A stretch of DNA of 64,000 nt from Acidicapsa ligni (GTDB lineage: Bacteria; Acidobacteriota; Terriglobia; Terriglobales; Acidobacteriaceae). The first letter of the stretch is position 1. Every line of letters begins with the position of its first letter. A program made the translations under genes and the position numbers. The stretch spans positions 372,001 to 436,000 of the forward strand of contig NZ_JAGSYG010000003.1 in the NCBI RefSeq assembly GCF_025685655.1, in the 5' to 3' direction. This document shows, piece after piece, positions 1 through 64,000 of this stretch. The notes under the pieces were generated by a model. It saw only the letters and a list, made by a program, of their open reading frames with translations, had not been told where the DNA came from and did no database searches.

Positions 1-1
1 G

Positions 2-130
2 GCCCGGGCAAAAGGTCTCAGCAGCGAACAACATGCAGAGCTGCTCTCTATAATCGGAATGGCCGCCGAGACAAATGCACTGGCGACGGCCCTCCAGATT
101 CCTGTCGATCCTGAATTCTTAATCGAATAA
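2..130 (+). CDS. Carboxymuconolactone decarboxylase / AhpD-like protein, C-terminal fragment
   Basis: The frame beginning at base 2 is open from the window edge to a TAA at 128-130 and gives about 42 residues. They include EQHAELLSIIGMAAETNALA followed by LQIPVDPEF. A helix with a short hydrophobic stretch, then a small-residue NxLA segment and a (V/I)PxD ending, is typical of the C-terminus of carboxymuconolactone decarboxylase / AhpD-like proteins. The catalytic CxxC part would lie upstream of the window, so the assignment rests on the tail only. It is followed by about 100 bp and then the convergent GH92 gene. Family assignment is moderately uncertain; that this is a gene end is likely. 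Confidence 0.5.
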   Translation, partial: ARAKGLSSEQHAELLSIIGMAAETNALATALQIPVDPEFLIE

Positions 131-236
131 AACAACATCCACTAACGATCAATGATGAGTACATACTTTCAAGCATCAATAGATCTAAAGCAATCAACTT
201 GGGCCGTATAAATCTCATCTGCAATATCGTTCAAGT

Positions 237-2474
237 TTATTGTGTGCCTGCCTGTGGCTTAGGACCAAGCTTGAATGTCAGCGTTGCGCCGCCCAGGATA
301 TCGGCATGTGATATTTCAAACTTCGAGTACAGACGACCATTCAATCGAGTGGTTTGTATGTACCGGTTTGAGGTCGATGCATGCTTAGCCCGAATAGTGA
401 ATGCCTTCCCATCCGACTGATGGATCACGACACGATCGAAGATCGGGCTACTGAGGGCATACACAGGTTTACCCGGACATACCGGATAAAAACCCATTGC
501 GCTTAACACGTACCATGCAGACATCTGCCCCGCATCATCATTGCCAGGGAGACCACTCGGTCCAAGGTGATACTGGTTTTCCAATATCTCTCGCACATGG
601 TTCTGAGTCTTCCATGGAGCGCCAGAGTAGTCATAGAGATATGCAATGTGATGGCTCGGCTCGTTACCCTGGTTATAAAGCTTCGCGCCGAAGAGGCCAT
701 CTAACTTCGCGTTGAATGCTTCGCTCCCACCGACAGCCTTGATTAAACCGGGAATGTTTTGCGGAACAAAAAAGGTGTACTGCCACGGCACTCCTTCAGT
801 TATGTAGTTATATTGATGATCGGGCTGAAAAGGCTCCGACCATCTGCCATCTTCGTGTCGTCCGCGAACAAACCCAATCGTCGAGTCAAAAACATTCCTC
901 CAGTTTTCACCGCGTACACGAAGCTGTTTTGCCTCTGCATCATGGCCCATTGATTCAGCGAAATCCGCCGCCAGAGAATCGTCATAGGCGTATTCAAGCG
1001 TCCGCGAAACCTGCTCTTGATGGTGATAGGCATCGGAAACCTTGTCTTCAAGAGGAATAAAACCATAACGAAGATAGGATTGAAGTCCTCGCCTGCCCCT
1101 GCCATCTTTATATGCCTCCAACGGCGGTGTGATCTGCGCGCTCTGCAGTATGAGTCGATATGCATTGTCGATATCAAAGCCTCGTAACCCTTTGGCATAA
1201 GCGTCAACAATAAGAGAAACAGCGTGATCGCCTATCATTTCCTGAGTGTAGTTATTCCATGCAGGAAAGATCGGCAAGTATCCTCCCTGCTCTCCTTTGT
1301 CGATGAGCGATTGCACCATCTGCTCTTCTCTGCGTGGATCAAGGATCGTCAGCAGCGGATGCAGGGCGCGGAACGTATCCCAAAGTGAATAATCGTCGTA
1401 GTACACGCCAGAGCCTGCGTTGTGTAACTTGCCCTCTTGTCCGAATCCTGCATACGTTCCATCCGCATCACTGACGATATGAGGTGCAAGCGAGGCATGA
1501 TAAAGCGCTGTATAAAATATTCGTTGCTGATCGGTCGAGCCACCTTTGACCTGAATGCGATCGAGTAGTGTCCTCCACTCTTTTTCTGCCGATCGTTGAA
1601 CCCTCTCGAAGTCCCATCCTTGATTCTCTGCATCAAGATTCTTCCGAGCCTCTTCAAGGCTTGTGAAGGATGTTCCCACCTTCACCAACAGAGCGCCGCC
1701 CTTCCAGTCAGGAAAAGTTATATATGCTCCAAAGCGTTTGCAGCCAACCTTTTGCTCCGATTGCATCTTGCTAACTTCAGAGTCACACCAGACTCCGTAC
1801 TCCGCAAAAGGTCGTTGCAGTCGTGCGACGAAATAGCCGCTGAATCCGGCCGATTTACCATTTCCCTGATAGAGACGATGCACCGGATTGTATCCAACGA
1901 TTTCGTTCGAATCTCTCCGAATTTGTATGTAGCCCTCCCCCGGTTTCACATTCGGTTCAACCAGGAGATTTGCTTTCGCTCCTTTTGGAAAGCTGATACG
2001 CAACATGCCGGATCGAGTTGTGCCAGTCATCTCAACTCGCGTCTTATAGTCATCGAGAATCGCAGAGTAATAGGCAGGTGACTCCACTTCGCTTTCATGC
2101 CGATACGAAGAAGACCTAAGTTCAGGCGTGACGCGGACGTCGCCAACAGTCGGCATAAGCGTGACACTGCCATAGTCCTGCGTGCAACTACCGCTGATCC
2201 AATGGCTGCCGCGAAATCCTGTAATCCGACTGTCCTTGTAGTAATAAGGGGAGATGCAGTGAGCTTCTATCGGTCGCGTCTCCGGAGTCCAACCCGTCAT
2301 GCCAAAAGGAAAACCCACTACAGGAATCGTCTGTCCATCATTTGCCGTTCCCACGCTTGGGTCGACGAGCCGATATGGCGTAGTTGAGAAGGCAACGAGA
2401 GGCATCGCCAGCAAAGCACCGAAGAGAATAAAGCATCCTATAACGCCGCGTGAGACAAGAGACCGAATGTGCAA
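237..2474 (-). CDS. GH92 family alpha-1,2-mannosidase, secreted
   Basis: A 745-residue protein with a Sec-type signal (hydrophobic residues about 10-29). The mature N-terminus has the GH92 pattern VDPSVGTANDGQTIPVVGFPFGMT (split by the family-typical GT...PFGM signature). Near residue 650 lies the family hallmark GNDDAGQMSAWYVLSAMGF, followed by YPVCPG and YALSSPIFD. GH92 enzymes are Ca2+-dependent inverting exo-alpha-mannosidases acting on N-glycan or mannan side chains; length and both signatures fit a complete enzyme. It stands alone on the minus strand, about 130 bp downstream of an Oar-like receptor gene on the same strand, so the two may be co-regulated. Linkage specificity cannot be read from the sequence. 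Confidence 0.93.
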   Translation of the reverse strand: MHIRSLVSRGVIGCFILFGALLAMPLVAFSTTPYRLVDPSVGTANDGQTIPVVGFPFGMTGWTPETRPIEAHCISPYYYKDSRITGFRGSHWISGSCTQDYGSVTLMPTVGDVRVTPELRSSSYRHESEVESPAYYSAILDDYKTRVEMTGTTRSGMLRISFPKGAKANLLVEPNVKPGEGYIQIRRDSNEIVGYNPVHRLYQGNGKSAGFSGYFVARLQRPFAEYGVWCDSEVSKMQSEQKVGCKRFGAYITFPDWKGGALLVKVGTSFTSLEEARKNLDAENQGWDFERVQRSAEKEWRTLLDRIQVKGGSTDQQRIFYTALYHASLAPHIVSDADGTYAGFGQEGKLHNAGSGVYYDDYSLWDTFRALHPLLTILDPRREEQMVQSLIDKGEQGGYLPIFPAWNNYTQEMIGDHAVSLIVDAYAKGLRGFDIDNAYRLILQSAQITPPLEAYKDGRGRRGLQSYLRYGFIPLEDKVSDAYHHQEQVSRTLEYAYDDSLAADFAESMGHDAEAKQLRVRGENWRNVFDSTIGFVRGRHEDGRWSEPFQPDHQYNYITEGVPWQYTFFVPQNIPGLIKAVGGSEAFNAKLDGLFGAKLYNQGNEPSHHIAYLYDYSGAPWKTQNHVREILENQYHLGPSGLPGNDDAGQMSAWYVLSAMGFYPVCPGKPVYALSSPIFDRVVIHQSDGKAFTIRAKHASTSNRYIQTTRLNGRLYSKFEISHADILGGATLTFKLGPKPQAGTQ

Positions 2475-2555
2475 CTGTAAAGACCTTTCGACTCGAAGCT
2501 GTAACGAGTAGGTTATTGAATATTTCGCGTTAGATTACCTGTTCAGAATTCTCGA

Positions 2556-2589
2556 AAGGCTGCCGCTGAATAAGATCAGAGGCAGCCTT
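2556..2589 (-). terminator. Hairpin terminator downstream of the 2603-6199 receptor
   Basis: Inverted repeat AAGGCTGCC / GGCAGCCTT (9 bp arms at 2556-2564 and 2581-2589, 16-nt loop) lies just after the stop of the minus-strand receptor gene. Read on the minus strand it is followed by a short T-containing stretch (TTTCGAGAATT), so it is a plausible but not strong intrinsic terminator. Confidence 0.45.
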
Positions 2590-2602
2590 CCGTAGGCCAT
2601 GT

Positions 2603-5600
2603 TTAGAATGCCAGCTTGAGTGCGAACTGCAGTATCCTTGGAAAGTTTTGCTGATTCAATGTTACGGTGCCGAACCCCGTATAACCACCATTTGCCTGTT
2701 CGACTGGAGGCCCATCGGCAGGATTGGAATCCGGTCCTGGGAACAGAACACTGTTGGTCAGGTTGAAGGCATCCGCACGAATAGTCAGATGATACTTATC
2801 CGTGAAAGCGATGCTCTTTTGCAGCGTCGCATCCAGATTCGGAGTCGTAGGTTGACGCAACGAAGAAAGCCGATCTGGAAGGTTCTTCAGCGCATATTCA
2901 GGGATTGCGGTGAAGCATCCAAGCTTAGTCCCGTTGCTGTAGTCGTTATAGATGTAGTGACTCAAAGAAGCGCCACCCTGCGGCGTGAAACTGTGATCGC
3001 AATTGTAGTAGTAGTTCGTATTCAAAGACACAGGGAAGCCTGTCTGCATGGAGAGAATAGAACTGAACTGCCACCTGTTGATGACGGCGCCAACTACTCT
3101 TCCAGGATTACTGAGGAAGCGCTGCCCTCTTCCGACTGGAAGACTCCATTGATCCGATAGCGTGAAGATATGCGTTCGATCAAAGGATGATATCTCGTAC
3201 TTGAGGTTAGCATCCTGGTACGGATATGAGTTCTGAAAGCCGCCTGCAGTCATGGTCTTTGAATAAGTATAGGCAAGCTGGAAGCTAAGAGCATCCGGGC
3301 CGCCAAGACGTTTGTTCAGCTTTACCTCAAGCGCGTTGTAAAGATTGCGGCCAAGTGGAGCAGCATCCCATGATACCTGCCCGAACGCAGAGTAAGGCAA
3401 CATGAGCGTAAGAGCTTTAATGGTCGGTGAGGAACCAATCGACGATGTGATAGGAAGCACACCGTAATAGGGGTTAGGTACCTGACGATCGAAGATATTT
3501 GGATTAGCTATGCCTGCCTGAAGCGCAGTAGCTGATAGTGAGTTGAGAGTCGTCCCGACACGCTGATGATAAGCGAAGTTACCCGAGTACCGCACATCGA
3601 GTGTCATGCTATCCGGCAACTCTCGTTGCACGCCGAATGATGTGATATCTGCGTAAGGAATTTTACGTTGAGGAAAATCCAACGACTGCGAGTTACCGAT
3701 TGCAGTCAACAGGCCGCCTGCTGCGCCAAGCGGTTGCTGGGCGCCATTCGGAAACGGTGTACCTGTTGCAAAATAATTGGTCGGCATAATGTTCCCGTTG
3801 AGCGATGCGTTATAACTCGTCGTTTCTGACGATCCTGAGAAGGTTCCGTTTTCAAGGCCAATCGAATACATCAAGCCATAACCACCTCGAACCACCGTCT
3901 TGGAGTTGATCTGATAAGCGAAGCCTATACGCGGAGCTATATTCCCAAAGTCCGTGTTATAGGCATCACTAGGCTGCCCATTCGCTCCCGCAAACTGAAT
4001 ACCACCGTAAACCGTGGACAAGCTCGACGGATTGATTCCGGCTGCAGAAAGAGCACCCGATGCTGCTGCAAGATTCGCCTGATATGTCGGGTTAGTCGTG
4101 GTCGGATTAACGCAGGTGAGACACATTCCGCGATTCAAACCATTCTGACGAGAACGAGCACCGACGTTTACGTCATAACGAAGGCCCAGGTTAAGCGACA
4201 GTTTCTTGGTTGCTTTCCAATCGTCCTGTACGTAGATAGCCCATGTTGGAAAGTAGACGAAATCGTTGGCATTCCAATCTACTCCGCCGCTTTGTGGAGT
4301 ACCGAGGAGCATATCCGCAATCGGAAAACCATCAAGACCATTGCGAGTCAGCGGGTTCTGTTGCGTGGCAAATGTTCCAAAGGAGAAGTCTCCGTTAGCA
4401 TGCCCAGCCTGCCCAGGCGTGCCATGCTGCAGCATGTGATATTCGCCACCGAAGTGAAATGCCTGCGTATTCAATTCCTTAGTTAGATCGCCATTGAAGG
4501 AAATATCGTTGTAAACACCCGATGTCAAAACGTTACCCACAACTTGAGGATAGAACTGAGAAGTTGTGAACTCAGGCAGTTGCTTGAGGTTCGTCGTAGG
4601 AAGACTTGGCATGTTCAGCCCAATCGTCGCTGGATCGACAGGATGAGACAAATCTCCATCAGGAGAAAAGAGCGCATATCTCGCAAAGGATGCTTTCAAA
4701 TCAAGCATCAACGTCGGTGAGAAGGTGTGCGTCATATCCTGCGATGCGGTCATCGTCTGATGCCTGACATTGATATTGCCATTCATTGCAGGCGACGGAA
4801 AACCACTGCTGTTGCGATACTCACTCCCGCTCTGATAAGCAAACAAGCTATACCAGCGCGTTCTATCCGAGGTGTTGTAGTCAACGCGTCCCATCTCCTG
4901 GTCATAGGCATACTGATCCGGAGTGTTAGCAATGAAATTGTTCTGAATTGAAGTTGTGTTGATGTTCGGAAGGGGATACAAATTCAAAACAGCCGCGCCA
5001 ATAGAGTTAATTCGATTACCCGGGATTGTGTCATTCGGAAAAGGATCGCGAATATAAGTTCCGCTGCAATTCCCAATCATGCCGCCTGCAACCGAGCAAC
5101 GAGTCGTGGCGGGGTCATACACGGTGTAACCGGTAGATGTGAAATTAACATCGCCCCCGTTCGACGGGTGAAGCTCTGCCGTCGGTACGCTGGTGAGTGT
5201 CGTGAATGCGATCGACTCGCGGAATCCTTCATAGCTTCCAAAGAAGAAGACCTTGTTATGAATGATCGGTCCACCGACCGTTGCGCCAAATTGATTTTGA
5301 TGCATGCCTTCGCGTGGCATGCCGGCGCGATTGTTCTCGAAGTTATTGGCGTTGAAGTCGCCATTTTCAAGATAGTTATACAGCGTTCCGTGCAACGCGT
5401 TTGTGCCGGACTTCACTACCATGTTCACCGTTCCGCCCCCGGTGCGCCCATAACGCGCATCGTAAGTGGATGTCATCACATTCACTTCCTGAAGAGCATC
5501 CACGTTCGGGGCCAGCTCCCAACTTCCCTTGCCGCCGGTGCTCTGCTCTGTAATGTTGGTGCCGTTCAGTGTGAACTGCTGGTAGCCCTGGGCTCCGCCG

Positions 5601-6199
5601 CCAACGATGTATGCATTCGTGACATCCCAACCACGCGTACCGGAATTGCCCGATGCTCCGAAGGATGTCGTCGTGAACTGAGATCCAGGAGTCGTGCCAA
5701 GCAGCATATAAACCTGTCGGCCATTCAGCGGAGCACTCTCCAACTCACGTTGAGAAATGACCGTTCCCCCTGAACCGCTCGCCATATCGAGCAGCGGAAG
5801 CGCGTCTGTCACAACTACATTTTCGGAAATGCTACCGACCTGAAGTTTAAAATTCACACTCCGATATTCTGTAGCCTGAACCAGAACGCTATCCTGCACA
5901 CCGGTTTTAAAACCATTTACAGTGGCGCTCACCGTATACGTCCCGGGAAGAACATAGGGAACGTAATAGACTCCCTCTTTCGAGGTCGTGGCCGTATACA
6001 TCTGTTGAGTTTCATTGTTGACCGCCGTGACCGTCGCCTTGACTAAAACTCTGTCAGCCGAATCGCTCACTCTTCCAGTCAGAGTCGCACGGAACTCCTG
6101 TGCGTTGGCCGACGACCAGACAAGCAGGAGGCCAAGAACCAGAAGCACACTTCGAACCGCTCCGGAAATCGAATTGGTAGATCGTTTATTTCGCATCAT
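2603..6199 (-). CDS. Oar-like TonB-dependent outer-membrane receptor
   Basis: The open frame reaches 6424, but the start is placed at 6199 because two consecutive ATGs there (6199, 6196) are preceded by TTGAGGGTG, a Shine-Dalgarno-like site, and begin a signal peptide ending ...SANAQ. The protein is about 1198 residues: signal peptide, a carboxypeptidase-regulatory beta-sandwich (TGRVSDSADRVLVKATV ... VLPGTYTVSATVNGFK), a plug with APLNGRQ and VNMVVKSGTNALHG, then a long beta-barrel ending ...FALKLAF with a terminal Phe as expected for BAM assembly. Such receptors import oligosaccharides with TonB energy in Acidobacteriota without SusD. It is divergent from the winged-helix/TM regulator at 6604, a likely regulator. 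The substrate is unknown; the GH92 mannosidase lies downstream. Confidence 0.92.
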   Translation of the reverse strand: MMRNKRSTNSISGAVRSVLLVLGLLLVWSSANAQEFRATLTGRVSDSADRVLVKATVTAVNNETQQMYTATTSKEGVYYVPYVLPGTYTVSATVNGFKTGVQDSVLVQATEYRSVNFKLQVGSISENVVVTDALPLLDMASGSGGTVISQRELESAPLNGRQVYMLLGTTPGSQFTTTSFGASGNSGTRGWDVTNAYIVGGGAQGYQQFTLNGTNITEQSTGGKGSWELAPNVDALQEVNVMTSTYDARYGRTGGGTVNMVVKSGTNALHGTLYNYLENGDFNANNFENNRAGMPREGMHQNQFGATVGGPIIHNKVFFFGSYEGFRESIAFTTLTSVPTAELHPSNGGDVNFTSTGYTVYDPATTRCSVAGGMIGNCSGTYIRDPFPNDTIPGNRINSIGAAVLNLYPLPNINTTSIQNNFIANTPDQYAYDQEMGRVDYNTSDRTRWYSLFAYQSGSEYRNSSGFPSPAMNGNINVRHQTMTASQDMTHTFSPTLMLDLKASFARYALFSPDGDLSHPVDPATIGLNMPSLPTTNLKQLPEFTTSQFYPQVVGNVLTSGVYNDISFNGDLTKELNTQAFHFGGEYHMLQHGTPGQAGHANGDFSFGTFATQQNPLTRNGLDGFPIADMLLGTPQSGGVDWNANDFVYFPTWAIYVQDDWKATKKLSLNLGLRYDVNVGARSRQNGLNRGMCLTCVNPTTTNPTYQANLAAASGALSAAGINPSSLSTVYGGIQFAGANGQPSDAYNTDFGNIAPRIGFAYQINSKTVVRGGYGLMYSIGLENGTFSGSSETTSYNASLNGNIMPTNYFATGTPFPNGAQQPLGAAGGLLTAIGNSQSLDFPQRKIPYADITSFGVQRELPDSMTLDVRYSGNFAYHQRVGTTLNSLSATALQAGIANPNIFDRQVPNPYYGVLPITSSIGSSPTIKALTLMLPYSAFGQVSWDAAPLGRNLYNALEVKLNKRLGGPDALSFQLAYTYSKTMTAGGFQNSYPYQDANLKYEISSFDRTHIFTLSDQWSLPVGRGQRFLSNPGRVVGAVINRWQFSSILSMQTGFPVSLNTNYYYNCDHSFTPQGGASLSHYIYNDYSNGTKLGCFTAIPEYALKNLPDRLSSLRQPTTPNLDATLQKSIAFTDKYHLTIRADAFNLTNSVLFPGPDSNPADGPPVEQANGGYTGFGTVTLNQQNFPRILQFALKLAF

Positions 6200-6603
6200 C
6201 ACCCTCAAAATCGAAACATAGAAGACCGTTACCACCCGCGTGGGGACGTTTCCCTTCCCTTCGCAAGCTATTCGCAAAGGCACTCGAATGCGTTTTTCAA
6301 GACCGTATGACAAAGCGGCTTCGGACCAGAACCTCTTCAGATGAAGAGAGAACCGCATCATTCCAGGCTTGGCCGCACAGCTTCTGCACATCCACAAATG
6401 GCGTTGTACGTCGGCTACAGGCACATTGGTAGCAGGGTCAAAAGACGAACCGTCGTCAAATCACAGCGCAAACATGTCGCAAAACATGAAGTAACATGCG
6501 CGTACATCACACAAAACAAAGGATGTTCGATTTTTGAGAACCTAGGGCGTTCATCAAATTTTAATTGCCATACGTTCTACTACTTATGCATCTACCACTT
6601 CGA
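6200..6603. promoter_or_regulatory. Divergent intergenic region, receptor / winged-helix regulator
   Basis: About 400 bp between the divergent starts of the receptor (minus) and the regulator (plus). The half nearest the regulator (about 6480-6600) is AT-richer than its surroundings and probably holds both promoters. Open frames in it have no recognisable products. I did not find a convincing -35/-10 pair or operator. Confidence 0.35.
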
Positions 6604-7953
6604 ATGGCCGCCTCTATTATCAGTACCGAAGAACAAGATTCGTCCAGAGCACGCGCGCACGATGACCATCGCTGGCTTCTAGCCAAACGGATATCCGAAT
6701 CTGTAACGTTTGCCCGCTCTCCTCGGCTTTCACACCTGCTCCTGTATCTCTGCGAGGAGCACGTGCTCAATGGCGGCATCCATCTCACGGAACAACAAAT
6801 CGCTGCCGTCGTATTTGATCGAAAGGGAAAGTTCGATCCCACCGCCGACACAATCGTCAGATCCCACATGCTTCGGCTTCGGCAAAAGTTGGAAGTATAT
6901 TTTCTGGATGAAGGAGCCGGTGAAGCTCTAAAGATTTCCGTGCCAAAGGGCGGATATGTCCCCGCATTCGAGCAGGTACGCCCGGCAGTTGCAGCCCCGT
7001 CACATCAGCCGCCAACTTCCGCTCTGCCTCATCCCACATCGAAGCCAGCTCCCGCCAATATTGATAGATCCGGGCTCAGATTCGGGTTCAGATCCAGGCT
7101 CGCTCAGTTGAGTCTCATCGCAGCGTGCATAGCCCTGACTCTTCTCTGCATACTCCTCGGTACATTATTGATACTGAAGAGACCTCTGCTGCAGCGAGGA
7201 AATATCCACGGGAGCGCAAGCCGGCATCAGCTCTGGAAAGGCCTCTTCGGGAATAGCTCAGGCACCATGCTCGTAGCAGCCGACAGCGGGCTCGCGATGT
7301 TTCATGGCGCCACAATGCACAACACAACACTGTCCGAATATCTCGCCAGAGACTTCAGCAAAGAGATTCCAGATGCCACCAGCATGCGCCCTGAGGCAGC
7401 CCTATCGATCGTCAATCGGCGCTACACCTCGTTCGTGGACCTCGAATTTTTCGATAGGTTGACGCATCTGCCCGAGGCCCTGGCTGGTAGCTACAGCATT
7501 CGCTATGCCCGAGACATCAGCGTCAACGACCTCAAGAGTTCGAATGCCATTCTGTCCGGTTCGCAAGACGCCAACCCGTGGCTTGAGTTGTTTGAACCGC
7601 AGATGAACTTCGTCCTCCACGACGACCTGATCAATCATGTTCGCGCCTTCTCCAATCGAAAACCGAATCCCGGAGAGCAGGCCCTCTATACCTGCGGACC
7701 ATACGAATACGGCGTTCTTTCGTACCTGCCCAACCTGAGCAATACGGGCAATGTACTGCTGGTAGAGGGAACCTCGGTGGCAGGAACCCAGGCGATCAGC
7801 GACTTCCTTTTTGTCGATAAATCCCTGGATTCTTTTCTCGCGAAGATAGCGCTCCCCGATGGTTCAATTCCCCATTTTGAAATTCTCCTCGAATCACGAA
7901 ACTTCAACGGCAGCGCTTCGCAATCCGAGATCGTTGCCTATCGGCTCCATTGA
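6604..7953 (+). CDS. Transmembrane winged-helix (ToxR/CadC-like) regulator, acidobacterial type
   Basis: An N-terminal DNA-binding domain of the acidobacterial type carries SPRLSHLLLYLCEEHVL, LTEQQIAAVVFDRKGKFDPT and DTIVRSHMLRLRQKLEVYF, then SVPKGGYVP at the end of the wing. A Pro-rich linker, one transmembrane helix (LIAACIALTLLCILLGTLLIL) and about 250 extracytoplasmic residues follow. The architecture is a one-component membrane regulator that senses outside and binds DNA inside. The frame opens at 6565; the ATG at 6604 (MAASIIS) is chosen because the earlier residues add a hydrophobic segment not expected before the DNA-binding domain, but no clear ribosome site separates the options. 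The gene is divergent from the Oar-like receptor, suggesting it controls that receptor. The sensory domain matches nothing I recognise. Confidence 0.75.
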   Translation: MAASIISTEEQDSSRARAHDDHRWLLAKRISESVTFARSPRLSHLLLYLCEEHVLNGGIHLTEQQIAAVVFDRKGKFDPTADTIVRSHMLRLRQKLEVYFLDEGAGEALKISVPKGGYVPAFEQVRPAVAAPSHQPPTSALPHPTSKPAPANIDRSGLRFGFRSRLAQLSLIAACIALTLLCILLGTLLILKRPLLQRGNIHGSASRHQLWKGLFGNSSGTMLVAADSGLAMFHGATMHNTTLSEYLARDFSKEIPDATSMRPEAALSIVNRRYTSFVDLEFFDRLTHLPEALAGSYSIRYARDISVNDLKSSNAILSGSQDANPWLELFEPQMNFVLHDDLINHVRAFSNRKPNPGEQALYTCGPYEYGVLSYLPNLSNTGNVLLVEGTSVAGTQAISDFLFVDKSLDSFLAKIALPDGSIPHFEILLESRNFNGSASQSEIVAYRLH

Positions 7954-8124
7954 GATTTTCCTGCTCTTGCAGGTTCAAGAGATATAGCGGGATTCACTAC
8001 CTGTCTTTAAATTAAGACGAATTCGGGGGCATCAATATAATCATTGAGAATATCGGATCAATTTAGTGTCCGAATGAGAACATAAAGTGTATCCGCAAAG
8101 TTCGCGGGACAAGGACAGTCAATC

Positions 8125-8754
8125 ATGGCTTCACTCCAATCAATTCGAATCCTGAGCGTCGAGGACCACCCCGTCTTCCGCGAAGGACTGAGCACGATTA
8201 TCGGATCGCAGCAGGATATGGTTCTTGTTGCGCAAGCATCCAATGCAGTAGAGGCCGTCACAGAATTCCGCCGTCATCGTCCCGACATCACACTCATGGA
8301 CCTTCGGCTTCCCGGTACCAACGGCACAGACGCCCTGATAGCAATCCGCGGAGAGTTTCCGCAAACTCGTATCATCATGCTGACCACCTCGGACAGTGAT
8401 GGAGAAATTCAACGTGCCATGCAAGCCGGTGCCGCAGCATATGTTTTCAAAAGTATGCCGAAGGGAGAACTCCTGGACGTGATCCGATCGGTTCATTCCG
8501 GTCGACGCTATATCCCACCTGAGGTAGCCGCTCGCCTCGCCGAGCATATGGGAGAAGACAATCTAACATCGCGAGAGTTGGAAGTCCTCCGGCTCATTCG
8601 AGATGGATATCGCAACAAACAGATTGCAGATCAGCTCGCAATTGCCGAGACCACAGTCAACTTTCATATCAAAAATCTCGTGGACAAACTTCAGGCGAAT
8701 GATCGAACACACGCAGTGTCCATCGCACTCCGGCGTGGCATTCTTCAGATCTGA
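8125..8754 (+). CDS. NarL/FixJ-family response regulator
   Basis: A 209-residue two-domain regulator. The receiver domain has acidic residues in VEDHP, the phosphoacceptor Asp59 in TLMDLRLPG, Thr in MLTTSD and Lys109 in YVFKSM. The C-terminal LuxR-type helix-turn-helix starts at LTSRELEVLRLI and contains the recognition helix in ETTVNFHIKNLVDKL. All key residues are present, so it should be functional. A NarL-type histidine kinase of the matching class (HisKA_3) is encoded 1.4 kb downstream at 10205, separated by an SDR gene; the pair may be cognate, but they are not in one tight operon. Confidence 0.92.
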   Translation: MASLQSIRILSVEDHPVFREGLSTIIGSQQDMVLVAQASNAVEAVTEFRRHRPDITLMDLRLPGTNGTDALIAIRGEFPQTRIIMLTTSDSDGEIQRAMQAGAAAYVFKSMPKGELLDVIRSVHSGRRYIPPEVAARLAEHMGEDNLTSRELEVLRLIRDGYRNKQIADQLAIAETTVNFHIKNLVDKLQANDRTHAVSIALRRGILQI

Positions 8755-9235
8755 CATAAGACCAGCCATCCACTCGGCATTTGAATCAGGAAACGCAATG
8801 CCGGAGCGCCCACCGCAACGATGGCAACCTTCTCGCTCAACACACTCGTAGATTTCCCCCTTTAATTCTCGATTTCCTCGGCAATCGATGAGACTGGGTT
8901 CGGAACATTTATAGCTACAGCCTGCTTCAGGCAGCATATAAGTAGCGCAGACATCCATGCGCAATGTTAGGTCAGCCATGACTTACATGCATCCATTGAA
9001 ACCGCAGATTTTATCCTGCATTTTTCTACAGCATGCGAAGAATGAGTATTCGAAACCCTTATAACTTGATCTAATTCCCTGCTTGAATTCTCAGTCCCAT
9101 GAAACTTTTAATTCAAGAGAAATGTCTTTGTATATTGTGAATCATTCTCTCTCAAATACTAGTCTCTTGATGCATGGAAACGATAGTCGGCTTTCGTGAG
9201 TATTATTGTCAGATAACTTTCAGAATGGAGACAAT
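8755..9235. other. Intergenic region without recognised gene
   Basis: About 480 bp between the response regulator and the SDR. The left part carries only shadow frames. The right part (about 9000-9230) is AT-rich and probably contains the SDR promoter; no specific operator is recognisable. Confidence 0.4.
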
Positions 9236-9955
9236 ATGAAAATCGATATTTCTGGCTGGGCAGTGCTCGTGACAGGCGGCACTGGCGGGCTGGGCAGCGC
9301 TATCAGTCTTGCGTTTCTCGAAGAGGGCGCAAAGGTGATAACGACCTATCGCAATGAGAACGAGTTCGCTTCTTTAAAAAACGCTGCGGGCATAAACCAA
9401 TCCGCTCTTGAAGGATATCCCGTCGACGTAACGGACGAAGCCGCTGCCAACGCACTAATCAACACCATTCTCGCGAAGCATGGCAAACTGGACGCGCTTG
9501 TAAACGCGGTCGGTGGCTACTCTGGCGGAGTCAAGTTGTGGGACGCGAGTACGAAAGTATTCGATCAGATGCTGGCACTCAATCTGCGCTCGGTTTATGC
9601 CCTGTCGCGGGCAGTATTGCCTTCAATGCTCAAGGCCAGTCATGGATCGATCGTCAATATTTCAGCCAAAGCTGCATTGGACCACGGTGCAGGAGCAGGT
9701 GCCTACGCCGCATCCAAAGCGGCAGCATTGGCCCTCACGGACTCACTCGCAGGAGATACCAAAGGCACCGGAGTACGCGTCAACTCCATCCTCCCAAGCA
9801 TCATCGACACGAATGCAAACAGGCTTGCAATGCCCGGGTCGAACTTCGCAGATTGGCCGAAGCCTGAAGACATCGCAAAAGTTGTCTTGTTCCTCTGCAG
9901 CGACGCCTCCAAAGTGATTCACGGCGCGGCTGTACCCGTGTACGGAAATAGCTAG
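9236..9955 (+). CDS. SDR-family NAD(P)-dependent oxidoreductase
   Basis: A classical short-chain dehydrogenase of 239 residues. It has the cofactor-binding motif TGGTGGLG near the N-terminus, NAVGG (the NAG-type motif) and the catalytic Tyr-Lys in AYAASKAAALALTDSLA preceded by SIVNISAKAAL, whose serine is the probable third catalytic residue. The start at 9236 is chosen over 9206 because ATGGAGACAATATG supplies a GGAG site seven bases upstream and the Rossmann fold begins at once. It lies between the response regulator and the histidine kinase. SDRs act as L-fucose or 2-keto-3-deoxy-fuconate dehydrogenases in some bacteria, but distance from the fucose genes (about 16 kb) makes that only a possibility. 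Confidence 0.88.
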   Translation: MKIDISGWAVLVTGGTGGLGSAISLAFLEEGAKVITTYRNENEFASLKNAAGINQSALEGYPVDVTDEAAANALINTILAKHGKLDALVNAVGGYSGGVKLWDASTKVFDQMLALNLRSVYALSRAVLPSMLKASHGSIVNISAKAALDHGAGAGAYAASKAAALALTDSLAGDTKGTGVRVNSILPSIIDTNANRLAMPGSNFADWPKPEDIAKVVLFLCSDASKVIHGAAVPVYGNS

Positions 9956-10204
9956 CCATTCACCTGGAGTTTCGCTCGTCTAGCTCCTGAGTTATCCCGA
10001 ACATAACGGCAATAGCAGTCCTGCAGAAAACAACAGGTCAGGAACTATAGATATCTGAGTGTCCCGAAAACTGCGCATCCATTACAGTTGGAGGCAAATC
10101 CTAGGCACAGTATGCCGCTTAATGTAGATCTCATCGGTGAGCCTGAAGATCCTCTAGCTTGTTCAGTTATGCGTAGCTTGTTCGCGAGGTAGCTAGGGCC
10201 AGTT

Positions 10205-11353
10205 ATGAATATTGTAAAGAAGCAGCACACATATTTTGTCGTCATAGAGCGATCGTTGTGTAGCATACGATTGCTTCCTCCGCTTGCTCTATCCCTCCTC
10301 TGGGTGAGCGCGATCTATGTGCTCAATCCAGGCCTGCACATCACTCGCCATGCTGACTCTACATGGGACGACACTCTACTTGCACAGCTTTCCGAGACCA
10401 CCATCGCACTGGCTCCCATATATCTGATAACGCATCGAAGACTACCACCGGTGCATATTGTGAATGACCGCAGCTTCGCGAATTACAGATTCCACCTCAT
10501 TGCGTATGACAACAACGCTTTTTCGCGAAACGCGGGTGCGAACCAGAACACAAGCCCCAAGCCTGCCAAAGATCGATCGGCAATGTTCCGCCTCATCCTC
10601 ATTGCTGCCGGAGCATTGCTTATTTGCATCTTCCATATATTGAGAGTTCGACAGATTACAAGAGCTATCAATCTACAACTTGACGAGCGCCTGGTTGAAC
10701 GCACCCGCCTGGCGCGGGAACTTCACGATACGCTTCTCCAGACCATCCAGGGCAGCAAGATGGTAGCCGACGATGCACTCGATCAGTCTCCGGATCCCAT
10801 TCGCATGCATCAAGCCCTTGAGCGTCTGTCTGGTTGGCTGGGGCAGGCCATGCAGGAAGGAAAGGCCGCGCTAAACTCTCTTCGCACACCCACCACGCAA
10901 AGAAACGATCTGGTCGAAGCTCTTACGCGAGCAGCGGATGAGTGCGCGTCTAATGGCTCTATACAGGCCACATTCTCTGTAATAGGCATCGCGAGAGAGA
11001 TACATCCAGTTGTCAGAGATGAGATCTATCGGATCGGGTACGAAGCCATTCGTAACGCCTGCATACATTCCCTGGGAACTCGCATAGCAGTGGAGCTCAT
11101 TTACGCTCATGGCCTGTGCATGAAGATAAGTGACAATGGTGTAGGCATAGATATGATCGTAGCGAACAATGGAAGCGTGGGACATATCGGGTTACAAGGC
11201 ATGCGAAAGCGTGCTCAGCGAATTGAAGCCACATTTACCCTGGTAAGCTCTCCTATAACTGGAACTGAAATTACACTGGCAGTTCCCGGCAACCTTGCCT
11301 TCTCGAAGACAGGTACAACTTCCTTCAAAAAGATAAAAGCTCTATTTAAATAA
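10205..11353 (+). CDS. NarL-type sensor histidine kinase with a collapsed periplasmic sensor
   Basis: A 382-residue kinase: N-terminal membrane segment (about 22-40), a short periplasmic part (about 41-125), a second membrane helix (127-146), a HisKA_3 domain with phosphoacceptor His174 in ARELHDTLLQT, and a HATPase domain with Asn284 (EAIRNAC), DNGVGID and GHIGLQGMRKRA. Acidobacterial kinases with this core normally carry a seven-bladed propeller and a Y_Y_Y domain of 600-700 residues outside. Here only fragments resembling the edges of that sensor remain: LNPGLHITRHADSTWDD (propeller entry), LPPVHIV (linker before Y_Y_Y) and YRFHLIAYDNNAFSRNAG (end of Y_Y_Y). The kinase core looks intact, so it may be constitutive or rewired. 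The likely partner is the regulator at 8125. Confidence 0.85.
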   Translation: MNIVKKQHTYFVVIERSLCSIRLLPPLALSLLWVSAIYVLNPGLHITRHADSTWDDTLLAQLSETTIALAPIYLITHRRLPPVHIVNDRSFANYRFHLIAYDNNAFSRNAGANQNTSPKPAKDRSAMFRLILIAAGALLICIFHILRVRQITRAINLQLDERLVERTRLARELHDTLLQTIQGSKMVADDALDQSPDPIRMHQALERLSGWLGQAMQEGKAALNSLRTPTTQRNDLVEALTRAADECASNGSIQATFSVIGIAREIHPVVRDEIYRIGYEAIRNACIHSLGTRIAVELIYAHGLCMKISDNGVGIDMIVANNGSVGHIGLQGMRKRAQRIEATFTLVSSPITGTEITLAVPGNLAFSKTGTTSFKKIKALFK

Positions 11354-11615
11354 GCGGGTCAGGAGAGCCAATCAAAGCAGTCAACTTCTCAAAGACTGGA
11401 CCTCAGAACTAGAGCAGAAACGACTCGTGCGCAAGGCTCCCAGCCGCACGGTGCTTTTCATCTGGCATTAATTAACACAGCATTCTCATTCCTTTACTTA
11501 CAGGATAAACGAAACATTCTACAAAGGATGGAGAACTCAGAGCGCTGAATTGATAATCTCCCCCATTGTCAATCAAGAGCCTGTAATTAATGAATGAGAA
11601 TGGTGTGCCCTTCGC

Positions 11616-12761
11616 ATGAACCCCAAAATCTGCATCCGACGTTTCCTGTACGTCTCATTTTTATCCCTTTCCTCACTATTATTCGTAACCGCTGCAACGG
11701 CTCAGACCAAGACCAAAAATGTTGTGCTCATCGTAACGGACGGCCTCCGCTGGGAAGATGTATTCACCGGCGCCGACGCCACTCTCATGAATGAAAAAGA
11801 CGGCGGCATCTGGGCCGATCCCAAAGTTCTCAACCAGCAGTTCTGGAACAACGACCCGGTTGAGCGGCGCAAGATGCTGTTGCCTTTTCTGTGGGGAACC
11901 GTAGCCAAAGAAGGACAGATCTATGGGAACCAGCATCGCGGCAGCGTAGCGCAAGTCAGCAACGGCCTCGCCTTTTCCTATCCCGGATACAACGAGATGA
12001 CGACCGGCCATCCCGATCCTCGCATCGACAGTAACGAGTTCGGAACGAATCCAAACCTGACCGTCTTCGAGTGGCTCAATCGCAAGCCGGAGTACCACGG
12101 TCAAGTCGCAGTATTCGCAACATGGAACGTCTTCGAAGACATCTTCAACGAGAAGCGCAGCAATCTGGTGATGCAGGCTGGATGGAATTTGAAGCAGATG
12201 CCTGGCGGCGATGCCTCCCAGCAGCAGCTCTTGGAAAAGCTGTTCAAGACCACCACCCGCTTCGATGCCGACGATACGTTTGATTCGTTTCTTCAGATTC
12301 CGCTGCTGGATTACGTGCGCAACAAGCATCCCAAAGTGCTCTTCGTCGGTTATGGAGAGACTGATAACTGGGCGCACTCCGGACGATACGACCTCGTACT
12401 CGAAAGCGCAAACAAGTTCGATCACTTCGTAGAAGAGTTGTGGAACACAATGCAGGCGATGCCCGAGTATCACGACCAGACCACCTTCATTATCACCACC
12501 GATCACGGCCGCGGACATGGCCTCACGGAATGGAAGGAACATGGCGTCGAAGAGAAAGGCTCCGAAAATATCTGGATGGGCATCATCGGCCCTGACACCC
12601 CAGCGCTCGGAGAGCGTTCAAATACTTCCCCTGTAATTCAGGCTCAGATCGCTGCGACAATCGCCGCATTTCTCGGTCAGGATTTCCGTCACGACGTTCC
12701 CGAAGCTGCGCCCGCAATCCAGAGCGTTCTGGGCTCATCTGCGCAGTCTTCGGGCAAGTAA
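11616..12761 (+). CDS. Secreted alkaline-phosphatase-superfamily metalloenzyme
   Basis: A 381-residue protein with a signal peptide ending near ATAQ (residue 30). The core starts with NVVLIVTDGLRWED, whose Asp42 is the expected first metal ligand. SYPGYNEMTTGHPD follows where the superfamily places its Ser/Thr nucleophile. TDNWAHSGRYD and TDHGRGHG supply further Asp/His ligands, and a late KEHG supplies the last His. The motifs place it in the alkaline phosphatase / nucleotide pyrophosphatase / sulfatase superfamily. There is no C-x-P-x-R sulfatase signature, so a phosphatase or phosphodiesterase is more likely than a sulfatase. It is followed on the same strand, 100 bp on, by an Oar-like receptor, so it may act on a phosphorylated or phosphodiester-linked glycan. 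Confidence 0.8.
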   Translation: MNPKICIRRFLYVSFLSLSSLLFVTAATAQTKTKNVVLIVTDGLRWEDVFTGADATLMNEKDGGIWADPKVLNQQFWNNDPVERRKMLLPFLWGTVAKEGQIYGNQHRGSVAQVSNGLAFSYPGYNEMTTGHPDPRIDSNEFGTNPNLTVFEWLNRKPEYHGQVAVFATWNVFEDIFNEKRSNLVMQAGWNLKQMPGGDASQQQLLEKLFKTTTRFDADDTFDSFLQIPLLDYVRNKHPKVLFVGYGETDNWAHSGRYDLVLESANKFDHFVEELWNTMQAMPEYHDQTTFIITTDHGRGHGLTEWKEHGVEEKGSENIWMGIIGPDTPALGERSNTSPVIQAQIAATIAAFLGQDFRHDVPEAAPAIQSVLGSSAQSSGK

Positions 12762-12864
12762 TCCGATTACTTAGACCGCCGGTTTTACCAGAGCGGAACT
12801 TATGCAATTACTCGTGAGCAGCGCGCGGGCCCATACAGAGGCCCGTGCGCAGAGGATACCAGTG

Positions 12865-15800
12865 ATGATGAAAAAACTACCTCTGATCTTATTTCTCCTG
12901 ATCTTCAGTACCACCCTTGTCTTAGGTCAAACCGCAACAACCTCGCTGCGTGGCACAGTCTATGACGGCGCCGGAGCAGTCATCCCCGGCGCTGAGATAT
13001 CGCTGCTTGAAGCAGAACGCGGCTTCACCCAGATGAATAAAAGCAATGCCGCAGGCGCATACCAGTTCCTTCAAATCACGCCTGGAACATATGCTATTCA
13101 GGTCACAGCGGCCGGGTTTGAAACGACTACATCCAAAGGCATAAAACTCGTTGTCAACACACCGGCCACGCTTGATTTTCATCTCAAGGTAGGCACCCAG
13201 ACAGTCGAGGTTCAGGTGCAGGACGAACTGGCAGTCAATGCCACGGATGCATCTCTCGGCAACGACTTCAATGAAAAGCAAATCCTGGAACTGCCCTCCG
13301 AAGGCCGAAACGCTGTCGATCTATTAAGCCTGCAACCCGGCGTAAGCTACGTCGGCAACAACGTAGATACCGCCGCCGATTCGCGAGGCGGCGCTGTGAA
13401 TGGAGCTCGCAGCGACCAGACCAACATCACAGTCGATGGTCTGGATGATAACGACCAACTGCTTGGAAACGCATTCACCGGTGTACTCCGCATTCCGATG
13501 GAATCACTGCAGGAGTTTCGCGTTACGACCACCGATGCAAATGCAGACGCAGGCCGCTCTTCCGGAGCACAGGTCACCCTCGTGACGAAGACCGGAACCA
13601 ATCAACTGCATGGTTCTTTCTATGAATACAACCGGTCGACAATTGGCCAGGCAAACGACTGGTTCAATAAAAATACCGAGCTACAGAATGGCCTTCCGGA
13701 TATTCCAGGCAAGCTGATTCGCAACACCTTCGGCGCTACTCTCGGCGGGCCTGTTCGCAAAGACAGACTGTTCTACTTCAGTAACTATGAAGGACAGCGC
13801 CTGCGCGAGACACAGCAGATTGCAGAAACTGTTCCAAGTGCGGCCTTGCGGCAAGGCCTGGTCAGCTACGATCTCGATAACGGCGGTATAGCAACTCTAA
13901 ACCAATCGGATATCGCCAGCATCGATCAAGGCTGCCTGTCGAGTGGTACATGCCCCAGTGGCAACGGCGTCAATCAATCGGTATTACAGTTGTGGGCCGG
14001 CAAAGCCAGCCTACCCAATGGCATGGCAATCCCCGCCTATCCAATGCCCAACAATCTTTCCGCGAGCGTATCCGGTGCCGACGGACTTAACATTCAGGGC
14101 TATAACTTCGCCGCTCCTCACCCAATCGACCAGAACACATTTGTAGCTCGTCTCGATTACAGTCTGACCGGGGATAGCAGCCAGCGAATATTTGTGCGCG
14201 GTAATCTTCAGGATGACACGGAATCCACGCCCCCGCAGTTTCCCGGGCAAGCGCCAAGCAGCATCATTCGCACAAATAACAAGGGCATCGCAGTTGGATT
14301 CACTTCAGTTATAAGTCCAACGCTCATCAACAATCTGCGCTATGCCTACGTGCGGCAAGGCGTAAACACCGGCGGCCAGAATCAATATCCATACGTCAGT
14401 TTCTGGGACATCAGCAATCAGATTGCCTTCACACCAACAACAAATGTGAATGTACCCGTCAATCAGTTCCTTGAAGATGTGACCAAGACCGTATCCAATC
14501 ACACCTTTCAGTTCGGTGCGAATTGGCGCATCATTGAGAACAATCGTTTCTCGAACGCGCAGAACTTCACATCCGCATCTCTTCATCCCACCTGGCTGCA
14601 GCAAGGCGGAATCGCCAACACCGGCCAGGATCTCGACCCTGCCATCAATCCAAACCTGCAACCTGTCGGGGCCGACTTCGGAGCATCCTATGATGCGGCT
14701 ATCACGGCTGTAACCGGAGTTCTGGGTTCCATCACCGCCACCTACAACCAGACCAAGGACGGACTGCTCCCGCAGGAAGCGCTCGTACCGCGCCATTTCA
14801 AGGCCAACGAACTGGAGTTTTACGCGCAGGATAACTGGCGTGCGTCGCCCAATCTACAGATAACCTTTGGTCTACGCTATACGCTTCTCCAGCCTCCATA
14901 TGAGACACAAGGAAACCAGGTTGCCCCTTCGCCGAGTCTCAATAGCTTTTTCGAAAAGCGTGGCGAGGCAATGGAACTCGGACAGACCTATCGTCCTCTC
15001 ATCACATTTACTCCAAGTGGCAAAGCCAATGGCAGCCTGCCCTACTGGCAATACGACTACAAAGACATCGCGCCCCGCGTAGCGCTTGCCTATTCGCCAA
15101 ACGGGCTCACAGGCTTTGCGCACACCATCTTTGGAGACAAAGGAAAATCCTCCATCCGCGCCGGCTTTGGTATTTATTACGATCACTTCGGCGAAGGAAT
15201 CGTGAATACCTTCGATCGACAGGGTTCGCTCGGTCTTACCACCTCGCTGACCAATCCATCCACCATATCGACCACCGATTGCGCCGTCCGTTTTGTAAGT
15301 CTGACCACCATCCCCGGTACCAATGGATGCCCATCCTCGCTCGGCGGTCCGCCCGTACCAGAGCTGCCCGCTCCCCCCATGGCAGGGTTCCCTTACACGC
15401 CGCCGGGTATGAACACCAACGGCAGTTTTGCAATTGGCTTTGGGCTTGACGATAAGTTGAAGACTCCTTATTCCTACGGCTTCGATCTATCGTTCGAACG
15501 CGAAATGCCCAACCACATCGTGCTCGAACTTTCGTATGTAGGGCGATTGGGACGCCGCCTGCTGCAAGAGGTCGATCTCGCCACGCCACTCAACATCAAG
15601 GATCCGCAATCCGGAATGACATACTTCCAGGCCGCAACTCTGATCACAAAGATGGCCGATGCCGGTACACCGGAGAATCGTGTGGGCAAGATTGCATACT
15701 GGGAAAACATGTTCCCAAATGCCGCAGGTGCAAGCGGAGCATCGGGATACGCTCCCGGAGCGCCTGGAAATCCAACCGCAACTCAAAACATCTATGACCT

Positions 15801-16722
15801 CTACTACGGCTACGCGGATAATGCCGCGCTGGCATTGCAAAGCATGGATACGCAGTGCTTTCCAGCCTGCTCCAAGCTCGGACAATTCGCCTACTACGAC
15901 GACCAATTCTCCAGCTTGTACTCATGGCGCTCAACCGGCGTCAGTAGCTATAACGCATTTGAACTTACCGTTCGCAGGCAGGTCGGATCACTCCTCGCCG
16001 ATTTCAATTACACCCTGTCAAAATCACTGGATGAAAACTCCAACGCCGAACGTGTAAACGAGTTTGAAAACGGCAGCGGTGCTGCTGTTGCATTCAGCGG
16101 ACAGGTAGTAAACGCATGGAGCCCCAATCAGTTCTACGCCCCGTCCGATTTCGATACGCGGCATCAGATCAATGCCAACGCGATCTACGATCTGCCCTTC
16201 GGCCGAGGTAAACACTGGGGCTCAGAATCAAGCCGCCTGATAGATGGAATCGTAGGCGGCTGGCAACTCAGCGGGTTGACACGCTGGTCCAGCGGCTATC
16301 CCTTCAGCATTTCTACTTACGCCTTTGCTACCGACTTCGAGCAGGATGGCAAAGCCGTACTGACTGGCCCCAAACCAAAGACCGGCGTTTATTATGACGC
16401 CGCCGGAAATCCCAATGTCTTCCAGAACGGCATAAAGGCCATCAGCTCATTCCGCAATGCCTATCCCGGCGAGGCAGGACAACGAAATAATCTGCGCGGC
16501 CCCGGATACTTCGGCATAGATGGCAGCCTTGGCAAAGTATGGAAGACATGGAGAAATCAGCAGCTTCGCTTCTCCTGGGATACATTCAACGTAACGAACT
16601 CCGTACGCATGGATGTTGGCTCTTTGAGCAACTACCTGTTCTATGCACCGTCCCTAGGCTACTATTCGCAGACGTTGAGCAAGCCAAGGGTAATGCAGTT
16701 CGGCCTGCATTACGCATTCTGA
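12865..16722 (+). CDS. Oar-like TonB-dependent outer-membrane receptor
   Basis: The start is set at the first of two ATGs (12865, 12868), which follow AGAGG and open directly into a signal peptide MKKLPLILFLLIFSTTLVLG; the open frame begins 21 codons earlier. The mature protein (about 1285 residues in all) has a carboxypeptidase-regulatory domain (LRGTVYDGAGAVIPGAEISL ... ITPGTYAIQVTAAGFE), a plug with LPSEGRNAVDLLSLQPG and VTLVTKTGTNQLHGSFYEY, and a barrel ending MQFGLHYAF with terminal Phe. It is a probable oligosaccharide importer. The convergent gene across a shared terminator is a GH29 fucosidase, which hints at, but does not prove, a fucosylated substrate. Confidence 0.92.
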   Translation: MMKKLPLILFLLIFSTTLVLGQTATTSLRGTVYDGAGAVIPGAEISLLEAERGFTQMNKSNAAGAYQFLQITPGTYAIQVTAAGFETTTSKGIKLVVNTPATLDFHLKVGTQTVEVQVQDELAVNATDASLGNDFNEKQILELPSEGRNAVDLLSLQPGVSYVGNNVDTAADSRGGAVNGARSDQTNITVDGLDDNDQLLGNAFTGVLRIPMESLQEFRVTTTDANADAGRSSGAQVTLVTKTGTNQLHGSFYEYNRSTIGQANDWFNKNTELQNGLPDIPGKLIRNTFGATLGGPVRKDRLFYFSNYEGQRLRETQQIAETVPSAALRQGLVSYDLDNGGIATLNQSDIASIDQGCLSSGTCPSGNGVNQSVLQLWAGKASLPNGMAIPAYPMPNNLSASVSGADGLNIQGYNFAAPHPIDQNTFVARLDYSLTGDSSQRIFVRGNLQDDTESTPPQFPGQAPSSIIRTNNKGIAVGFTSVISPTLINNLRYAYVRQGVNTGGQNQYPYVSFWDISNQIAFTPTTNVNVPVNQFLEDVTKTVSNHTFQFGANWRIIENNRFSNAQNFTSASLHPTWLQQGGIANTGQDLDPAINPNLQPVGADFGASYDAAITAVTGVLGSITATYNQTKDGLLPQEALVPRHFKANELEFYAQDNWRASPNLQITFGLRYTLLQPPYETQGNQVAPSPSLNSFFEKRGEAMELGQTYRPLITFTPSGKANGSLPYWQYDYKDIAPRVALAYSPNGLTGFAHTIFGDKGKSSIRAGFGIYYDHFGEGIVNTFDRQGSLGLTTSLTNPSTISTTDCAVRFVSLTTIPGTNGCPSSLGGPPVPELPAPPMAGFPYTPPGMNTNGSFAIGFGLDDKLKTPYSYGFDLSFEREMPNHIVLELSYVGRLGRRLLQEVDLATPLNIKDPQSGMTYFQAATLITKMADAGTPENRVGKIAYWENMFPNAAGASGASGYAPGAPGNPTATQNIYDLYYGYADNAALALQSMDTQCFPACSKLGQFAYYDDQFSSLYSWRSTGVSSYNAFELTVRRQVGSLLADFNYTLSKSLDENSNAERVNEFENGSGAAVAFSGQVVNAWSPNQFYAPSDFDTRHQINANAIYDLPFGRGKHWGSESSRLIDGIVGGWQLSGLTRWSSGYPFSISTYAFATDFEQDGKAVLTGPKPKTGVYYDAAGNPNVFQNGIKAISSFRNAYPGEAGQRNNLRGPGYFGIDGSLGKVWKTWRNQQLRFSWDTFNVTNSVRMDVGSLSNYLFYAPSLGYYSQTLSKPRVMQFGLHYAF

Positions 16723-16766
16723 TCAATATCCAATCTATCTACCGATAGAGCGATTGAATCGTAAAA

Positions 16767-16808
16767 GAGCTGGAATGTATTCCCGACTTTAGGAATACAT
16801 TCCAGCTC
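16767..16808. terminator. Bidirectional intrinsic terminator
   Basis: A perfect 17-bp stem (16767-16783 with 16792-16808, loop of 8 nt) lies between the convergent receptor and fucosidase genes. It is followed by CGTTTTATAA on the plus strand and by TTTTACG on the minus strand. It therefore probably terminates transcription from both sides. Confidence 0.85.
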
Positions 16809-16839
16809 CGTTTTATAACTTAAAACTTATACGGACTAG

Positions 16840-18408
16840 TTACACCAGCCTCAACCGCAGCCCTATTCCAATATCAGCCGTCTGTGGCTTTTCCCCAACC
16901 AGGGTTACGCGCAACCCCGACTCATCCTGCACAAACTTGCACGCAGCATCCCTGCCCAGCATACGCACATCCACTATCTTTTCTGACTGCTGTGGACCAG
17001 TCGCTGACAGAGACTTGATAACGACCTCACCCGCTGGCCATCCCTGCACAAACGCATACAGCGTCTTGCCCTTAGTCGTAAAACGAATATCCTGCGGTCC
17101 CAGATCAGGCTTATCGTCCTCATTGAAACTCACCGACTTCTGCACCACTTTCGTCGATGCTCCCTCGCCATAAATCTTCCACGGACGAGTCGCATAAATG
17201 CCCTCTGCATTCACCGCCATCCAACTCGTGATTCCATTCAAAGTGCGTACTTCATCCGCATCCAACTCTCCAGAAGCTGGCAACGGAAAGTTAAGCAGCA
17301 GATTGCCATTCTTGCTCACGATATCGACAAGAAGATCGATAACCTTCTTCGCAGTTTTATATTTTTGTCCCGCCTTGTAATGCCAGTCGCCTATGCACGT
17401 ATCCGTCTGCCACGGAGTAGGCCAGATGTCATCTGAAACACCGCGCTCACGATCGAGAACACAGGTTCCCACAGTGCAGTCTTCCGCAGTTTTGCTGAAG
17501 TAGACAGATTCCGTGCCACCGCGATAACTCACGCCACCGACGTTATAAGCTTCCGCCACAGTGCCAAGCCCATACTCTTCAAACGGAATATGCCCATCCG
17601 TATAAAGCAAATCCGGTTGATGCTGATCTACCAGATCCTTCACTCTCAGAAAATATTGTTTCTTCCAGCTATCCGGCGCCACTCGCCCCATAGCTTCAGC
17701 ATGTTTCGCAAAGTCAGGTGATTCCTGCGAATAGTCATGATAGAGATCGGCATACTTGAGATTCGCACCATCATACGGAACACCTGCAAACGGCCCCTTC
17801 GTGTCGCTAAGGTGTGCCGGAGCCAGCCAATCATAGCTGTTTGATAGATGCTCGCTCACGCCAAACTTCAGGCCACGCTTTCGCGCCGCCGCCGCCCACA
17901 TCCCAACAACATCCTTCTTCGGACCAGTACTCACGGAATTCCAATATGGCTGAAACTTCGAGTCCCAAAGATCGTAGTTATCATGATGAACGCCCATGCT
18001 GAAGAAATACCTCGCGCCAGCCTTCACATAGAGATCCATCAAATGATCGGGATCCCATTTATTGGCCGTAAACAGCGGAATCGCGTCCTTGTAACCAAAC
18101 TTCGACTGTGGCCCAAAACGCTTGACGTGATATTCGTACTGCGGCGATCCCTCCATATACATGTTGCGCGCATACCAATCACCAGCGCCAATCGCCGATT
18201 GCGGACCCCAATGCGACCATATCCCAAACTTCGCATCCGCAAACCAATCCGGAATACTGTAAGTCTTCAAAGACTCACGCGTATTGGTGTACTTACCGCT
18301 CATTGGATGAATCGCATCGTTCGATGCCTGCGCCAATACGCCGCGCATTGCAAATGCAGGAATGGTACCGCCGATAAGTTGCAGTGCTTTCCGTCTCGTC
18401 AATCTCAT
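16840..18408 (-). CDS. GH29 alpha-L-fucosidase, Tat-type signal
   Basis: The start at 18408 (MRLTRRKALQLIGG) is chosen over 18462 because AGAGGACTTGC precedes the ATG and a twin-arginine signal (LTRRKAL) begins there. The 522-residue enzyme has the GH29 landmarks WFADAKFGIWSHWGPQS, YFFSMGVHHDNYDLWDSK and the nucleophile region DLLYTDGHIPFEEYG (Asp of YTDG), then NGNLLLNFPLPASGELD. GH29 retaining fucosidases release alpha-linked L-fucose. Transport of the folded protein through Tat is inferred from the RR motif. A CGTATACG palindrome lies 37 bp upstream of the start. It is the first of four clearly different GH29 paralogues in this window, implying several fucosyl linkages. Confidence 0.93.
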   Translation of the reverse strand: MRLTRRKALQLIGGTIPAFAMRGVLAQASNDAIHPMSGKYTNTRESLKTYSIPDWFADAKFGIWSHWGPQSAIGAGDWYARNMYMEGSPQYEYHVKRFGPQSKFGYKDAIPLFTANKWDPDHLMDLYVKAGARYFFSMGVHHDNYDLWDSKFQPYWNSVSTGPKKDVVGMWAAAARKRGLKFGVSEHLSNSYDWLAPAHLSDTKGPFAGVPYDGANLKYADLYHDYSQESPDFAKHAEAMGRVAPDSWKKQYFLRVKDLVDQHQPDLLYTDGHIPFEEYGLGTVAEAYNVGGVSYRGGTESVYFSKTAEDCTVGTCVLDRERGVSDDIWPTPWQTDTCIGDWHYKAGQKYKTAKKVIDLLVDIVSKNGNLLLNFPLPASGELDADEVRTLNGITSWMAVNAEGIYATRPWKIYGEGASTKVVQKSVSFNEDDKPDLGPQDIRFTTKGKTLYAFVQGWPAGEVVIKSLSATGPQQSEKIVDVRMLGRDAACKFVQDESGLRVTLVGEKPQTADIGIGLRLRLV

Positions 18409-18444
18409 GCAAGTCCTCTGTTGTGCAAGCTCTCTTTTTGAAAT

Positions 18445-18452
18445 CGTATACG
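18445..18452. promoter_or_regulatory. CGTATACG palindrome, possible GntR-family operator
   Basis: A perfect 8-bp palindrome 37 bp before the fucosidase start at 18408. FCD-type GntR regulators commonly bind palindromes with a GTATAC core, and such a regulator is encoded at 23597. Related TATAC elements occur in three other glycosidase promoters in the window (26637-26641, 36867-36871, 44379-44383). The element is short, so it could also be part of a -10 box. Confidence 0.3.
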
Positions 18453-18590
18453 CACTTCTCATTAAGCCGATCGTTATCTGTGCACGCCATCATTCCGTTG
18501 AGCGGAGCCGCAACACAGAAGAGCACCTATATTCCTGCCGTGAACTGCACAGCGATTTGAACGCCGAGACTACCATTTGTCAACCCTCAT

Positions 18591-19040
18591 TCACCTCTCT
18601 ACAAGATATAAGTGCTCACAGGCCAGAACTATTTGCTGTCCCTGATTTCTAACTTCAACTAGCTCCACCACAATGCCATGCTTTGGACGCTTCGAATCGT
18701 CACGCTTCTCGCGAATAGTCGCAGTCACATAGATCGTGTCACCCAAAAAGACTGGCCGTACAAACCGCACACGATCATAGCCATAAGACATTGCCATTGG
18801 ATTGATGTCGCCAGCAGTCATGCCTACAGCAACACTCAGAATCAACGTTCCATGCGCAATCCTGCGTCCAAATGGCTGCGTCCTGCACCACGCTTCATCC
18901 ATGTGATGCGGATAGAAATCCCCCGTCTGTCCTGCATGTAAAACGATATCCGCCTCGGTAATCGTTCTACCGCTTGTAACTCGCTGTTCTCCAATCTTGT
19001 ACTCATCAAAACAAATCTCTTGCACCTTCATCGCTATCAC
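18591..19040 (-). CDS. MaoC-like (R)-specific enoyl-CoA hydratase/dehydratase
   Basis: A 149-residue single hot-dog domain. The hydratase motif [17 protein letters not shown] has both catalytic residues, Asp41 and His46, and is followed by [12 protein letters not shown] and [14 protein letters not shown]. Members hydrate or dehydrate 2-enoyl-CoA esters. The frame starts with GTG at 19040 (MIAMKV); an ATG at 19031 is an equally possible start. It is divergent, across about 100 bp, from the solute-binding-protein/CoA-transferase/IclR operon beginning at 19143, so both are likely controlled from the same region. A CoA-transferase plus MaoC hydratase suggests activation and hydration of a branched or dicarboxylic acid, as in itaconate or mesaconate degradation, but no citramalyl-CoA lyase is present. 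Confidence 0.88.
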
Positions 19041-19142
19041 TTTCTTTTCATCAATAGGATTTTGAGCAAATTACTTGTGAAATGTGTTTTCGCTGATAAA
19101 ATCATCACGCAGCCACTTTAACACCTGAAATCGGCATCCACA
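19041..19142. promoter_or_regulatory. Shared divergent promoter region, MaoC / SBP-CoA-transferase operon
   Basis: Only 102 bp separate two divergent transcription units, so their promoters must overlap or abut. The sequence is AT-rich (for example TTTGAGCAAATTACTTGTGAAATG). The IclR protein encoded in the rightward operon is the obvious candidate to bind here; no clear operator palindrome could be assigned. Confidence 0.4.
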
Positions 19143-20315
19143 ATGACCAAGTCCTCACCGAACCTGTTGCGTGGAATCACATGGAAACACACCCGTGGAC
19201 TGCTCCCCATGCTCGCCACGGCACAACGCTTCGAAGAGATGAACCCCGATGTGCAGATCACATGGGAGACGCGATCTCTACAATCCTTTGCCGACGAGCC
19301 CCTGGAGGTACTGGCAAGACATTACGATCTGTTGGTCATCGACCATCCCTCCTGCGGGCGCGCCGCAGCCTTGGGATTTCTTACACCTCTCGATGAAGTA
19401 ATTTCAGCGTCGTTCCTGCTCGATCAGGAGCAGCATTCCGTCGGACAAAGTTATGCCAGCTACGACTACGAGGGACATCTATGGGCACTCCCAATTGATA
19501 CCGCAGCACCCATCAGCGCATATCGTCCTGACTTGCTCCAAAAGGCCGGGTGCGCTGCCCCATCGACATGGCAAGAGCTGATGCAGCTCGCACAAGAGGG
19601 CCTGGTTGTTGCACCTGGATTAGCCATCGATAGCCTGATGAACTTCTTCATGCTCTGCCTCGCCCTGGGCGAAACTCCCTTTACAACTCAGGCCCATGTA
19701 GTCAGCGCATCAACTGGAGCAGAAGCGATGCGGCTGCTGCGAAATCTCCTCCAACTCTGCCCCGCAGAATGCATGGACGCGAATCCAATCGCGATCTGGA
19801 ACATGCTCGCGAAAAGCGATCACGTAGTTTATTGTCCATTCGCTTATGGCTATTCGAACTACAGCAGAGCAGGCTATGCAGAGCATGGGATCGAAGCCGG
19901 AGACCTCGTGACATTCGATGGCAAGCCTTTGCAGTCAACGCTCGGCGGAGCCGGTCTCGCAATCTCCAGTCAGTGCAGCGATATAACCACCGCCATAGCA
20001 TATGCACAATACGTTGCCGCAGAACAATGCCAGAAGACTCTGTATTTCGACGCAGGCGGTCAACCAGGGCATCGCACAGCATGGCTCGATGAGGAAGTAA
20101 ACCGGCGGTCAAATGGATTCTTCAAGAACACACTGCCCACTCTGGATCGAGCCTGGGTTCGTCCCAGATTTGACGGCTATCTTGACTTTCAATCGGACGC
20201 CGGCGAGTTGCTGCATAATTATTTGCGTCATGGCGGAAACGAAGAACATGTCCTGGCAGAGATGAACAACCTATTGCAAAAGGCGCGTAGTTCGCAAAGA
20301 AATGAGACCCGATGA
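19143..20315 (+). CDS. Periplasmic-binding-protein-like (SBP family 1) protein without signal peptide
   Basis: A 390-residue protein with the fold signature of family 1 (sugar-type) solute-binding proteins: AQRFEEMNPDVQITWE at the N-lobe, DLLVIDHPS, GFLTPLDEV, GHLWALPID and APISAYRPDLLQKAG. It begins MTKSSPNLLRGITWKHTRG, with no hydrophobic signal and no lipobox Cys, so it should stay in the cytoplasm. There are no ABC permease or ATPase genes nearby. Its stop overlaps the CoA-transferase start by four bases (ATGA), the first of three such junctions in this operon. A role as a cytosolic ligand sensor, carrier or enzyme partner is inference. I recall this RGITW-type protein next to CaiB-like genes in other bacteria, without a described function. 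Confidence 0.8.
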   Translation: MTKSSPNLLRGITWKHTRGLLPMLATAQRFEEMNPDVQITWETRSLQSFADEPLEVLARHYDLLVIDHPSCGRAAALGFLTPLDEVISASFLLDQEQHSVGQSYASYDYEGHLWALPIDTAAPISAYRPDLLQKAGCAAPSTWQELMQLAQEGLVVAPGLAIDSLMNFFMLCLALGETPFTTQAHVVSASTGAEAMRLLRNLLQLCPAECMDANPIAIWNMLAKSDHVVYCPFAYGYSNYSRAGYAEHGIEAGDLVTFDGKPLQSTLGGAGLAISSQCSDITTAIAYAQYVAAEQCQKTLYFDAGGQPGHRTAWLDEEVNRRSNGFFKNTLPTLDRAWVRPRFDGYLDFQSDAGELLHNYLRHGGNEEHVLAEMNNLLQKARSSQRNETR

Positions 20316-21457
20316 AACCACTGGAAGGTCTTCTGGTTATCGACCTGAGTCAATTTCTCTCCGGCCCTTCGGCCTCGCTGCGCCTGGCAGATCTAGGTGC
20401 CCGTGTCGTTAAGATTGAACGTCCGGACACCGGCGACTTATGCCGTCACCTCTATATCTCCAACCTCGAGTTAGATGGCGACAGCACACTCTTTCATTCC
20501 ATTAATCGCAACAAAGAGAGCTTTGTCGCTGACCTCAAAGAGGCTGCAGGCCTGGCCTCTGTACTGGGCCTCATCGAAAAATCTGACGTAGTTCTTCATA
20601 ACTTCCGCCCAGGTGTAATTGAGAAACTAGGCCTCGACTATGAAAGCCTGAGCATCCATCATCCAAAGCTCATTTATGGAGAGATCAGCGGATACGGTCG
20701 CACCGGCCCATGGTCCAAAAAGCCCGGGCAGGATCTTCTCGTGCAATCACTCTCTGGACTTGCATGGTTAAACGGAGATGCTGACCAGCCCCCGGTTCCC
20801 TTCGGCCTTGCCATCGCCGATCTCTATGCAGGCGCGCACTTATGCCAGGGAATTCTCGCCTGCCTCGTACGCAGAGGAATCACCGGTAAAGGCGGCAAGG
20901 TTGAAGTAAGCCTGCTTGAATCGACTCTCGATTTTCAGTTTGAAGTACTCACAACATTTCTCAATGATGGCGGCAAACTACCGCAGCGTAGCCATCACAA
21001 CAATGCCCATGCATATCTAGGCGCGCCATACGGCATCTATGCCACAGAAGATGGTTATCTCGCGCTCGCCATGGGCTCGCTTACAACACTATCAACCCTG
21101 CTGGAACTGCCCGCCCTACTCTCCTACAGCGGACCAAAGGATGCATTTGATCAGCGCGATGAGATCAAGGCTCTCCTCACCGAACACCTGCGGCAACACA
21201 CGACTGAGTATTGGCTAGCCCGACTCGAACCCAATGATTACTGGTGCGCCGATGTCTTCACATGGCCAACGCTGATGGACCATCCCGCCTTTCAGGCTCT
21301 GGATATGCTGCAGACCGTAGGCCGCAGCGAAGCAGTGACCATGACCACCACACGCTGCCCAATTCGGATCGATGGAGGAGTATTGAAAAGTTCGCGCGGA
21401 GCACCCCGTTTAGGTGCGGATACCGATGCACTGCGCAAGGAGTTTGGACTCTCATGA
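20312..21457 (+). CDS. Class III (CaiB/BaiF-type) CoA-transferase
   Basis: A 381-residue protein matching formyl-CoA transferase / CaiB-BaiF enzymes. It has LLVIDLSQFLSGP and LADLGARVVKIERP at the N-terminus, SVLGLIEKSDVVLHNFRPG, YGEISGYGRTGPW, and the catalytic Asp170 in FGLAIADLYAGAHL. Such enzymes move CoA between carboxylic acids by an aspartyl-CoA mechanism. Four-base overlaps with both neighbours (start ATGA at 20312, stop in ATGA at 21454) show translational coupling to a solute-binding-like protein and an IclR regulator. With the divergent MaoC hydratase it defines an acyl-CoA pathway whose substrate cannot be read from the sequence; dicarboxylates of the itaconate/citramalate type are one possibility. 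Confidence 0.92.
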   Translation: MKPLEGLLVIDLSQFLSGPSASLRLADLGARVVKIERPDTGDLCRHLYISNLELDGDSTLFHSINRNKESFVADLKEAAGLASVLGLIEKSDVVLHNFRPGVIEKLGLDYESLSIHHPKLIYGEISGYGRTGPWSKKPGQDLLVQSLSGLAWLNGDADQPPVPFGLAIADLYAGAHLCQGILACLVRRGITGKGGKVEVSLLESTLDFQFEVLTTFLNDGGKLPQRSHHNNAHAYLGAPYGIYATEDGYLALAMGSLTTLSTLLELPALLSYSGPKDAFDQRDEIKALLTEHLRQHTTEYWLARLEPNDYWCADVFTWPTLMDHPAFQALDMLQTVGRSEAVTMTTTRCPIRIDGGVLKSSRGAPRLGADTDALRKEFGLS

Positions 21458-22317
21458 GCACAACCAGATCCACTCGTAAAAATGCCTCCATAGCGTCCCA
21501 TGCAAAACCTGAAGAGATGAAATCCGGCAAAAAATCCACCTACTCTGTACCCGCACTCGAAAAGGGCCTCGACATCCTCGAAGCCCTCGCATCAGCCCAT
21601 GTTCCGCAATCATTAACGTTGCTCGCACGGCGTCTAAAGCGCACACCCAGCGAGTTATTTCGCATGTTGGACACGCTCGAAAAACGTTCCTTCATCGCTC
21701 GTGATCCCATCTCCGATGGCTATCACCTCACGCTCAAACTTTATGAACTTGCACATACGCACTCTCCCGTTGATCAACTCCTGAAAGCCGCAATGATCCC
21801 CATGTACGAGCTCGCGGAAAAGATTCATGAGTCATGTCATCTATGCGTTCTAAATGGCACCACGCTGGTCGTAATCGCCCAGGCCGAGAGCCCTGAACCC
21901 GTCCGATTATCAGTCGAAGTTGGCGACCGGGTTCAACCATTGCGCACCGCCTCAGGCCGCGTCCTTACTGCCTTTCTCGATGAAGCAGAGCAAACGCGTT
22001 TGCTCTCCGCAGATGCAACGTATACAACACGAAGCAAAAAAGAACGGGCAGAACTAGCCACGCAATTAAAACAAATTCAGCGAGAAGGCTTCCTGCTCGC
22101 CACCAGCACCCGCCGCACCGGACTCGACGCCTCCTGCATCGTTGGCAACCCGCAGATAGGAGTGCTCGCAGCTCTCGGAGTACCTTTCCTGCCCGGCTCC
22201 GCAAATGATGGGAAAGAGCGTGAACTCATTCCCATCATTCAAAGCTATGCGGACCGCATTACCTCAGCACTTGGCCTGACTTCAGCGCATGCATTCATGC
22301 AGGAGCCCTATCAATGA
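21454..22317 (+). CDS. IclR-family transcriptional regulator
   Basis: The start at 21454 overlaps the CoA-transferase stop (ATGA), with AAGGAG at 21437-21442 upstream; the longer frame from 21244 is only a reading-frame extension. It has 287 residues: a Lys/Ser-rich N-terminal tail, the IclR winged helix (YSVPALEKGLDILEALASA, LARRLKRTPSELFRMLDTLE), and the effector-binding domain with CHLCVLNGTTLVVIAQ, LRTASGRVLTAFL and DASCIVGNPQIGVLAALGVPF. IclR regulators usually control a neighbouring catabolic operon in response to its substrate. Its position inside the operon suggests autoregulation and control of the divergent MaoC gene. A paralogue is encoded at 40473, next to the second MaoC gene. 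Confidence 0.92.
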   Translation: MSTTRSTRKNASIASHAKPEEMKSGKKSTYSVPALEKGLDILEALASAHVPQSLTLLARRLKRTPSELFRMLDTLEKRSFIARDPISDGYHLTLKLYELAHTHSPVDQLLKAAMIPMYELAEKIHESCHLCVLNGTTLVVIAQAESPEPVRLSVEVGDRVQPLRTASGRVLTAFLDEAEQTRLLSADATYTTRSKKERAELATQLKQIQREGFLLATSTRRTGLDASCIVGNPQIGVLAALGVPFLPGSANDGKERELIPIIQSYADRITSALGLTSAHAFMQEPYQ

Positions 22318-23543
22318 CCACTCTGCGAATTGCTCTTCGTAAATATATAGATTTCGAAAACGCGATGGCAGCCCTGATCGAAAAATACACAGCAGATAAC
22401 CCAGGCATCCTCATCGAAGCTGTCCCACTCGATCTCGAAACGCTCTACGCAGAACTATTCAACGGCGATGGTCTCCCCTCAAGTAAGTGGGATATGGCTT
22501 TCGTCGTAACCGACTGGCTCGCCGATGCAGTTGCTTCGGGCATCATTGAAAATCTTGCTCCGTACATGGATACAAACCCGCTCCCGGATTGGCCGGATGG
22601 CTGGGCTCGCTCACTGATTAAGCCGCTTGATTTCGAAGGCAAATACTACTGCATCCCTTGGCATGATGGACCAGAAAGCCTCATCTATCGCCGCGATCTC
22701 TTCGAGTCTCATGCTGAACAAGCGACCTTTCGCACAACCTACGGTTACGATCTGCAACCACCTCAAACCTGGCAGCAGTTTGAAGATATAGCCCGCTTTT
22801 TTACCCGTCCTGAGGCAGCGCTCTATGGCACTCTGTTCGCCTGCTACCCGGACGGTCACAACACGCTATATGACTTCGCATTGCAAGTCTGGAGTCGTGG
22901 AGGTGAATTACACGATAACTCCGGCAAGCCTTCTTTGTTTACCGATCAATCAGTCGCGGCGCTCGATTTTTATCGCCGCATCGTGCGCGATCCTGCGTTA
23001 TGCCACCCTCACTCAATAAACTTCGACTCAGTACAATCAGGAGACAATTTTCTCTCCGGAACCATCGCCATGATGGTGAACTGGTTTGGCTTTGCCTCAC
23101 GTGCAGGCTGCGCAGGAGGAGCGTTGGACGGCAAAGTCTCTCTCGCTCCCATACCCCGTGATCCTGGCCTGTTGCCTGCCTCATTATCCGTCTTCTGGAA
23201 CATTGCCATCAGCAGCGGATCAAAGCACAAGCAAGCCGCATACGACTTTCTACGATTCCTCGCTCAGCCAGAGAGCGATCGCGAAGCAGTGCGTCACGGC
23301 GTCGTAGGAGTACGTCTCTCCACCTGGCGAGATCCAGAGGTACAGCGCACAGTTCCCGCTTTCCGAGAGATTGAGTCCATCTCGCACGGCGCACGCCAAC
23401 TGCCGCGTTCGCCCGATCTACCCGAGTTTGCCGAGATCGTAAATCAGATCATCGTGGATGCATTGCACACCGACGAATCCTCCAGCTCCATTCTCAAGCG
23501 AGCCCAGCAAACTGCACTTGAAAAGAACATTCACTTTCAATAA
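22314..23543 (+). CDS. Second SBP family 1-like protein without signal peptide
   Basis: A 409-residue solute-binding-type protein: MTTLRIALRKYIDFENAMAAL, ADNPGILIEAVPLD, WDMAFVVTDWLADAVASG, GKYYCIPWHDGPESLIYRRDLF, and the C-lobe FLSGTIAMMVNWFGFA and AAYDFLRFLAQPES. It too starts without any signal peptide or lipobox and has no permease partner. The start ATG overlaps the IclR stop by four bases. It is only distantly similar to the first SBP-like protein, so the operon encodes two different cytosolic binding-protein folds flanking a CoA-transferase and a regulator. A heterodimeric ligand-binding or sensing role is possible but untested. Its stop is followed by the convergent GntR gene about 50 bp on. 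Confidence 0.8.
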   Translation: MTTLRIALRKYIDFENAMAALIEKYTADNPGILIEAVPLDLETLYAELFNGDGLPSSKWDMAFVVTDWLADAVASGIIENLAPYMDTNPLPDWPDGWARSLIKPLDFEGKYYCIPWHDGPESLIYRRDLFESHAEQATFRTTYGYDLQPPQTWQQFEDIARFFTRPEAALYGTLFACYPDGHNTLYDFALQVWSRGGELHDNSGKPSLFTDQSVAALDFYRRIVRDPALCHPHSINFDSVQSGDNFLSGTIAMMVNWFGFASRAGCAGGALDGKVSLAPIPRDPGLLPASLSVFWNIAISSGSKHKQAAYDFLRFLAQPESDREAVRHGVVGVRLSTWRDPEVQRTVPAFREIESISHGARQLPRSPDLPEFAEIVNQIIVDALHTDESSSSILKRAQQTALEKNIHFQ

Positions 23544-23596
23544 TTGAATGGACAGTCTCTCACTATCTGAACATCGATTTGAACATCTGCGCAGTC

Positions 23597-24280
23597 CTAC
23601 CGTGCCTCCTGCCATATCCCATATGCCCTGGCAGCAAACTGCTGCATAGTAGCCCGAACGGTAAACTCAGCCGCAGCAGGATCGCCCTCGCTGATGAGCT
23701 CTATGATTCGTTTATGACGCCCCAGATCCGACTCCCATGCCTTCGCCGTTTGATGTACTTGAACCGCACGCATGGAGACGAATGCAAAGAGCGGCACCAG
23801 TAGAGTACTGACCTGCGCCTGTAGAAAACCATTTCCGCTCAACTCGCAAAGGCAAAGATGAAAGCGCAGATCAGCCTCAATGAGCCGTCGAATTTCGCCC
23901 GCCTTGGTAGCTCTGCGCATTTCTTTTAAAGCTTCCTGCAATGGCGCCAGATCCACCTTGCGCTGCGTAACGAGACGAGCAGCTAGTCCTTCAAGAGCTC
24001 CACGCAACTCATAAATCTCTGCAATGTCCGCTTCCGTATAAGACGTAACACGAGCACTGCGCCCTGATGCCTTGGTAACGAAGCCCTCACCAATAAGCAG
24101 GTTAATCGCCTCTCGCACAGACGTCTGCGCCACTCCAAATTGTCTAGCCCAACTGCCCTCGATAATCCTCTGCCCGGGCACAAGACTACCGCGAATAATC
24201 TCTTCACGCAGCTTTTTGGCAAGCGTCTGTTTGACCAGCAGTGACGACTCTTCACGATTTGTTTTTTGAATACGAACCAT
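23597..24280 (-). CDS. GntR-family regulator with FCD (FadR-type) domain
   Basis: The start at 24280 (MVRIQKTNREESS) is chosen because the longer frame up to 24445 runs into the preceding transporter gene. The protein has 227 residues. Its winged helix has LREEIIRGSLVPGQRIIE, FGVAQTSVREAINLLIGEGFV and ASGRSARVTSYTEADIAEIYELR. The all-helical FCD domain includes EADLRFHLCLCELSGN and GRHKRIIELISEGD with the usual Asp/His metal-site positions. It follows the transporter and L-fuconate dehydratase genes on the same strand, so it is the likely local regulator, with L-fuconate or a related sugar acid as candidate effector. TATAC-core elements in several glycosidase promoters could be its sites. Confidence 0.9.
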   Translation of the reverse strand: MVRIQKTNREESSLLVKQTLAKKLREEIIRGSLVPGQRIIEGSWARQFGVAQTSVREAINLLIGEGFVTKASGRSARVTSYTEADIAEIYELRGALEGLAARLVTQRKVDLAPLQEALKEMRRATKAGEIRRLIEADLRFHLCLCELSGNGFLQAQVSTLLVPLFAFVSMRAVQVHQTAKAWESDLGRHKRIIELISEGDPAAAEFTVRATMQQFAARAYGIWQEAR

Positions 24281-24348
24281 AGGCTTTCGAATAAGACAGG
24301 TTCGTTCATATATATCGCGGACCACCCTACTTGTGGAAGCGCGTGATT

Positions 24349-25374
24349 TTAGCTCGTGGAGAATGCGATCGTAATGATCGCAATAATCAATATAAACACT
24401 CCAGAAGAAAGCACACCAATAGAGAGGCGCGAAGCGCGCTTCCACTCACCGGTCATCAGTCCTGCAACATTCGCCGTCAGCATGATAGTAATCTCGTAAA
24501 TAGCCCATCCTGCCGAGTCGCCAAGCCTGCCCAGGTAGCGAACCGAAACGCCATAGACAGCAACTGCACCGAACCAAAGCAACCCCATCGATAGGCTAAG
24601 AAAAGCATCTCCCCATCCAGTAGTGAGCAGCCTCCAGTTACGATTCTTCCAAAGCAGCCATGCTGCATAACCGAGATTAGGAATGAGCCCGCCCGCTAAA
24701 GCCACAGGCCACACCGCAAACGCGGCCTTCGAAGCCTCCGCCCCAACATGTATTGCCGCTTGTGCAATAGGCTCTCCAAACGTCAATGAGAGATTGAGCA
24801 TGGATGACAAAACACCGGACAGTACCGCAATCCCAAGTCCAATAAGATAAACACCATCTGCACCGCGAACACTTCTCTGCCCCGCACCGTCATCTACAAC
24901 TCGACGCTCGCGCAGCTTTCCTGCAAATCCACTAAGCGCAACACCAACGATCGTAAGACCGCAGCCCGCAAAAAGAATCGCAGAGTTCCGGCTATAAAGC
25001 TCCGCCCGATGTAGCGTAATCAATGGAATCAATGTTCCAAAGACCGTGCCTAAACCGATGATGATTGTAAAGGCGAGAGACATACCCAGGCGCACTACTG
25101 CCAGGCCAAACAACACCTGGGCAATACCCCATCCAAAGCCCAACAGTAAAGAAGGAAGCCATGCAGCAAGAGGCAGCGCAGCATAGAGATGCGGCCACTC
25201 CGGAATAGTAAAACCCGCGATCATGTACGGCATTGCAACCAGCGATACCAGGCTGAATACAAGCCACGTACATTCCCACGGCCATGTACGAACACGCTTC
25301 AGCGGCAACATGCAATTACCCGCAAGCAATCCGCCGAACAGCGTGAGAAGTATGCCAATAACACTGCTGCTCAT
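24349..25374 (-). CDS. RhaT-like sugar/H+ symporter (L-rhamnose transporter family)
   Basis: A 341-residue integral membrane protein with about ten hydrophobic helices. The N-terminus (LFGGLLAGNCMLPLKRVRTWPWECTW), the loop GFGWGIAQVLFGLAVVRLGMSL, GLGTVFGTLIPLI and the cytoplasmic GKLRERR segment all parallel the RhaT L-rhamnose-H+ symporter. L-fucose and L-rhamnose are both 6-deoxy sugars, and the gene directly follows L-fuconate dehydratase (4-nt overlap at 25371-25374), so L-fucose or L-fuconate is the more likely cargo here; that is an inference from context. It would act in the inner membrane after glycan breakdown in the periplasm. Confidence 0.87.
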   Translation of the reverse strand: MSSSVIGILLTLFGGLLAGNCMLPLKRVRTWPWECTWLVFSLVSLVAMPYMIAGFTIPEWPHLYAALPLAAWLPSLLLGFGWGIAQVLFGLAVVRLGMSLAFTIIIGLGTVFGTLIPLITLHRAELYSRNSAILFAGCGLTIVGVALSGFAGKLRERRVVDDGAGQRSVRGADGVYLIGLGIAVLSGVLSSMLNLSLTFGEPIAQAAIHVGAEASKAAFAVWPVALAGGLIPNLGYAAWLLWKNRNWRLLTTGWGDAFLSLSMGLLWFGAVAVYGVSVRYLGRLGDSAGWAIYEITIMLTANVAGLMTGEWKRASRLSIGVLSSGVFILIIAIITIAFSTS

Positions 25375-26591
25375 AGCAGATCCGAACTGCTTCCAGGCTC
25401 TTGCGGTGTGCGGTATCGCCCTCCGGACAATTGCACCGGCTGAGTGAAATAACGACTAAGGTGTGGAATATGTTCGAGAAATATTTCAGGATGTCCCAGG
25501 GCAATATGATTCACCAACACAAGATGCTGATGAATCTGCCCCATATCTCCAACGTGAGGAACTACAGGGATGTTATATTTGCGCGCCAGCAGACTGACAG
25601 TGAGAAATTCGCTCACGCCTCCAAGACGCGTGCAATCGGGCTGCAGAAAACCAACACATTTTGCCTCAAGAAAATTCTTGAAGACAACACGATTCGGCAC
25701 ATGCTCCCCCAATGCAAGCGAGATCGGAGCGATCTCCAAAGCGAGCTTGCGGTGGGCCTCGATATCATCCGGATGCGTTGGCTCTTCAATCCACAGAGGA
25801 TTAACGCTCGCCAGCTCTCTGCATGCAATAAACGCGGCAGGCAATGACCATTGCTGATTCGCATCGAACATCAGCGTTGCCTCTGGACCAACAAGACGCC
25901 TGAGTTCCTGAGCCCGTTTTAAATCGCGCTCAAGCGATCCGCCTACTTTTAACTTGAATGCGCCAAAGCCCTGATCGAGACTACGCCGCACGTTCTCTCG
26001 AATCTGTGCATCGTCATATTGATACCAGCCAACACTTGTATCGTAGCCCGGATACCCACGATCGAGCACACCTGCGCGGCTCTCCCGATAGCTCTGCTGT
26101 TCGCGAAGCATAAGGATTGCCGTCTCTCGATCGAGTACATCCTCAAGAAAACTAAGATCAAGTAGATCGACGAACGCCTCTGGCGACAAACCGAGTAGCA
26201 CCTTCCACAGCGGCTCCTGCCTGGCCTTTGCCCATAAATCAAAACATGCATTCGTAATCGAAGCGAGAGCGAGATGAACCACGCCCTTATGCGGGCCCAG
26301 CCAACGCAACTGCGGTTCGTCAGCCAGCTTACGAAACATCACACCAAACTCGGCCATGAGCTCTTCGAGTTCTAATCCAACCAGGCGCTGCGCCAGCATA
26401 CCGATCGCGCCACATACCAGATCGTTCCCTGCTCCCATGGTAAGCACAAGACCAGTTCCACTTAACCCATTGTCGAGAGTGATCTGAGTTACCGCAAAAG
26501 AATATTCCGGAGCAGAGTGAACTGCATCTGAACCCTCGCCAGGCTCAAGCTGAAATCGTGCATCGCGGGTACTGACTTCTTTGATGAACAT
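25371..26591 (-). CDS. fucD: L-fuconate dehydratase (enolase superfamily)
   Basis: A 406-residue enolase-superfamily enzyme closely following the FucD/ENOSF1 pattern: GSDAVHSAPEYSFAV, TMGAGNDLVCGAI, LRWLGPHKGVVHLALASITN, RGYPGYDTSVGW. Catalytic residues are in place: Lys213/Lys215 in FKLKVG, metal ligands Asp243 (FDANQQW), Glu269 (WIEEPTHPDD) and Glu296 (LGEHVPNRV), and the general acid/base His346 (VVPHVG). The reaction is dehydration of L-fuconate to 2-keto-3-deoxy-L-fuconate in the non-phosphorylating L-fucose pathway. It heads a minus-strand operon with the transporter and GntR regulator, divergent from a GH29 fucosidase. It is slightly shorter than the typical 430-440 residues, mostly in the loop after His346. 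A related acid sugar dehydratase specificity cannot be excluded. Confidence 0.88.
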   Translation of the reverse strand: MFIKEVSTRDARFQLEPGEGSDAVHSAPEYSFAVTQITLDNGLSGTGLVLTMGAGNDLVCGAIGMLAQRLVGLELEELMAEFGVMFRKLADEPQLRWLGPHKGVVHLALASITNACFDLWAKARQEPLWKVLLGLSPEAFVDLLDLSFLEDVLDRETAILMLREQQSYRESRAGVLDRGYPGYDTSVGWYQYDDAQIRENVRRSLDQGFGAFKLKVGGSLERDLKRAQELRRLVGPEATLMFDANQQWSLPAAFIACRELASVNPLWIEEPTHPDDIEAHRKLALEIAPISLALGEHVPNRVVFKNFLEAKCVGFLQPDCTRLGGVSEFLTVSLLARKYNIPVVPHVGDMGQIHQHLVLVNHIALGHPEIFLEHIPHLSRYFTQPVQLSGGRYRTPQEPGSSSDLL

Positions 26592-26778
26592 AGCCCTACG
26601 ATCTGAATAAATTCCTTGATATCGAATTGAAGTGATTATACAAATAAGCGCTTAAATTGAGCCATAAAGATTTCAATAAATAGAAATTTAAAATGCATAC
26701 ATCCCAAGTTGAAACAGCTAAAAAATCACTTTAATACTGCTTGACAGTCGTGTTTTGGAAATACTAAGTTTTCCATAT
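26592..26778. promoter_or_regulatory. Divergent AT-rich promoter region, fucD operon / fucosidase
   Basis: This 187-bp AT-rich spacer separates divergent fucD and a fucosidase. It contains a consensus -35 TTGACA (26741-26746) followed 15 bp later by TACTAA (26762-26767), pointing toward the fucosidase. That spacing is short, and the promoter would give an almost leaderless mRNA starting near 26774. A TATAC element (26637-26641) and a 10-bp palindrome TAAGCGCTTA (26645-26654) lie between the two units as candidate operators. The promoter call is tentative. Confidence 0.35.
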
Positions 26779-28137
26779 ATGAGCGCTCAACAGAAAAACC
26801 GCCGTGACTTTCTTCAGCTTGCACTTGCAGCATCTTCGCTTCCGCTTTTTCCGAGATTTGCATTCGGAACGGGGATTGAGGACGAGCGCACCTCATGGTA
26901 TCGTGAGGCTAAATTCGGCATGTTTATTCATTGGGGTCCATATTCTCTCGCCAGCGTCGAAGCTTCGTGGCCTATCATGCGCCCCAAACCCGACGGCATT
27001 AGCGAAGCGGATTATCGCGCGCTCCCCGCACGCTTCAACCCAACGAAGTTTGATCCCGATGCATGGATAGACCTTGCCCGCACTGCTGGCCAACAATACA
27101 TGGTCTTCACATCGAAACACCATGACGGCTTCTGCATGTTCGATTCTTCTTACACCGACTACAAGATCACGAAGACACCATACGGAAAAGATATTGTGAA
27201 ACAGCTATCCGACGCATGTGCTGCAAGAGACATGCGTCTCGGCCTCTATTACTCGCCGCCCGACTTACATCACCCCGACTTCCGCGATACATCAAAGCTC
27301 GCCGCGACTAACTGGAACGGCGAACCGGAGCGCCCCGAATGGCCCACATATCTCGAATACATGCAGCTTCAACTAACGGAATTGCTTTCGAAATATGGCC
27401 CGGTAGTTCTTATCTGGTTCGACGGACTGTACCATCAGGAAAAATACGATGGCCAGCGATTCATAAAACTAATCCGCTCGCTCCAGTCGGGCACACTCGT
27501 AAATGATCGCATTGGTGTGCCAGGCGACTATGTAACTCCAGAGCAATTTATTCCGAAGTCAATTCCCATCAAGCAAGCTCATTTCTTTGCCACCGATCAA
27601 AACGTTGAAAAAGAGTTGAAGATCGGAATACCTCGCCCCGAAGACTTCCAGTTGTGGGAGACCTGCATGACCATCAACAACACCTGGGCCTACAACATGC
27701 ACGACCATGACTATAAGTCGTCGCAAACATTGATCCGCGGTCTCGTTGAAGTGGCCAGTCGCGGAGGAAATTTTCTGCTCAACGTCGGACCGCAGCCCGA
27801 TGGACAAATTCAACCCGAGTTCCAGGAACGGTTGCGTGCCATAGGTGATTGGATGGCTGTCAATAGCGACTCAATTTATGGCACCACCTATGGACCTGTC
27901 CAGGGCGTCAACGGCATTCGAACGACAGCGAAGCACGACAAAGTTTATGTCAGCATCTTCGATTGGCCATCCACTCCATTGGATATTCCAGGGTTGAAGA
28001 AGAAAGTGATCTCCGCTCATCTGCTGGCCACCGGCCAGCCACTGAAATTCAAACAGACAGAAACTGGAGTTCAGATCGATCTCCCTGCTCAGGCACCCGA
28101 CGTGAATGCAAGTGTCGTCGCACTCAGAACGCTGTAA
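26779..28137 (+). CDS. GH29 alpha-L-fucosidase, Tat-type signal
   Basis: The start at 26779 (MSAQQKNRRDFLQLALAAS) is preferred; an upstream TTG at 26755 would only lengthen the twin-arginine signal peptide (NRRDFLQ). It has about 452 residues. Landmarks are WYREAKFGMFIHWGPYSL, YMVFTSKHHDGFCMFDS, the nucleophile region VVLIWFDGLYHQ (Asp of WFDG), SRGGNFLLNVGPQPDGQ and INNTWAYNMHDHDYKS. This is the group related to plant and human-type enzymes. It is transcribed divergently from fucD, linking fucose release to fucose catabolism. No Shine-Dalgarno site is visible, consistent with a leaderless or near-leaderless transcript. Confidence 0.93.
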   Translation: MSAQQKNRRDFLQLALAASSLPLFPRFAFGTGIEDERTSWYREAKFGMFIHWGPYSLASVEASWPIMRPKPDGISEADYRALPARFNPTKFDPDAWIDLARTAGQQYMVFTSKHHDGFCMFDSSYTDYKITKTPYGKDIVKQLSDACAARDMRLGLYYSPPDLHHPDFRDTSKLAATNWNGEPERPEWPTYLEYMQLQLTELLSKYGPVVLIWFDGLYHQEKYDGQRFIKLIRSLQSGTLVNDRIGVPGDYVTPEQFIPKSIPIKQAHFFATDQNVEKELKIGIPRPEDFQLWETCMTINNTWAYNMHDHDYKSSQTLIRGLVEVASRGGNFLLNVGPQPDGQIQPEFQERLRAIGDWMAVNSDSIYGTTYGPVQGVNGIRTTAKHDKVYVSIFDWPSTPLDIPGLKKKVISAHLLATGQPLKFKQTETGVQIDLPAQAPDVNASVVALRTL

Positions 28138-28216
28138 GAGATTGCACGGCTGAATCAAAACCCATTCAGTCACAACTCTGCCAGGCATCGCACCTACAGG
28201 TGAGCCTCTAACTGGG

Positions 28217-28238
28217 GAATGTTCCACGTGGAACATTC
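28217..28238. promoter_or_regulatory. parS-type ParB centromere site
   Basis: A perfect 22-bp palindrome whose 16-bp core at 28220-28235 is TGTTCCACGTGGAACA. This equals the broadly conserved chromosomal parS motif (consensus TGTTTCACGTGAAACA) with the C/G variant at symmetrical positions that is used, for example, in pseudomonads. A perfect 16-bp match in a 64-kb window is not expected by chance. ParB loads at such sites to organise and segregate the origin region, so the window probably lies in the origin-proximal part of the replicon. No parA/parB genes are in the window. Confidence 0.85.
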
Positions 28239-28431
28239 TGAGCAAGCATAAGTGTGCTAATCACGCTCAGCGAATTTGCCGCATGTTACTTTTTTCTCTG
28301 AAATTTAGATTTGCGTAGAATAACTATTTTTTGTGCATGCCTTAACAGGCATAGCAAAATTGATATGGGAACGTGCTTCCAGTACCCGCGCCGGTCATTT
28401 TGAATTTACTGACGATCGTCAGAAAGAATAA

Positions 28432-28480
28432 TCGTGTGTCCATCCTTGTGCGATGAGTTTGCACAAAGATGGACACACGA
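28432..28480 (-). terminator. Long hairpin, probable terminator of the 28509-31970 receptor
   Basis: Arms of 20 nt (28432-28451 and 28461-28480) match at 19 of 20 positions around a 9-nt loop, starting 28 bp after the receptor stop. On the minus strand the hairpin is followed by ATTATTCTTTCT, a T-rich tail. Confidence 0.7.
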
Positions 28481-28508
28481 AATTTGTAGCGTTTGAATTT
28501 AGACCACC

Positions 28509-31500
28509 CTAGAAGATGATCTTTCCGGCAAATTGCAGTATGCGTGGTTTGTTAGCGGTGTTGTTGACTGTACCAAAGTTACCGCCGTCATTGATGTTCG
28601 CATCCGGCGTACCGAGGACGACGTTGTTCATGAGATTAAAGCCTTCCGCACGAAATTCAAAACTCAACGAATCGTGGATAGGAAATTGCCTGAATACAGA
28701 CCCATCCAATTCCCAAAAATTCTGAGTTCTAAGAGAGTTTCTTCCCGCTGTTCCGTACGTATATGCGTCAGGAGTTACGTAAGCAGCCTTATTGAAGTAC
28801 TCGTGGCTTGTCCGCTTAGTTATTTTGTTGGGATCTCCGATCACGTCCAATGTTTCGTAAGTAGTTCCATTGCCGGTGTTGGCAATATCGCTACTGGTAA
28901 CTGGAGTAAAGACCTGGCCAGTATGAGCTACAAAGATGTTATTTATCTGCCAATTGCCCAGGACGTAATCGAAGAGTCGATTCCCTGTCGAGAACATCCT
29001 CCCCTTACCAACGGGAACTTGATAGAGAGTATTGACCGATAGAACATTGGTAAGATCCGTTCCAGATACCGAGCGGCTCCCGAAACCGGATGGGTTGTAA
29101 GGATCCTGCGGGACAGTTCCCTCAACACCAAACCATCCATCGCCGCCTACATTGATATCTTTCGACCATGTATATGCTACCTGGTACGAAAATCCATTGC
29201 TGAAGCGCTTGTTTAACTGGAACTGCATGGCATGATAGTTGGAAGAACCGATGCTGCGGTCATAGAACGTCGGAGCTATGTACGGATACAAGGCTCGCGC
29301 CTGAGCATCTCCCGGTCCGGGAGTAAGAGCGGTGTTATAGTACCCGCCAACATCATTTCTACGGGAAACTGAACCGACATAATTCAGTCCAATGGTGGTT
29401 GATGTACCCAGCTGGCGTTCAATACCAAGAGTCCATTGTTCAGAGTACGCGTTCTTGATGTGCGGATCGTAGAACCATTGCACCTGCTGGAAGGGCGTCG
29501 GAGCTGGGAAAAGCCCGCTCGTACTACCTGCAAAGGGATTTTGCGCAGTTGCCGTCGGCGTCGCTGAAGCGGTGCTAGGAATATTCAGGCTGTTGTTGAT
29601 GAGCTGGCCGATATCAGGCCATGAGCCCTCAATGTTCTGCGCCATCTGGCTGATCGCGGCCCAGTTGTCATAAACAATTCCAAAGCCGCCGCGAACAACT
29701 GTTTTTTCGTCGAAGCGATAGGCAAACCCAAAGCGTGGGCCGAAGTTAGTGAATGTGTCGTGTGCGATCTTGCCGCGTGGATCCAGGACAACGTGAGCGG
29801 GCAACGTACCATCACCGGGGATACAAGGTGCGAAGCCTCGCTGAGCGCACGATGGTGGAAGCTTCTGCAGCACATATGTGCCATTGCTAAAGTCCATATC
29901 TCCGGTTTCGATGCCGCCATTTTTGCCTATTGTGGCATCGGTACCATAGGGAGGAATGAAGGTCAGATCGTAGCGCAGACCGATGTTGAACGTCAATTTT
30001 GGTGATGCCTTCCACGTGTCCTGAACAAACGCACTGAGCACTCCTCCTGGACGCGTCGTTTCACTCACATTACGACGATTTGCGCTGTTGGGAACATCAA
30101 GAAGAAAGGAACTAAGCGAATCGCCTACTTGGCTGGAGTCTTCTGGATTTCCCGTTTGCTGCGCCTGAAAACCTAGATTGGCATATGCAATCGGACTTGC
30201 GAAGGAGTTGCTGATGTAACCGCCTCCGAAGTGCAATTCATGATCTCCAAGGATCTTGGTAACCGTGCCGCTGATTTGCGTACTGTCAGTTGCTTTTGGA
30301 GTATTCTGAACACTTTCTCCACCATCGGCATACCCGGAAATCCCAGGATCAGGAAGCAGATTGCCTCCATTCGCTGCGTTGAAAGAGCCAGCAAAACCCG
30401 TGGAAAATCCCACTTGGGTAAAGATATTAGTCGAAGGTGTAGCAAAGTGCGTTGTCTCATTATGCTGGACTGTTGTGTGCGCAGCATCGATTTGAACGAT
30501 CAGGCTCGGGCCAAAGGTATGCACATAACTTCCACCCCAGTTACGAGCTGGAATCGCGGTGGTGCTAGGCAAGCCCGGAACACCGCCGGACTGCGTAGTC
30601 GTGGAGTTGATAAAGCTGTAGCGGAACCATGCCGAGTTGCTCGCACCGAAAGTTTGATCGACTCTCGCAGTCCACTCATTTTGCGTCTGCACCACAGGGG
30701 TACTATCAATCGCATTATCCAGGGTGCCTGCGATGGTCGCTCCAGCTTTCGGAAAGACAAACTGAGCGTAGGCCACCATCGCCGGATCGATCAGGTTGCT
30801 CGGAATCTGTTTGCCAGGAAAAATATCGCGAATATATCGCCCTGGGTTAGCTGGATCGGGGCGAGTAGAAAAAGGGTTGTAAATATTAGAGGCCGAAGCA
30901 CTCTCATCTCCGGATAGCTGAGCCTCAGTAGGAACGAGCAGTAGATTGTCATTGGGCTGTGTATAACGCAGGCCCTGATATGCGCCGAAAAAGAATGTCT
31001 TATTTCGGCCGTTGTACAGCTTGGGAAACACAACAGGACCACCAGCAGAAGCGCCGAACTGATTTTGACGAAAAGGAGGGTTAGTCTGAGTAAGTGGCAA
31101 GCTGGCGTCGAAAGCATCGTTGCGTATGTATTCCCACAACGTGCCATGAAGAGAATTCGTACCGGACTTGGTTACGACATTCACGACACCGCCCAGCACG
31201 GAGCCGGCCTCAGCACTATCCGTATGCGAAACAATCTTGAATTCCTGTATCGCATCGACGATTGGTGGCACGGCATACGTACTAAGAATGCTTCCGTAGT
31301 TTACGAGTCCGTCAGTTAGATAGAAATTACTGCGATTCGTCTGACCATTGATTGCAGGAAATGTGAAAGAGGATCCCTGCACTGCCGGAGGACCAGCAAA
31401 CCCACCGCCGTTGCTCTGACCGGTGTTGATAGGAACTACGCCTGGTGTAAGTTCCAGCAGCTGGGTAAAGTTGCGTCCATTCAAAGGCAAATCATTGACC

Positions 31501-31970
31501 TGCTTCGTGGCCATGACGGTGCCTAGGTTAGAACTGGTTACATCCAACTGAGGGGTCGCCCCCTGTACCGTCACAACGGTATTCTGCATGCCCACCTGAA
31601 GAGCAAAGTCAAATGTAGCCGTCTGACCTACGGCAAGAGTGAAAGACGGTATCTGCCGCGTATCAAAACCGCTTGAGGTAGCTTCCAGCCTGTAGTTTCC
31701 TGGAATGATACTCACGATCACGTAGGCACCGTCATTGTTCGATAGCGTGGTGCGATCAACGTTCGTGTCCAGGTTATGCAACTTTACGCTGGCGTTGGGA
31801 ACTGCCGCGCCTGCCGGATCTCGGACTACGCCGTTCACAGATGCCGTGGACTGGGCAAAACCATCCATAGTAAGCAGGAAAAAACATGTGAGGAAGCTTA
31901 GTAACCAGGCATTCTTCAACCATTGCCGGTGCAAGCTTGAATTTCTCGTCGTACGCGTCTCTTTTTCCAT
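28509..31970 (-). CDS. Oar-like TonB-dependent outer-membrane receptor
   Basis: A 1153-residue receptor. It has a charged N-terminus with a signal peptide (WLLSFLTCFFLLTMDGFAQ), a carboxypeptidase-regulatory domain (VNGVVRDPAGAAVPNASVKL ... IPGNYRLEATSSGFD), a plug with DLPLNGRNFTQLLELTPG and GVVNVVTKSGTNSLHGTLWEY, and a barrel ending ILQFAGKIIF with terminal Phe. GAGAGG lies about eleven bases before the ATG at 31970. It is convergent with the fucosidase at 26779, and the parS site lies between them. It is a likely oligosaccharide importer of the fucose locus; substrate unproven. Confidence 0.92.
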   Translation of the reverse strand: MEKETRTTRNSSLHRQWLKNAWLLSFLTCFFLLTMDGFAQSTASVNGVVRDPAGAAVPNASVKLHNLDTNVDRTTLSNNDGAYVIVSIIPGNYRLEATSSGFDTRQIPSFTLAVGQTATFDFALQVGMQNTVVTVQGATPQLDVTSSNLGTVMATKQVNDLPLNGRNFTQLLELTPGVVPINTGQSNGGGFAGPPAVQGSSFTFPAINGQTNRSNFYLTDGLVNYGSILSTYAVPPIVDAIQEFKIVSHTDSAEAGSVLGGVVNVVTKSGTNSLHGTLWEYIRNDAFDASLPLTQTNPPFRQNQFGASAGGPVVFPKLYNGRNKTFFFGAYQGLRYTQPNDNLLLVPTEAQLSGDESASASNIYNPFSTRPDPANPGRYIRDIFPGKQIPSNLIDPAMVAYAQFVFPKAGATIAGTLDNAIDSTPVVQTQNEWTARVDQTFGASNSAWFRYSFINSTTTQSGGVPGLPSTTAIPARNWGGSYVHTFGPSLIVQIDAAHTTVQHNETTHFATPSTNIFTQVGFSTGFAGSFNAANGGNLLPDPGISGYADGGESVQNTPKATDSTQISGTVTKILGDHELHFGGGYISNSFASPIAYANLGFQAQQTGNPEDSSQVGDSLSSFLLDVPNSANRRNVSETTRPGGVLSAFVQDTWKASPKLTFNIGLRYDLTFIPPYGTDATIGKNGGIETGDMDFSNGTYVLQKLPPSCAQRGFAPCIPGDGTLPAHVVLDPRGKIAHDTFTNFGPRFGFAYRFDEKTVVRGGFGIVYDNWAAISQMAQNIEGSWPDIGQLINNSLNIPSTASATPTATAQNPFAGSTSGLFPAPTPFQQVQWFYDPHIKNAYSEQWTLGIERQLGTSTTIGLNYVGSVSRRNDVGGYYNTALTPGPGDAQARALYPYIAPTFYDRSIGSSNYHAMQFQLNKRFSNGFSYQVAYTWSKDINVGGDGWFGVEGTVPQDPYNPSGFGSRSVSGTDLTNVLSVNTLYQVPVGKGRMFSTGNRLFDYVLGNWQINNIFVAHTGQVFTPVTSSDIANTGNGTTYETLDVIGDPNKITKRTSHEYFNKAAYVTPDAYTYGTAGRNSLRTQNFWELDGSVFRQFPIHDSLSFEFRAEGFNLMNNVVLGTPDANINDGGNFGTVNNTANKPRILQFAGKIIF

Positions 31971-32337
31971 GTAAGCAAGGCCTCTCTTGCATCTCTGTTC
32001 GTGCGGAACTGTTTAGCTCAGTTTGCCGATTGGTCGATGGGTGCGTTCGATTTCAACTAAGATTCGCTGCCACCTCACCGCCGCGACTTTGTTTTACACG
32101 TCAAACAATTGATTCGCATGTCAAACGCGGAAAAAGTACATCACGCTTAAAAGGATTGTCAATCCAATTTTTGGACTTTTTGAGAATGCTCTTTTTAGGG
32201 GGTGCTACCCGTGCGCAGCGATGAGTGATGAGGCTATTAAGTAGCCCTCTTCTGCCAGGCAAAAGCTATCTCGGCACAGCCGCTGAGGTTAGAATGCGGC
32301 AGGCGGATAAGTATCAAGAAAATTGCTCTTTACCTGC
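31971..32337. promoter_or_regulatory. Promoter region of the 28509-31970 receptor
   Basis: This 367-bp region has no gene. On the minus strand there is a -35 TTGACA (revcomp of 32157-32162) and, 16 bp on, TGTACT (revcomp of 32135-32140), which would give a leader of about 155 nt before the receptor. Two direct repeats GTCAAAC (32100-32106 and 32120-32126), exactly 20 bp apart, lie just downstream of this promoter, a position suited to a repressor. Confidence 0.45.
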
Positions 32338-34026
32338 CTACTCGGGCGGTAGAAGTTGCAATGATTTTCTGATCTCTTCATCATCCGGGGATAACTTTTG
32401 CGCAGCGAGAAGCTCTGCACGGCCATTGCGAAAATCACCGGAACGGCAGTAGATCAAGCCAAGATCTTTGTGCAGCCGGGATAGCGCGTCACATTCTTTA
32501 CAGGCAGCAAGCGCTTCCTTGAGTTGCGAAATCGCATGCGGCCAATCATGAGCGTTGGCAGAGGCCACTGCAAAGTTGCCGAGCATCTGGGCTCGATCCA
32601 TGATGTGCTGCTGTGCTTTCATCTTCTCAAAACGAGTTTCCAAAAGCTTCGATTCCTGCGGATCTATTTTTACGAGGGCTCGTGCCAGGTTGTATAAAGC
32701 CTCGCCATAGTGAGGTTCGATATCGAGAGTCTTGCGCCATTCCGCAATGGCTCCAGCAGTATCGTCCTTATTGAACATCACGCGGCCGAGCATATAGTGA
32801 GCCTCGGCATTCTTAGGATCAAGTGCAATAACCTTGTGAAAGTACTCCGTTGCCTCGTCATCTGCCTCCGCCTGCATCGCAGTAAGGCCGAGGAGATACC
32901 ATGCTCCAGTCAAATTGGGATCGAGATGCAAGCTTGCATGCAATTCAGATTTGGCTTCCTCATTGCGTTGCATATCCAGTAGCAGCCGCCCCTCGTTGTA
33001 GTGCGCCACCGCACTGTTCGGGGCAAGGCGAACTGCTTCAAGAAACTCCTTGAGCGCCTCCTCCATATGAACTTCGTCTGCAATGGCAATGCCAAGATTC
33101 AGATGCGCGTCCGCGGAAGATGGGTCAAGATCGCTGACCTTGCGCAGATAAGTAATGGCCTCTTCCTTACGGTCGAGGCGAGAGAGAACCATAGCCAGAG
33201 GCGTCAGCACGGAGGGGTTATCTGGACTAAGCAGAGCTGCCTTGCGCAAGGCAGTCTCCGCGTCGTTATAGCGTGACGCAGCTGCATAGACAAGGCCTAG
33301 ATTTATCTGGGCCTGTATATTCCCCGGATCTCTGGCCAATACGCTGGACAGCACTTGAACCGCTCCACTCGTATTTCCCTGCCCTGAATATGCAGCCGCC
33401 AGATCGATCTGCAGCGCCTCCTCAGCGGGAGCGTTCTTTAGCAGAGCGGCGGCTTCCGAATATTTCTTTTCGACGATGAGAGCTTTTGATAGACCATCCA
33501 GAGCTGCGATTGATTTTGGATCGGCACGCAGAACAATCCTGAACTCCGCGATCGCAGCATCGGTCTGGTGAAGCTGATTCAATGCCGCTCCGAGAGCAGC
33601 GTGTATCTGAGTAGTTCCTGGCTTGAGCCGCAATGCTTTTCTGAACTCCTGCGCGGCCTGCTCTGCATGCCCTTCATTGAGAAAGGTCAATCCGAGATCA
33701 TAATGGCTCTCCCATGAGTCAGGCGCAAGACGCACGGCAGATTCAAAAGCGCCGACTGCGCACGATAGCTGATTCTGGCCACCAAACCAGGCGCCAAGAG
33801 CATTCCATGCAGCAGCCGATGGATGAGTACGCACGGCACTCTCCAGATCCTCTGGCCCCCTGCAACCGGAAAGGCGCTGCACCGGCGCCTGCGCAGATAT
33901 GCCGCAGGAAAACAATCCAAGTGTCATCAGGACGCAAAGCGATGCCTGAATGCATTGCCTCGGGCCGCGTGACACTCTACGCAGGATACTCAGCCGTTTC
34001 TCCAGAATCGCCTCGAACAAAGTCAT
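32338..34026 (-). CDS. Exported tetratricopeptide-repeat protein
   Basis: A 562-residue protein with an N-terminal hydrophobic export signal (CIQASLCVLMTLGLFSCGISA). The rest is about twelve to fourteen TPR units, for example ESHYDLGLTFLNEGHAEQAAQEFRKAL-like repeats and AHLNLGIAIADEVHMEEALKEF. The cysteine in FSCG could serve as a lipoprotein site, but the motif is not canonical. TPR arrays mediate protein contacts. It lies 79 bp downstream of the multihaem cytochrome gene, which itself ends in TPR units, so the two are likely one transcription unit and may form a periplasmic complex. No catalytic motif is present. Confidence 0.85.
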   Translation of the reverse strand: MTLFEAILEKRLSILRRVSRGPRQCIQASLCVLMTLGLFSCGISAQAPVQRLSGCRGPEDLESAVRTHPSAAAWNALGAWFGGQNQLSCAVGAFESAVRLAPDSWESHYDLGLTFLNEGHAEQAAQEFRKALRLKPGTTQIHAALGAALNQLHQTDAAIAEFRIVLRADPKSIAALDGLSKALIVEKKYSEAAALLKNAPAEEALQIDLAAAYSGQGNTSGAVQVLSSVLARDPGNIQAQINLGLVYAAASRYNDAETALRKAALLSPDNPSVLTPLAMVLSRLDRKEEAITYLRKVSDLDPSSADAHLNLGIAIADEVHMEEALKEFLEAVRLAPNSAVAHYNEGRLLLDMQRNEEAKSELHASLHLDPNLTGAWYLLGLTAMQAEADDEATEYFHKVIALDPKNAEAHYMLGRVMFNKDDTAGAIAEWRKTLDIEPHYGEALYNLARALVKIDPQESKLLETRFEKMKAQQHIMDRAQMLGNFAVASANAHDWPHAISQLKEALAACKECDALSRLHKDLGLIYCRSGDFRNGRAELLAAQKLSPDDEEIRKSLQLLPPE

Positions 34027-34105
34027 GCTGAACAGGTATCACACCACAGCAACAGGCCGCCAGTCCGAAGCCGTCAAGCGGCCAACATCCTGACTTCTTA
34101 TCCAG

Positions 34106-35959
34106 CTATCGCCCCGGCGATGACGCCTGCGCGCGGGCCAGCATCTGACGCATAAACGTATCCTGCGGAAAATACTTCAAGTATTCTTCCAGCGCTGCTT
34201 TGGCCTCTGAGTACTGCCGCATAGCAATGTAATTCACCACCAGTTTTTTCTGCAACACCGGATTGAAGGGATCCTGACCTGCAGCCTTCCTAAGCAGTGC
34301 TATCGCCTCTTCACCCTTCCCCTGCTTCTGCAATACATCCGCCAGATCTCCAGCAACAACCGGTTGCTCAGGATCAAGTTCGAGAGAACGCCGAAGATGA
34401 TCTGCTGCCTGAACAAAATCACCACTCTTCAAATCTCTACGTCCCAGCGCAGCCTGCACGAGTGCTTTATCCGGATCACTCTGACCCAGTTGATCGAGAA
34501 CTTTCAGATAGGGAGTGACGTATTCAGGCTTGTACTCAGCCAGTTCTCCATACGCCTGCAGCAACGTCAGCCCCGGAACGGGCACGTCCGGCTTTCCCAA
34601 TACACGGTTCAAATGAATCAAATCCGGAAGCGAGGCTGTAGTCTGCTGAAACGTAATGTCTGGAAACGCTTCGCCCGGCTGTCGAAGTATTCGATGATTG
34701 GTCACGCTCGAATGCGATATCTCCCGCACGTCCCGTTTAGGCATATGGCAGCCGATACAGTTGTTCGCAGGAGTACTGTGCTGGCGTGCAGCAATCGGCA
34801 GCTTACAGCTTTGATTCGTGTGGCAGCTCAGGCATTTCCCATTGAAATAAGCTGGTGCCTGCTGCTCCTCCGGCTCAACATGCGGATCATGACAACTGAT
34901 ACAGCTCAGACGCCCTGCACTGGCGCGATAGCATTTGCTCAACGTCATTGAGTAGTAGTGCTCTACATGATCGTCATCGGGAGGAGCCTCACGCGTTGGA
35001 GGAACCTTCAGAATCGCAAGCGTATCGTTCAACGGCTGCCCTGGGCGAAAATCCTTATAGCTCTTGCCCGGTTGCAACACTCTTACATCCCCAGTCTGAT
35101 GACAGTACATGCAGATATTGTTGGCCAGCTCCGGACTCAGGTGCGCCGGATTTACGATGAAGTGCTCCTTCGCTTCGCGGCCAGCCTTACTCTGCATCGC
35201 CTGCGCGTGCACGGCTCCTGGCCCATGACATCGCTCGCATCCAATGGCCACTTCACTGAATGGCTTGCTTTCATAGCGCCCATTCGTTGAGGCAACCGGC
35301 CGTGCGTTTCCGCTATGACAGACAATACATCCAGTCAATATAGGACGGTTGAATCCGTAATCGGCAAACTCGTATCCGGGAGTTAACCCCCAACTTCCTG
35401 CCTTCGAATAAAAAGATAGCGGAGCCTGAAAGAGATAGCCATCCCGCTCCGTCAGCATCCCAAAACCATTCTCCCCAGCGCCTATCTTCCATCCAAGCTG
35501 GCGTGTATCTCGAAAGACATCTTTCCCAGCAGCATCCGTTTCAAACTCGCTCTGATACAGCTTCCCATCCTGCGTATAAGCGGAGAAATGCCGATTGAGC
35601 TTCGTATCATCGTACGTCGCAGGCAGGTGCATCGCTTGCAGCAAAGCCGGAGTCAATTCAATCGAAGAGATTGCGACCATAGATTTGCCCATATCAGTCT
35701 TCTTGAACTCTCGATAGATATCGGCATGACACGGCGCACAGGCCTCGGAGCCTATATATCCATCCTTGCCATCCTCATTCCCCTCATGCCCATTTTTGCT
35801 ATACCCATTTTGGCCATGCCCAGTCTCGTCCTGCGCAGCCCTGGCTATAGAGACATACCCGCCCGCACTCACAATCCACATCCCCACAACGAGCGAAAGA
35901 AAGCAGAATGCGAAGTGCAAAACGTACTGGCGAAAGATTCGAATTTGTCCCGTCTCCAT
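34106..35959 (-). CDS. Multihaem c-type cytochrome with C-terminal TPR domain
   Basis: A 617-residue exported protein: signal/anchor segment (residues about 15-35), then a Gly/Asn/Asp-rich linker (about 46-68), then seven CxxCH haem-binding motifs (CAPCH, CIVCH, CERCH, CMYCH, CISCH, CLSCH, CIGCH), the first at Cys74. The last ~150 residues are TPR units (LLQAYGELAEYKPEYVTPYLK, SGDFVQAADHLRRSLELDP, QGKGEEAIALLRKAAGQDP). The haem part resembles cytochrome c554/c3-like multihaem domains, which carry electrons in the periplasm. Fusion to TPRs and co-transcription with a TPR protein suggest docking to a partner. No oxidoreductase gene is adjacent, so its redox partner is unknown. Confidence 0.88.
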   Translation of the reverse strand: METGQIRIFRQYVLHFAFCFLSLVVGMWIVSAGGYVSIARAAQDETGHGQNGYSKNGHEGNEDGKDGYIGSEACAPCHADIYREFKKTDMGKSMVAISSIELTPALLQAMHLPATYDDTKLNRHFSAYTQDGKLYQSEFETDAAGKDVFRDTRQLGWKIGAGENGFGMLTERDGYLFQAPLSFYSKAGSWGLTPGYEFADYGFNRPILTGCIVCHSGNARPVASTNGRYESKPFSEVAIGCERCHGPGAVHAQAMQSKAGREAKEHFIVNPAHLSPELANNICMYCHQTGDVRVLQPGKSYKDFRPGQPLNDTLAILKVPPTREAPPDDDHVEHYYSMTLSKCYRASAGRLSCISCHDPHVEPEEQQAPAYFNGKCLSCHTNQSCKLPIAARQHSTPANNCIGCHMPKRDVREISHSSVTNHRILRQPGEAFPDITFQQTTASLPDLIHLNRVLGKPDVPVPGLTLLQAYGELAEYKPEYVTPYLKVLDQLGQSDPDKALVQAALGRRDLKSGDFVQAADHLRRSLELDPEQPVVAGDLADVLQKQGKGEEAIALLRKAAGQDPFNPVLQKKLVVNYIAMRQYSEAKAALEEYLKYFPQDTFMRQMLARAQASSPGR

Positions 35960-36007
35960 AGCCTCTGTCAGCAGGCTTCATGCTCTCTCATAAGTAAGCA
36001 GATCGCT

Positions 36008-36685
36008 CTAAAGCAATTTCTCAATCATTGCGGCTACCTGCTTACCCTGAATCGCACTTGCCGTTTCGTTGGGATGCACATCGTCACTATATAAATCCGG
36101 ATGTTGATGAATAACCTCATGCTGATCGTCGATTGGTATCTTCTCTTCTTTCACAATCGAGGCTGCAATATCATTCCGGGCCACGATACGAACATTGGTC
36201 GCGCCTTCCGGATTATCTTTCTTTACCGGAGTGGTATTGGCCCAGATCAGCTTCGCCTGCGGATCGTCCGTATGCAGCGCTTCAATCAAAGCGGGAAACG
36301 CAGCTTTGTATTCCGACTCCGTGAATCCCCACCCATGCATTCCATTGTTGAAGTGAATTACCCGGAAATGCGTGCTCTCCATCGTAAAGAACTCTCGAAG
36401 CTGCGGAGCAAGCCGGGAGTCTCCAATCGCAGATGAGGTAGCGAAGAGATAAACATTCGCCTTGCCATCCAGTTCCTTCGTCACCGTAGGAAAGTAATTC
36501 CGCGTAATGGAATCACCAAGCAGAAGAACATTAGGCAGATCTGCTCGTGGATGGTCGGGAGTGACTTCCCATGTCCATTCAATCTTTTCCGCGATGATTT
36601 TTCCACCCTGCCCACGCGCAGGCACCACCAGTAGAGACACGGTAATAAGGCTGCAAAAAAGCACATACGCAAATCGTCGAGACAC
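36008..36685 (-). CDS. SGNH/GDSL-family hydrolase (probable carbohydrate esterase)
   Basis: The start is GTG at 36685, preceded by AAGGAG with an ideal spacing (AAGGAGAGTTGAGTG). The 225-residue protein has a signal peptide (YVLFCSLITVSLLVVPARG). The nucleophile Ser59 is in VLLLGDSIT. Block III-like FNNGMHGWG follows, and the Asp/His pair is at YSDDVHPNE (about residues 201-204). These are the SGNH esterase signatures; members deacetylate plant polysaccharides or cleave acyl esters. Next to the GH38-like mannosidase and fucosidases, an O-acetyl-glycan esterase is a reasonable inference. It is complete and transcribed divergently from the GH38 gene. Confidence 0.87.
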   Translation of the reverse strand: MSRRFAYVLFCSLITVSLLVVPARGQGGKIIAEKIEWTWEVTPDHPRADLPNVLLLGDSITRNYFPTVTKELDGKANVYLFATSSAIGDSRLAPQLREFFTMESTHFRVIHFNNGMHGWGFTESEYKAAFPALIEALHTDDPQAKLIWANTTPVKKDNPEGATNVRIVARNDIAASIVKEEKIPIDDQHEVIHQHPDLYSDDVHPNETASAIQGKQVAAMIEKLL

Positions 36686-36933
36686 TCAACTCTCCTTTTT
36701 TAGCTGCCTGGTAAATAACAAGCGAAGAACTATAAAAGCACAACGCGAAAGCGATTATATCTGCCAGAGTGAACTCACGCACAAACCTGGCACCCAATCC
36801 CTACTCCCCAAAAAGAACCAGGAACCACATCGGAATCGTGTTTAAAAACTAAAATAGTAATTTTTATATACAAAATTCTAATTTATATGTAAATTTGATG
36901 CCGAACAGAGGAACAACCTTGAGGAGATAGGGC
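36686..36933. promoter_or_regulatory. Divergent AT-rich promoter region, SGNH hydrolase / GH38
   Basis: This 248-bp spacer includes a very AT-rich stretch at about 36840-36900 (TTTTTATATACAAAATTCTAA and following) directly upstream of the GH38 gene, carrying one of the TATAC elements (36867-36871). Promoters for both genes are expected here; exact boxes are not assigned. Confidence 0.35.
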
Positions 36934-39573
36934 GTGTCAAATCTGAAAAGATACACGAGCTGGAATCGCCGGCAGTTTGTAGCCGGACTAACTTCTGCCG
37001 CGGCTATCATCGCAGGCAGTAAAACCACCCTTCTGGCCGCGTCTGCAAAGCGCGTCGTCTTTATCGTTCCCAACTTTCATCCTGCGAGCTGCGGCTGGCT
37101 CACCACCTTTTCAAAGGAACGAATCTACTGCGCCAACAGCTATCTAAGCCATCTGGATCGTGTGCGGGATGATGCGAATTACGAGTTCGTCCTATCCGAA
37201 ATCAACAACATCATCGCCATCATGAACTTTCAGCCTCAGCGCATTCCAGAGTTGAAGCAGAGGGTCGCGGAGAAGAGAGTTGAGCTGGTGAACGGCTTCT
37301 TCCTGGAGTCCACAATCAATCTCTCCGGTGGAGAAGCACTCGTGCGCCTCGGCGTGATCGGCCAACGCTGGTATCAGAAAATGTTTGGACTCACCCCGCG
37401 TTATGCGTGGAACATCGACACCTGCGGAGTGCACGATCAAATGCCGCAAATCGTCTCTGGACTGGGGATGGAAGCGATGGTCTATACTCGCAAAAATCCA
37501 ACAGGCAAGAGCCTCTATTGGACCACTGCTCCGGACGGATCAAAGATTCTAACCCTGTGCCCAGGCAGCTATACAGATGCCAGCAGCATCTTCTCTACAA
37601 AGACACCACTTACCTCGCCACAGCTTGGAGAACTGGAAAGCTTCTTCGCGAATAAGGATTCCATCACGCCTGCTGGCGCGCCCATCATGGTGCTCGGAGG
37701 AAGCGAGGACTACTCCACAGCACCGGCGGTAAAACAGTATCCCACCGAATTTCTCCACGACTGGTCCGCAGCAGAACCAGGGCGTCAAATTCGGTTTACA
37801 ACCTTGAGCCGATACATCGACATAATCAAACCCGAGATTGCATCCGGCCATGTTTCCCTTCCAACCGTACAAGCTGGAACAGCCTATGATTTCGATGCTT
37901 TCTGGATCGATAATCAAAAGGTAAAAACCTGGTATCGTCGCGATGAACAGGCACTTCAGGCATCCGAAGCATTGGCCACCATCGCGAGCCTCACAACGAA
38001 ATATGAGTATCCATCGCAATATTTGTACGATGCATGGATTCTCATGAGCCTCAACATGGATCGGAATACATTGTGGGGATCGGCAGGCGGAATGGTCTTC
38101 GTCGATCAGAAATCGTGGGACGCACAGGATCGATTCGAATGGGTAGAAAAGACCACCGATACAGTGCTTGCATCCGCAGCATCCAGCGTCGTGAGCTCAG
38201 GCAATGAAGTAGCTCTCTTCAATCCACTGAACTGGAAGCGAAACGATCCGATTGCACTAACTCTGCCGCAGGGCAAAAGCCTCGAAGGCATCGCTTGCGA
38301 AAAGCTTGAGGATGGCTCCGTGCTCTGCCACGTCGAGATGCCATCGATGAGCCTCGGTAGCTGGAAGCTCTCCGATAAAGCTCCAGAATCCGCCGCACCA
38401 ACGGAAGCATCCACAACCATCGAGACCAGGTATTACCTCATCAAAATGGACCCGGCCACCGGCGATATTGCCAGCCTGAAGATGAAAACATCCGGTCGCG
38501 AATTGCTATCCGGCCCTGCGAACAAAGTCATCGCCGAGCGTCCCAGGCAAAAGCCGGATGACGCTGGCGACCACATGCCGCCTATTCCTGAGCGAGAGAG
38601 AATCGCCACCAGCGCCGATAGCCACTCGACAATTCAAGTGTCCAAAGGCCCCATCACCACCACGATTCGCGTCAGCGGAACATTCTATGGCGGAGGCGCA
38701 TTGCACCGCACCATACGCCTTTATAACAACCACCCGCGTATTGATTTCGAGACAGAACTGAACGATATTCCTAACTACACTGTCGTCTTTGCCGAGTTCC
38801 CCTGGGCTGAAGATATTCGCGACGTTCGAAGAGGAATTCCATACGGCTTTTCTCACGGCGCATGGGCTACCCCCAACCCTGAGCTGCATGGATGGACCAA
38901 AGGCATCGTACCTGCAGTGAGATGGATCGATTACTCCTTGATCGGCGGCGGAGGCATCGCACTTCTCGATCGCGGACTCAGCGGACGCGAGTTGAACAAT
39001 CGTTCAGCGGCAGTCTATCTGATCAATGCAGAAGACAAGTACTGGGGCTATGAAAACTCCTGGCTCAGCGGCAAGGGCCGTCATGCAATGCCCTTTGCGT
39101 TGCTGCCTCATAGCGAGGAGTGGGATCAGGCCTCCATCGCTCGCGCCGCATGGGAGTACAACCGCGAGCCTGTCCTCGTCGCAGATCGAACAGCAATGCC
39201 ATCGAAGTCATTTCTTACAACATCGGAAAATGTAATTGTCGAGGCCATGCGCCGAGAGGGCAATCACATCGAGATAAGGCTCGTGGAGTGCATCGGCAAA
39301 TCAGGACAAGCCGAACTGGCACTGCTGCTCCCACACAGCAAACTCACATTCACCGACCTCACAGGAAAGCCCATATCCACGCATGCGAAGGGCGCACATT
39401 ACAACTTCCCTGTTCGTCCGCAGCAGATTGTCACGCTGCATTTCGAAACAGCATCTGCAGTAGCCGAGCCAGAGCAAGTTACCAAGTGGGACCAATTCGT
39501 CCCGGAGCATAAACTTCCGGCATTGCATGCCTACGATCCAAGCCTGATTGGTCATCCACCCTTCGGGTCGTAA
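36934..39573 (+). CDS. GH38-like alpha-mannosidase with altered metal-site motif, Tat-type signal
   Basis: The start is GTG at 36934, preceded by GAGGAGATAGGGC. The 879-residue protein has a twin-arginine signal ([15 protein letters not shown]). The GH38 core includes [26 protein letters not shown]-like ...[11 protein letters not shown] and the nucleophile region [17 protein letters not shown] (Asp162), followed by a beta-sandwich C-terminal half ([20 protein letters not shown]). The usual N-terminal zinc motif HxDxGW is here NFHPASCGW: the GW and one His (49) remain, but the Asp ligand is Ser/Ala. The enzyme may use a different metal arrangement or substrate. It is followed by a MaoC-like gene 61 bp on. 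Family membership is clear; alpha-mannosidase activity is inferred. Confidence 0.82.
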
Positions 39574-39634
39574 TTATCCAAAGGAGCAACACACTTCGGC
39601 GCGCAAAGAATCACAATGCATCACAAGGCCAATC

Positions 39635-40153
39635 ATGAAGAATCCGAATCCCGACGCAGCGAAGCACAAGGATATCCCGCTCTTTCACTCGGAAGACTGG
39701 CACTACGAAGATTTTGAGATCGGTAGCCGTATGCGCTCCATTCGGCGCACGATCTCAGAGGGCGAGAGCATGGCCTTCAATGCGCTGGTCATGGACATGC
39801 ACCCTTATGTCGCCGATGAAGTCTTTGCCGTTGAAGAGGGTATCTTCGGAAGAAGAATCGTAGCCGGTGCTTTTGTCTTCAGCCTTGGCCTCGGACTCAT
39901 GGCGCACAACTGCGTTCATACCTTCAGCTACGGCTATGACAAGCTGCGTTTCATCAAGCCCGTCTTTCTGGGAGACACGATTTACACCATTCGCACCAAC
40001 CTTGAGAAAGCGCCCAAATATCCAGACATGGGGATCGTGCGCGTTTCCTATGAAGTCTTCAAACACCCCGGCGAACTCGTCCTCTACTGTGAGCACCTGC
40101 AGACGGCGAAATATAAGGCGCCAGCAAACTTTCAATCTCAGATAAAGCAATAA
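39635..40153 (+). CDS. MaoC-like hot-dog protein lacking the catalytic histidine
   Basis: The start at 39635 ([12 protein letters not shown]) is chosen with AAGG six bases upstream; the longer frame from 39548 overlaps the GH38 end. It has 172 residues. Hot-dog fold markers shared with the MaoC protein at 18591 are [40 protein letters not shown] and VLYCEHL. In the hydratase motif, however, the sequence is [10 protein letters not shown]: Asp54 aligns with the catalytic Asp, but the catalytic His position is Val59. It may be inactive, use His56 instead, or be a binding protein or thioesterase. It is followed, after about 320 bp, by an IclR regulator on the same strand. Confidence 0.82.
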
Positions 40154-40472
40154 AGCATCAACGGAATCAAGTTGGCGGGAAAGACAAGCATTGAGGCATG
40201 GCTGAATCTGTTTCGTAGCGACATGAGCAGCGTGATATGCCCACATCTCGACGAAGCCACTTCTATCGCAGTATGATTTCATCAGCCGTGCGATTCCAAT
40301 ACGTAAAATCACTTGAGAGAGGTGCCAACGCGAGCCCTTTACTCTTCGTGCACACGATGGGCCGGGAACAAGAGTTCCTGCACAGCAAACGAGACAACCA
40401 TTTCTCCGATGGATGCAGTAGAATGCTCATCAACTTCGGCGTACTCATGCTGTGACCAGGAGATCTTGCCTA
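40154..40472. other. Intergenic region upstream of IclR gene
   Basis: About 320 bp between the MaoC-like and IclR genes. Small frames here have no recognisable product. I see no convincing hairpin or promoter box, so whether the two genes share a transcript is open. Confidence 0.4.
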
Positions 40473-41249
40473 GTGCCTAAGCAAAAGGTAGTTGAACCAG
40501 CATCTCGATACACCACTCCGGCCCTCGAAAAAGGCCTGGACATCCTCGAACTGTTCGCATCCACATCAGAAGAACTGACCAAGCGTGAGGTCGCTCGCCG
40601 GCTAGGTCGCACCGTTTCTGAAATCTTCCGAATGCTTGTATGCCTTGAAGGACGAGGCTATCTGGCCGAGTCACCGGGAGAGGATCGCCTGCGGTTAACG
40701 CTGAAGCTCTTCAAGCTCGGGCAGGAACATCCTCCCGTGAAACGCCTGACAGAAAAAGCGATTCCCATCATGCACGACGTCGCTCAAAAAACTAACCAAT
40801 CCTGCCACCTCGGCGTACTCGATGGCGGCCAGGTGATCATTCTCGCCCAGGCAGATGCACCCACCAGTACGGGCTTCTACGTCAAAGCCGGTTCAAGCGT
40901 TGACCTCATGGAAGCAGCCACAGGCCATGTAATCCTTGCACATCAACGTGCAGAGATACGCGAACGCGCCATTCTCGAATGGCAGCGCGATACCAAGAAA
41001 AATGTCCCATCCGATCTGGAAAGGCATCTCTCGAAAATCCGCCAGCGGGGCTATGAAGAACGCGAAAGCTACCAGGTAAGCGGAGTGATGAATATCAGCT
41101 TTCCGATAATGGATAACCAGGGCTACGCCATTGCAGCCCTCTCCATTCCCTTTCTGAAAAGAATTCAGGATCAAACCACAGGTAAGGACGTTCGCGCCCA
41201 CCTGCGGCAAGCCAGCCTGCAAATCTCCAAAGAGATCGGCGGAGACTGA
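40473..41249 (+). CDS. IclR-family transcriptional regulator
   Basis: The start is GTG at 40473 (MPKQKVVEPASRYTTPALEKG), chosen because AGGAG at 40458-40462 precedes it; a GTG at 40452 has no such site. It has 258 residues. The winged helix is YTTPALEKGLDILELFAST and VARRLGRTVSEIFRMLVCLEGRGYL; the effector domain has SCHLGVLDGGQVIILAQAD, MEAATGHVILAH and VSGVMNISFPIMDNQGYAIAALSIPF. It is clearly paralogous to the IclR protein at 21454, including the linked VPALEKGLDILE/TPALEKGLDILE segment, and each sits beside a MaoC-like gene. This suggests duplicated regulatory modules for related acids. It is convergent with the mutarotase gene, only two bases separating the stops. Confidence 0.92.
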   Translation: MPKQKVVEPASRYTTPALEKGLDILELFASTSEELTKREVARRLGRTVSEIFRMLVCLEGRGYLAESPGEDRLRLTLKLFKLGQEHPPVKRLTEKAIPIMHDVAQKTNQSCHLGVLDGGQVIILAQADAPTSTGFYVKAGSSVDLMEAATGHVILAHQRAEIRERAILEWQRDTKKNVPSDLERHLSKIRQRGYEERESYQVSGVMNISFPIMDNQGYAIAALSIPFLKRIQDQTTGKDVRAHLRQASLQISKEIGGD

Positions 41250-41251
41250 CA

Positions 41252-41575
41252 TCAGTCCAGGTGAAAGACCTCATCCATCTGCGACCACCACTCCCCCGCA
41301 GGTCGATCCGGAAACGGTTCCTGCATCGGGTTCATGATTGCCCACCATCGTTGCGTTGCAGGGTCAGCAGCCATCTTGGCCATATCTGCGGAGAAGTCCG
41401 ATCCGACATACTCGAAGTAGCCAAACAATACCGAGCTACGAAGAAAGATCGAGTAGTTTTCTATATTGCATTCGCGAATCGTGTGAAGCACATCCTGCGG
41501 GACTGCACTATGCGCGACCCTGTATGCCTCCTCGTGTTCAGACCTCAGTCGAATGACCATTCCATATCGCTTCAT
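41252..41575 (-). CDS. L-rhamnose/L-fucose mutarotase family protein
   Basis: A 107-residue protein; the start at 41575 is the second of two ATGs behind AAGGGGAAG. It matches the RhaM/YiiL fold family: MKRYGMVIRLRSEHEEAYRVAH, ECNIENYSIFLRSSVLFGYFEYVG, and the conserved C-terminal QRWWAIMNPMQEPFPDRP ... EVFHLD. These proteins interconvert alpha and beta anomers of 6-deoxy-L-sugars. It ends a minus-strand series GH29 fucosidase - Gfo/Idh dehydrogenase - mutarotase, so L-fucose is the likely substrate here, supplying the beta anomer to a dehydrogenase. The family includes both rhamnose and fucose enzymes, and the sequence alone does not decide. Confidence 0.88.
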   Translation of the reverse strand: MKRYGMVIRLRSEHEEAYRVAHSAVPQDVLHTIRECNIENYSIFLRSSVLFGYFEYVGSDFSADMAKMAADPATQRWWAIMNPMQEPFPDRPAGEWWSQMDEVFHLD

Positions 41576-41604
41576 CATCTTCCCCTTCGGATAGCACACT
41601 GCCT

Positions 41605-42717
41605 TTAAATGTCGTCCTTGAATGAGACATAAGCCGCGCCGTTATCACTCGAACGGTAAAGCGCCTCGACCAGAGCCATCGTCTCATATGCGTCTTCAAA
41701 ATGCGTTGGCAAACTGGCCGCAGAGCCTTCTACATAAGCCTGCAAAGCTCCCATCGGGCCCATGAACCCATCAGGAAAATTGTTGCCCTGGATTGGAACA
41801 GAAGTCCACGAAGCCTCGCCAGCACCACGCCGAGCATACTCCACCGTGTCCGGTCTTCCGGTTGGATAATCGAGGTTCACACCCATCGTCATGCGCGCAG
41901 CACCATGCAATCCTTCAAACTGCACAAAGCTATGCTGATGTGCTTCTCCAAATTCATGACTGTGATTCGTCGCGACAAACACCCGCATCGCATCGCCATA
42001 ATCGAGAATCGCCACCGTCTTCGTCGCTGCCAGCCCCGCCGCATGAGGACTCTTCACCGTCTTTGCCGAAACGCTGCGAGGATTGCCCAGCCACGAACGA
42101 ATCAGGTCGAAGTAATGAATGCTGTGATAGAGAATTTCCAATCGTGGCGCAGTTGCTAAAAATGTCCATAGATGCCACGGAGTAAACGTACTCGTCTGCA
42201 CCTCGACATCGTGAATCGCGCCAATCATCCCGGCATCCGCAAGCGCCTGCACAGCAAGATTGTTGGGTGAGTATCGCAACGAAAAATTCACCGATGCGGT
42301 TAGCCCTTTATTCCTGCAGATTTCGCGTATGGCCGCAGCTTCTGCCAGCGTCTCGCCCATCGGCTTCTGCATCAGCACAGCAGTTCCATCCTTCAGTTGA
42401 GGAAGAATATGCACCAACTGAGAAGCCGGAACTGCGACATCAAAAATGACATCATCAGGAGCGAAACGAACCGCCTCGGCAATCGTGGAAAAGGCATTCG
42501 GAATACCGCGCTCCGTAGCCAGGCTCGTTGCCCGTTCCGCATTCTCATCCATGATTCCAATAACAGGAAAACCAGCCATCGCATAGGCCGGCAGGTGCGC
42601 CGCGCGAACGATGCCTCCCGCCCCAATCACAAGGATTGGCCGTGGCTGTTTAGGCCGTGGCATCTTGATCGACTGTGTATCCGGAAGCGCCGATGTATGC
42701 GGGTGATCGAAAGCCAT
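41605..42717 (-). CDS. Gfo/Idh/MocA-family NAD(P)-dependent sugar dehydrogenase
   Basis: A 370-residue oxidoreductase. The Rossmann motif is VIGAGGIVRAAHLPAY; the active-site lysine lies in LMQKPMGETLAEA (QKP in place of the common EKP). The catalytic/substrate segment is ILYHSIHYFDLIRSWLG, with His in the expected place. It sits between a GH29 fucosidase (81 bp upstream) and the mutarotase (about 30 bp downstream) on the same strand. That makes it a good candidate for the L-fucose dehydrogenase producing L-fucono-lactone, upstream of FucD; this is inferred from context, as the family oxidises many sugars. A later in-frame ATG at 42663 is an alternative start. Confidence 0.87.
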   Translation of the reverse strand: MAFDHPHTSALPDTQSIKMPRPKQPRPILVIGAGGIVRAAHLPAYAMAGFPVIGIMDENAERATSLATERGIPNAFSTIAEAVRFAPDDVIFDVAVPASQLVHILPQLKDGTAVLMQKPMGETLAEAAAIREICRNKGLTASVNFSLRYSPNNLAVQALADAGMIGAIHDVEVQTSTFTPWHLWTFLATAPRLEILYHSIHYFDLIRSWLGNPRSVSAKTVKSPHAAGLAATKTVAILDYGDAMRVFVATNHSHEFGEAHQHSFVQFEGLHGAARMTMGVNLDYPTGRPDTVEYARRGAGEASWTSVPIQGNNFPDGFMGPMGALQAYVEGSAASLPTHFEDAYETMALVEALYRSSDNGAAYVSFKDDI

Positions 42718-42761
42718 AGGCGCTTGTGCTCCTTGCGCGTCATTGAAAAATTATGCGAAGC

Positions 42762-42792
42762 CGGGCTCACTCAGACTAGCCAGGTGAGCCCG
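42762..42792 (-). terminator. Intrinsic terminator after the 42799-44259 fucosidase
   Basis: Stem CGGGCTCAC / GTGAGCCCG (42762-42770 and 42784-42792, 13-nt loop) lies within ten bases of the fucosidase stop. On the minus strand it is followed by GGCTTCGCATAATTTTT. The T-run is a little distant. Some readthrough into the dehydrogenase gene is possible. Confidence 0.6.
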
Positions 42793-42798
42793 CTCTCT

Positions 42799-44259
42799 TT
42801 ATGCAGTCGTCAGCACAAGCACCGTTGCGATCGGATCCGGCATCTGCCCAGGTAATGCGATATCCAGACCTCCGCCGCTCTTCGTTACCTTCAACGGAGT
42901 CTTTGCGTTGTCAGACAACAGATAAGCGCCCGTTACATTACGCGGCATCTTGTCCAGATGAAAAGTCGAACCCGGCCACTCGAACAAATGAATGTAAACC
43001 TCATTCGACTTGGTCGTCGATCGCCATTTCCAACTCGGCACAAACTTCGGTTTGCCTTCTTTATCCTTTTCCGTTGCAGAGAATGCACCGGCCTCAGCAC
43101 CAAACAACGTCGGCTGCGTAGCATAAATGGATTCGCCATTCACCGCGAGCCACTTGCCCACTTCTCGCAGTCGCTCAACCTCCTCGACCGGCACTTCTCC
43201 AGTCTGCATGGGGCCAATGTTCAATAGATAGTTGCCGCCCTTACTGGCAATATCGATCAGGTTCCGCAGCAGCGTCTCAGTGCTCTTGAAGTTCTTATCG
43301 TCCTGCTTGTATCCCCAGGTATCGTTCATCGTCATGCACGATTCCCAATCGCGGCCAGGATATCCCTGTGCAGGAATGTACTGCTCTGGAGTCTCGGTAT
43401 CTCCGCTATAATCGCCACCCAGACGGTTGTTCCAGATCAGCTTCGGATGCTCATTCAACAATTTCACAACTTCACCAGCAAGCTCCGGAGTCATGTCCTT
43501 GGTCGGCGTGTCAAACCACACGATCACCGGAAAGTCACCGTAATTCGTCAGCAGTTCCCGCATCTGCGGTATCGACTTCTTGCGCAGATACTCCGCATAA
43601 TTTCCATCCTGTGCTGGATCCCAATGAAAGGTCGGCGGTTTATGATCGCCGGTCTTATAAGCAGCGCCACCAGGCGCCGTCCAATCCTGATCCTGCGAGT
43701 AATAGAAGCCAAGCTTCATATCCTGCTTGCGACACTCCGCAGCCAATTCCTTCATCGGATCGCGCTTGAACGGCGTAGCATCGACAATGTTGAAAGGATC
43801 GGCCTTCGACTCGAACATCGCAAACCCATCGTGATGCTTGGCCGTAATCACGATGTACTTCATCCCCGCCGACTTAGCCAGCCCCACAATTTCCTCGGCA
43901 TTGAACTGGGTCGGGTTGAACTTGGGCGCTAGGGCCTTGTAGTCCGCAACGGGAATCGAGGCACGATTCATGATCCATTCGCCAATTCCCGGAACCTCCT
44001 TGCCATCCCAGCGGCCCGCAGGAATCGAATAGAGCCCCCAGTGAACGAACATGCCAAACCGCGCCTCACGAAACCACTGCAGGCGCGCATTTTTCTCCGC
44101 AGGCGTCTCCGTATCCTGAATGGAAGGTACCGGATGCTTCTTGCCAACCTTGTACTTTTCACCCTCAATCTGGGCCCAAGCCTGCGTAGCATCGCCAATC
44201 GCAAGGCCCGATGCAGCAATGACGCAGCCCTTTGAAAATGCTCTCCTCGATACCTTCAT
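42799..44259 (-). CDS. GH29 alpha-L-fucosidase, Tat-type signal
   Basis: The start is at 44259, second of two ATGs behind AAGGAGACGG, opening MKVSRRAFSKGCVIAASG, a twin-arginine signal. It has 486 residues. GH29 landmarks are WFREARFGMFVHWGLYS, YIVITAKHHDGFAMFES, the nucleophile region FPVIVWFDTPTKDM (Asp of WFD), MTMNDTWGYKQDDKNFKS and SKGGNYLLNIGPMQTGE. It is divergent from the next fucosidase at 44498 across a 238-bp AT-rich region and precedes the dehydrogenase and mutarotase genes on its own strand. This makes fucose release and the first steps of fucose oxidation one gene group. Confidence 0.94.
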   Translation of the reverse strand: MKVSRRAFSKGCVIAASGLAIGDATQAWAQIEGEKYKVGKKHPVPSIQDTETPAEKNARLQWFREARFGMFVHWGLYSIPAGRWDGKEVPGIGEWIMNRASIPVADYKALAPKFNPTQFNAEEIVGLAKSAGMKYIVITAKHHDGFAMFESKADPFNIVDATPFKRDPMKELAAECRKQDMKLGFYYSQDQDWTAPGGAAYKTGDHKPPTFHWDPAQDGNYAEYLRKKSIPQMRELLTNYGDFPVIVWFDTPTKDMTPELAGEVVKLLNEHPKLIWNNRLGGDYSGDTETPEQYIPAQGYPGRDWESCMTMNDTWGYKQDDKNFKSTETLLRNLIDIASKGGNYLLNIGPMQTGEVPVEEVERLREVGKWLAVNGESIYATQPTLFGAEAGAFSATEKDKEGKPKFVPSWKWRSTTKSNEVYIHLFEWPGSTFHLDKMPRNVTGAYLLSDNAKTPLKVTKSGGGLDIALPGQMPDPIATVLVLTTA

Positions 44260-44497
44260 CATCCGTCTCCTTTTCCGATCTGTATGGCCACTCCTGGGCA
44301 TGCCGCAGAACTTCGCCGCAATCGGATCCGCAAAAATGACTCGCCAAACACTCTATCATTAGTGATTAACAATATTCATATACGGAACATCTTCACAACC
44401 ACAAATTATTTAACTAAGGAGAAGTTTCCTGGTTTCATATATGGTTGTGGTGCCTTATTCAGGGCATTTAACCTCCATCTGAAGGGATCTGCTTCCT

Positions 44498-46156
44498 ATG
44501 CTCGGAACGCGACGTCTCTGCCGTATCCTCTGCCTATCCACCACTTTTCTGCTGCTCGGCAGCCAGCTCGCTATCTCCGCTGTCACTCCCGAGGACGATG
44601 TTGAGAAAGGCTCGTTGAACAAGCCGGAACGATTGGATTGGTTTCGCGATCAGGGCTTTGGCCTCTTCATTCACTGGAGCGTCGACAGCCAGCTTGGCGT
44701 AGTCATCAGCCATTCGCTCGTCGGTGCGTCGCCTGAATATACCGATCGCTTTTTCGGAGATCTGCCGAAATCCTTCGACCCGCACGAGTTTCATCCATTG
44801 GATTGGGCGCGGCTTGCGCACCTGGCGGGCATCCGATATGTGATGTTTACAACGAAGCATCACTCCGGTTTTGCGATGTTCGACACGGCAACGACTCCAT
44901 TCGGCATCATGAATACGCCCTTTCATCGCGATATCACGAAAGAGGTTTTCGACGCCTTTCGCTCTGAGGGTATCGCCACAGGTGTTTATTATTCGCCGGA
45001 TGATTTCTGGTGGCTGCATCAGCATGGCAAGACGATCCAGCGCTCTGTTCCCGGAGTGCAGCCGCGCAATAACCCCGGCCTGATGCAATACGACCAAACC
45101 CAGATCAACGAGCTTCTGACGCACTACGGCAAGATCGACGCACTCTTTTTGGATGGCGAAGCGGACGGACTTCGCGACCTCGCATGGAAGCTCAATCCCG
45201 ACATCGTCGTCACACGCGGCGCAATCAAAACGCCCGAACTCACCATCCCCGGCATGCCGATACCCGGCGCCTGGGAAACCTGTATGACCATGGGCACAGC
45301 ATGGCAGTACCAGCCACAAAACGAGCACTACAAGTCCGGTGGCGAACTGATTCGCATGCTCATTCAGACACGTGCCAAGGGCGGCAATTTCCTCCTCAAT
45401 GTCGGCCCCAAACCGAATGGCGAACTGCCTATCGAAGAAGAAGAACGCCTGCGCGAAATCGCCCTTTGGATGTTTGTGAACTCGGATGCAATTTATAGTG
45501 TGCGCCCCTGGGTTATCACCAACGAAGGCGATACCTGGTTTACGAAAAAGAAAGACAGCAACACGCTGTACGCCATCGTCGAATCCGATACGCCGTGGCC
45601 GCGTGCCACCTGGAAGGACTTCACGCTGCATTCGGTTCATGCAACGGATAAAACGGAAGTAAGCATCCTTGGCCAGAGCGGTCAGATTGTCGAATACCAC
45701 GCGGAGATCAAGCCTGAATCAAGCTGGCATCAGGAAAAAGATGGCCTCCACATCCGCGCGATGCAGGCACAACGATTGCAGGACAACTTCCGCTGGCCGA
45801 ACCCGGTTGTGTTGAAGATCACAAATGTTGAACCGGCATTCGCTCCTCCGCATGTGCAGACCATCGGATCAATCGCAGAGCCTTCCGGTCAGCAGGAGAC
45901 ACTGCAAGGCAATGTTCTGGACATGGGCGACAGTTCCTCGCTTCAGGTTGGATTTGAATATCGTCCGATTCTCGGAGAGGACGTTAATTCGCGCTCCTCG
46001 CCGTGGATCGCCACGCCGATACAAACCATAATGAAACCCGGCCCGATCACCGCGCATATCGAAGGGCTCTCCCCAAAAACGACATACGAATTTCGCGCCG
46101 TTATCCACCATCCATTACTCGCACTCTATGGCTCCGAGATCTCCATGAAGCGTTAG
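44498..46156 (+). CDS. GH29 alpha-L-fucosidase with C-terminal Fn3-like domain, Sec signal
   Basis: A 552-residue enzyme with a Sec-type signal peptide (ILCLSTTFLLLGSQLAISA), unlike the other three fucosidases. Landmarks are WFRDQGFGLFIHWSVDSQ, YVMFTTKHHSGFAMFDT, the nucleophile region KIDALFLDGEADGL (Asp of FLDG), MTMGTAWQYQPQNEHYKS and AKGGNFLLNVGPKPNGE. About 80 extra C-terminal residues end with an Fn3-like strand pattern (GPITAHIEGLSPKTTYEFRAVIHH). Its active-site entry (HWSVDSQLGVVISHSLVGAS) differs from the WGxYS type, suggesting another linkage or aglycone preference. It is divergent from the fucosidase at 42799 and convergent with the ABC permease, the stops 13 bp apart. Confidence 0.92.
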   Translation: MLGTRRLCRILCLSTTFLLLGSQLAISAVTPEDDVEKGSLNKPERLDWFRDQGFGLFIHWSVDSQLGVVISHSLVGASPEYTDRFFGDLPKSFDPHEFHPLDWARLAHLAGIRYVMFTTKHHSGFAMFDTATTPFGIMNTPFHRDITKEVFDAFRSEGIATGVYYSPDDFWWLHQHGKTIQRSVPGVQPRNNPGLMQYDQTQINELLTHYGKIDALFLDGEADGLRDLAWKLNPDIVVTRGAIKTPELTIPGMPIPGAWETCMTMGTAWQYQPQNEHYKSGGELIRMLIQTRAKGGNFLLNVGPKPNGELPIEEEERLREIALWMFVNSDAIYSVRPWVITNEGDTWFTKKKDSNTLYAIVESDTPWPRATWKDFTLHSVHATDKTEVSILGQSGQIVEYHAEIKPESSWHQEKDGLHIRAMQAQRLQDNFRWPNPVVLKITNVEPAFAPPHVQTIGSIAEPSGQQETLQGNVLDMGDSSSLQVGFEYRPILGEDVNSRSSPWIATPIQTIMKPGPITAHIEGLSPKTTYEFRAVIHHPLLALYGSEISMKR

Positions 46157-46169
46157 CAGCAACATCCAC

Positions 46170-48647
46170 TTACTCCGCGCGCAGCGCACTCAGAGGATCG
46201 ACACTGGCTGCTCTGCGCGCCGGAATCAGGCTTGCCACCAGCGCTACAATCACCACCCCATACACTGCCATCGAATAGCTGAAAATGTCGTATGGCTTCA
46301 CTCCATAGAGTGTAGAGGCAAGCGCTTGCGAAACCAGCCCTGCCAGCGGCACACCAATAGCAACTCCGATCGCCGTCATAACAAGGCTGTCCCGCAACAC
46401 CATCCACACCACCTGCCCGCGTCGCGCGCCCAGTGCCATCCGTACACCAATCTCCGCCGTGCGATTGTTTACGCGATACGTCAGCGTCCCATAAAGCCCC
46501 GTCGCTACCAGCACCACGGCCAGTAACCCGAAGAAGCCCGCAAGCCGCGCAAACAACAGTTGCTGCGAAATCGTCGTCTCATACTGAGCCCGCTGCGTCA
46601 TCGGCTCTATCAGCGGCAGTGTCGGATCTATCTGCTGTAGCACCTTCTGCGCACTCGGCAAAATTGCCAATGGATCGCCGTGAACGCGCATCTCGACATG
46701 CATCTTCATCGTGATTGGAATCTGCGCATACATGTACCACGCCATTGGAATCGGCTCTTCATCCACGCTTCTGTACTTGTGATCTTTTACCACTCCGACC
46801 ACGGCCATCGTGTACTGGCCGTTGTCCGATCCGATCGTATGCCCCAATGGATTCTCGTTCGGAAAAAATCGTTTCGCAAATTGCTCATTGATGATTCCGA
46901 CATGCGGCGAACTCGCTGTATCCGAATCCTTGAAGTCGCGGCCCATCAACACCGGCACACCCAGCGTATGAAAGAAGTCAGGCCCAATCACGTTGCTGCG
47001 CACTGTCCCCGAAGAACCGTTCGCTATCTCCGGCAACTTGCCATCCACCATCATCGCGCTATTGTCTGACGACCACGAACCCAGCCGCTCTTCCATGATC
47101 GAGACGGACTCCACACCAGGTAACATGCGCAACTTGCGCATCAATCCTTGATAAAACTGGATACCTTCTGCAACCGAATGCGACTGAGGATTTACCCCAA
47201 ACACAACCAGCCCATCCGCAGGAAAACCCAGAGAAATATTCTGCAGATTCCTCAGCGTGCGAACCAGCAACCCTCCGCCCACCAGCAACACCACACACAA
47301 AGCCATCTGCAAAGTCACAATGACTTTGCCCGTCCGCGAATTCCTCGCATCCGTATTCGAAGTAGCCGAAGAAGTCTTCAGCACCAGCCCGGGCCCAGCC
47401 GAAAGCGCAATCCGCAACGGTGCCAATCCAAACAACAACGCAGCCAGCACAAGGATTCCCAGCGTAAACAGCAGCACAGTGTTATCCGCAGCCAGGCTGG
47501 TCTCAATCCGCGCCCATGACCCTAAAGCCTTCGTCGCAACAGCAGCAAACATCCATGCCAGCCCACCGCCAACGGCCACGAGCAGCAGGCTCTCCGTCAG
47601 TAACTGCCGAAACAACTCGTTTCGTCCCGCACCCAGCGCCAGCCGCAATGAAAACTCACGTTGCCGTGCAGCGTTGCGAGCCATCAACAACATCGCCACA
47701 TTGCTTAACGCAATCAGCAGAACCAGCCCCACCATCGCCATCAACATGCGCAGCGGCTTGCCGTACTGCGCATCGTACCCAGGAAAACTCTTCGCATCCA
47801 CGAAGCCCAACACCGGCTTCCTCTCACCCGGCTGAGGATTTCCAAGCCCGATATACGCCGCCGTTTGAAACTCCGATTGCAGCCGTGCAATTGCCTGCGT
47901 CTTCGTCACACCCGAAGCAACACGCGCAATCATCCGCATGCACCACCACGTTCCGTCATCTTGATATAACTTGCCGTCATCCGGCGGATTACCCCATGCA
48001 TTCAACTCCACTCGATGTTGCAGAGGAATCCAGAAATCCGTCGAATGACCAGCCTCCGTACCCTCGAACCCCTCGGCAGCCACGCCTATAATCGACAGCG
48101 GAACCCCGCTTACATAAAACGTCTTCCCAATCACTTCCGGACTCCGCGAAAACCGCTGCGTCCAGTACTTGTAGCTGATCACCGCATACGGAGCATGCAG
48201 CCCTTCATCCTCCGCTGTAAAGCCGCGGCCTCGCGCCACTTCCACACCCAGCCCCGAGAAGAAGTTGCCGCTAACCATATCGCCTTCCGCTTCCTCGGGC
48301 GCTCCATCAAAACGCACAGCGACCTTGCCGGACGATAGCGGCACATAGGCCATGACATCTGCCAGGCCATCATGCTGCCTGCGCAGAGCATCGTAAACCG
48401 GATAGGAGAACGTCTCATTCGTATTGATCGTGCCCGTGTTAAGCGGAGGATTGGAAGTGCGGAGATACACCACGCGCTGCGGATCAGACACGGGCAATGA
48501 CTTGAGCAACACCGCGTTCATCACGCTGAATACAGCAGTGTTTGCGCCAACTCCCAACGCCAGCGTAAGCACGCAAACCATCGTGAAACCGATAGATTTC
48601 CGCAATTGCCGAATCGAGTACCGCAGGTCATTTAGAAAATTGGCCAT
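46170..48647 (-). CDS. ADOP-type (acidobacterial duplicated orphan permease) ABC permease
   Basis: An 825-residue MacB/FtsX-type permease. It has an N-terminal membrane helix (GFTMVCVLTLALGVGANTAVFSV), a MacB-like periplasmic domain, three helices with LLMARNAARQREFSLRLALGAGR, a second periplasmic domain, and a second FtsX unit ending MALGARRGQVVWMVLRD ... DPLSALRAE. This duplicated layout without its own ATPase is the acidobacterial ADOP family. No ATP-binding protein gene is adjacent. The start at 48647 (MANFLNDLRYS) is taken over 48656 because GAGG lies eight bases upstream. Substrate unknown; MacB-like proteins usually drive export across the envelope by mechanotransmission. Confidence 0.92.
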   Translation of the reverse strand: MANFLNDLRYSIRQLRKSIGFTMVCVLTLALGVGANTAVFSVMNAVLLKSLPVSDPQRVVYLRTSNPPLNTGTINTNETFSYPVYDALRRQHDGLADVMAYVPLSSGKVAVRFDGAPEEAEGDMVSGNFFSGLGVEVARGRGFTAEDEGLHAPYAVISYKYWTQRFSRSPEVIGKTFYVSGVPLSIIGVAAEGFEGTEAGHSTDFWIPLQHRVELNAWGNPPDDGKLYQDDGTWWCMRMIARVASGVTKTQAIARLQSEFQTAAYIGLGNPQPGERKPVLGFVDAKSFPGYDAQYGKPLRMLMAMVGLVLLIALSNVAMLLMARNAARQREFSLRLALGAGRNELFRQLLTESLLLVAVGGGLAWMFAAVATKALGSWARIETSLAADNTVLLFTLGILVLAALLFGLAPLRIALSAGPGLVLKTSSATSNTDARNSRTGKVIVTLQMALCVVLLVGGGLLVRTLRNLQNISLGFPADGLVVFGVNPQSHSVAEGIQFYQGLMRKLRMLPGVESVSIMEERLGSWSSDNSAMMVDGKLPEIANGSSGTVRSNVIGPDFFHTLGVPVLMGRDFKDSDTASSPHVGIINEQFAKRFFPNENPLGHTIGSDNGQYTMAVVGVVKDHKYRSVDEEPIPMAWYMYAQIPITMKMHVEMRVHGDPLAILPSAQKVLQQIDPTLPLIEPMTQRAQYETTISQQLLFARLAGFFGLLAVVLVATGLYGTLTYRVNNRTAEIGVRMALGARRGQVVWMVLRDSLVMTAIGVAIGVPLAGLVSQALASTLYGVKPYDIFSYSMAVYGVVIVALVASLIPARRAASVDPLSALRAE

Positions 48648-48884
48648 TCCGCACACCTCATAATCTCAAAGGGAAACCGAACCTCTTGCAGTTGCACCTG
48701 CGAAGCCAAACATCTAAGGCTCTATGTCCTTTATTTTCTGCCTTTATCTAAACCTGACTGTTTTTCACACTGTCCATAACCGGATTTATTCGTCCACTAT
48801 AGGACAACCTGCGATAAGCTGGCGGCCCAATGGAAGAATGCAGATCCTCACAAAAGTTCCGCATTTTGGCCTACACTGCCTGCA

Positions 48885-49676
48885 ATGAGAAATGTATCTC
48901 CTCTCCGTCGCCTATTGTTGGTCGCAGTTCTCTTCATCTCTGCTCCTATGCTGGCTGGCGCCGTCACGCCAGATGCTTTCATGCACTCCACCCAGATGAT
49001 CCTAGTCACCACTCCCGACTGGAACACCGTCGAAGGGCGCCTGCAGCGATACGAGCGCACCACCACGCATGAGACCTGGCATGCCGTAGGCGAACCAATC
49101 TCCATCGTCGTCGGCAAAAACGGTCTCGGCTGGGGAATAGGCGTGACTGCAACAGATGCACCCATTCGAGCAGCTTCCGATCCGGTTAAAAAAGAAGGCG
49201 ATGGCAAATCGCCCGCAGGCATTTTCTCCCTGGGCACTGCGTTTGGCTACTCATCTCAGCCTTTGCAGGCATTGAAAATGCCCTACCTGAATCTGACTCC
49301 ATCCATCGAATGCGTGGACGACATCCACTCGAAGCACTATAACCGCATCGTCGATCGCTCTGCCGTTACTTCGGATTGGAACAGCTCCGAGCACATGCGC
49401 AACACCGGCGAATCCTACCGCTGGGGAATCGTAGTCAATCACAACGGCATCGATGCGGATGGCAACACAAATCCGCCTCAACCCGCTGGCGGCTCCTGCA
49501 TCTTTCTTCACATCTGGCACAGTCACAACGAAGGTACAGCCGGATGCACAGCCATGCCGCAAGCCCAACTCGAAACCCTGCTCATCTGGCTCGATCCAAC
49601 ACGCAAGCCGCTCCTGGTTCAACTGCCGGAGTCTACCTATAAACAGCTAACTAAACGCTGGAGTTTGCCAAAATAA
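48885..49676 (+). CDS. Exported L,D-transpeptidase-like (YkuD-type) protein
   Basis: A 263-residue protein with a signal peptide (LLLVAVLFISAPMLAGA). The C-terminal catalytic region has His209 in CIFLHIWHSHNEGTAGCT, followed by Cys221, giving the HxxxxxxxxxxxGC signature of YkuD L,D-transpeptidases of the COG3786 type. KSPAGIFSLGTAFGY supplies the usual entry motif. Such enzymes make or remodel 3-3 peptidoglycan links or attach proteins to the wall. It is convergent with a D-Ala-D-Ala dipeptidase gene, the stops about 35 bp apart. Both act on peptide ends of peptidoglycan, so a shared wall-remodelling role is likely. RBS and start are not in doubt. Confidence 0.88.
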   Translation: MRNVSPLRRLLLVAVLFISAPMLAGAVTPDAFMHSTQMILVTTPDWNTVEGRLQRYERTTTHETWHAVGEPISIVVGKNGLGWGIGVTATDAPIRAASDPVKKEGDGKSPAGIFSLGTAFGYSSQPLQALKMPYLNLTPSIECVDDIHSKHYNRIVDRSAVTSDWNSSEHMRNTGESYRWGIVVNHNGIDADGNTNPPQPAGGSCIFLHIWHSHNEGTAGCTAMPQAQLETLLIWLDPTRKPLLVQLPESTYKQLTKRWSLPK

Positions 49677-49710
49677 ACCCGTACTCGTTCGCGCTGAACG
49701 GCAAACCTTC

Positions 49711-50475
49711 CTACTGTCCAAGATCCTCAAACTTTATATTCAGGATTGGATACTGTTTCCAATCCTTGTAATCGAAGTGCCACCACTCTTTGGGAATAAC
49801 CTTGAAACCCTCATTCTCCATAACCTGGCGCAGCAGCGCGCGACGAGCACGTTCTTCCTCCGTGCCACCGGTGTAATCGGCATAAGCGCGATCGGTCATT
49901 TCGTCATAGCCACTCGGCATCTTCACTTCCCTGCCCGTTTTCAAATCATATAAAGACAGGTCCACAGCGCACCCACGATTATGTTTGGAGCCAGCAGACG
50001 GATCGGCAACAAAGATTCTCTTATCCACGGGCACAGCATCCCAGAACATCTTCGTGACATACCACGGACGATATCCATCGTGAATGATCAGCCCGTATCC
50101 CTGCGCCTTGAGTGCATGATGAGCGCGAAGCAACGCCTCCGCAGCCGGCCGTTGCAAAAAAGCCCGAGCCTGCGTGTATACCGGCGTACCTAGAAAATTG
50201 TTCGTCGTGGCATAGCGAATGTCGAGCTTGATTGTGGGATCAAGCGTGACCAGTTCCACCAAATCCGGCTTGAGAAAACTTCCCTGCTCCTGGGGTGGCT
50301 GCTGCTTAAGCGCCTCCGTACGCAACTCTTCCACCGGACGCAGAGGCGTGAGATGAAAGCTGACCTCCTGCGCAAAGCCGGGCAACGATAGAAGAAGACA
50401 GAGAGCACCAGGACGAATCCAACTGCTCAATAAAGATTTCACTGGCCTCATCGCAATAACTCTCATGGCGTCCAA
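49711..50475 (-). CDS. Exported D-alanyl-D-alanine dipeptidase (VanX/DdpX family, M15D)
   Basis: A 254-residue protein. After a signal peptide (ALCLLLSLPGFAQ) comes the VanX-type catalytic domain: LDIRYATTNNFLG, HDGYRPWYVTKMFWD (Arg136), zinc ligands His165 and Asp172 in SKHNRGCAVDLSL, and Glu230/His233 in KEWWHFDY. It hydrolyses free D-Ala-D-Ala, usually to recycle cell-wall peptide or confer glycopeptide resistance. Because it is exported and no vanHA genes are present, wall turnover or nutrient recovery is the better reading. It lies 39 bp upstream of no co-directional partner but is convergent with the L,D-transpeptidase. Confidence 0.92.
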   Translation of the reverse strand: MDAMRVIAMRPVKSLLSSWIRPGALCLLLSLPGFAQEVSFHLTPLRPVEELRTEALKQQPPQEQGSFLKPDLVELVTLDPTIKLDIRYATTNNFLGTPVYTQARAFLQRPAAEALLRAHHALKAQGYGLIIHDGYRPWYVTKMFWDAVPVDKRIFVADPSAGSKHNRGCAVDLSLYDLKTGREVKMPSGYDEMTDRAYADYTGGTEEERARRALLRQVMENEGFKVIPKEWWHFDYKDWKQYPILNIKFEDLGQ

Positions 50476-50514
50476 TGTATCACGCGAAATTCAATCTCTG
50501 CCTCTCATCGGACC

Positions 50515-52659
50515 TTACGGAACGATGATGATTGGAGCCTGCCAGTAGGTCGATTTTTGTCCTGAGGGATCGACGATGGTGACCTGGCACGTGTACTCCC
50601 CTGGCGGAAGTTCGTTGAGAGGTATTGTGAAGCTCAGCGGAGTTACGCCTAGCCGGGTGTTAGCTTGAGGTGTAGCTTCTACAGGCTGGGATTGAAAGAC
50701 TTTGTTCTGCGCCTGGTAGAGGTTGACGTAAGCGACCAATGGTTGCGGAGCGGCGGCTGGTCCTGAGGCGGTCCCAGCTTCAGGCGCTTTATAAGCCAGC
50801 AGATAGACAAAGAGATTGTGGTCTTTGCTAAAGACGCGGGTAACACTTGGAATAAGTTTCTGACCGTTCTGAACAAGTGGATTGACGGCCTGTTCTTTCT
50901 CCTGATCCTTGGTCTTTTGCGCGTTGTAGAGAGCGTCTTTGATGTCAACCTTCTGGCTGCTGAGAACTACAGAACTGGTCGGGATGTGTTTAAGTTCCTT
51001 GTTCAGATTAGGCACAGTAAAGGTGGTCTGAAAGGTGCCAATGCGTCCGGTTTCATCATCGCGCGCGAGGAACTTGATCTCGTATTTTCCGGGCAGCAGG
51101 GTAAAACCCGCTTCATATTCGATAGGACGTTTGGCCAGTTCGGCAGCAGTGGCGTCGGTGAGTTTTACATTGACGTTGTCACGCAGATTGGTAGCTGTCG
51201 TTCCAGCGTACGTGTCTTTAACTTCGCCGATGAAGTCGATAAGTGTATGTTCAAATCCGCCACGCTTGGCGAGTGCTAACTCGCGGCCGGGAATCTTGAC
51301 AACGATAGGGACGAAGTACTCGGCGCGATTGAGTTGGAAGTAGTTGATCTCCATCGCAATGGTAAGTTCCGTGATGGGATCGGAAAGCATGAGCGCATCT
51401 TCAAGCTGGCGCTCTTTGTCCGTGGCATTGAACTTCCCAAATTTCTTGCCCGCGAAGTAGCCCTCACGATAATCGAGCGAGGCATTGAGCTCAGGATTGA
51501 CGGTGATCTTGATGTGGCGAAACTTTCCATTCAGAGCATCGTTCGTGGTGTAGTACCCAAGGATGTAGTAGTCGCCGATAGCCTGTTGTGCCTGGACGAT
51601 TCCTTTGGTGAGATCGTTGTAATCGAAAAGAGCCTTACCGCCGGTATCGCCTGCGAGTGAGTAGAGCGTGTCCTGCGATTGCTGAAAGTTAGTGGTAAGG
51701 GCAAGCGCGGCCGCACCGGTATACATGCCGATGTTGCCGGGCGATCCCTGCGTTGCGTCCCCTAATGGAGCCTCCGCAACGAGACCGCGAGCATCGATAG
51801 GCCAGAAGGAAACTCCAGCGCGTACAGCCGCATCGACCGTCGCATGAAGCTGCGCCTGGTTATCGATGCCATTGAGACGAAGCCCGCTGGCAAAGTAGAT
51901 AAGTGATTTTTTCTCATTGAGCGAGCCAAGCATTTTCGCTGCTGTCTGCAACGCAGAGAGCTGTCGGTCCGTGTTGAAGATGTTGAACTCGCTGTCGTCC
52001 TGGCCAAAGGCCGCACCGGTATCGGAGGCACTCGCATCGTCGTTGATTTCCGAGTTGCCCTGGCCTTCGCCTACGATGAGAGTTTCAAGGATACTCAGCA
52101 GTCGATTGCGGTCCGCTGTAAAGTCCTGGAGCACGTCCACCGAGCCACCGGAGTAGCGCAGAATCGATACAAGATCGGACTCGGTCATCTGCGTTCGTAT
52201 GAACTTCTGCGCAGCCGCCAGCGCGCGTAACTGATCGTTAGGCGGCATGGCAGACATGTCAAAGTAAAGAGCAAGCAGGCGTCGGTCTTTGTAGTGGATG
52301 TTGCCAGGCTGTTCAGGTGCAATCTGACTGCGGGCGAGACGGCGATAGAGCTTGAGATCCTCAGAGCCTTCAGGCATCGGCGCAGCAGGAGTTTGCGGCA
52401 GAGTCTGGTGTTCGCAGAAGCGGATCGTTTGTGACGCTCCATCTTCGGTAACGGTGAAGTCTTTGGCGCTGAGGCCAGAAATAGGATTGCCCTTTTTATC
52501 TTTTACAGAGATCGTTTCGACGACAAGCTGCGAGCCGACAGAGATGGTAAAAGTGCCGTCGGAGTTCATCGGTGCATTTTGACCTATGGTCTGCGCATGG
52601 GTTGAGAAAGCGGCTAAGACTGCGACGAAGACTGAGGTTAGAACTCTTTGTATTCGCAT
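50515..52659 (-). CDS. Acidobacterial VWFA-related secreted protein
   Basis: A 714-residue protein with a signal peptide (VLTSVFVAVLAAFSTHAQ). The next region, LVVETISVKDKKGNPISGLSAKDFTVTEDGASQ, is the conserved N-terminal strand pattern of the acidobacterial VWFA-related family. The vWA core has LLALYFDMSAMP (MIDAS-like DxSxx) and KSLIYFASGLRL. Later come GDYYILGYYTTNDALNGKFRHIKI and a C-terminal beta-sandwich ending TCQVTIVDPSGQKSTYWQAP. The upstream receptor-like gene ends one base before its ATG (TGACATG), so the two are translationally coupled. Its function is not established; vWA domains bind proteins in a metal-dependent way, so it may be a periplasmic or surface partner of that receptor. 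Confidence 0.9.
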   Translation of the reverse strand: MRIQRVLTSVFVAVLAAFSTHAQTIGQNAPMNSDGTFTISVGSQLVVETISVKDKKGNPISGLSAKDFTVTEDGASQTIRFCEHQTLPQTPAAPMPEGSEDLKLYRRLARSQIAPEQPGNIHYKDRRLLALYFDMSAMPPNDQLRALAAAQKFIRTQMTESDLVSILRYSGGSVDVLQDFTADRNRLLSILETLIVGEGQGNSEINDDASASDTGAAFGQDDSEFNIFNTDRQLSALQTAAKMLGSLNEKKSLIYFASGLRLNGIDNQAQLHATVDAAVRAGVSFWPIDARGLVAEAPLGDATQGSPGNIGMYTGAAALALTTNFQQSQDTLYSLAGDTGGKALFDYNDLTKGIVQAQQAIGDYYILGYYTTNDALNGKFRHIKITVNPELNASLDYREGYFAGKKFGKFNATDKERQLEDALMLSDPITELTIAMEINYFQLNRAEYFVPIVVKIPGRELALAKRGGFEHTLIDFIGEVKDTYAGTTATNLRDNVNVKLTDATAAELAKRPIEYEAGFTLLPGKYEIKFLARDDETGRIGTFQTTFTVPNLNKELKHIPTSSVVLSSQKVDIKDALYNAQKTKDQEKEQAVNPLVQNGQKLIPSVTRVFSKDHNLFVYLLAYKAPEAGTASGPAAAPQPLVAYVNLYQAQNKVFQSQPVEATPQANTRLGVTPLSFTIPLNELPPGEYTCQVTIVDPSGQKSTYWQAPIIIVP

Positions 52660-52660
52660 G

Positions 52661-55600
52661 TCAGAACCTCAGCCTTAGGGTCGATTGGAGGCTACGCATT
52701 TGATTGGCAGCAGCAGGCAATCCAAACTCGGAGCTGTTGATGGTCGTGTACCAGTTGGTGTAAGTAACATGATTGAGCAGGTTGGTAGAAACAATCTGAA
52801 AGTCGAGGTCGTAGCGATTGCGCACGCGAAATGCGCGAGCCATCGATGTGTTCAGAGTAAAGACATTGGGGCCGGTGATGGAGTCGCGGCCCGCTGTTCC
52901 CCATTGACCCGTCTGCGGTGTTGTGTATGCCGCGGGGTTGAGGAACAGGCCCGATGGAGCATCATGCACCGATACTCCCGTCAGATCAGGGCGGATGGTG
53001 CCGGTAACTCCTGTGCCCGGCACAGTACCAAAGTAGACCGGTGTCTGAGGCAGGCCTGTGCCGGTGGCGATATTCGTGAGCAACGTCCATTGCTTGAAGA
53101 GCGTACCTCGCCAGCCATCGAGCAGTGTGCCGCCACGCATGCCCATTCCCGTAGTGTATTGAATCTGCGCATTGAGCAAGTGTCGTTGATCAAAGGTAGA
53201 TAGGCTGCGCTCCGCGCGAAGATCCAACCAGTTCTGCGCAATCGTCGCAGAGGGTTGCGAGGAGCTTGTGGAACTGGCCGCCACTGGCCCCTGGCCACCC
53301 AGCACAGAGTCATCGTCTATGGATTTTGAATAGGTGTATTGCAAGGATGCGGTGAACCCGCTACGCAGTCTGCGCCGCAACTGGAGCATGCCTGCTTCGC
53401 GGCTGGAGCTGCCGTTCGAAGCACGGTAAGTAAAGCCTACCGGGCAGGACGTGCAGGGATTGGCCGCTCCGATGGGATAGGTATTGGGCAGGAACTCCTG
53501 TACGCCGTGAGTGCCCTTGATGCCGAGATAAGTCGCGGTCAGTTGCAATGAAAAAGGCAAGTCACTTTGCACCGATAGCTGCCAGGTCTGAGCAGAGCCG
53601 ACGCGGAAGTTAGGATCGACGGCGAAGGTATCCTGCGTAGTCTTGGAGCACGGGTTGAATCCCTGGGCAAGAGTAAGTGGACAGGCCGGGCTATTTTGCA
53701 CACTTAGACTTTTAGAGAGCGGAGCCTGCTGGGCAAGCGCAAGAGCCGTCGCTTGATAGACCGATGTGTCCTGATAGATACCGTAACCCGCGCGCACAAC
53801 AATCGATGAGCCTGCAAGCGGTCGCCAGGAGATGCCGATACGCGGCTCAACGCCGAGCTTGTCAGGACGGATCAGCGACGTTGGGTAGTTCTGCCGGGTC
53901 AGCAAGCCTGTGGGGCTGCTGGCCAGCACTGGAACCTCAGCGGCAAAGCCATTGGTTATATCCAGATTGACCAGGCGGTTGAATAGCTCCGTGATGGGGG
54001 CTCCGTACTCCCAGCGAACGCCCGCGTTGATAGAGAACTCGGGCTTGAGCCGCCAATCGTCGGTTGCGTAGGCGTCATATACAGACTCACGAAAATACTT
54101 ATCTGCGTTACCAAAGGCGATAGCGCTCGTATCCGGAATGCCCAGAAGAAAGTCGGCGAAGTCGGAGCCGCCGGTAGTTACTCCATTGACCGTGGTCTGC
54201 GTAGATGCGCCGGTGAAAGCGAAGGAACCACGCGGGTTTTGCTGCGACAGATAGTTGAACTGCTGACGGCGAAAATCGCCTCCAGCCGTGATGTATTGAT
54301 TGCGATGATTCCAGTTGACGTAGGACGAGATGGAGTTGGTTTCGTTGCGATTAAAAGAGCTTTGCGCATCGGTGAGCGAAGCTATGCCGCTCGAAAAGTT
54401 AAGGCTAGGCGGACCCCAATCGCGAGGGTCCTGGCTGTTACCTGAGATGTTGGCGTTACCGGAGATGTTCTCTACATTCGCAAAGTAAGGACGGACCAGT
54501 GTTCGCAGGCGACTAAAGCTGTATTTCGAAGTAAGAAACATCTGATGGCCCAGGCGATGCGACCAGTTAATGTTGGTGTCAACGCCAAGCGTATCCGTCG
54601 TGTCGAGGAAGTGGAAGATGCTGTTTCCATTGGCGCGATTGCTCGTGAAGGCAAAGCTTCCAAAGAGCTGATCGCGGCGTCCTATTCCTTTATCCAGGCG
54701 GGTTTGCAGCACGTCCTGATGCGTGTTACCCAGAACGGGTACCTGGTAGTTATAGATCGAGTTGCCCGAGTTTTCAGTGACATTGGGCAGTGGATAGAGA
54801 TCGAGTAAAGCCTGTGCCTGCGGGCTGATCGGCACCTCGTTGTTCTCGAATGGCAGACCTGTGAGGGGATTGAAGATCTGCAACGGCTGGCCCTGCGGAT
54901 CAAGCGCATGGGAGAAATCTCCTCCGCGCTCGGCAACGTCCGGAACAAGCGCGGACTGCGTAGTATCGGTGCGATTGCGCATCCACTGATAGACCATGAA
55001 GAAATTTGGGCCATGATAGAAGAAATGTGGAATGCGGATCGGGCCGCCAAAGGTCGCAACACCCGTGACCTGCGTGTAGTTGGCTTTAGGAGTATCAAGG
55101 CCGCTCAAAGAAAACGGCCTCGCATCGAGCGCGGAGCTGTCGACGACAAGCGCAAGGCCTCCGTTGTAGAGTCCCCTGCCGCCGTTACGTGTGTTGCCAA
55201 AGGCGCGGTCTAACGCGAACTGCGAGGTCGCCGCGTTATTGACGCTACCGTTGATCAGCAGCCCGTCGGAGGCGCGCTGATCCGTTGATTGCGCGGGCGC
55301 CGATTGCGGAGCTTGCGGTGCCTCAGGCTTGGCCATCTCCGAAGTTTTCGCATCCCTCGGCTTGGTCTGCTGAGTCGCTTCGGCCTGTAACGGCGCGGCG
55401 GCAGGAGTAACGGAGACAATGAGCTTGGCCTGGGCCTTGATCTCATCCAGCGATAGCAGCTTCAAATCCCACTTGCCTGCAGGTTGATTAGAAGCAATAG
55501 TGACATCCTGCTTGATCGTGGCAAAGCAGAGCATCTCAACTTGAATGGACCATGACCCATCAGCGAGATCAGGAAAGGAATACGCGCCTTGTTCATTGGT

Positions 55601-55768
55601 GATCGCCGTCAGCTTCTGATTCCCATTCGTAGCGGTAACAGTAGCCCCGGGAACAGGCAGACTATTAAACGTGACCTGGCCGTGATATTCCGAGGCTGAA
55701 GCCGTGAGGCCGCAGAGCCACACGATGGCGAACAGGAGCAGTGTTTGAGCAGTGCGCCGCCAGGGCAT
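52661..55768 (-). CDS. Oar/TBDR-like outer-membrane barrel protein lacking a recognisable plug
   Basis: A 1035-residue protein: signal peptide (LLLFAIVWLCGLTASAS), carboxypeptidase-regulatory domain (FNSLPVPGATVTATNGNQ), and an Ala/Pro/Gln-rich linker (about residues 121-168, with APQAPQSAPAQ). A segment with LLINGSVNNAATSQFALDRAF, FSLSGLDTPKANYTQ and ATFGGPIRIP follows, then a receptor-type barrel ending STLRLRF. The other four receptors in the window carry a plug with an (L)PxxGR motif and a VTKSGTN-like motif; neither occurs here. It may be a gated-open or TonB-independent variant. It precedes the VWFA-related gene by one base, and that combination is probably a functional pair. Substrate unknown. 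Confidence 0.85.
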   Translation of the reverse strand: MPWRRTAQTLLLFAIVWLCGLTASASEYHGQVTFNSLPVPGATVTATNGNQKLTAITNEQGAYSFPDLADGSWSIQVEMLCFATIKQDVTIASNQPAGKWDLKLLSLDEIKAQAKLIVSVTPAAAPLQAEATQQTKPRDAKTSEMAKPEAPQAPQSAPAQSTDQRASDGLLINGSVNNAATSQFALDRAFGNTRNGGRGLYNGGLALVVDSSALDARPFSLSGLDTPKANYTQVTGVATFGGPIRIPHFFYHGPNFFMVYQWMRNRTDTTQSALVPDVAERGGDFSHALDPQGQPLQIFNPLTGLPFENNEVPISPQAQALLDLYPLPNVTENSGNSIYNYQVPVLGNTHQDVLQTRLDKGIGRRDQLFGSFAFTSNRANGNSIFHFLDTTDTLGVDTNINWSHRLGHQMFLTSKYSFSRLRTLVRPYFANVENISGNANISGNSQDPRDWGPPSLNFSSGIASLTDAQSSFNRNETNSISSYVNWNHRNQYITAGGDFRRQQFNYLSQQNPRGSFAFTGASTQTTVNGVTTGGSDFADFLLGIPDTSAIAFGNADKYFRESVYDAYATDDWRLKPEFSINAGVRWEYGAPITELFNRLVNLDITNGFAAEVPVLASSPTGLLTRQNYPTSLIRPDKLGVEPRIGISWRPLAGSSIVVRAGYGIYQDTSVYQATALALAQQAPLSKSLSVQNSPACPLTLAQGFNPCSKTTQDTFAVDPNFRVGSAQTWQLSVQSDLPFSLQLTATYLGIKGTHGVQEFLPNTYPIGAANPCTSCPVGFTYRASNGSSSREAGMLQLRRRLRSGFTASLQYTYSKSIDDDSVLGGQGPVAASSTSSSQPSATIAQNWLDLRAERSLSTFDQRHLLNAQIQYTTGMGMRGGTLLDGWRGTLFKQWTLLTNIATGTGLPQTPVYFGTVPGTGVTGTIRPDLTGVSVHDAPSGLFLNPAAYTTPQTGQWGTAGRDSITGPNVFTLNTSMARAFRVRNRYDLDFQIVSTNLLNHVTYTNWYTTINSSEFGLPAAANQMRSLQSTLRLRF

Positions 55769-56838
55769 CCGGTTTCTCCGAAAATAAAACTAGTTGCTGA
55801 AGATGATTCGACGGGGTCGATGACGATTACGTCAACTGGCCTTTCCTGAATCCAGTTTTGACCACAGCTTTTCCCGATGACTGCTAAATCAATTGACGTC
55901 CAATACGCCATTGCGCTCACGTAGGAACCACAATGCAGCGATCCGAAAAGTTCTGACTCAGGGGCAAGAGAAGAATACAGACTTCTTCAACGCCGGGCAA
56001 ACAACACGATAGATGCGATGCCAGTAGCTCATGATTCACTCCGAAACCAGCCGTAGAAGCTACGTGTAAGTCCGACTACATCGCCAGGATCAACCTTCGT
56101 AAATCCAAAGAATCAGTTACTCTCTGCATACTGGATTGCCGTGAGAAGGTTACAGCATTCATCGATGACAATTGAGTACAGATGTTATTAACTCTGGTCG
56201 GATGTCAATGGCTTTATAAATAGAACTATTCTTCTTGACTTAGGAATCGACAAGTTATTACATCGCGGCTTCATCTAATTGCATTTTGCCAGCTTGGGCC
56301 ACGTCCGCTGCGATGAAATGAAGTTCACATCGACAACTCGACAGCGACTCCGGGATCAGAAACCCAGAACAAGATCAACTCCATACAGCGAAAACGCCAG
56401 GCAAGCTGAGAATAATCAGACCTTAACTTCCCCTCCCCAGCTTCAGCCGGTAGATATATACCTGCCGGATGAGCAACACCGGCGAGATCTATCTGCATTG
56501 CGGGCCGTGCGATGCGGAGATGCCCTTTCCAATCGACCAAGCCCGGTATTCGCCGCCCGTACGCGGAAAACGGCCTTTTCCTGTGATGGTGGCCAGAGTT
56601 GCGGCGAGCATTAGAGGCTCAAAAATTCTCTTTTCCGAGCGAATCAAGCCCCAATGATCGCCAGGTAGGAATTGACACCATTAAATGAGCGTAAAAAATA
56701 TCGTTTCCCAAAAACAAAAACTGGCTGTATAACGTCTACACAGCCGGTCAACTTGAAGGGACGTAATCGGGCCCGATTCGTTCTTGCTTTCCAACATCCG
56801 TTGGAGTACCGGCGAGCCATCTTCAGAATGGAGCCAGC
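55769..56838. other. Long gene-poor region between divergent receptor genes
   Basis: About 1070 bp with no gene I can support. It should hold promoters for the minus-strand barrel protein and the plus-strand receptor. Short frames at about 56279-56657 (one with YLHCGPCDAEMPFP) are not recognisable and lack good ribosome sites; they could be remnants of a lost gene. I saw no mobile-element ends or repeats. Confidence 0.4.
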
Positions 56839-59800
56839 ATGACCTGTCCCACGCTCGTTCGGTTGAGAAGTATTTCCGTCTCCCTCTTCGCCTTTTTCAT
56901 GCTGACTGCCTTGTCCTTTGGACCCTTGTCGTTCGGACAAGGATATTTCGGCACCGTCAGTGGACTCATCACCGATCCTTCCGGTGCGTTGATTCCAAAC
57001 GCCAAAGTAACTCTTGTCGACCAGAACAAGGGTTTTCACTTCGATGGCAAGAGCGACGAAGGCGGCCGCTATCTCTTCCGCGCCGTGCCGCCAGGGGTGT
57101 ATACCGTCTCCGCTGAGGCACCCGGTTTCAACAAAGAAGAAAGAACTAACATCCGCGTCAATATCAGCGAAAATCCCGCAGCCAACCTGCGATTGAAGAT
57201 AGGTTCCACGCAATCGGTGGAGGTGAATGCAACCGATCAGCATCTCGACGTGGACGATGCGACGACAGGTGTAGTAGTGGGCCGGAATCTCATTAACAGC
57301 CTGCCGATGATCGACCGCTATGTGCTGGATCTCACAGCCTTGGCACCCGGCGTGACCACGGCAGACGATCAGTGCGGTACGAACTGTACCGGCACCAACT
57401 TCGTCTCCAACGGCAGCCGCAACGCAACCGCCGACGTGCTGCTGGATGGCGCGACGATCACCAACTTCGAGCCCAACGGCGGCGTGACGCAGGTGACGTA
57501 TGTACCCTCATCGGAAGCTGTCGAAGAGCTGCGCGTAGAGCAGTCGAACTTCAGCGCGGAGTATGGCTTCTCCGGCGGTTCGGTAGTCAACATGGTCACC
57601 CGTTCGGGCACCAATCAGTTCCACGGCGAGGTTTACGACTTTGCCCGCAATACCATCACCGACGCCAACTTCTGGTTCAATGACGCATACGACATTCCAT
57701 TGCCACCCGTCCACCGGCAGAACTTCGGCGGCGTCCTCGGCGGTCCGATCTGGCACAATAAGGCCTTCTTCTTCTTCGATTACGATGGCACGCGGCAGAG
57801 CAACGCTTCCAGCTATCAGGCAGGTGTGCCTTCCGACGCCGAGCGCAACAGTGGCGACTTCGGCTCGGTCTGTTCCAACGCAGGCGGCACCTTTGATTCG
57901 ACGGGCAAATGCTCGGTGGCGTCAGGCCAGATCTGGGATCCGTACGTAGCCACCTATGTCTCCACCGACAACGGCGCCGGCCCGCTGCGCAGCAACTTCA
58001 TCCCGTTCAACAACGTGGGCACTTACACCAGCCCCGGTAACGCCGTAGCGAATATACCCTCTGGTCCCGGCAACCTGATCGACCCTGTCGCGCAGAAGAT
58101 GATGAAGCTCTTTCCCGAACCCCTGGCCAACGTGCAGGCGCAGAGCGGGACAATCTACCACAACTGGAACGGCTCGGGCGCAACCGCTAATCCTAACGAT
58201 CAGTACGATATCAAGGTCGACTATCGCTTCAACGAGAAGAACCTGCTAAGCGGCAAGTATTCCGATCAGTGGACGAGCACGGTGGCCTACAACTGCTTCA
58301 AGAACTTCGCTGATCCCTGCGCTGGCGGCCCAAATAAGTCGACCTCACACCTCCTCTCGATCAACGACACCCATACCTTCAGCCCGACAATGCAGTTGAC
58401 CACGATTTTCGGCTTCACCCGTGGCACCGAGCGCATCAGCGCCTACAACGGAGAGGGCGGCGTCACCGATCCGCTGGGCACGCTCGGCTTCCCGGAGTAT
58501 CTCAACTCCAACGGCATCGTCGGCGTTCCGGCAATCTTCATCAACACCTATTACTCAGCCGGATACACCAGCATTGGCGGCGATCCCTACGGCAACTACA
58601 AGCAGGGCCAGGATACCGGGCAGGTCACGGTAACACTGGATAAGGTGCTCGGGCCGCATGACTTCAAGATCGGCTTTGAAGGCCGCCTGCACCAGATGAA
58701 CTACATCCAGACCAATGCGCCGGAAGGCATCTTCAACTTCGACAACACCGGAACGGCGGGCTGCCCATATACCTTCGACGCATGCGGCGGCGACGCGATG
58801 GCCAGCTTCATGATGGGGCAAACCTCCCTCAACAACGTAGGCACTTACGAGATACAGGACGAGCCCGCGACCGAAGATCACCAGTTTGCCGTCTACGGGC
58901 AGGAGAACTGGAAATTCAACAGCAAGCTGACCGTGAACCTTGGCCTGCGCTATGACGTCTCCATCCCGCGCACCGACCGCCACAATCGGCAGAACTGGTT
59001 CGACCCGACGGCTACGTACAGCATCGGAACCATACCGGCGGTGGGCGGCGAGAGGTTTGCCAGCTCCAAAGAACGACACATGGTCAACACCGACTGGCGC
59101 GATATTCAGCCGCGCTTCGGCTTCGCATACCTGCTGTCGCCAAAACTGGTAGTACGCGGCGGCTACGGTATCTACTATTCGCAGTCCCGCGCCGGTGCAA
59201 GCGGCGTCACTCCGTACGGCTCGCAGGGCTTTAACCAGTCGACGAACATGATTCCGACATTCAACAACGATGGCGCCACCGCATACCTCCACCTGAACAA
59301 CCCGTTCCCAAGTGGCCTGAACCAGCCTCCCGGCAACTCGCTCGGACTGCTGAACGATGTAGGCCTGGGTGCCACTGGTCCGCTGCGCAACATGGTAGCC
59401 ACGCCCTATGAACAGAGCTGGAGCTTTGGCTTCGAGCAGCAGCTCCCTTCCAACATGAAGTTCGGCCTTTCGTACATCGGCAAAAAGGGAGTGCATCTCT
59501 ACTTCTCAGGCGCCAACTACATCAACCATCTCGGGCCAGAGGTTGAGGGCTACTCGCCAGACCAGATCAGCAACCTCTTCAACTACGTCAACAACCCCTA
59601 CTCAGGCCCCATTACAAACCCCAACAGTTGCCTTTCTTCTCCGACCGTGCCGCTGTTCCAACTGCAGGAGCCGTATCCGCAGTTCTCCTGCGGTGGCGTC
59701 TCTACCGAAGCATGGCCGATCGCGTGGTCGATCTATCACGCGATGCAAGCGGTCTTTGAGAAGAGCTACTCCAACGGATTGCAAATCCTGGCCACCTATA

Positions 59801-60489
59801 CCTGGTCAAAATCGATGGACGACTCTTCGGTTCCGGACGACAACACGACCTGGCTTGGCAGCTTCACCAGCCTGCAGGATCCGAACAAGCCGTGGCTGGA
59901 AAAGAGCCTCTCCACCTTCGATATTCCGCAGGTCTTCCAGGTGAGCTACACCTATGAACTGCCGATCGGCCGTAAGAAGCTCCTAGGAGCCAATATGCCT
60001 CGGTGGACAGATGCGCTGATCGGCGGCTGGAAGACGAATGGAATCTGGCGCGTCAGTGATGGGCGCCCGCTCAACTTCGGCACCTACGACGGCACTTCGC
60101 TCCCAACTTACGGAGGACAGCGGCCAAACCGTGTGGCCAAGCCGCGGCGCACCTCCGGCAAGGACTCCGTATGGATCAACCAATACATCGCAAACCCCGA
60201 TTCGATGGTACTGCCCGCACCGTACACACTCGGCAATGCTCCACGCGCCGATGGAGAAATCCGCACACCCGGCGCCTTCAACGTTTCCGCGAGTGTGAAC
60301 AAGGTCTTCTCCCTCTCCACGATCCGCGAAGGCCTCTCGCTGGAATTGCGCCTCGAAGCGCAGAATGCATTTAACCATCCAGTCTTCGGAACCCCGGATC
60401 AATCAATCGATGATCCCGACTTCGGAGTCATCTCCTACACTCAAAACTCACCCCGACAAATGCAACTGGCAGCAAAGATCAACTTCTAA
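56839..60489 (+). CDS. Oar-like TonB-dependent outer-membrane receptor
   Basis: A 1216-residue receptor: signal peptide (VSLFAFFMLTALSFGPLSFG), carboxypeptidase-regulatory domain (VSGLITDPSGALIPNAKVTL ... VPPGVYTVSAEAPGFN), a plug with LPMIDRYVLDLTALAPG and SVVNMVTRSGTNQFHGEVYDF, and a barrel ending MQLAAKINF with terminal Phe. Codon use is more GC3-rich than in the genes to its right. An 8-Cys-containing surface segment (for example DQCGTNCTG and CFKNFADPCAGG) may form disulphides. It stands alone; no glycosidase or regulator is adjacent, so the substrate is unknown. Confidence 0.92.
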   Translation: MTCPTLVRLRSISVSLFAFFMLTALSFGPLSFGQGYFGTVSGLITDPSGALIPNAKVTLVDQNKGFHFDGKSDEGGRYLFRAVPPGVYTVSAEAPGFNKEERTNIRVNISENPAANLRLKIGSTQSVEVNATDQHLDVDDATTGVVVGRNLINSLPMIDRYVLDLTALAPGVTTADDQCGTNCTGTNFVSNGSRNATADVLLDGATITNFEPNGGVTQVTYVPSSEAVEELRVEQSNFSAEYGFSGGSVVNMVTRSGTNQFHGEVYDFARNTITDANFWFNDAYDIPLPPVHRQNFGGVLGGPIWHNKAFFFFDYDGTRQSNASSYQAGVPSDAERNSGDFGSVCSNAGGTFDSTGKCSVASGQIWDPYVATYVSTDNGAGPLRSNFIPFNNVGTYTSPGNAVANIPSGPGNLIDPVAQKMMKLFPEPLANVQAQSGTIYHNWNGSGATANPNDQYDIKVDYRFNEKNLLSGKYSDQWTSTVAYNCFKNFADPCAGGPNKSTSHLLSINDTHTFSPTMQLTTIFGFTRGTERISAYNGEGGVTDPLGTLGFPEYLNSNGIVGVPAIFINTYYSAGYTSIGGDPYGNYKQGQDTGQVTVTLDKVLGPHDFKIGFEGRLHQMNYIQTNAPEGIFNFDNTGTAGCPYTFDACGGDAMASFMMGQTSLNNVGTYEIQDEPATEDHQFAVYGQENWKFNSKLTVNLGLRYDVSIPRTDRHNRQNWFDPTATYSIGTIPAVGGERFASSKERHMVNTDWRDIQPRFGFAYLLSPKLVVRGGYGIYYSQSRAGASGVTPYGSQGFNQSTNMIPTFNNDGATAYLHLNNPFPSGLNQPPGNSLGLLNDVGLGATGPLRNMVATPYEQSWSFGFEQQLPSNMKFGLSYIGKKGVHLYFSGANYINHLGPEVEGYSPDQISNLFNYVNNPYSGPITNPNSCLSSPTVPLFQLQEPYPQFSCGGVSTEAWPIAWSIYHAMQAVFEKSYSNGLQILATYTWSKSMDDSSVPDDNTTWLGSFTSLQDPNKPWLEKSLSTFDIPQVFQVSYTYELPIGRKKLLGANMPRWTDALIGGWKTNGIWRVSDGRPLNFGTYDGTSLPTYGGQRPNRVAKPRRTSGKDSVWINQYIANPDSMVLPAPYTLGNAPRADGEIRTPGAFNVSASVNKVFSLSTIREGLSLELRLEAQNAFNHPVFGTPDQSIDDPDFGVISYTQNSPRQMQLAAKINF

Positions 60490-60967
60490 CAGCACCACTT
60501 CTAACAATGCGCACAATCGCGAAACACCAAGAGGCCCGGAGCAATCCGGGCCTCTCGACTGTGAAGGACTCAAATCACCATGCAGCATTGAAAAATAAAT
60601 AACCTGAAAATAAGACATCTGGATATACCCAGCATGAAGACACCAGGGTCTCAATGAAGATTCGGGGTGGCTGGAACGAGCCTTTTGCGACTTATACATT
60701 CAGCATGAACGGACCTAAGCACGACTAAACGGGAATGACCTTTCCTTCACTGTTTGGCGATAGGCATTATGTTGCCGAACAATAAGTCTACTGCGTGTGA
60801 AGGAACGAAAGCACCGCCCCAGTTCGCTTATCTAGTTGGATAATCACCTCACCACCCGTTTCACCCCCATGCAAATTGGGATACCCGATCACAGTTCAGA
60901 CCTTTCCCTTGTGGCCCACTCTAAAAGGAAATTAGGATGTGAACTTGCCCTTTCCCCCTGATCGGAA
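60490..60967. other. Intergenic region between receptor and toxin-like array
   Basis: Apart from the hairpin at 60530-60555 I see no structure or gene in these 478 bp. Base composition falls here to the lower GC of the right-hand array. Confidence 0.4.
60530..60555 (+). terminator. Hairpin terminator of the 56839-60489 receptor
   Basis: A perfect 10-bp GC-rich stem AGAGGCCCGG / CCGGGCCTCT with a 6-nt loop lies 40 bp after the stop. No T-run follows, so it may work with Rho or as an mRNA-stabilising hairpin. Confidence 0.6.
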
Positions 60968-61789
60968 TTACCAACCGATTGCGGGTAGTACTGTCGGCAT
61001 CTTCTTCAAGCGGATGTCTTTCCCTCCTGTTCTGGCCATATCATCTCGATTGAACAACGCTCCAGTCAATGTTGGCACAAGATGGTAGTGCGTGACGCCA
61101 TTCGGTGTATCTGCCGCGAACCGGATTGTTTTTTTGTCCATTTCGATCTGCGAGAGCACGAGTGGCGTATTTACAGGCTCATCCCAGTAGCCTTCGTGGA
61201 AGGTAATCATCCCTTCAGTGCCCTTGCCTGTCGAGAAGAAACGGATGTCAACTCCAGTTAAGTCTCCTCCTTCGTTGGAATAGGCGGTGTTGGAGTATCG
61301 ACTGGCTACAACCTGATGTTCAGGATTTGCACGCGCATTTTGAGGAGGAAGTTTAGTGGCAGCCACTTCACAGACATACTTCGAGCTGCCAGAGCGTGTA
61401 TCTACAAGTTGAACCTCTCCAGCCAGTTCTTCGGATTTCAAGGTTCCTTTGAATCGATAGTTTTTGTCTCCTAACCCTGCCCATTGGACGAGCACCGCTC
61501 CGCCTTCCCCAAGTTCGAGTCTTGAAAACTTCTCCATACTAGCGACAACAAACACTCCTCCACTGTTGTGTGCTTTGTCGAAATAAAGAAGCCAAGCACT
61601 TGGACAGTACTTCACATCTTGCGAAGTTCCGAAAAAGAATTGCCCATGAATCGAATTTTGCTCTCCGGAACTGCCAGAAATCTGCCCAGAACAAACAGCG
61701 CACAGAAGACATGCCGCAGGGACGCAGAGGACCAGCATACCCACTAAAAGCCTAACCGTTTTTACTTTCATCTCCACAACTCCATGCAT
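60968..61789 (-). CDS. Exported protein of unknown function, candidate immunity protein
   Basis: The start is placed at 61789, where TAATG overlaps the stop of the M15 peptidase module; an ATG at 61771 is an alternative. It has about 273 residues. The N-terminus MKVKTVRLLVGMLVLCVPAACLLCAVCSG is a clear export signal, with a possible lipoprotein cysteine. The mature part is beta-rich and unrecognised (for example FFFGTSQDVKYCPSAWLLYF, GKGTEGMITFHEGYWDEP). Its coupling to a start-less peptidoglycan peptidase module, and its export to the compartment where that enzyme would act, make a periplasmic immunity protein the best guess. There is no homology evidence. Confidence 0.6.
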   Translation of the reverse strand: MHGVVEMKVKTVRLLVGMLVLCVPAACLLCAVCSGQISGSSGEQNSIHGQFFFGTSQDVKYCPSAWLLYFDKAHNSGGVFVVASMEKFSRLELGEGGAVLVQWAGLGDKNYRFKGTLKSEELAGEVQLVDTRSGSSKYVCEVAATKLPPQNARANPEHQVVASRYSNTAYSNEGGDLTGVDIRFFSTGKGTEGMITFHEGYWDEPVNTPLVLSQIEMDKKTIRFAADTPNGVTHYHLVPTLTGALFNRDDMARTGGKDIRLKKMPTVLPAIGW

Positions 61790-62283
61790 TACTGTTTTGC
61801 GTTCCAATAGCCTTCTGCACCTAAAATCATGCCCCACTGATGATGCAAAAAGTTTCTTCCATCAAAATGCGGGGGATCTTTGTGCGACTGAAAATCCCCT
61901 CCCCAAACGAATCCATGAGCCTTCATGACAGAGGTGATTGTCCCAAATTGCTGGCTGTGCGTCCCATTTAAGTCCACAGCGCCGCCCGCTTGATGCCAAG
62001 AGAACATCGCAGCAGGATTTGATCCTGAGCCGCCGTTTTGCATCCTAGTCTGATCTGAATCGGTTCGGAATCCGCTATTGATCTGCGGAACTATGCCATC
62101 TTGGTTGAGTTCCCCAAATGCAGCGTTCAAATGAGTTGCGGTCTCAGGGGAAAACACGGCATTCACATTTCCACTTTCAGTCGTATATTGCGCGAACGGC
62201 GATAGGGGAACCAAAAAATCGTAGGTAAAGTGGTCTGGTTTTATGGCCGCGTTTCCCGACGAGCTCTGCTGTTGGGCCGATGA
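61789..62283 (-). pseudogene. Start-codon-less M15 (VanY-like) peptidase module, candidate orphan toxin C-terminus
   Basis: The frame is open from just after a TAG at 62284-62286 to the TAA at 61789. No ATG or GTG precedes a TTG at 62214. The translation begins SSAQQQSSSGNAAIKPDHF and continues into an M15 peptidase domain: INSGFRTDSDQTRMQNG, zinc-site motif SWHQAGGAVDLNG and GFVWGGDFQSHKDPPHFDG, which supplies the later Asp/His. These fit VanY-like D-Ala-D-Ala carboxypeptidase/endopeptidase folds such as phage endolysins. An intact catalytic domain without start codon or signal peptide is typical of orphan C-terminal modules of polymorphic toxins, which become active only when recombined onto a carrier. 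The alternative is plain gene decay, but the catalytic residues are kept. Confidence 0.75.
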
Positions 62284-62295
62284 CTACTAACGAGT

Positions 62296-62919
62296 TTAGT
62301 GGGCATGAGCAGGCTGAGATGATGTCATATCGATGGTCATCACATGTTTGTAGTCTTGTTGAAACGACGCCAACGGGATCATCGTTCGGTATGCCCTCTT
62401 ACCCCTCGTGTACAGAACCAGAACCGCGTCAGAGTTTAAAAACTTGTTCAGCAGATCGACCCGCTTCTTCGTGGAAGGCTCCACTTCCAAGCCCGCCGGG
62501 ATACGGGCCATGCAACCCAGCCTCCCGCAACTCGTAAAAGGGACTTTGATCGCACCCGTATCGTCAAGCGCCATTTTCCACGAGTTTCCGTCTCTCGTCG
62601 CCTTCGCAAACGCAACGAAAATTCCTTGCCCTTGGGTCGCTCGTGGGTCTACATAAAATGCGATGTACTCTGGCTGCCGAGTGTTCCGCGCCAGCGCAAC
62701 GTTCACCCCGACATACTCGCGGAAATCCTTCGGGTTCGCAGGGCTACCTGAGTCCCCGCGCAATACTTCCGTCTGCATTAGGCACCCGCGTGGTGCGCAA
62801 TCGGTCTTCCAGTTCACTTGGAGGTCATCCGAGCCGTTATGCCCCAGATTACTCTGAGAAAATGACAGTCCGCGGAAGAGGACTAGTACCACCAACATTC
62901 TGCAAAAAGACACTGGCAT
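62296..62919 (-). CDS. Exported IalB-like protein
   Basis: A 207-residue protein with a signal peptide (FCRMLVVLVLFRGLSFS). The mature part has the cysteine pattern and strand spacing of the invasion-associated locus B family: WKTDCAPRGCLMQTEVL, NSWKMALDDTGAIKVPFTSCGRLGCMA, and AVLVLYTRGKRAYRTMIPLASFQQDY. IalB-type proteins are periplasmic and of poorly defined function. It follows the 151-residue protein by four bases and precedes the M15 module, so it may be a second immunity protein for the lysozyme module or one for a lost toxin. Family assignment is moderately confident. Confidence 0.7.
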   Translation of the reverse strand: MPVSFCRMLVVLVLFRGLSFSQSNLGHNGSDDLQVNWKTDCAPRGCLMQTEVLRGDSGSPANPKDFREYVGVNVALARNTRQPEYIAFYVDPRATQGQGIFVAFAKATRDGNSWKMALDDTGAIKVPFTSCGRLGCMARIPAGLEVEPSTKKRVDLLNKFLNSDAVLVLYTRGKRAYRTMIPLASFQQDYKHVMTIDMTSSQPAHAH

Positions 62920-62923
62920 CAGA

Positions 62924-63364
62924 TCATTTCTTCAGTTCAAAATAGTCATTCGCGACTTCGACTACAGCATGGTTCTTGCTGATAAGCAGATCTGTCCCGG
63001 GGTCAGCAAATTCTCCGCATGCCTTGGTTGAATGCAGCTTGTTAATGCTGATTTCTACGAGAGGGTCATCGCCGAACCCAATTAGGTTTGGAGTGAACCT
63101 GTACTTTGCGAGGAAATCACTGCTCGTGAGATGGTCGACTTCGACCGACTTGATCGGAACGTCTTTCCCACAAACGGTGATTTGACTTGGCGACACTTTG
63201 ATAACCAGGCCAATAATTGCCCCCTCTTGCTTTGCGTCGAGTCCGACTGGTTGGCCGGCATCGTAGGGCTTCCCCACAGTCCATTTGCCAATGGCACTGG
63301 AGGGGAGCCAACCTTCAACCAACAACGCAAATGCGATAATTCCGAGTCCGAGCATTCTAATCAT
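62924..63364 (-). CDS. Small exported protein of unknown function, candidate lysozyme immunity protein
   Basis: The start at 63364 (MIRMLGLGIIAFALLVEGW) is decided by a strong GAGGAGGGAATGC site that begins inside the stop of the lysozyme module (63376). It has 146 residues: a signal peptide, then a compact domain with VIKVSPSQITVCGKDVPIKSVEVDHL and a second Cys in STKACGEFADPG, probably disulphide-bonded. I do not recognise the family, and it does not carry obvious MliC/PliC, Ivy or PliI signatures. Position directly behind a GH24 module and export to the periplasm suggest an inhibitor protecting the producer. Confidence 0.65.
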   Translation of the reverse strand: MIRMLGLGIIAFALLVEGWLPSSAIGKWTVGKPYDAGQPVGLDAKQEGAIIGLVIKVSPSQITVCGKDVPIKSVEVDHLTSSDFLAKYRFTPNLIGFGDDPLVEISINKLHSTKACGEFADPGTDLLISKNHAVVEVANDYFELKK

Positions 63365-63375
63365 GCATTCCCTCC

Positions 63376-63864
63376 TCAATGGCTGCTGTCGTAAACACCA
63401 TTGGCGTATATGTTGTATTCGCTTCGCCGACGCGCCATTAAGCTTGGCACTTCTACCAGCTTTCCACCCACGTGTGCATGACCATATGCTGTGAAGTTGC
63501 CTTCAGTTACAGCAGTGCCAGAGGCGACATTTGAGAACAGCGTGGAATCACCGTAGTGCGATACGTTGAATGCAAAAGAAACAAGTCCATCGAACTGCTG
63601 CTGGCTAAGAGAAGCACCAAGGCCATTCACGGATTTCTCGAATCCAGCGAGATCGCTTTTCAAAAGAACCTCACCCTGCTCCGTCGTAATGCCGTCCTTA
63701 AAGTCCGCGCACTTGCCGCAATTATGTCCCCAACCGATGGTTCCATTGCCGAAGCCATCATCCTTCGCGTAGGTGAGTCCCGTCTTTCTATCAACTGTCC
63801 CATTCCAGCCTTCCCAACCTTCGATGAAAGCTACTCCGGCTGCGCTTGTCTGTTGGGCCTGGTT
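63376..63864 (-). pseudogene. Start-codon-less GH24 lysozyme module, candidate orphan toxin C-terminus
   Basis: The frame is open from tandem TAA stops (63865-63870) to 63376, with no ATG/GTG/TTG before a TTG at 63663, which lies after the catalytic region. The translation starts NQAQQTSAAGVAFIEGWEGW, containing the GH24 catalytic Glu, followed by the GH24 pattern YAKDDGFGNGTIGWGHN and, further on, LSQQQFDGLVSFAFNVSHYG and LMARRRSEYNIYANG. This is a complete phage-lysozyme-type muramidase without a start or signal. Its first residues (AQQTS) parallel those of the M15 module (AQQQS), and both share the 10-bp sequence GGCCCAACAG at the junction. It looks like an orphan toxin C-terminal cassette, with its putative immunity gene next downstream. 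Confidence 0.78.
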
Positions 63865-63867
63865 TTA

Positions 63868-63999
63868 TTAGTTGCCAAAGAGTTCGTATACCGTCAATCG
63901 CTCCTTATCCCCGCTCAGGATAAAGAGTCTGTAGTCGTAGGGGCCGCGCCCTTTGTCGTCGAGGTAATACCAGCAACTTGGACAATCGTTTACATACGG
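63868..63999 (-). CDS. C-terminal fragment of an unknown protein, possibly the immunity protein of a further cassette
   Basis: The frame enters from the right edge of the window and ends at TAA 63868-63870, giving 43 residues such as NDCPSCWYYLDDKGRG and YRLFILSGDKERLTVYELFGN. The family is unknown. It is immediately followed, in the same frame but after two stop codons, by the start-less lysozyme module. In this array small proteins directly precede each toxin-like module, so it is probably the immunity gene of the next cassette upstream. It begins outside the window. Confidence 0.5.
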   Translation of the reverse strand, partial: PYVNDCPSCWYYLDDKGRGPYDYRLFILSGDKERLTVYELFGN

Positions 64000-64000
64000 G

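Follow-up and report, generated by a model that had tools for sequence, protein, structure and literature searches.

A plug-less Oar-type outer-membrane barrel and its neighbouring VWFA protein in Acidobacteriota, a candidate two-protein gated pore

The window analyzed here, a contiguous stretch of 64,000 nucleotides from Acidicapsa ligni, carries a gene for an Oar-type outer-membrane barrel protein without a plug, directly followed by a gene for a VWFA-related protein. Because it was tested for a plug and has none, the barrel does not count as a full TonB-dependent transporter but as a derived branch of this class with a new partner. We tentatively favour a reading in which the two proteins form an obligate outer-membrane complex and the VWFA protein serves as gate or closure for a barrel that has no plug of its own.

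Results

A barrel gene and a VWFA gene one base apart

The features of the locus are collected in Table 1. The TGA stop codon of the barrel gene (52663-52661, minus strand) and the ATG of the VWFA gene (52659-52657) leave 52660 as the only base between them, as the initial annotation had described, and a GAGG lies within the last barrel codons ahead of this ATG. A decayed gene was rejected as an explanation, the reading frames being open and conserved across the phylum. When the locus was scanned for promoters and terminators, the number of sites was not above that in shuffled sequence. An M15 dipeptidase gene lies 39 bases downstream of the pair, and a three-gene operon including it was rejected since no M15 match was found near the pair at 51 other loci (see below).

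Table 1 Features of the barrel and VWFA locus, in positions of the window.
Feature	Position	Strand	Basis
Plug-less Oar-type outer-membrane barrel protein, 1035 aa	52661..55768	minus	ORF, PF25183, PF13620, AlphaFold2, structural matches
Carboxypeptidase regulatory-like domain, residues 26-101	55466..55693	minus	Pfam, AlphaFold2
Unfolded stretch replacing the plug, residues 115-197 (linker rich in Ala, Pro and Gln, plus the first part of the motif segment)	55178..55426	minus	pLDDT <50
Conserved signature segment with the INGSxNNAA-type motif and the first strands of the barrel, residues 163-263	54980..55282	minus	search query
Barrel, residues 202-1035	52661..55165	minus	Pfam, AlphaFold2, structural matches
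Single intergenic base, barrel stop to VWFA start	52660..52660	minus	sequence
VWFA protein, 714 aa	50515..52659	minus	ORF, TIGR03436 233 bits, AlphaFold2, VWA-fold matches
VWA domain, incomplete MIDAS, residues 38-403	51451..52548	minus	TIGR03436, VWA-fold matches
C-terminal module, residues 405-714, beta-rich, read as two sandwich regions	50518..51447	minus	AlphaFold2, profile searches

The barrel protein has no plug

Behind an apparent signal peptide the barrel protein contains the Oar-like regulatory domain and barrel that had been recognized initially, matching CarboxypepD_reg (PF13620) at residues 30-97 with E 9e-12 and OMP_b-brl_4 (PF25183) with E 6e-141 from residue 210, where the profile is entered at position 18. 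The Pfam scan found no Plug family in it at E<=1, and no POTRA or TpsB-type family at the same threshold. Both the regulatory domain and the barrel recur in the neighbouring Oar (56839-60489), there together with a plug that is matched with E 2e-4, just below the curated cut-off.

The AlphaFold2 model of the barrel protein, built from 63 aligned sequences, has a mean pLDDT of 84.1, with values mostly near 90 in the regulatory domain and high confidence for most loops. Confidence falls below 50 over the whole unfolded stretch at the place of the plug, the linker is strandless, and strands begin at residue 202. A plug fold in the region 168-300, named beforehand as the finding that would speak against a plug-less barrel, was therefore not seen, since residues 168-201 are unfolded and residues 202-274 hold the first barrel strands. 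A hidden divergent plug was likewise rejected, none being found either by profile searches or in the model. Of the two elements said to replace the plug, the Ala/Pro/Gln-rich linker stands, while the short unfamiliar segment turned out to be a conserved INGSxNNAA-type motif (about residues 163-190) leading into the first barrel strand. Among close relatives no other region compared is less conserved than the linker, whose residues 117-162, where a TonB box might be placed, have 17% identity to the window.

Comparison of the model with solved structures points to a TonB-dependent transporter-type barrel, with PirA matched at Z 21.8 and 4.0 Å over 443 residues (VIA-align) and YddB at E 3e-20 (Foldseek). 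Of the 50 structure matches, 48 have an alignment beginning at residues 110-133, in or just before the linker, where the model confidence is useless. The remaining two are matches to SusC, 5T4Y and 5T3R, beginning at residues 199 and 200; the accessible part of the SusC/SusD paper describes 5T3R as an earlier crystal form, in which proteolysis had removed the plug of SusC (PMC7782687).

None of 132 pair barrels matched a plug profile grown from the Oar of the window, the highest score being 5.7 bits, whereas 15 other barrels in the same DNA matched, and 19 more pair barrels were again without a match. The same holds for 12 pair barrels that had been sorted as "other" because their VWFA frame fell outside the length or distance window; besides these, the bin contained a fragment from the edge of a locus (L197) and 12 frames that did not match the barrel. 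The A. ligni genome encodes at least 59 barrels of the family; 65 of the 74 candidates from a first look were scored, and one barrel fragment of 208 aa was left out. A plug profile refined over two rounds on these same sequences matched all 57 other barrels tested but neither of the two pair barrels. The plug and the barrel are in one frame in 30 complete plugged barrels of this genome. The second plug-less barrel of the genome (L083) also has its own VWFA gene behind it.

The gene pair is conserved

A search of 150 genomes of the order with residues 163-263 found matching places in 48 of them, 52 in all, including the window itself. A VWFA gene was the next gene downstream on the same strand in 51/51 fetched barrel places outside the window, and a barrel with a different gene at the VWFA place was found at none of these 51 loci. 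Because the gene order is conserved throughout this set, chance adjacency is excluded, and the coupling noticed in the window holds in the relatives. Separation of the two genes in most relatives, the second finding named beforehand as one that would refute the initial annotation, was thus not seen either. The distance from the barrel stop to the first plausible VWFA ATG is -1 to +4 bases in 43 of 45 close relatives; in the remaining two the ATG is at +10 and +46, the latter having a TTG at +1.

A second family of pairs comprises 12 barrels of 1096-1166 aa with longer Gly-rich linkers and looser gene spacing, up to 205 bases; its Gly-rich stretch bears a short helix-like piece. In all pair barrels whose N-termini were inspected, a low-complexity linker of varied length stands at the place of the plug. 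One distant pair (L120) keeps the plug-less barrel and the partner, while a regulatory domain was not found in its N-terminal part, which is unassigned; since both genes are kept there, we take the barrel and the VWFA protein to be the core of the system.

Searching from the other side, we used the VWFA C-terminal module as query against 297 genomes of the phylum and obtained 66 strong matches (E<=1e-45), of which 61 were examined and 5 left out. A barrel lay upstream in 58 of the 61, with at most about 380 bases between the frames, and the three exceptions were a contig end (L103), a 300-aa fragment (L297) and an N-truncated gene (L092) with no barrel within 7 kb. Among named genomes, 75 of 80 loci (the best 80 of 450 relatives) had the barrel beside the VWFA gene and the other five were contig ends, so that contig ends make up 6 of the 8 misses in the two VWFA surveys combined. 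The titles of these best 80 were all Acidobacteriota or groups that we assigned there, and the named loci included Granulicella, Acidicapsa, Silvibacterium, Edaphobacter, Occallatibacter, Bryobacterales and Solibacter. The counts from the order, the phylum and the named genomes are not independent, as the three genome sets overlap. In a plasmid collection, distant relatives (23-25% identity) occurred in four records, each with less than 80% of the query covered. Nearness of a VWFA gene to an Oar is not unique to the pair, since elsewhere in the A. ligni genome (L269) a plugged Oar is preceded, at a distance of 820 bases, by a short VWFA gene, which reverses the gene order of the pair.

A single origin is the most likely

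In an unrooted FastTree tree of the barrel part, one split with support 1.0 separated 136 pair rows from 45 plugged rows; three of the plugged rows were the Oars of the window repeated, some pair rows were the same species from two collections, and only 4 of the 12 mis-sorted pair barrels were included. The corresponding tree of the VWA domain separated, with support 0.997, a group of 161 (153 pair VWFA proteins and eight others) from 23 remaining sequences. The eight apparently solitary members consisted of six contig ends, one truncated gene and one sorting error. With a single supported group for the pair barrels and another for the pair VWFA proteins, these trees make one origin of the association the most likely.

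The VWFA partner has an incomplete metal site

The partner was correctly recognized as a VWFA-related protein, with TIGR03436 matching residues 38-403 at 233 bits against a cut-off of 81.25. By eye, it begins with a signal peptide without a lipobox. Its AlphaFold2 model has a mean pLDDT of 82.5 and a pTM of 0.56, the latter leaving the arrangement of the domains uncertain. Known VWA folds match the N-terminal domain with Z up to 16, and they take up all the structure matches, so that the C-terminal module gets no fold from them; one weak match of this module to solved structures was obtained by profile search (E 0.0055). No Pfam family was found above cut-off in the approximately 310 residues after the VWA domain of the window's protein, and no SusD or cell-wall-binding family at E<=1 in the protein as a whole. 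The module is absent from the 12 other VWFA proteins of this genome and is shared, at lower score, by GWxTD proteins. Six further VWFA proteins bearing it fall outside the group of 161 (two at L119, one each at L113, L122 and L130, and a second copy at L082, about 1 kb upstream of the pair of that locus). TIGR03436-type matches as such are numerous, 11-21 per genome in six genomes.

The complete MIDAS motif of a metal-binding VWA adhesin consists of DxSxS and an Asp in loop 3. Among the 161 VWFA proteins of the group, 160 retain the first Asp and 142 carry S/T in third position, whereas the fifth position is M or L in 159 and the loop-3 position S or G, also in 159. Outside the group S/T occupies the fifth position in 17/23 and D/E the loop-3 position in 16/23. 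A metal-dependent adhesin is therefore not supported, and neither is the "adhesion-type" label first given to the protein, which has an extended C-terminus, lacks a complete metal site and is more conserved than its barrel (see below). By eye, most of the six module-bearing proteins outside the group also lack the motif, which means that its loss is not confined to the pair.

Conservation of the two proteins and search for a contact site

Mean identity to the window over 40 close relatives is 68.6% for the VWFA protein versus 61.0% for the barrel. The VWFA protein was the more conserved in 54 of 62 pairs, and so were its VWA domain in 61/62 and its C-terminal module in 45/62. Covariation between barrel and VWFA, calculated from 106 non-redundant of 121 pairs, yielded no docking site, as a neighbour-swap control, in which 39% of the partners changed place, reached the same top scores. 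Special conservation of the long, presumably extracellular loops was dropped as an indication, because plugged orthologues of the neighbouring Oar are alike in this respect (0.727 in pair barrels versus 0.734, 11 sequences per set). The turns are less conserved in the pair barrels (0.643 versus 0.727 in the plugged orthologues, 24 columns). With neither turn nor loop conservation raised, a docking face on the periplasmic side gets no support.

Discussion

Above we described a barrel without a plug and a VWFA protein that accompany each other almost strictly. In the mechanism that we propose, the barrel would derive from the Oar branch of the TonB-dependent transporters. The folded plug, which normally occupies the lumen, would have been lost, and its position is now taken by a disordered linker together with a short conserved motif. 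The VWFA protein, a VWA domain with a beta-rich module, would be made in near-equal amount, presumably from the same message, and exported by means of its signal peptide, and it would most likely bind the barrel as a separate gate, either as a stopper in the periplasm or, after passing through, as a lid. We infer the binding of the VWFA protein to the barrel, the gating of the pore by it, the side on which it acts and the passing of a substrate. That loss of the plug should need some compensation is suggested by Myxococcus, where, as far as the accessible text of the Oar study goes (PMC6434023), an Oar without its plug is present at a lower level, apparently degraded during starvation, and does not support secretion of PopC.

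The initial annotation had proposed a secretion or surface-display pair. Read in this way, the barrel would serve exclusively for the export of one cargo, the VWFA protein, which would be set free or stay on the surface as in two-partner or T11SS-like systems. An outer-membrane protein gene adjoining that of a secreted protein with an apparent signal peptide, together with a barrel lacking its plug, agrees with this, and PopC secretion in Myxococcus requires the Oar transporter according to the same portion of that study (PMC6434023). However, the plug and its TonB box are required in the Myxococcus case (PMC6434023, as far as accessible), the VWFA place was taken by another gene in 0/51 loci, and conservation is higher in the VWFA protein than in the barrel, the opposite of what is expected for a displayed cargo. 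We regard the exporter reading as rather unlikely and rank secretion or surface display below a role as gate or lid. Near-strict pairing, presumed near-equal translation and the higher conservation of the VWFA protein fit a constant subunit better than a variable cargo.

A barrel that closes itself would leave the VWFA protein a different task. The linker, or the Gly-rich stretch of the second family, would then shut the lumen in cis together with inward loops, and the partner would serve a specific porin as a subunit for substrate binding or assembly. The variable low-complexity linker kept in the inspected pair barrels, the confident prediction of most loops, and the 48/50 structure matches starting in or just before the linker, albeit at useless confidence, are consistent with such closure, but a region that is predicted unfolded and is the least conserved does not look like a structural stopper, and we consider this unlikely. 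We find it quite improbable that the VWFA protein serves without any gating as a periplasmic assembly or quality-control factor, or as a tether of the barrel to the cell wall. Near-perfect co-occurrence and gene order would suit that role, and for the 57 plugged barrels of the same genome no need of such a partner is known; against it, a catalytic factor would not be needed in near-equal amount, and the VWFA protein lacks a cell-wall-binding Pfam family.

TonB-dependent-type barrels are usually described as closed by a plug of the same chain. If our reading of a VWFA-gated complex is true, the pair is a two-protein gated outer-membrane pore in which the role of the plug has been transferred to a second protein. 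Going further, the pair may represent a split, TonB-independent class of transporter that discarded the plug once in Acidobacteriota, uses for gating a VWA-fold subunit translated 1:1 from a shared message and has spread through much of the phylum in at least two paralogous pair families, an extension that we hold with somewhat more reserve than the gating role itself. A natural plug-less branch across the phylum with one partner gene would be a test of how such pores stay shut and of whether a second protein can take over the plug, and it offers a concrete role to be tested for one member of the expanded VWFA family of these bacteria. None of the titles and abstract beginnings listed in a literature search that reached few subscription journals dealt with the pair, and the accessible part of the Solibacter genome paper (PMC3174227) does not mention it. 

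Each of the known systems compared shares some traits with the pair. As in two-partner secretion, the gene for an outer-membrane protein stands beside that for a secreted protein. The OMP-cargo pairs of the T11SS are arranged likewise, going by the portion of their description at hand (PMC12282271), but the present pair matches no Pfam family of either system at E<=1 and its partner is more conserved than the barrel. Closure of a pore by a separate protein has a counterpart in type 9 secretion, where, in the accessible text (PMC7463736), SprA/Sov works with a separate Plug protein; SprA, however, is a 36-strand barrel of Bacteroidetes that acts with many further components, whereas the pair barrel matches ordinary transporter barrels. 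SusC/SusD is alike in its working, combining a transporter barrel with a separately encoded lid (PMC7782687, in the part available), and differs in that the SusC gene encodes a plug, while the partner of the pair has a VWA fold, matches no SusD family and shows no lipobox. The partner itself belongs to the acidobacterial TIGR03436 family, from which it stands apart by its long C-terminal module and incomplete MIDAS. Closest in domain content is the Oar subclass, represented by Oar of Myxococcus xanthus, which has the CarboxypepD_reg extension and the Oar-type barrel as far as the accessible description goes (PMC6434023); the pair barrel differs from it in being plug-less, in having a poorly conserved linker where a TonB box could be, and in its obligate VWFA partner gene.

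Genes beside the pair in the window

Immediately downstream of the pair lie two genes that are listed in the table below. An M15 gene was found near the pair in none of the 51 other loci compared.

Positions of neighbouring and related genes
Feature	Position	Strand	Remark
M15/VanX-like dipeptidase gene	window 49711-50475	-	starts 39 bases past the VWFA gene
YkuD-like gene	window 48885-49676	+	convergent to the M15 gene; weak match, slightly below the cut-off
Short VWFA gene and plugged Oar gene	L269:1894-7144	-	Acidicapsa ligni genome
Distant pair	L120:2324-8122
Non-group VWFA copy	L082:10166-12055		upstream of the L082 pair, at a distance of about 1 kb

Related pairs and single family members

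The Acidicapsa ligni genome (5.7 Mb) contains at least 59 Oar-family barrels and 14 VWFA-related matches. One of its loci (L269) carries a plugged Oar gene and, 820 bases upstream on the same strand, a short VWFA gene whose product has a canonical MIDAS. The same genome holds, on contig C5, a member (L083) of a second, paralogous pair family that is also represented by loci L084-L088, and in this family a linker rich in Gly, together with a short stretch that looks helix-like, takes the place of the plug. Genomes G062 and G042 have this second family and gave no match to the barrel segment of the window type. In the distant pair, the regulatory domain of the barrel protein is replaced by an unassigned N-terminal part of approximately 300 residues.

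Distribution of the C-terminal module

The long VWFAs of L113, L119, L122, and L130, as well as the L082 copy in the table, carry the same C-terminal module as the pair VWFA and fall outside the pair group in the VWFA tree. The long VWFAs of L113 and L122 each have a plugged Oar gene approximately 1.2-1.5 kb upstream. The module is also common to GWxTD-domain proteins of Acidobacteriota (E about 1e-20 to 1e-31), with carriers encoded in loci L114, L117, L121, and L128, and in L128 the GWxTD-domain protein gene is positioned immediately behind a plugged Oar barrel.
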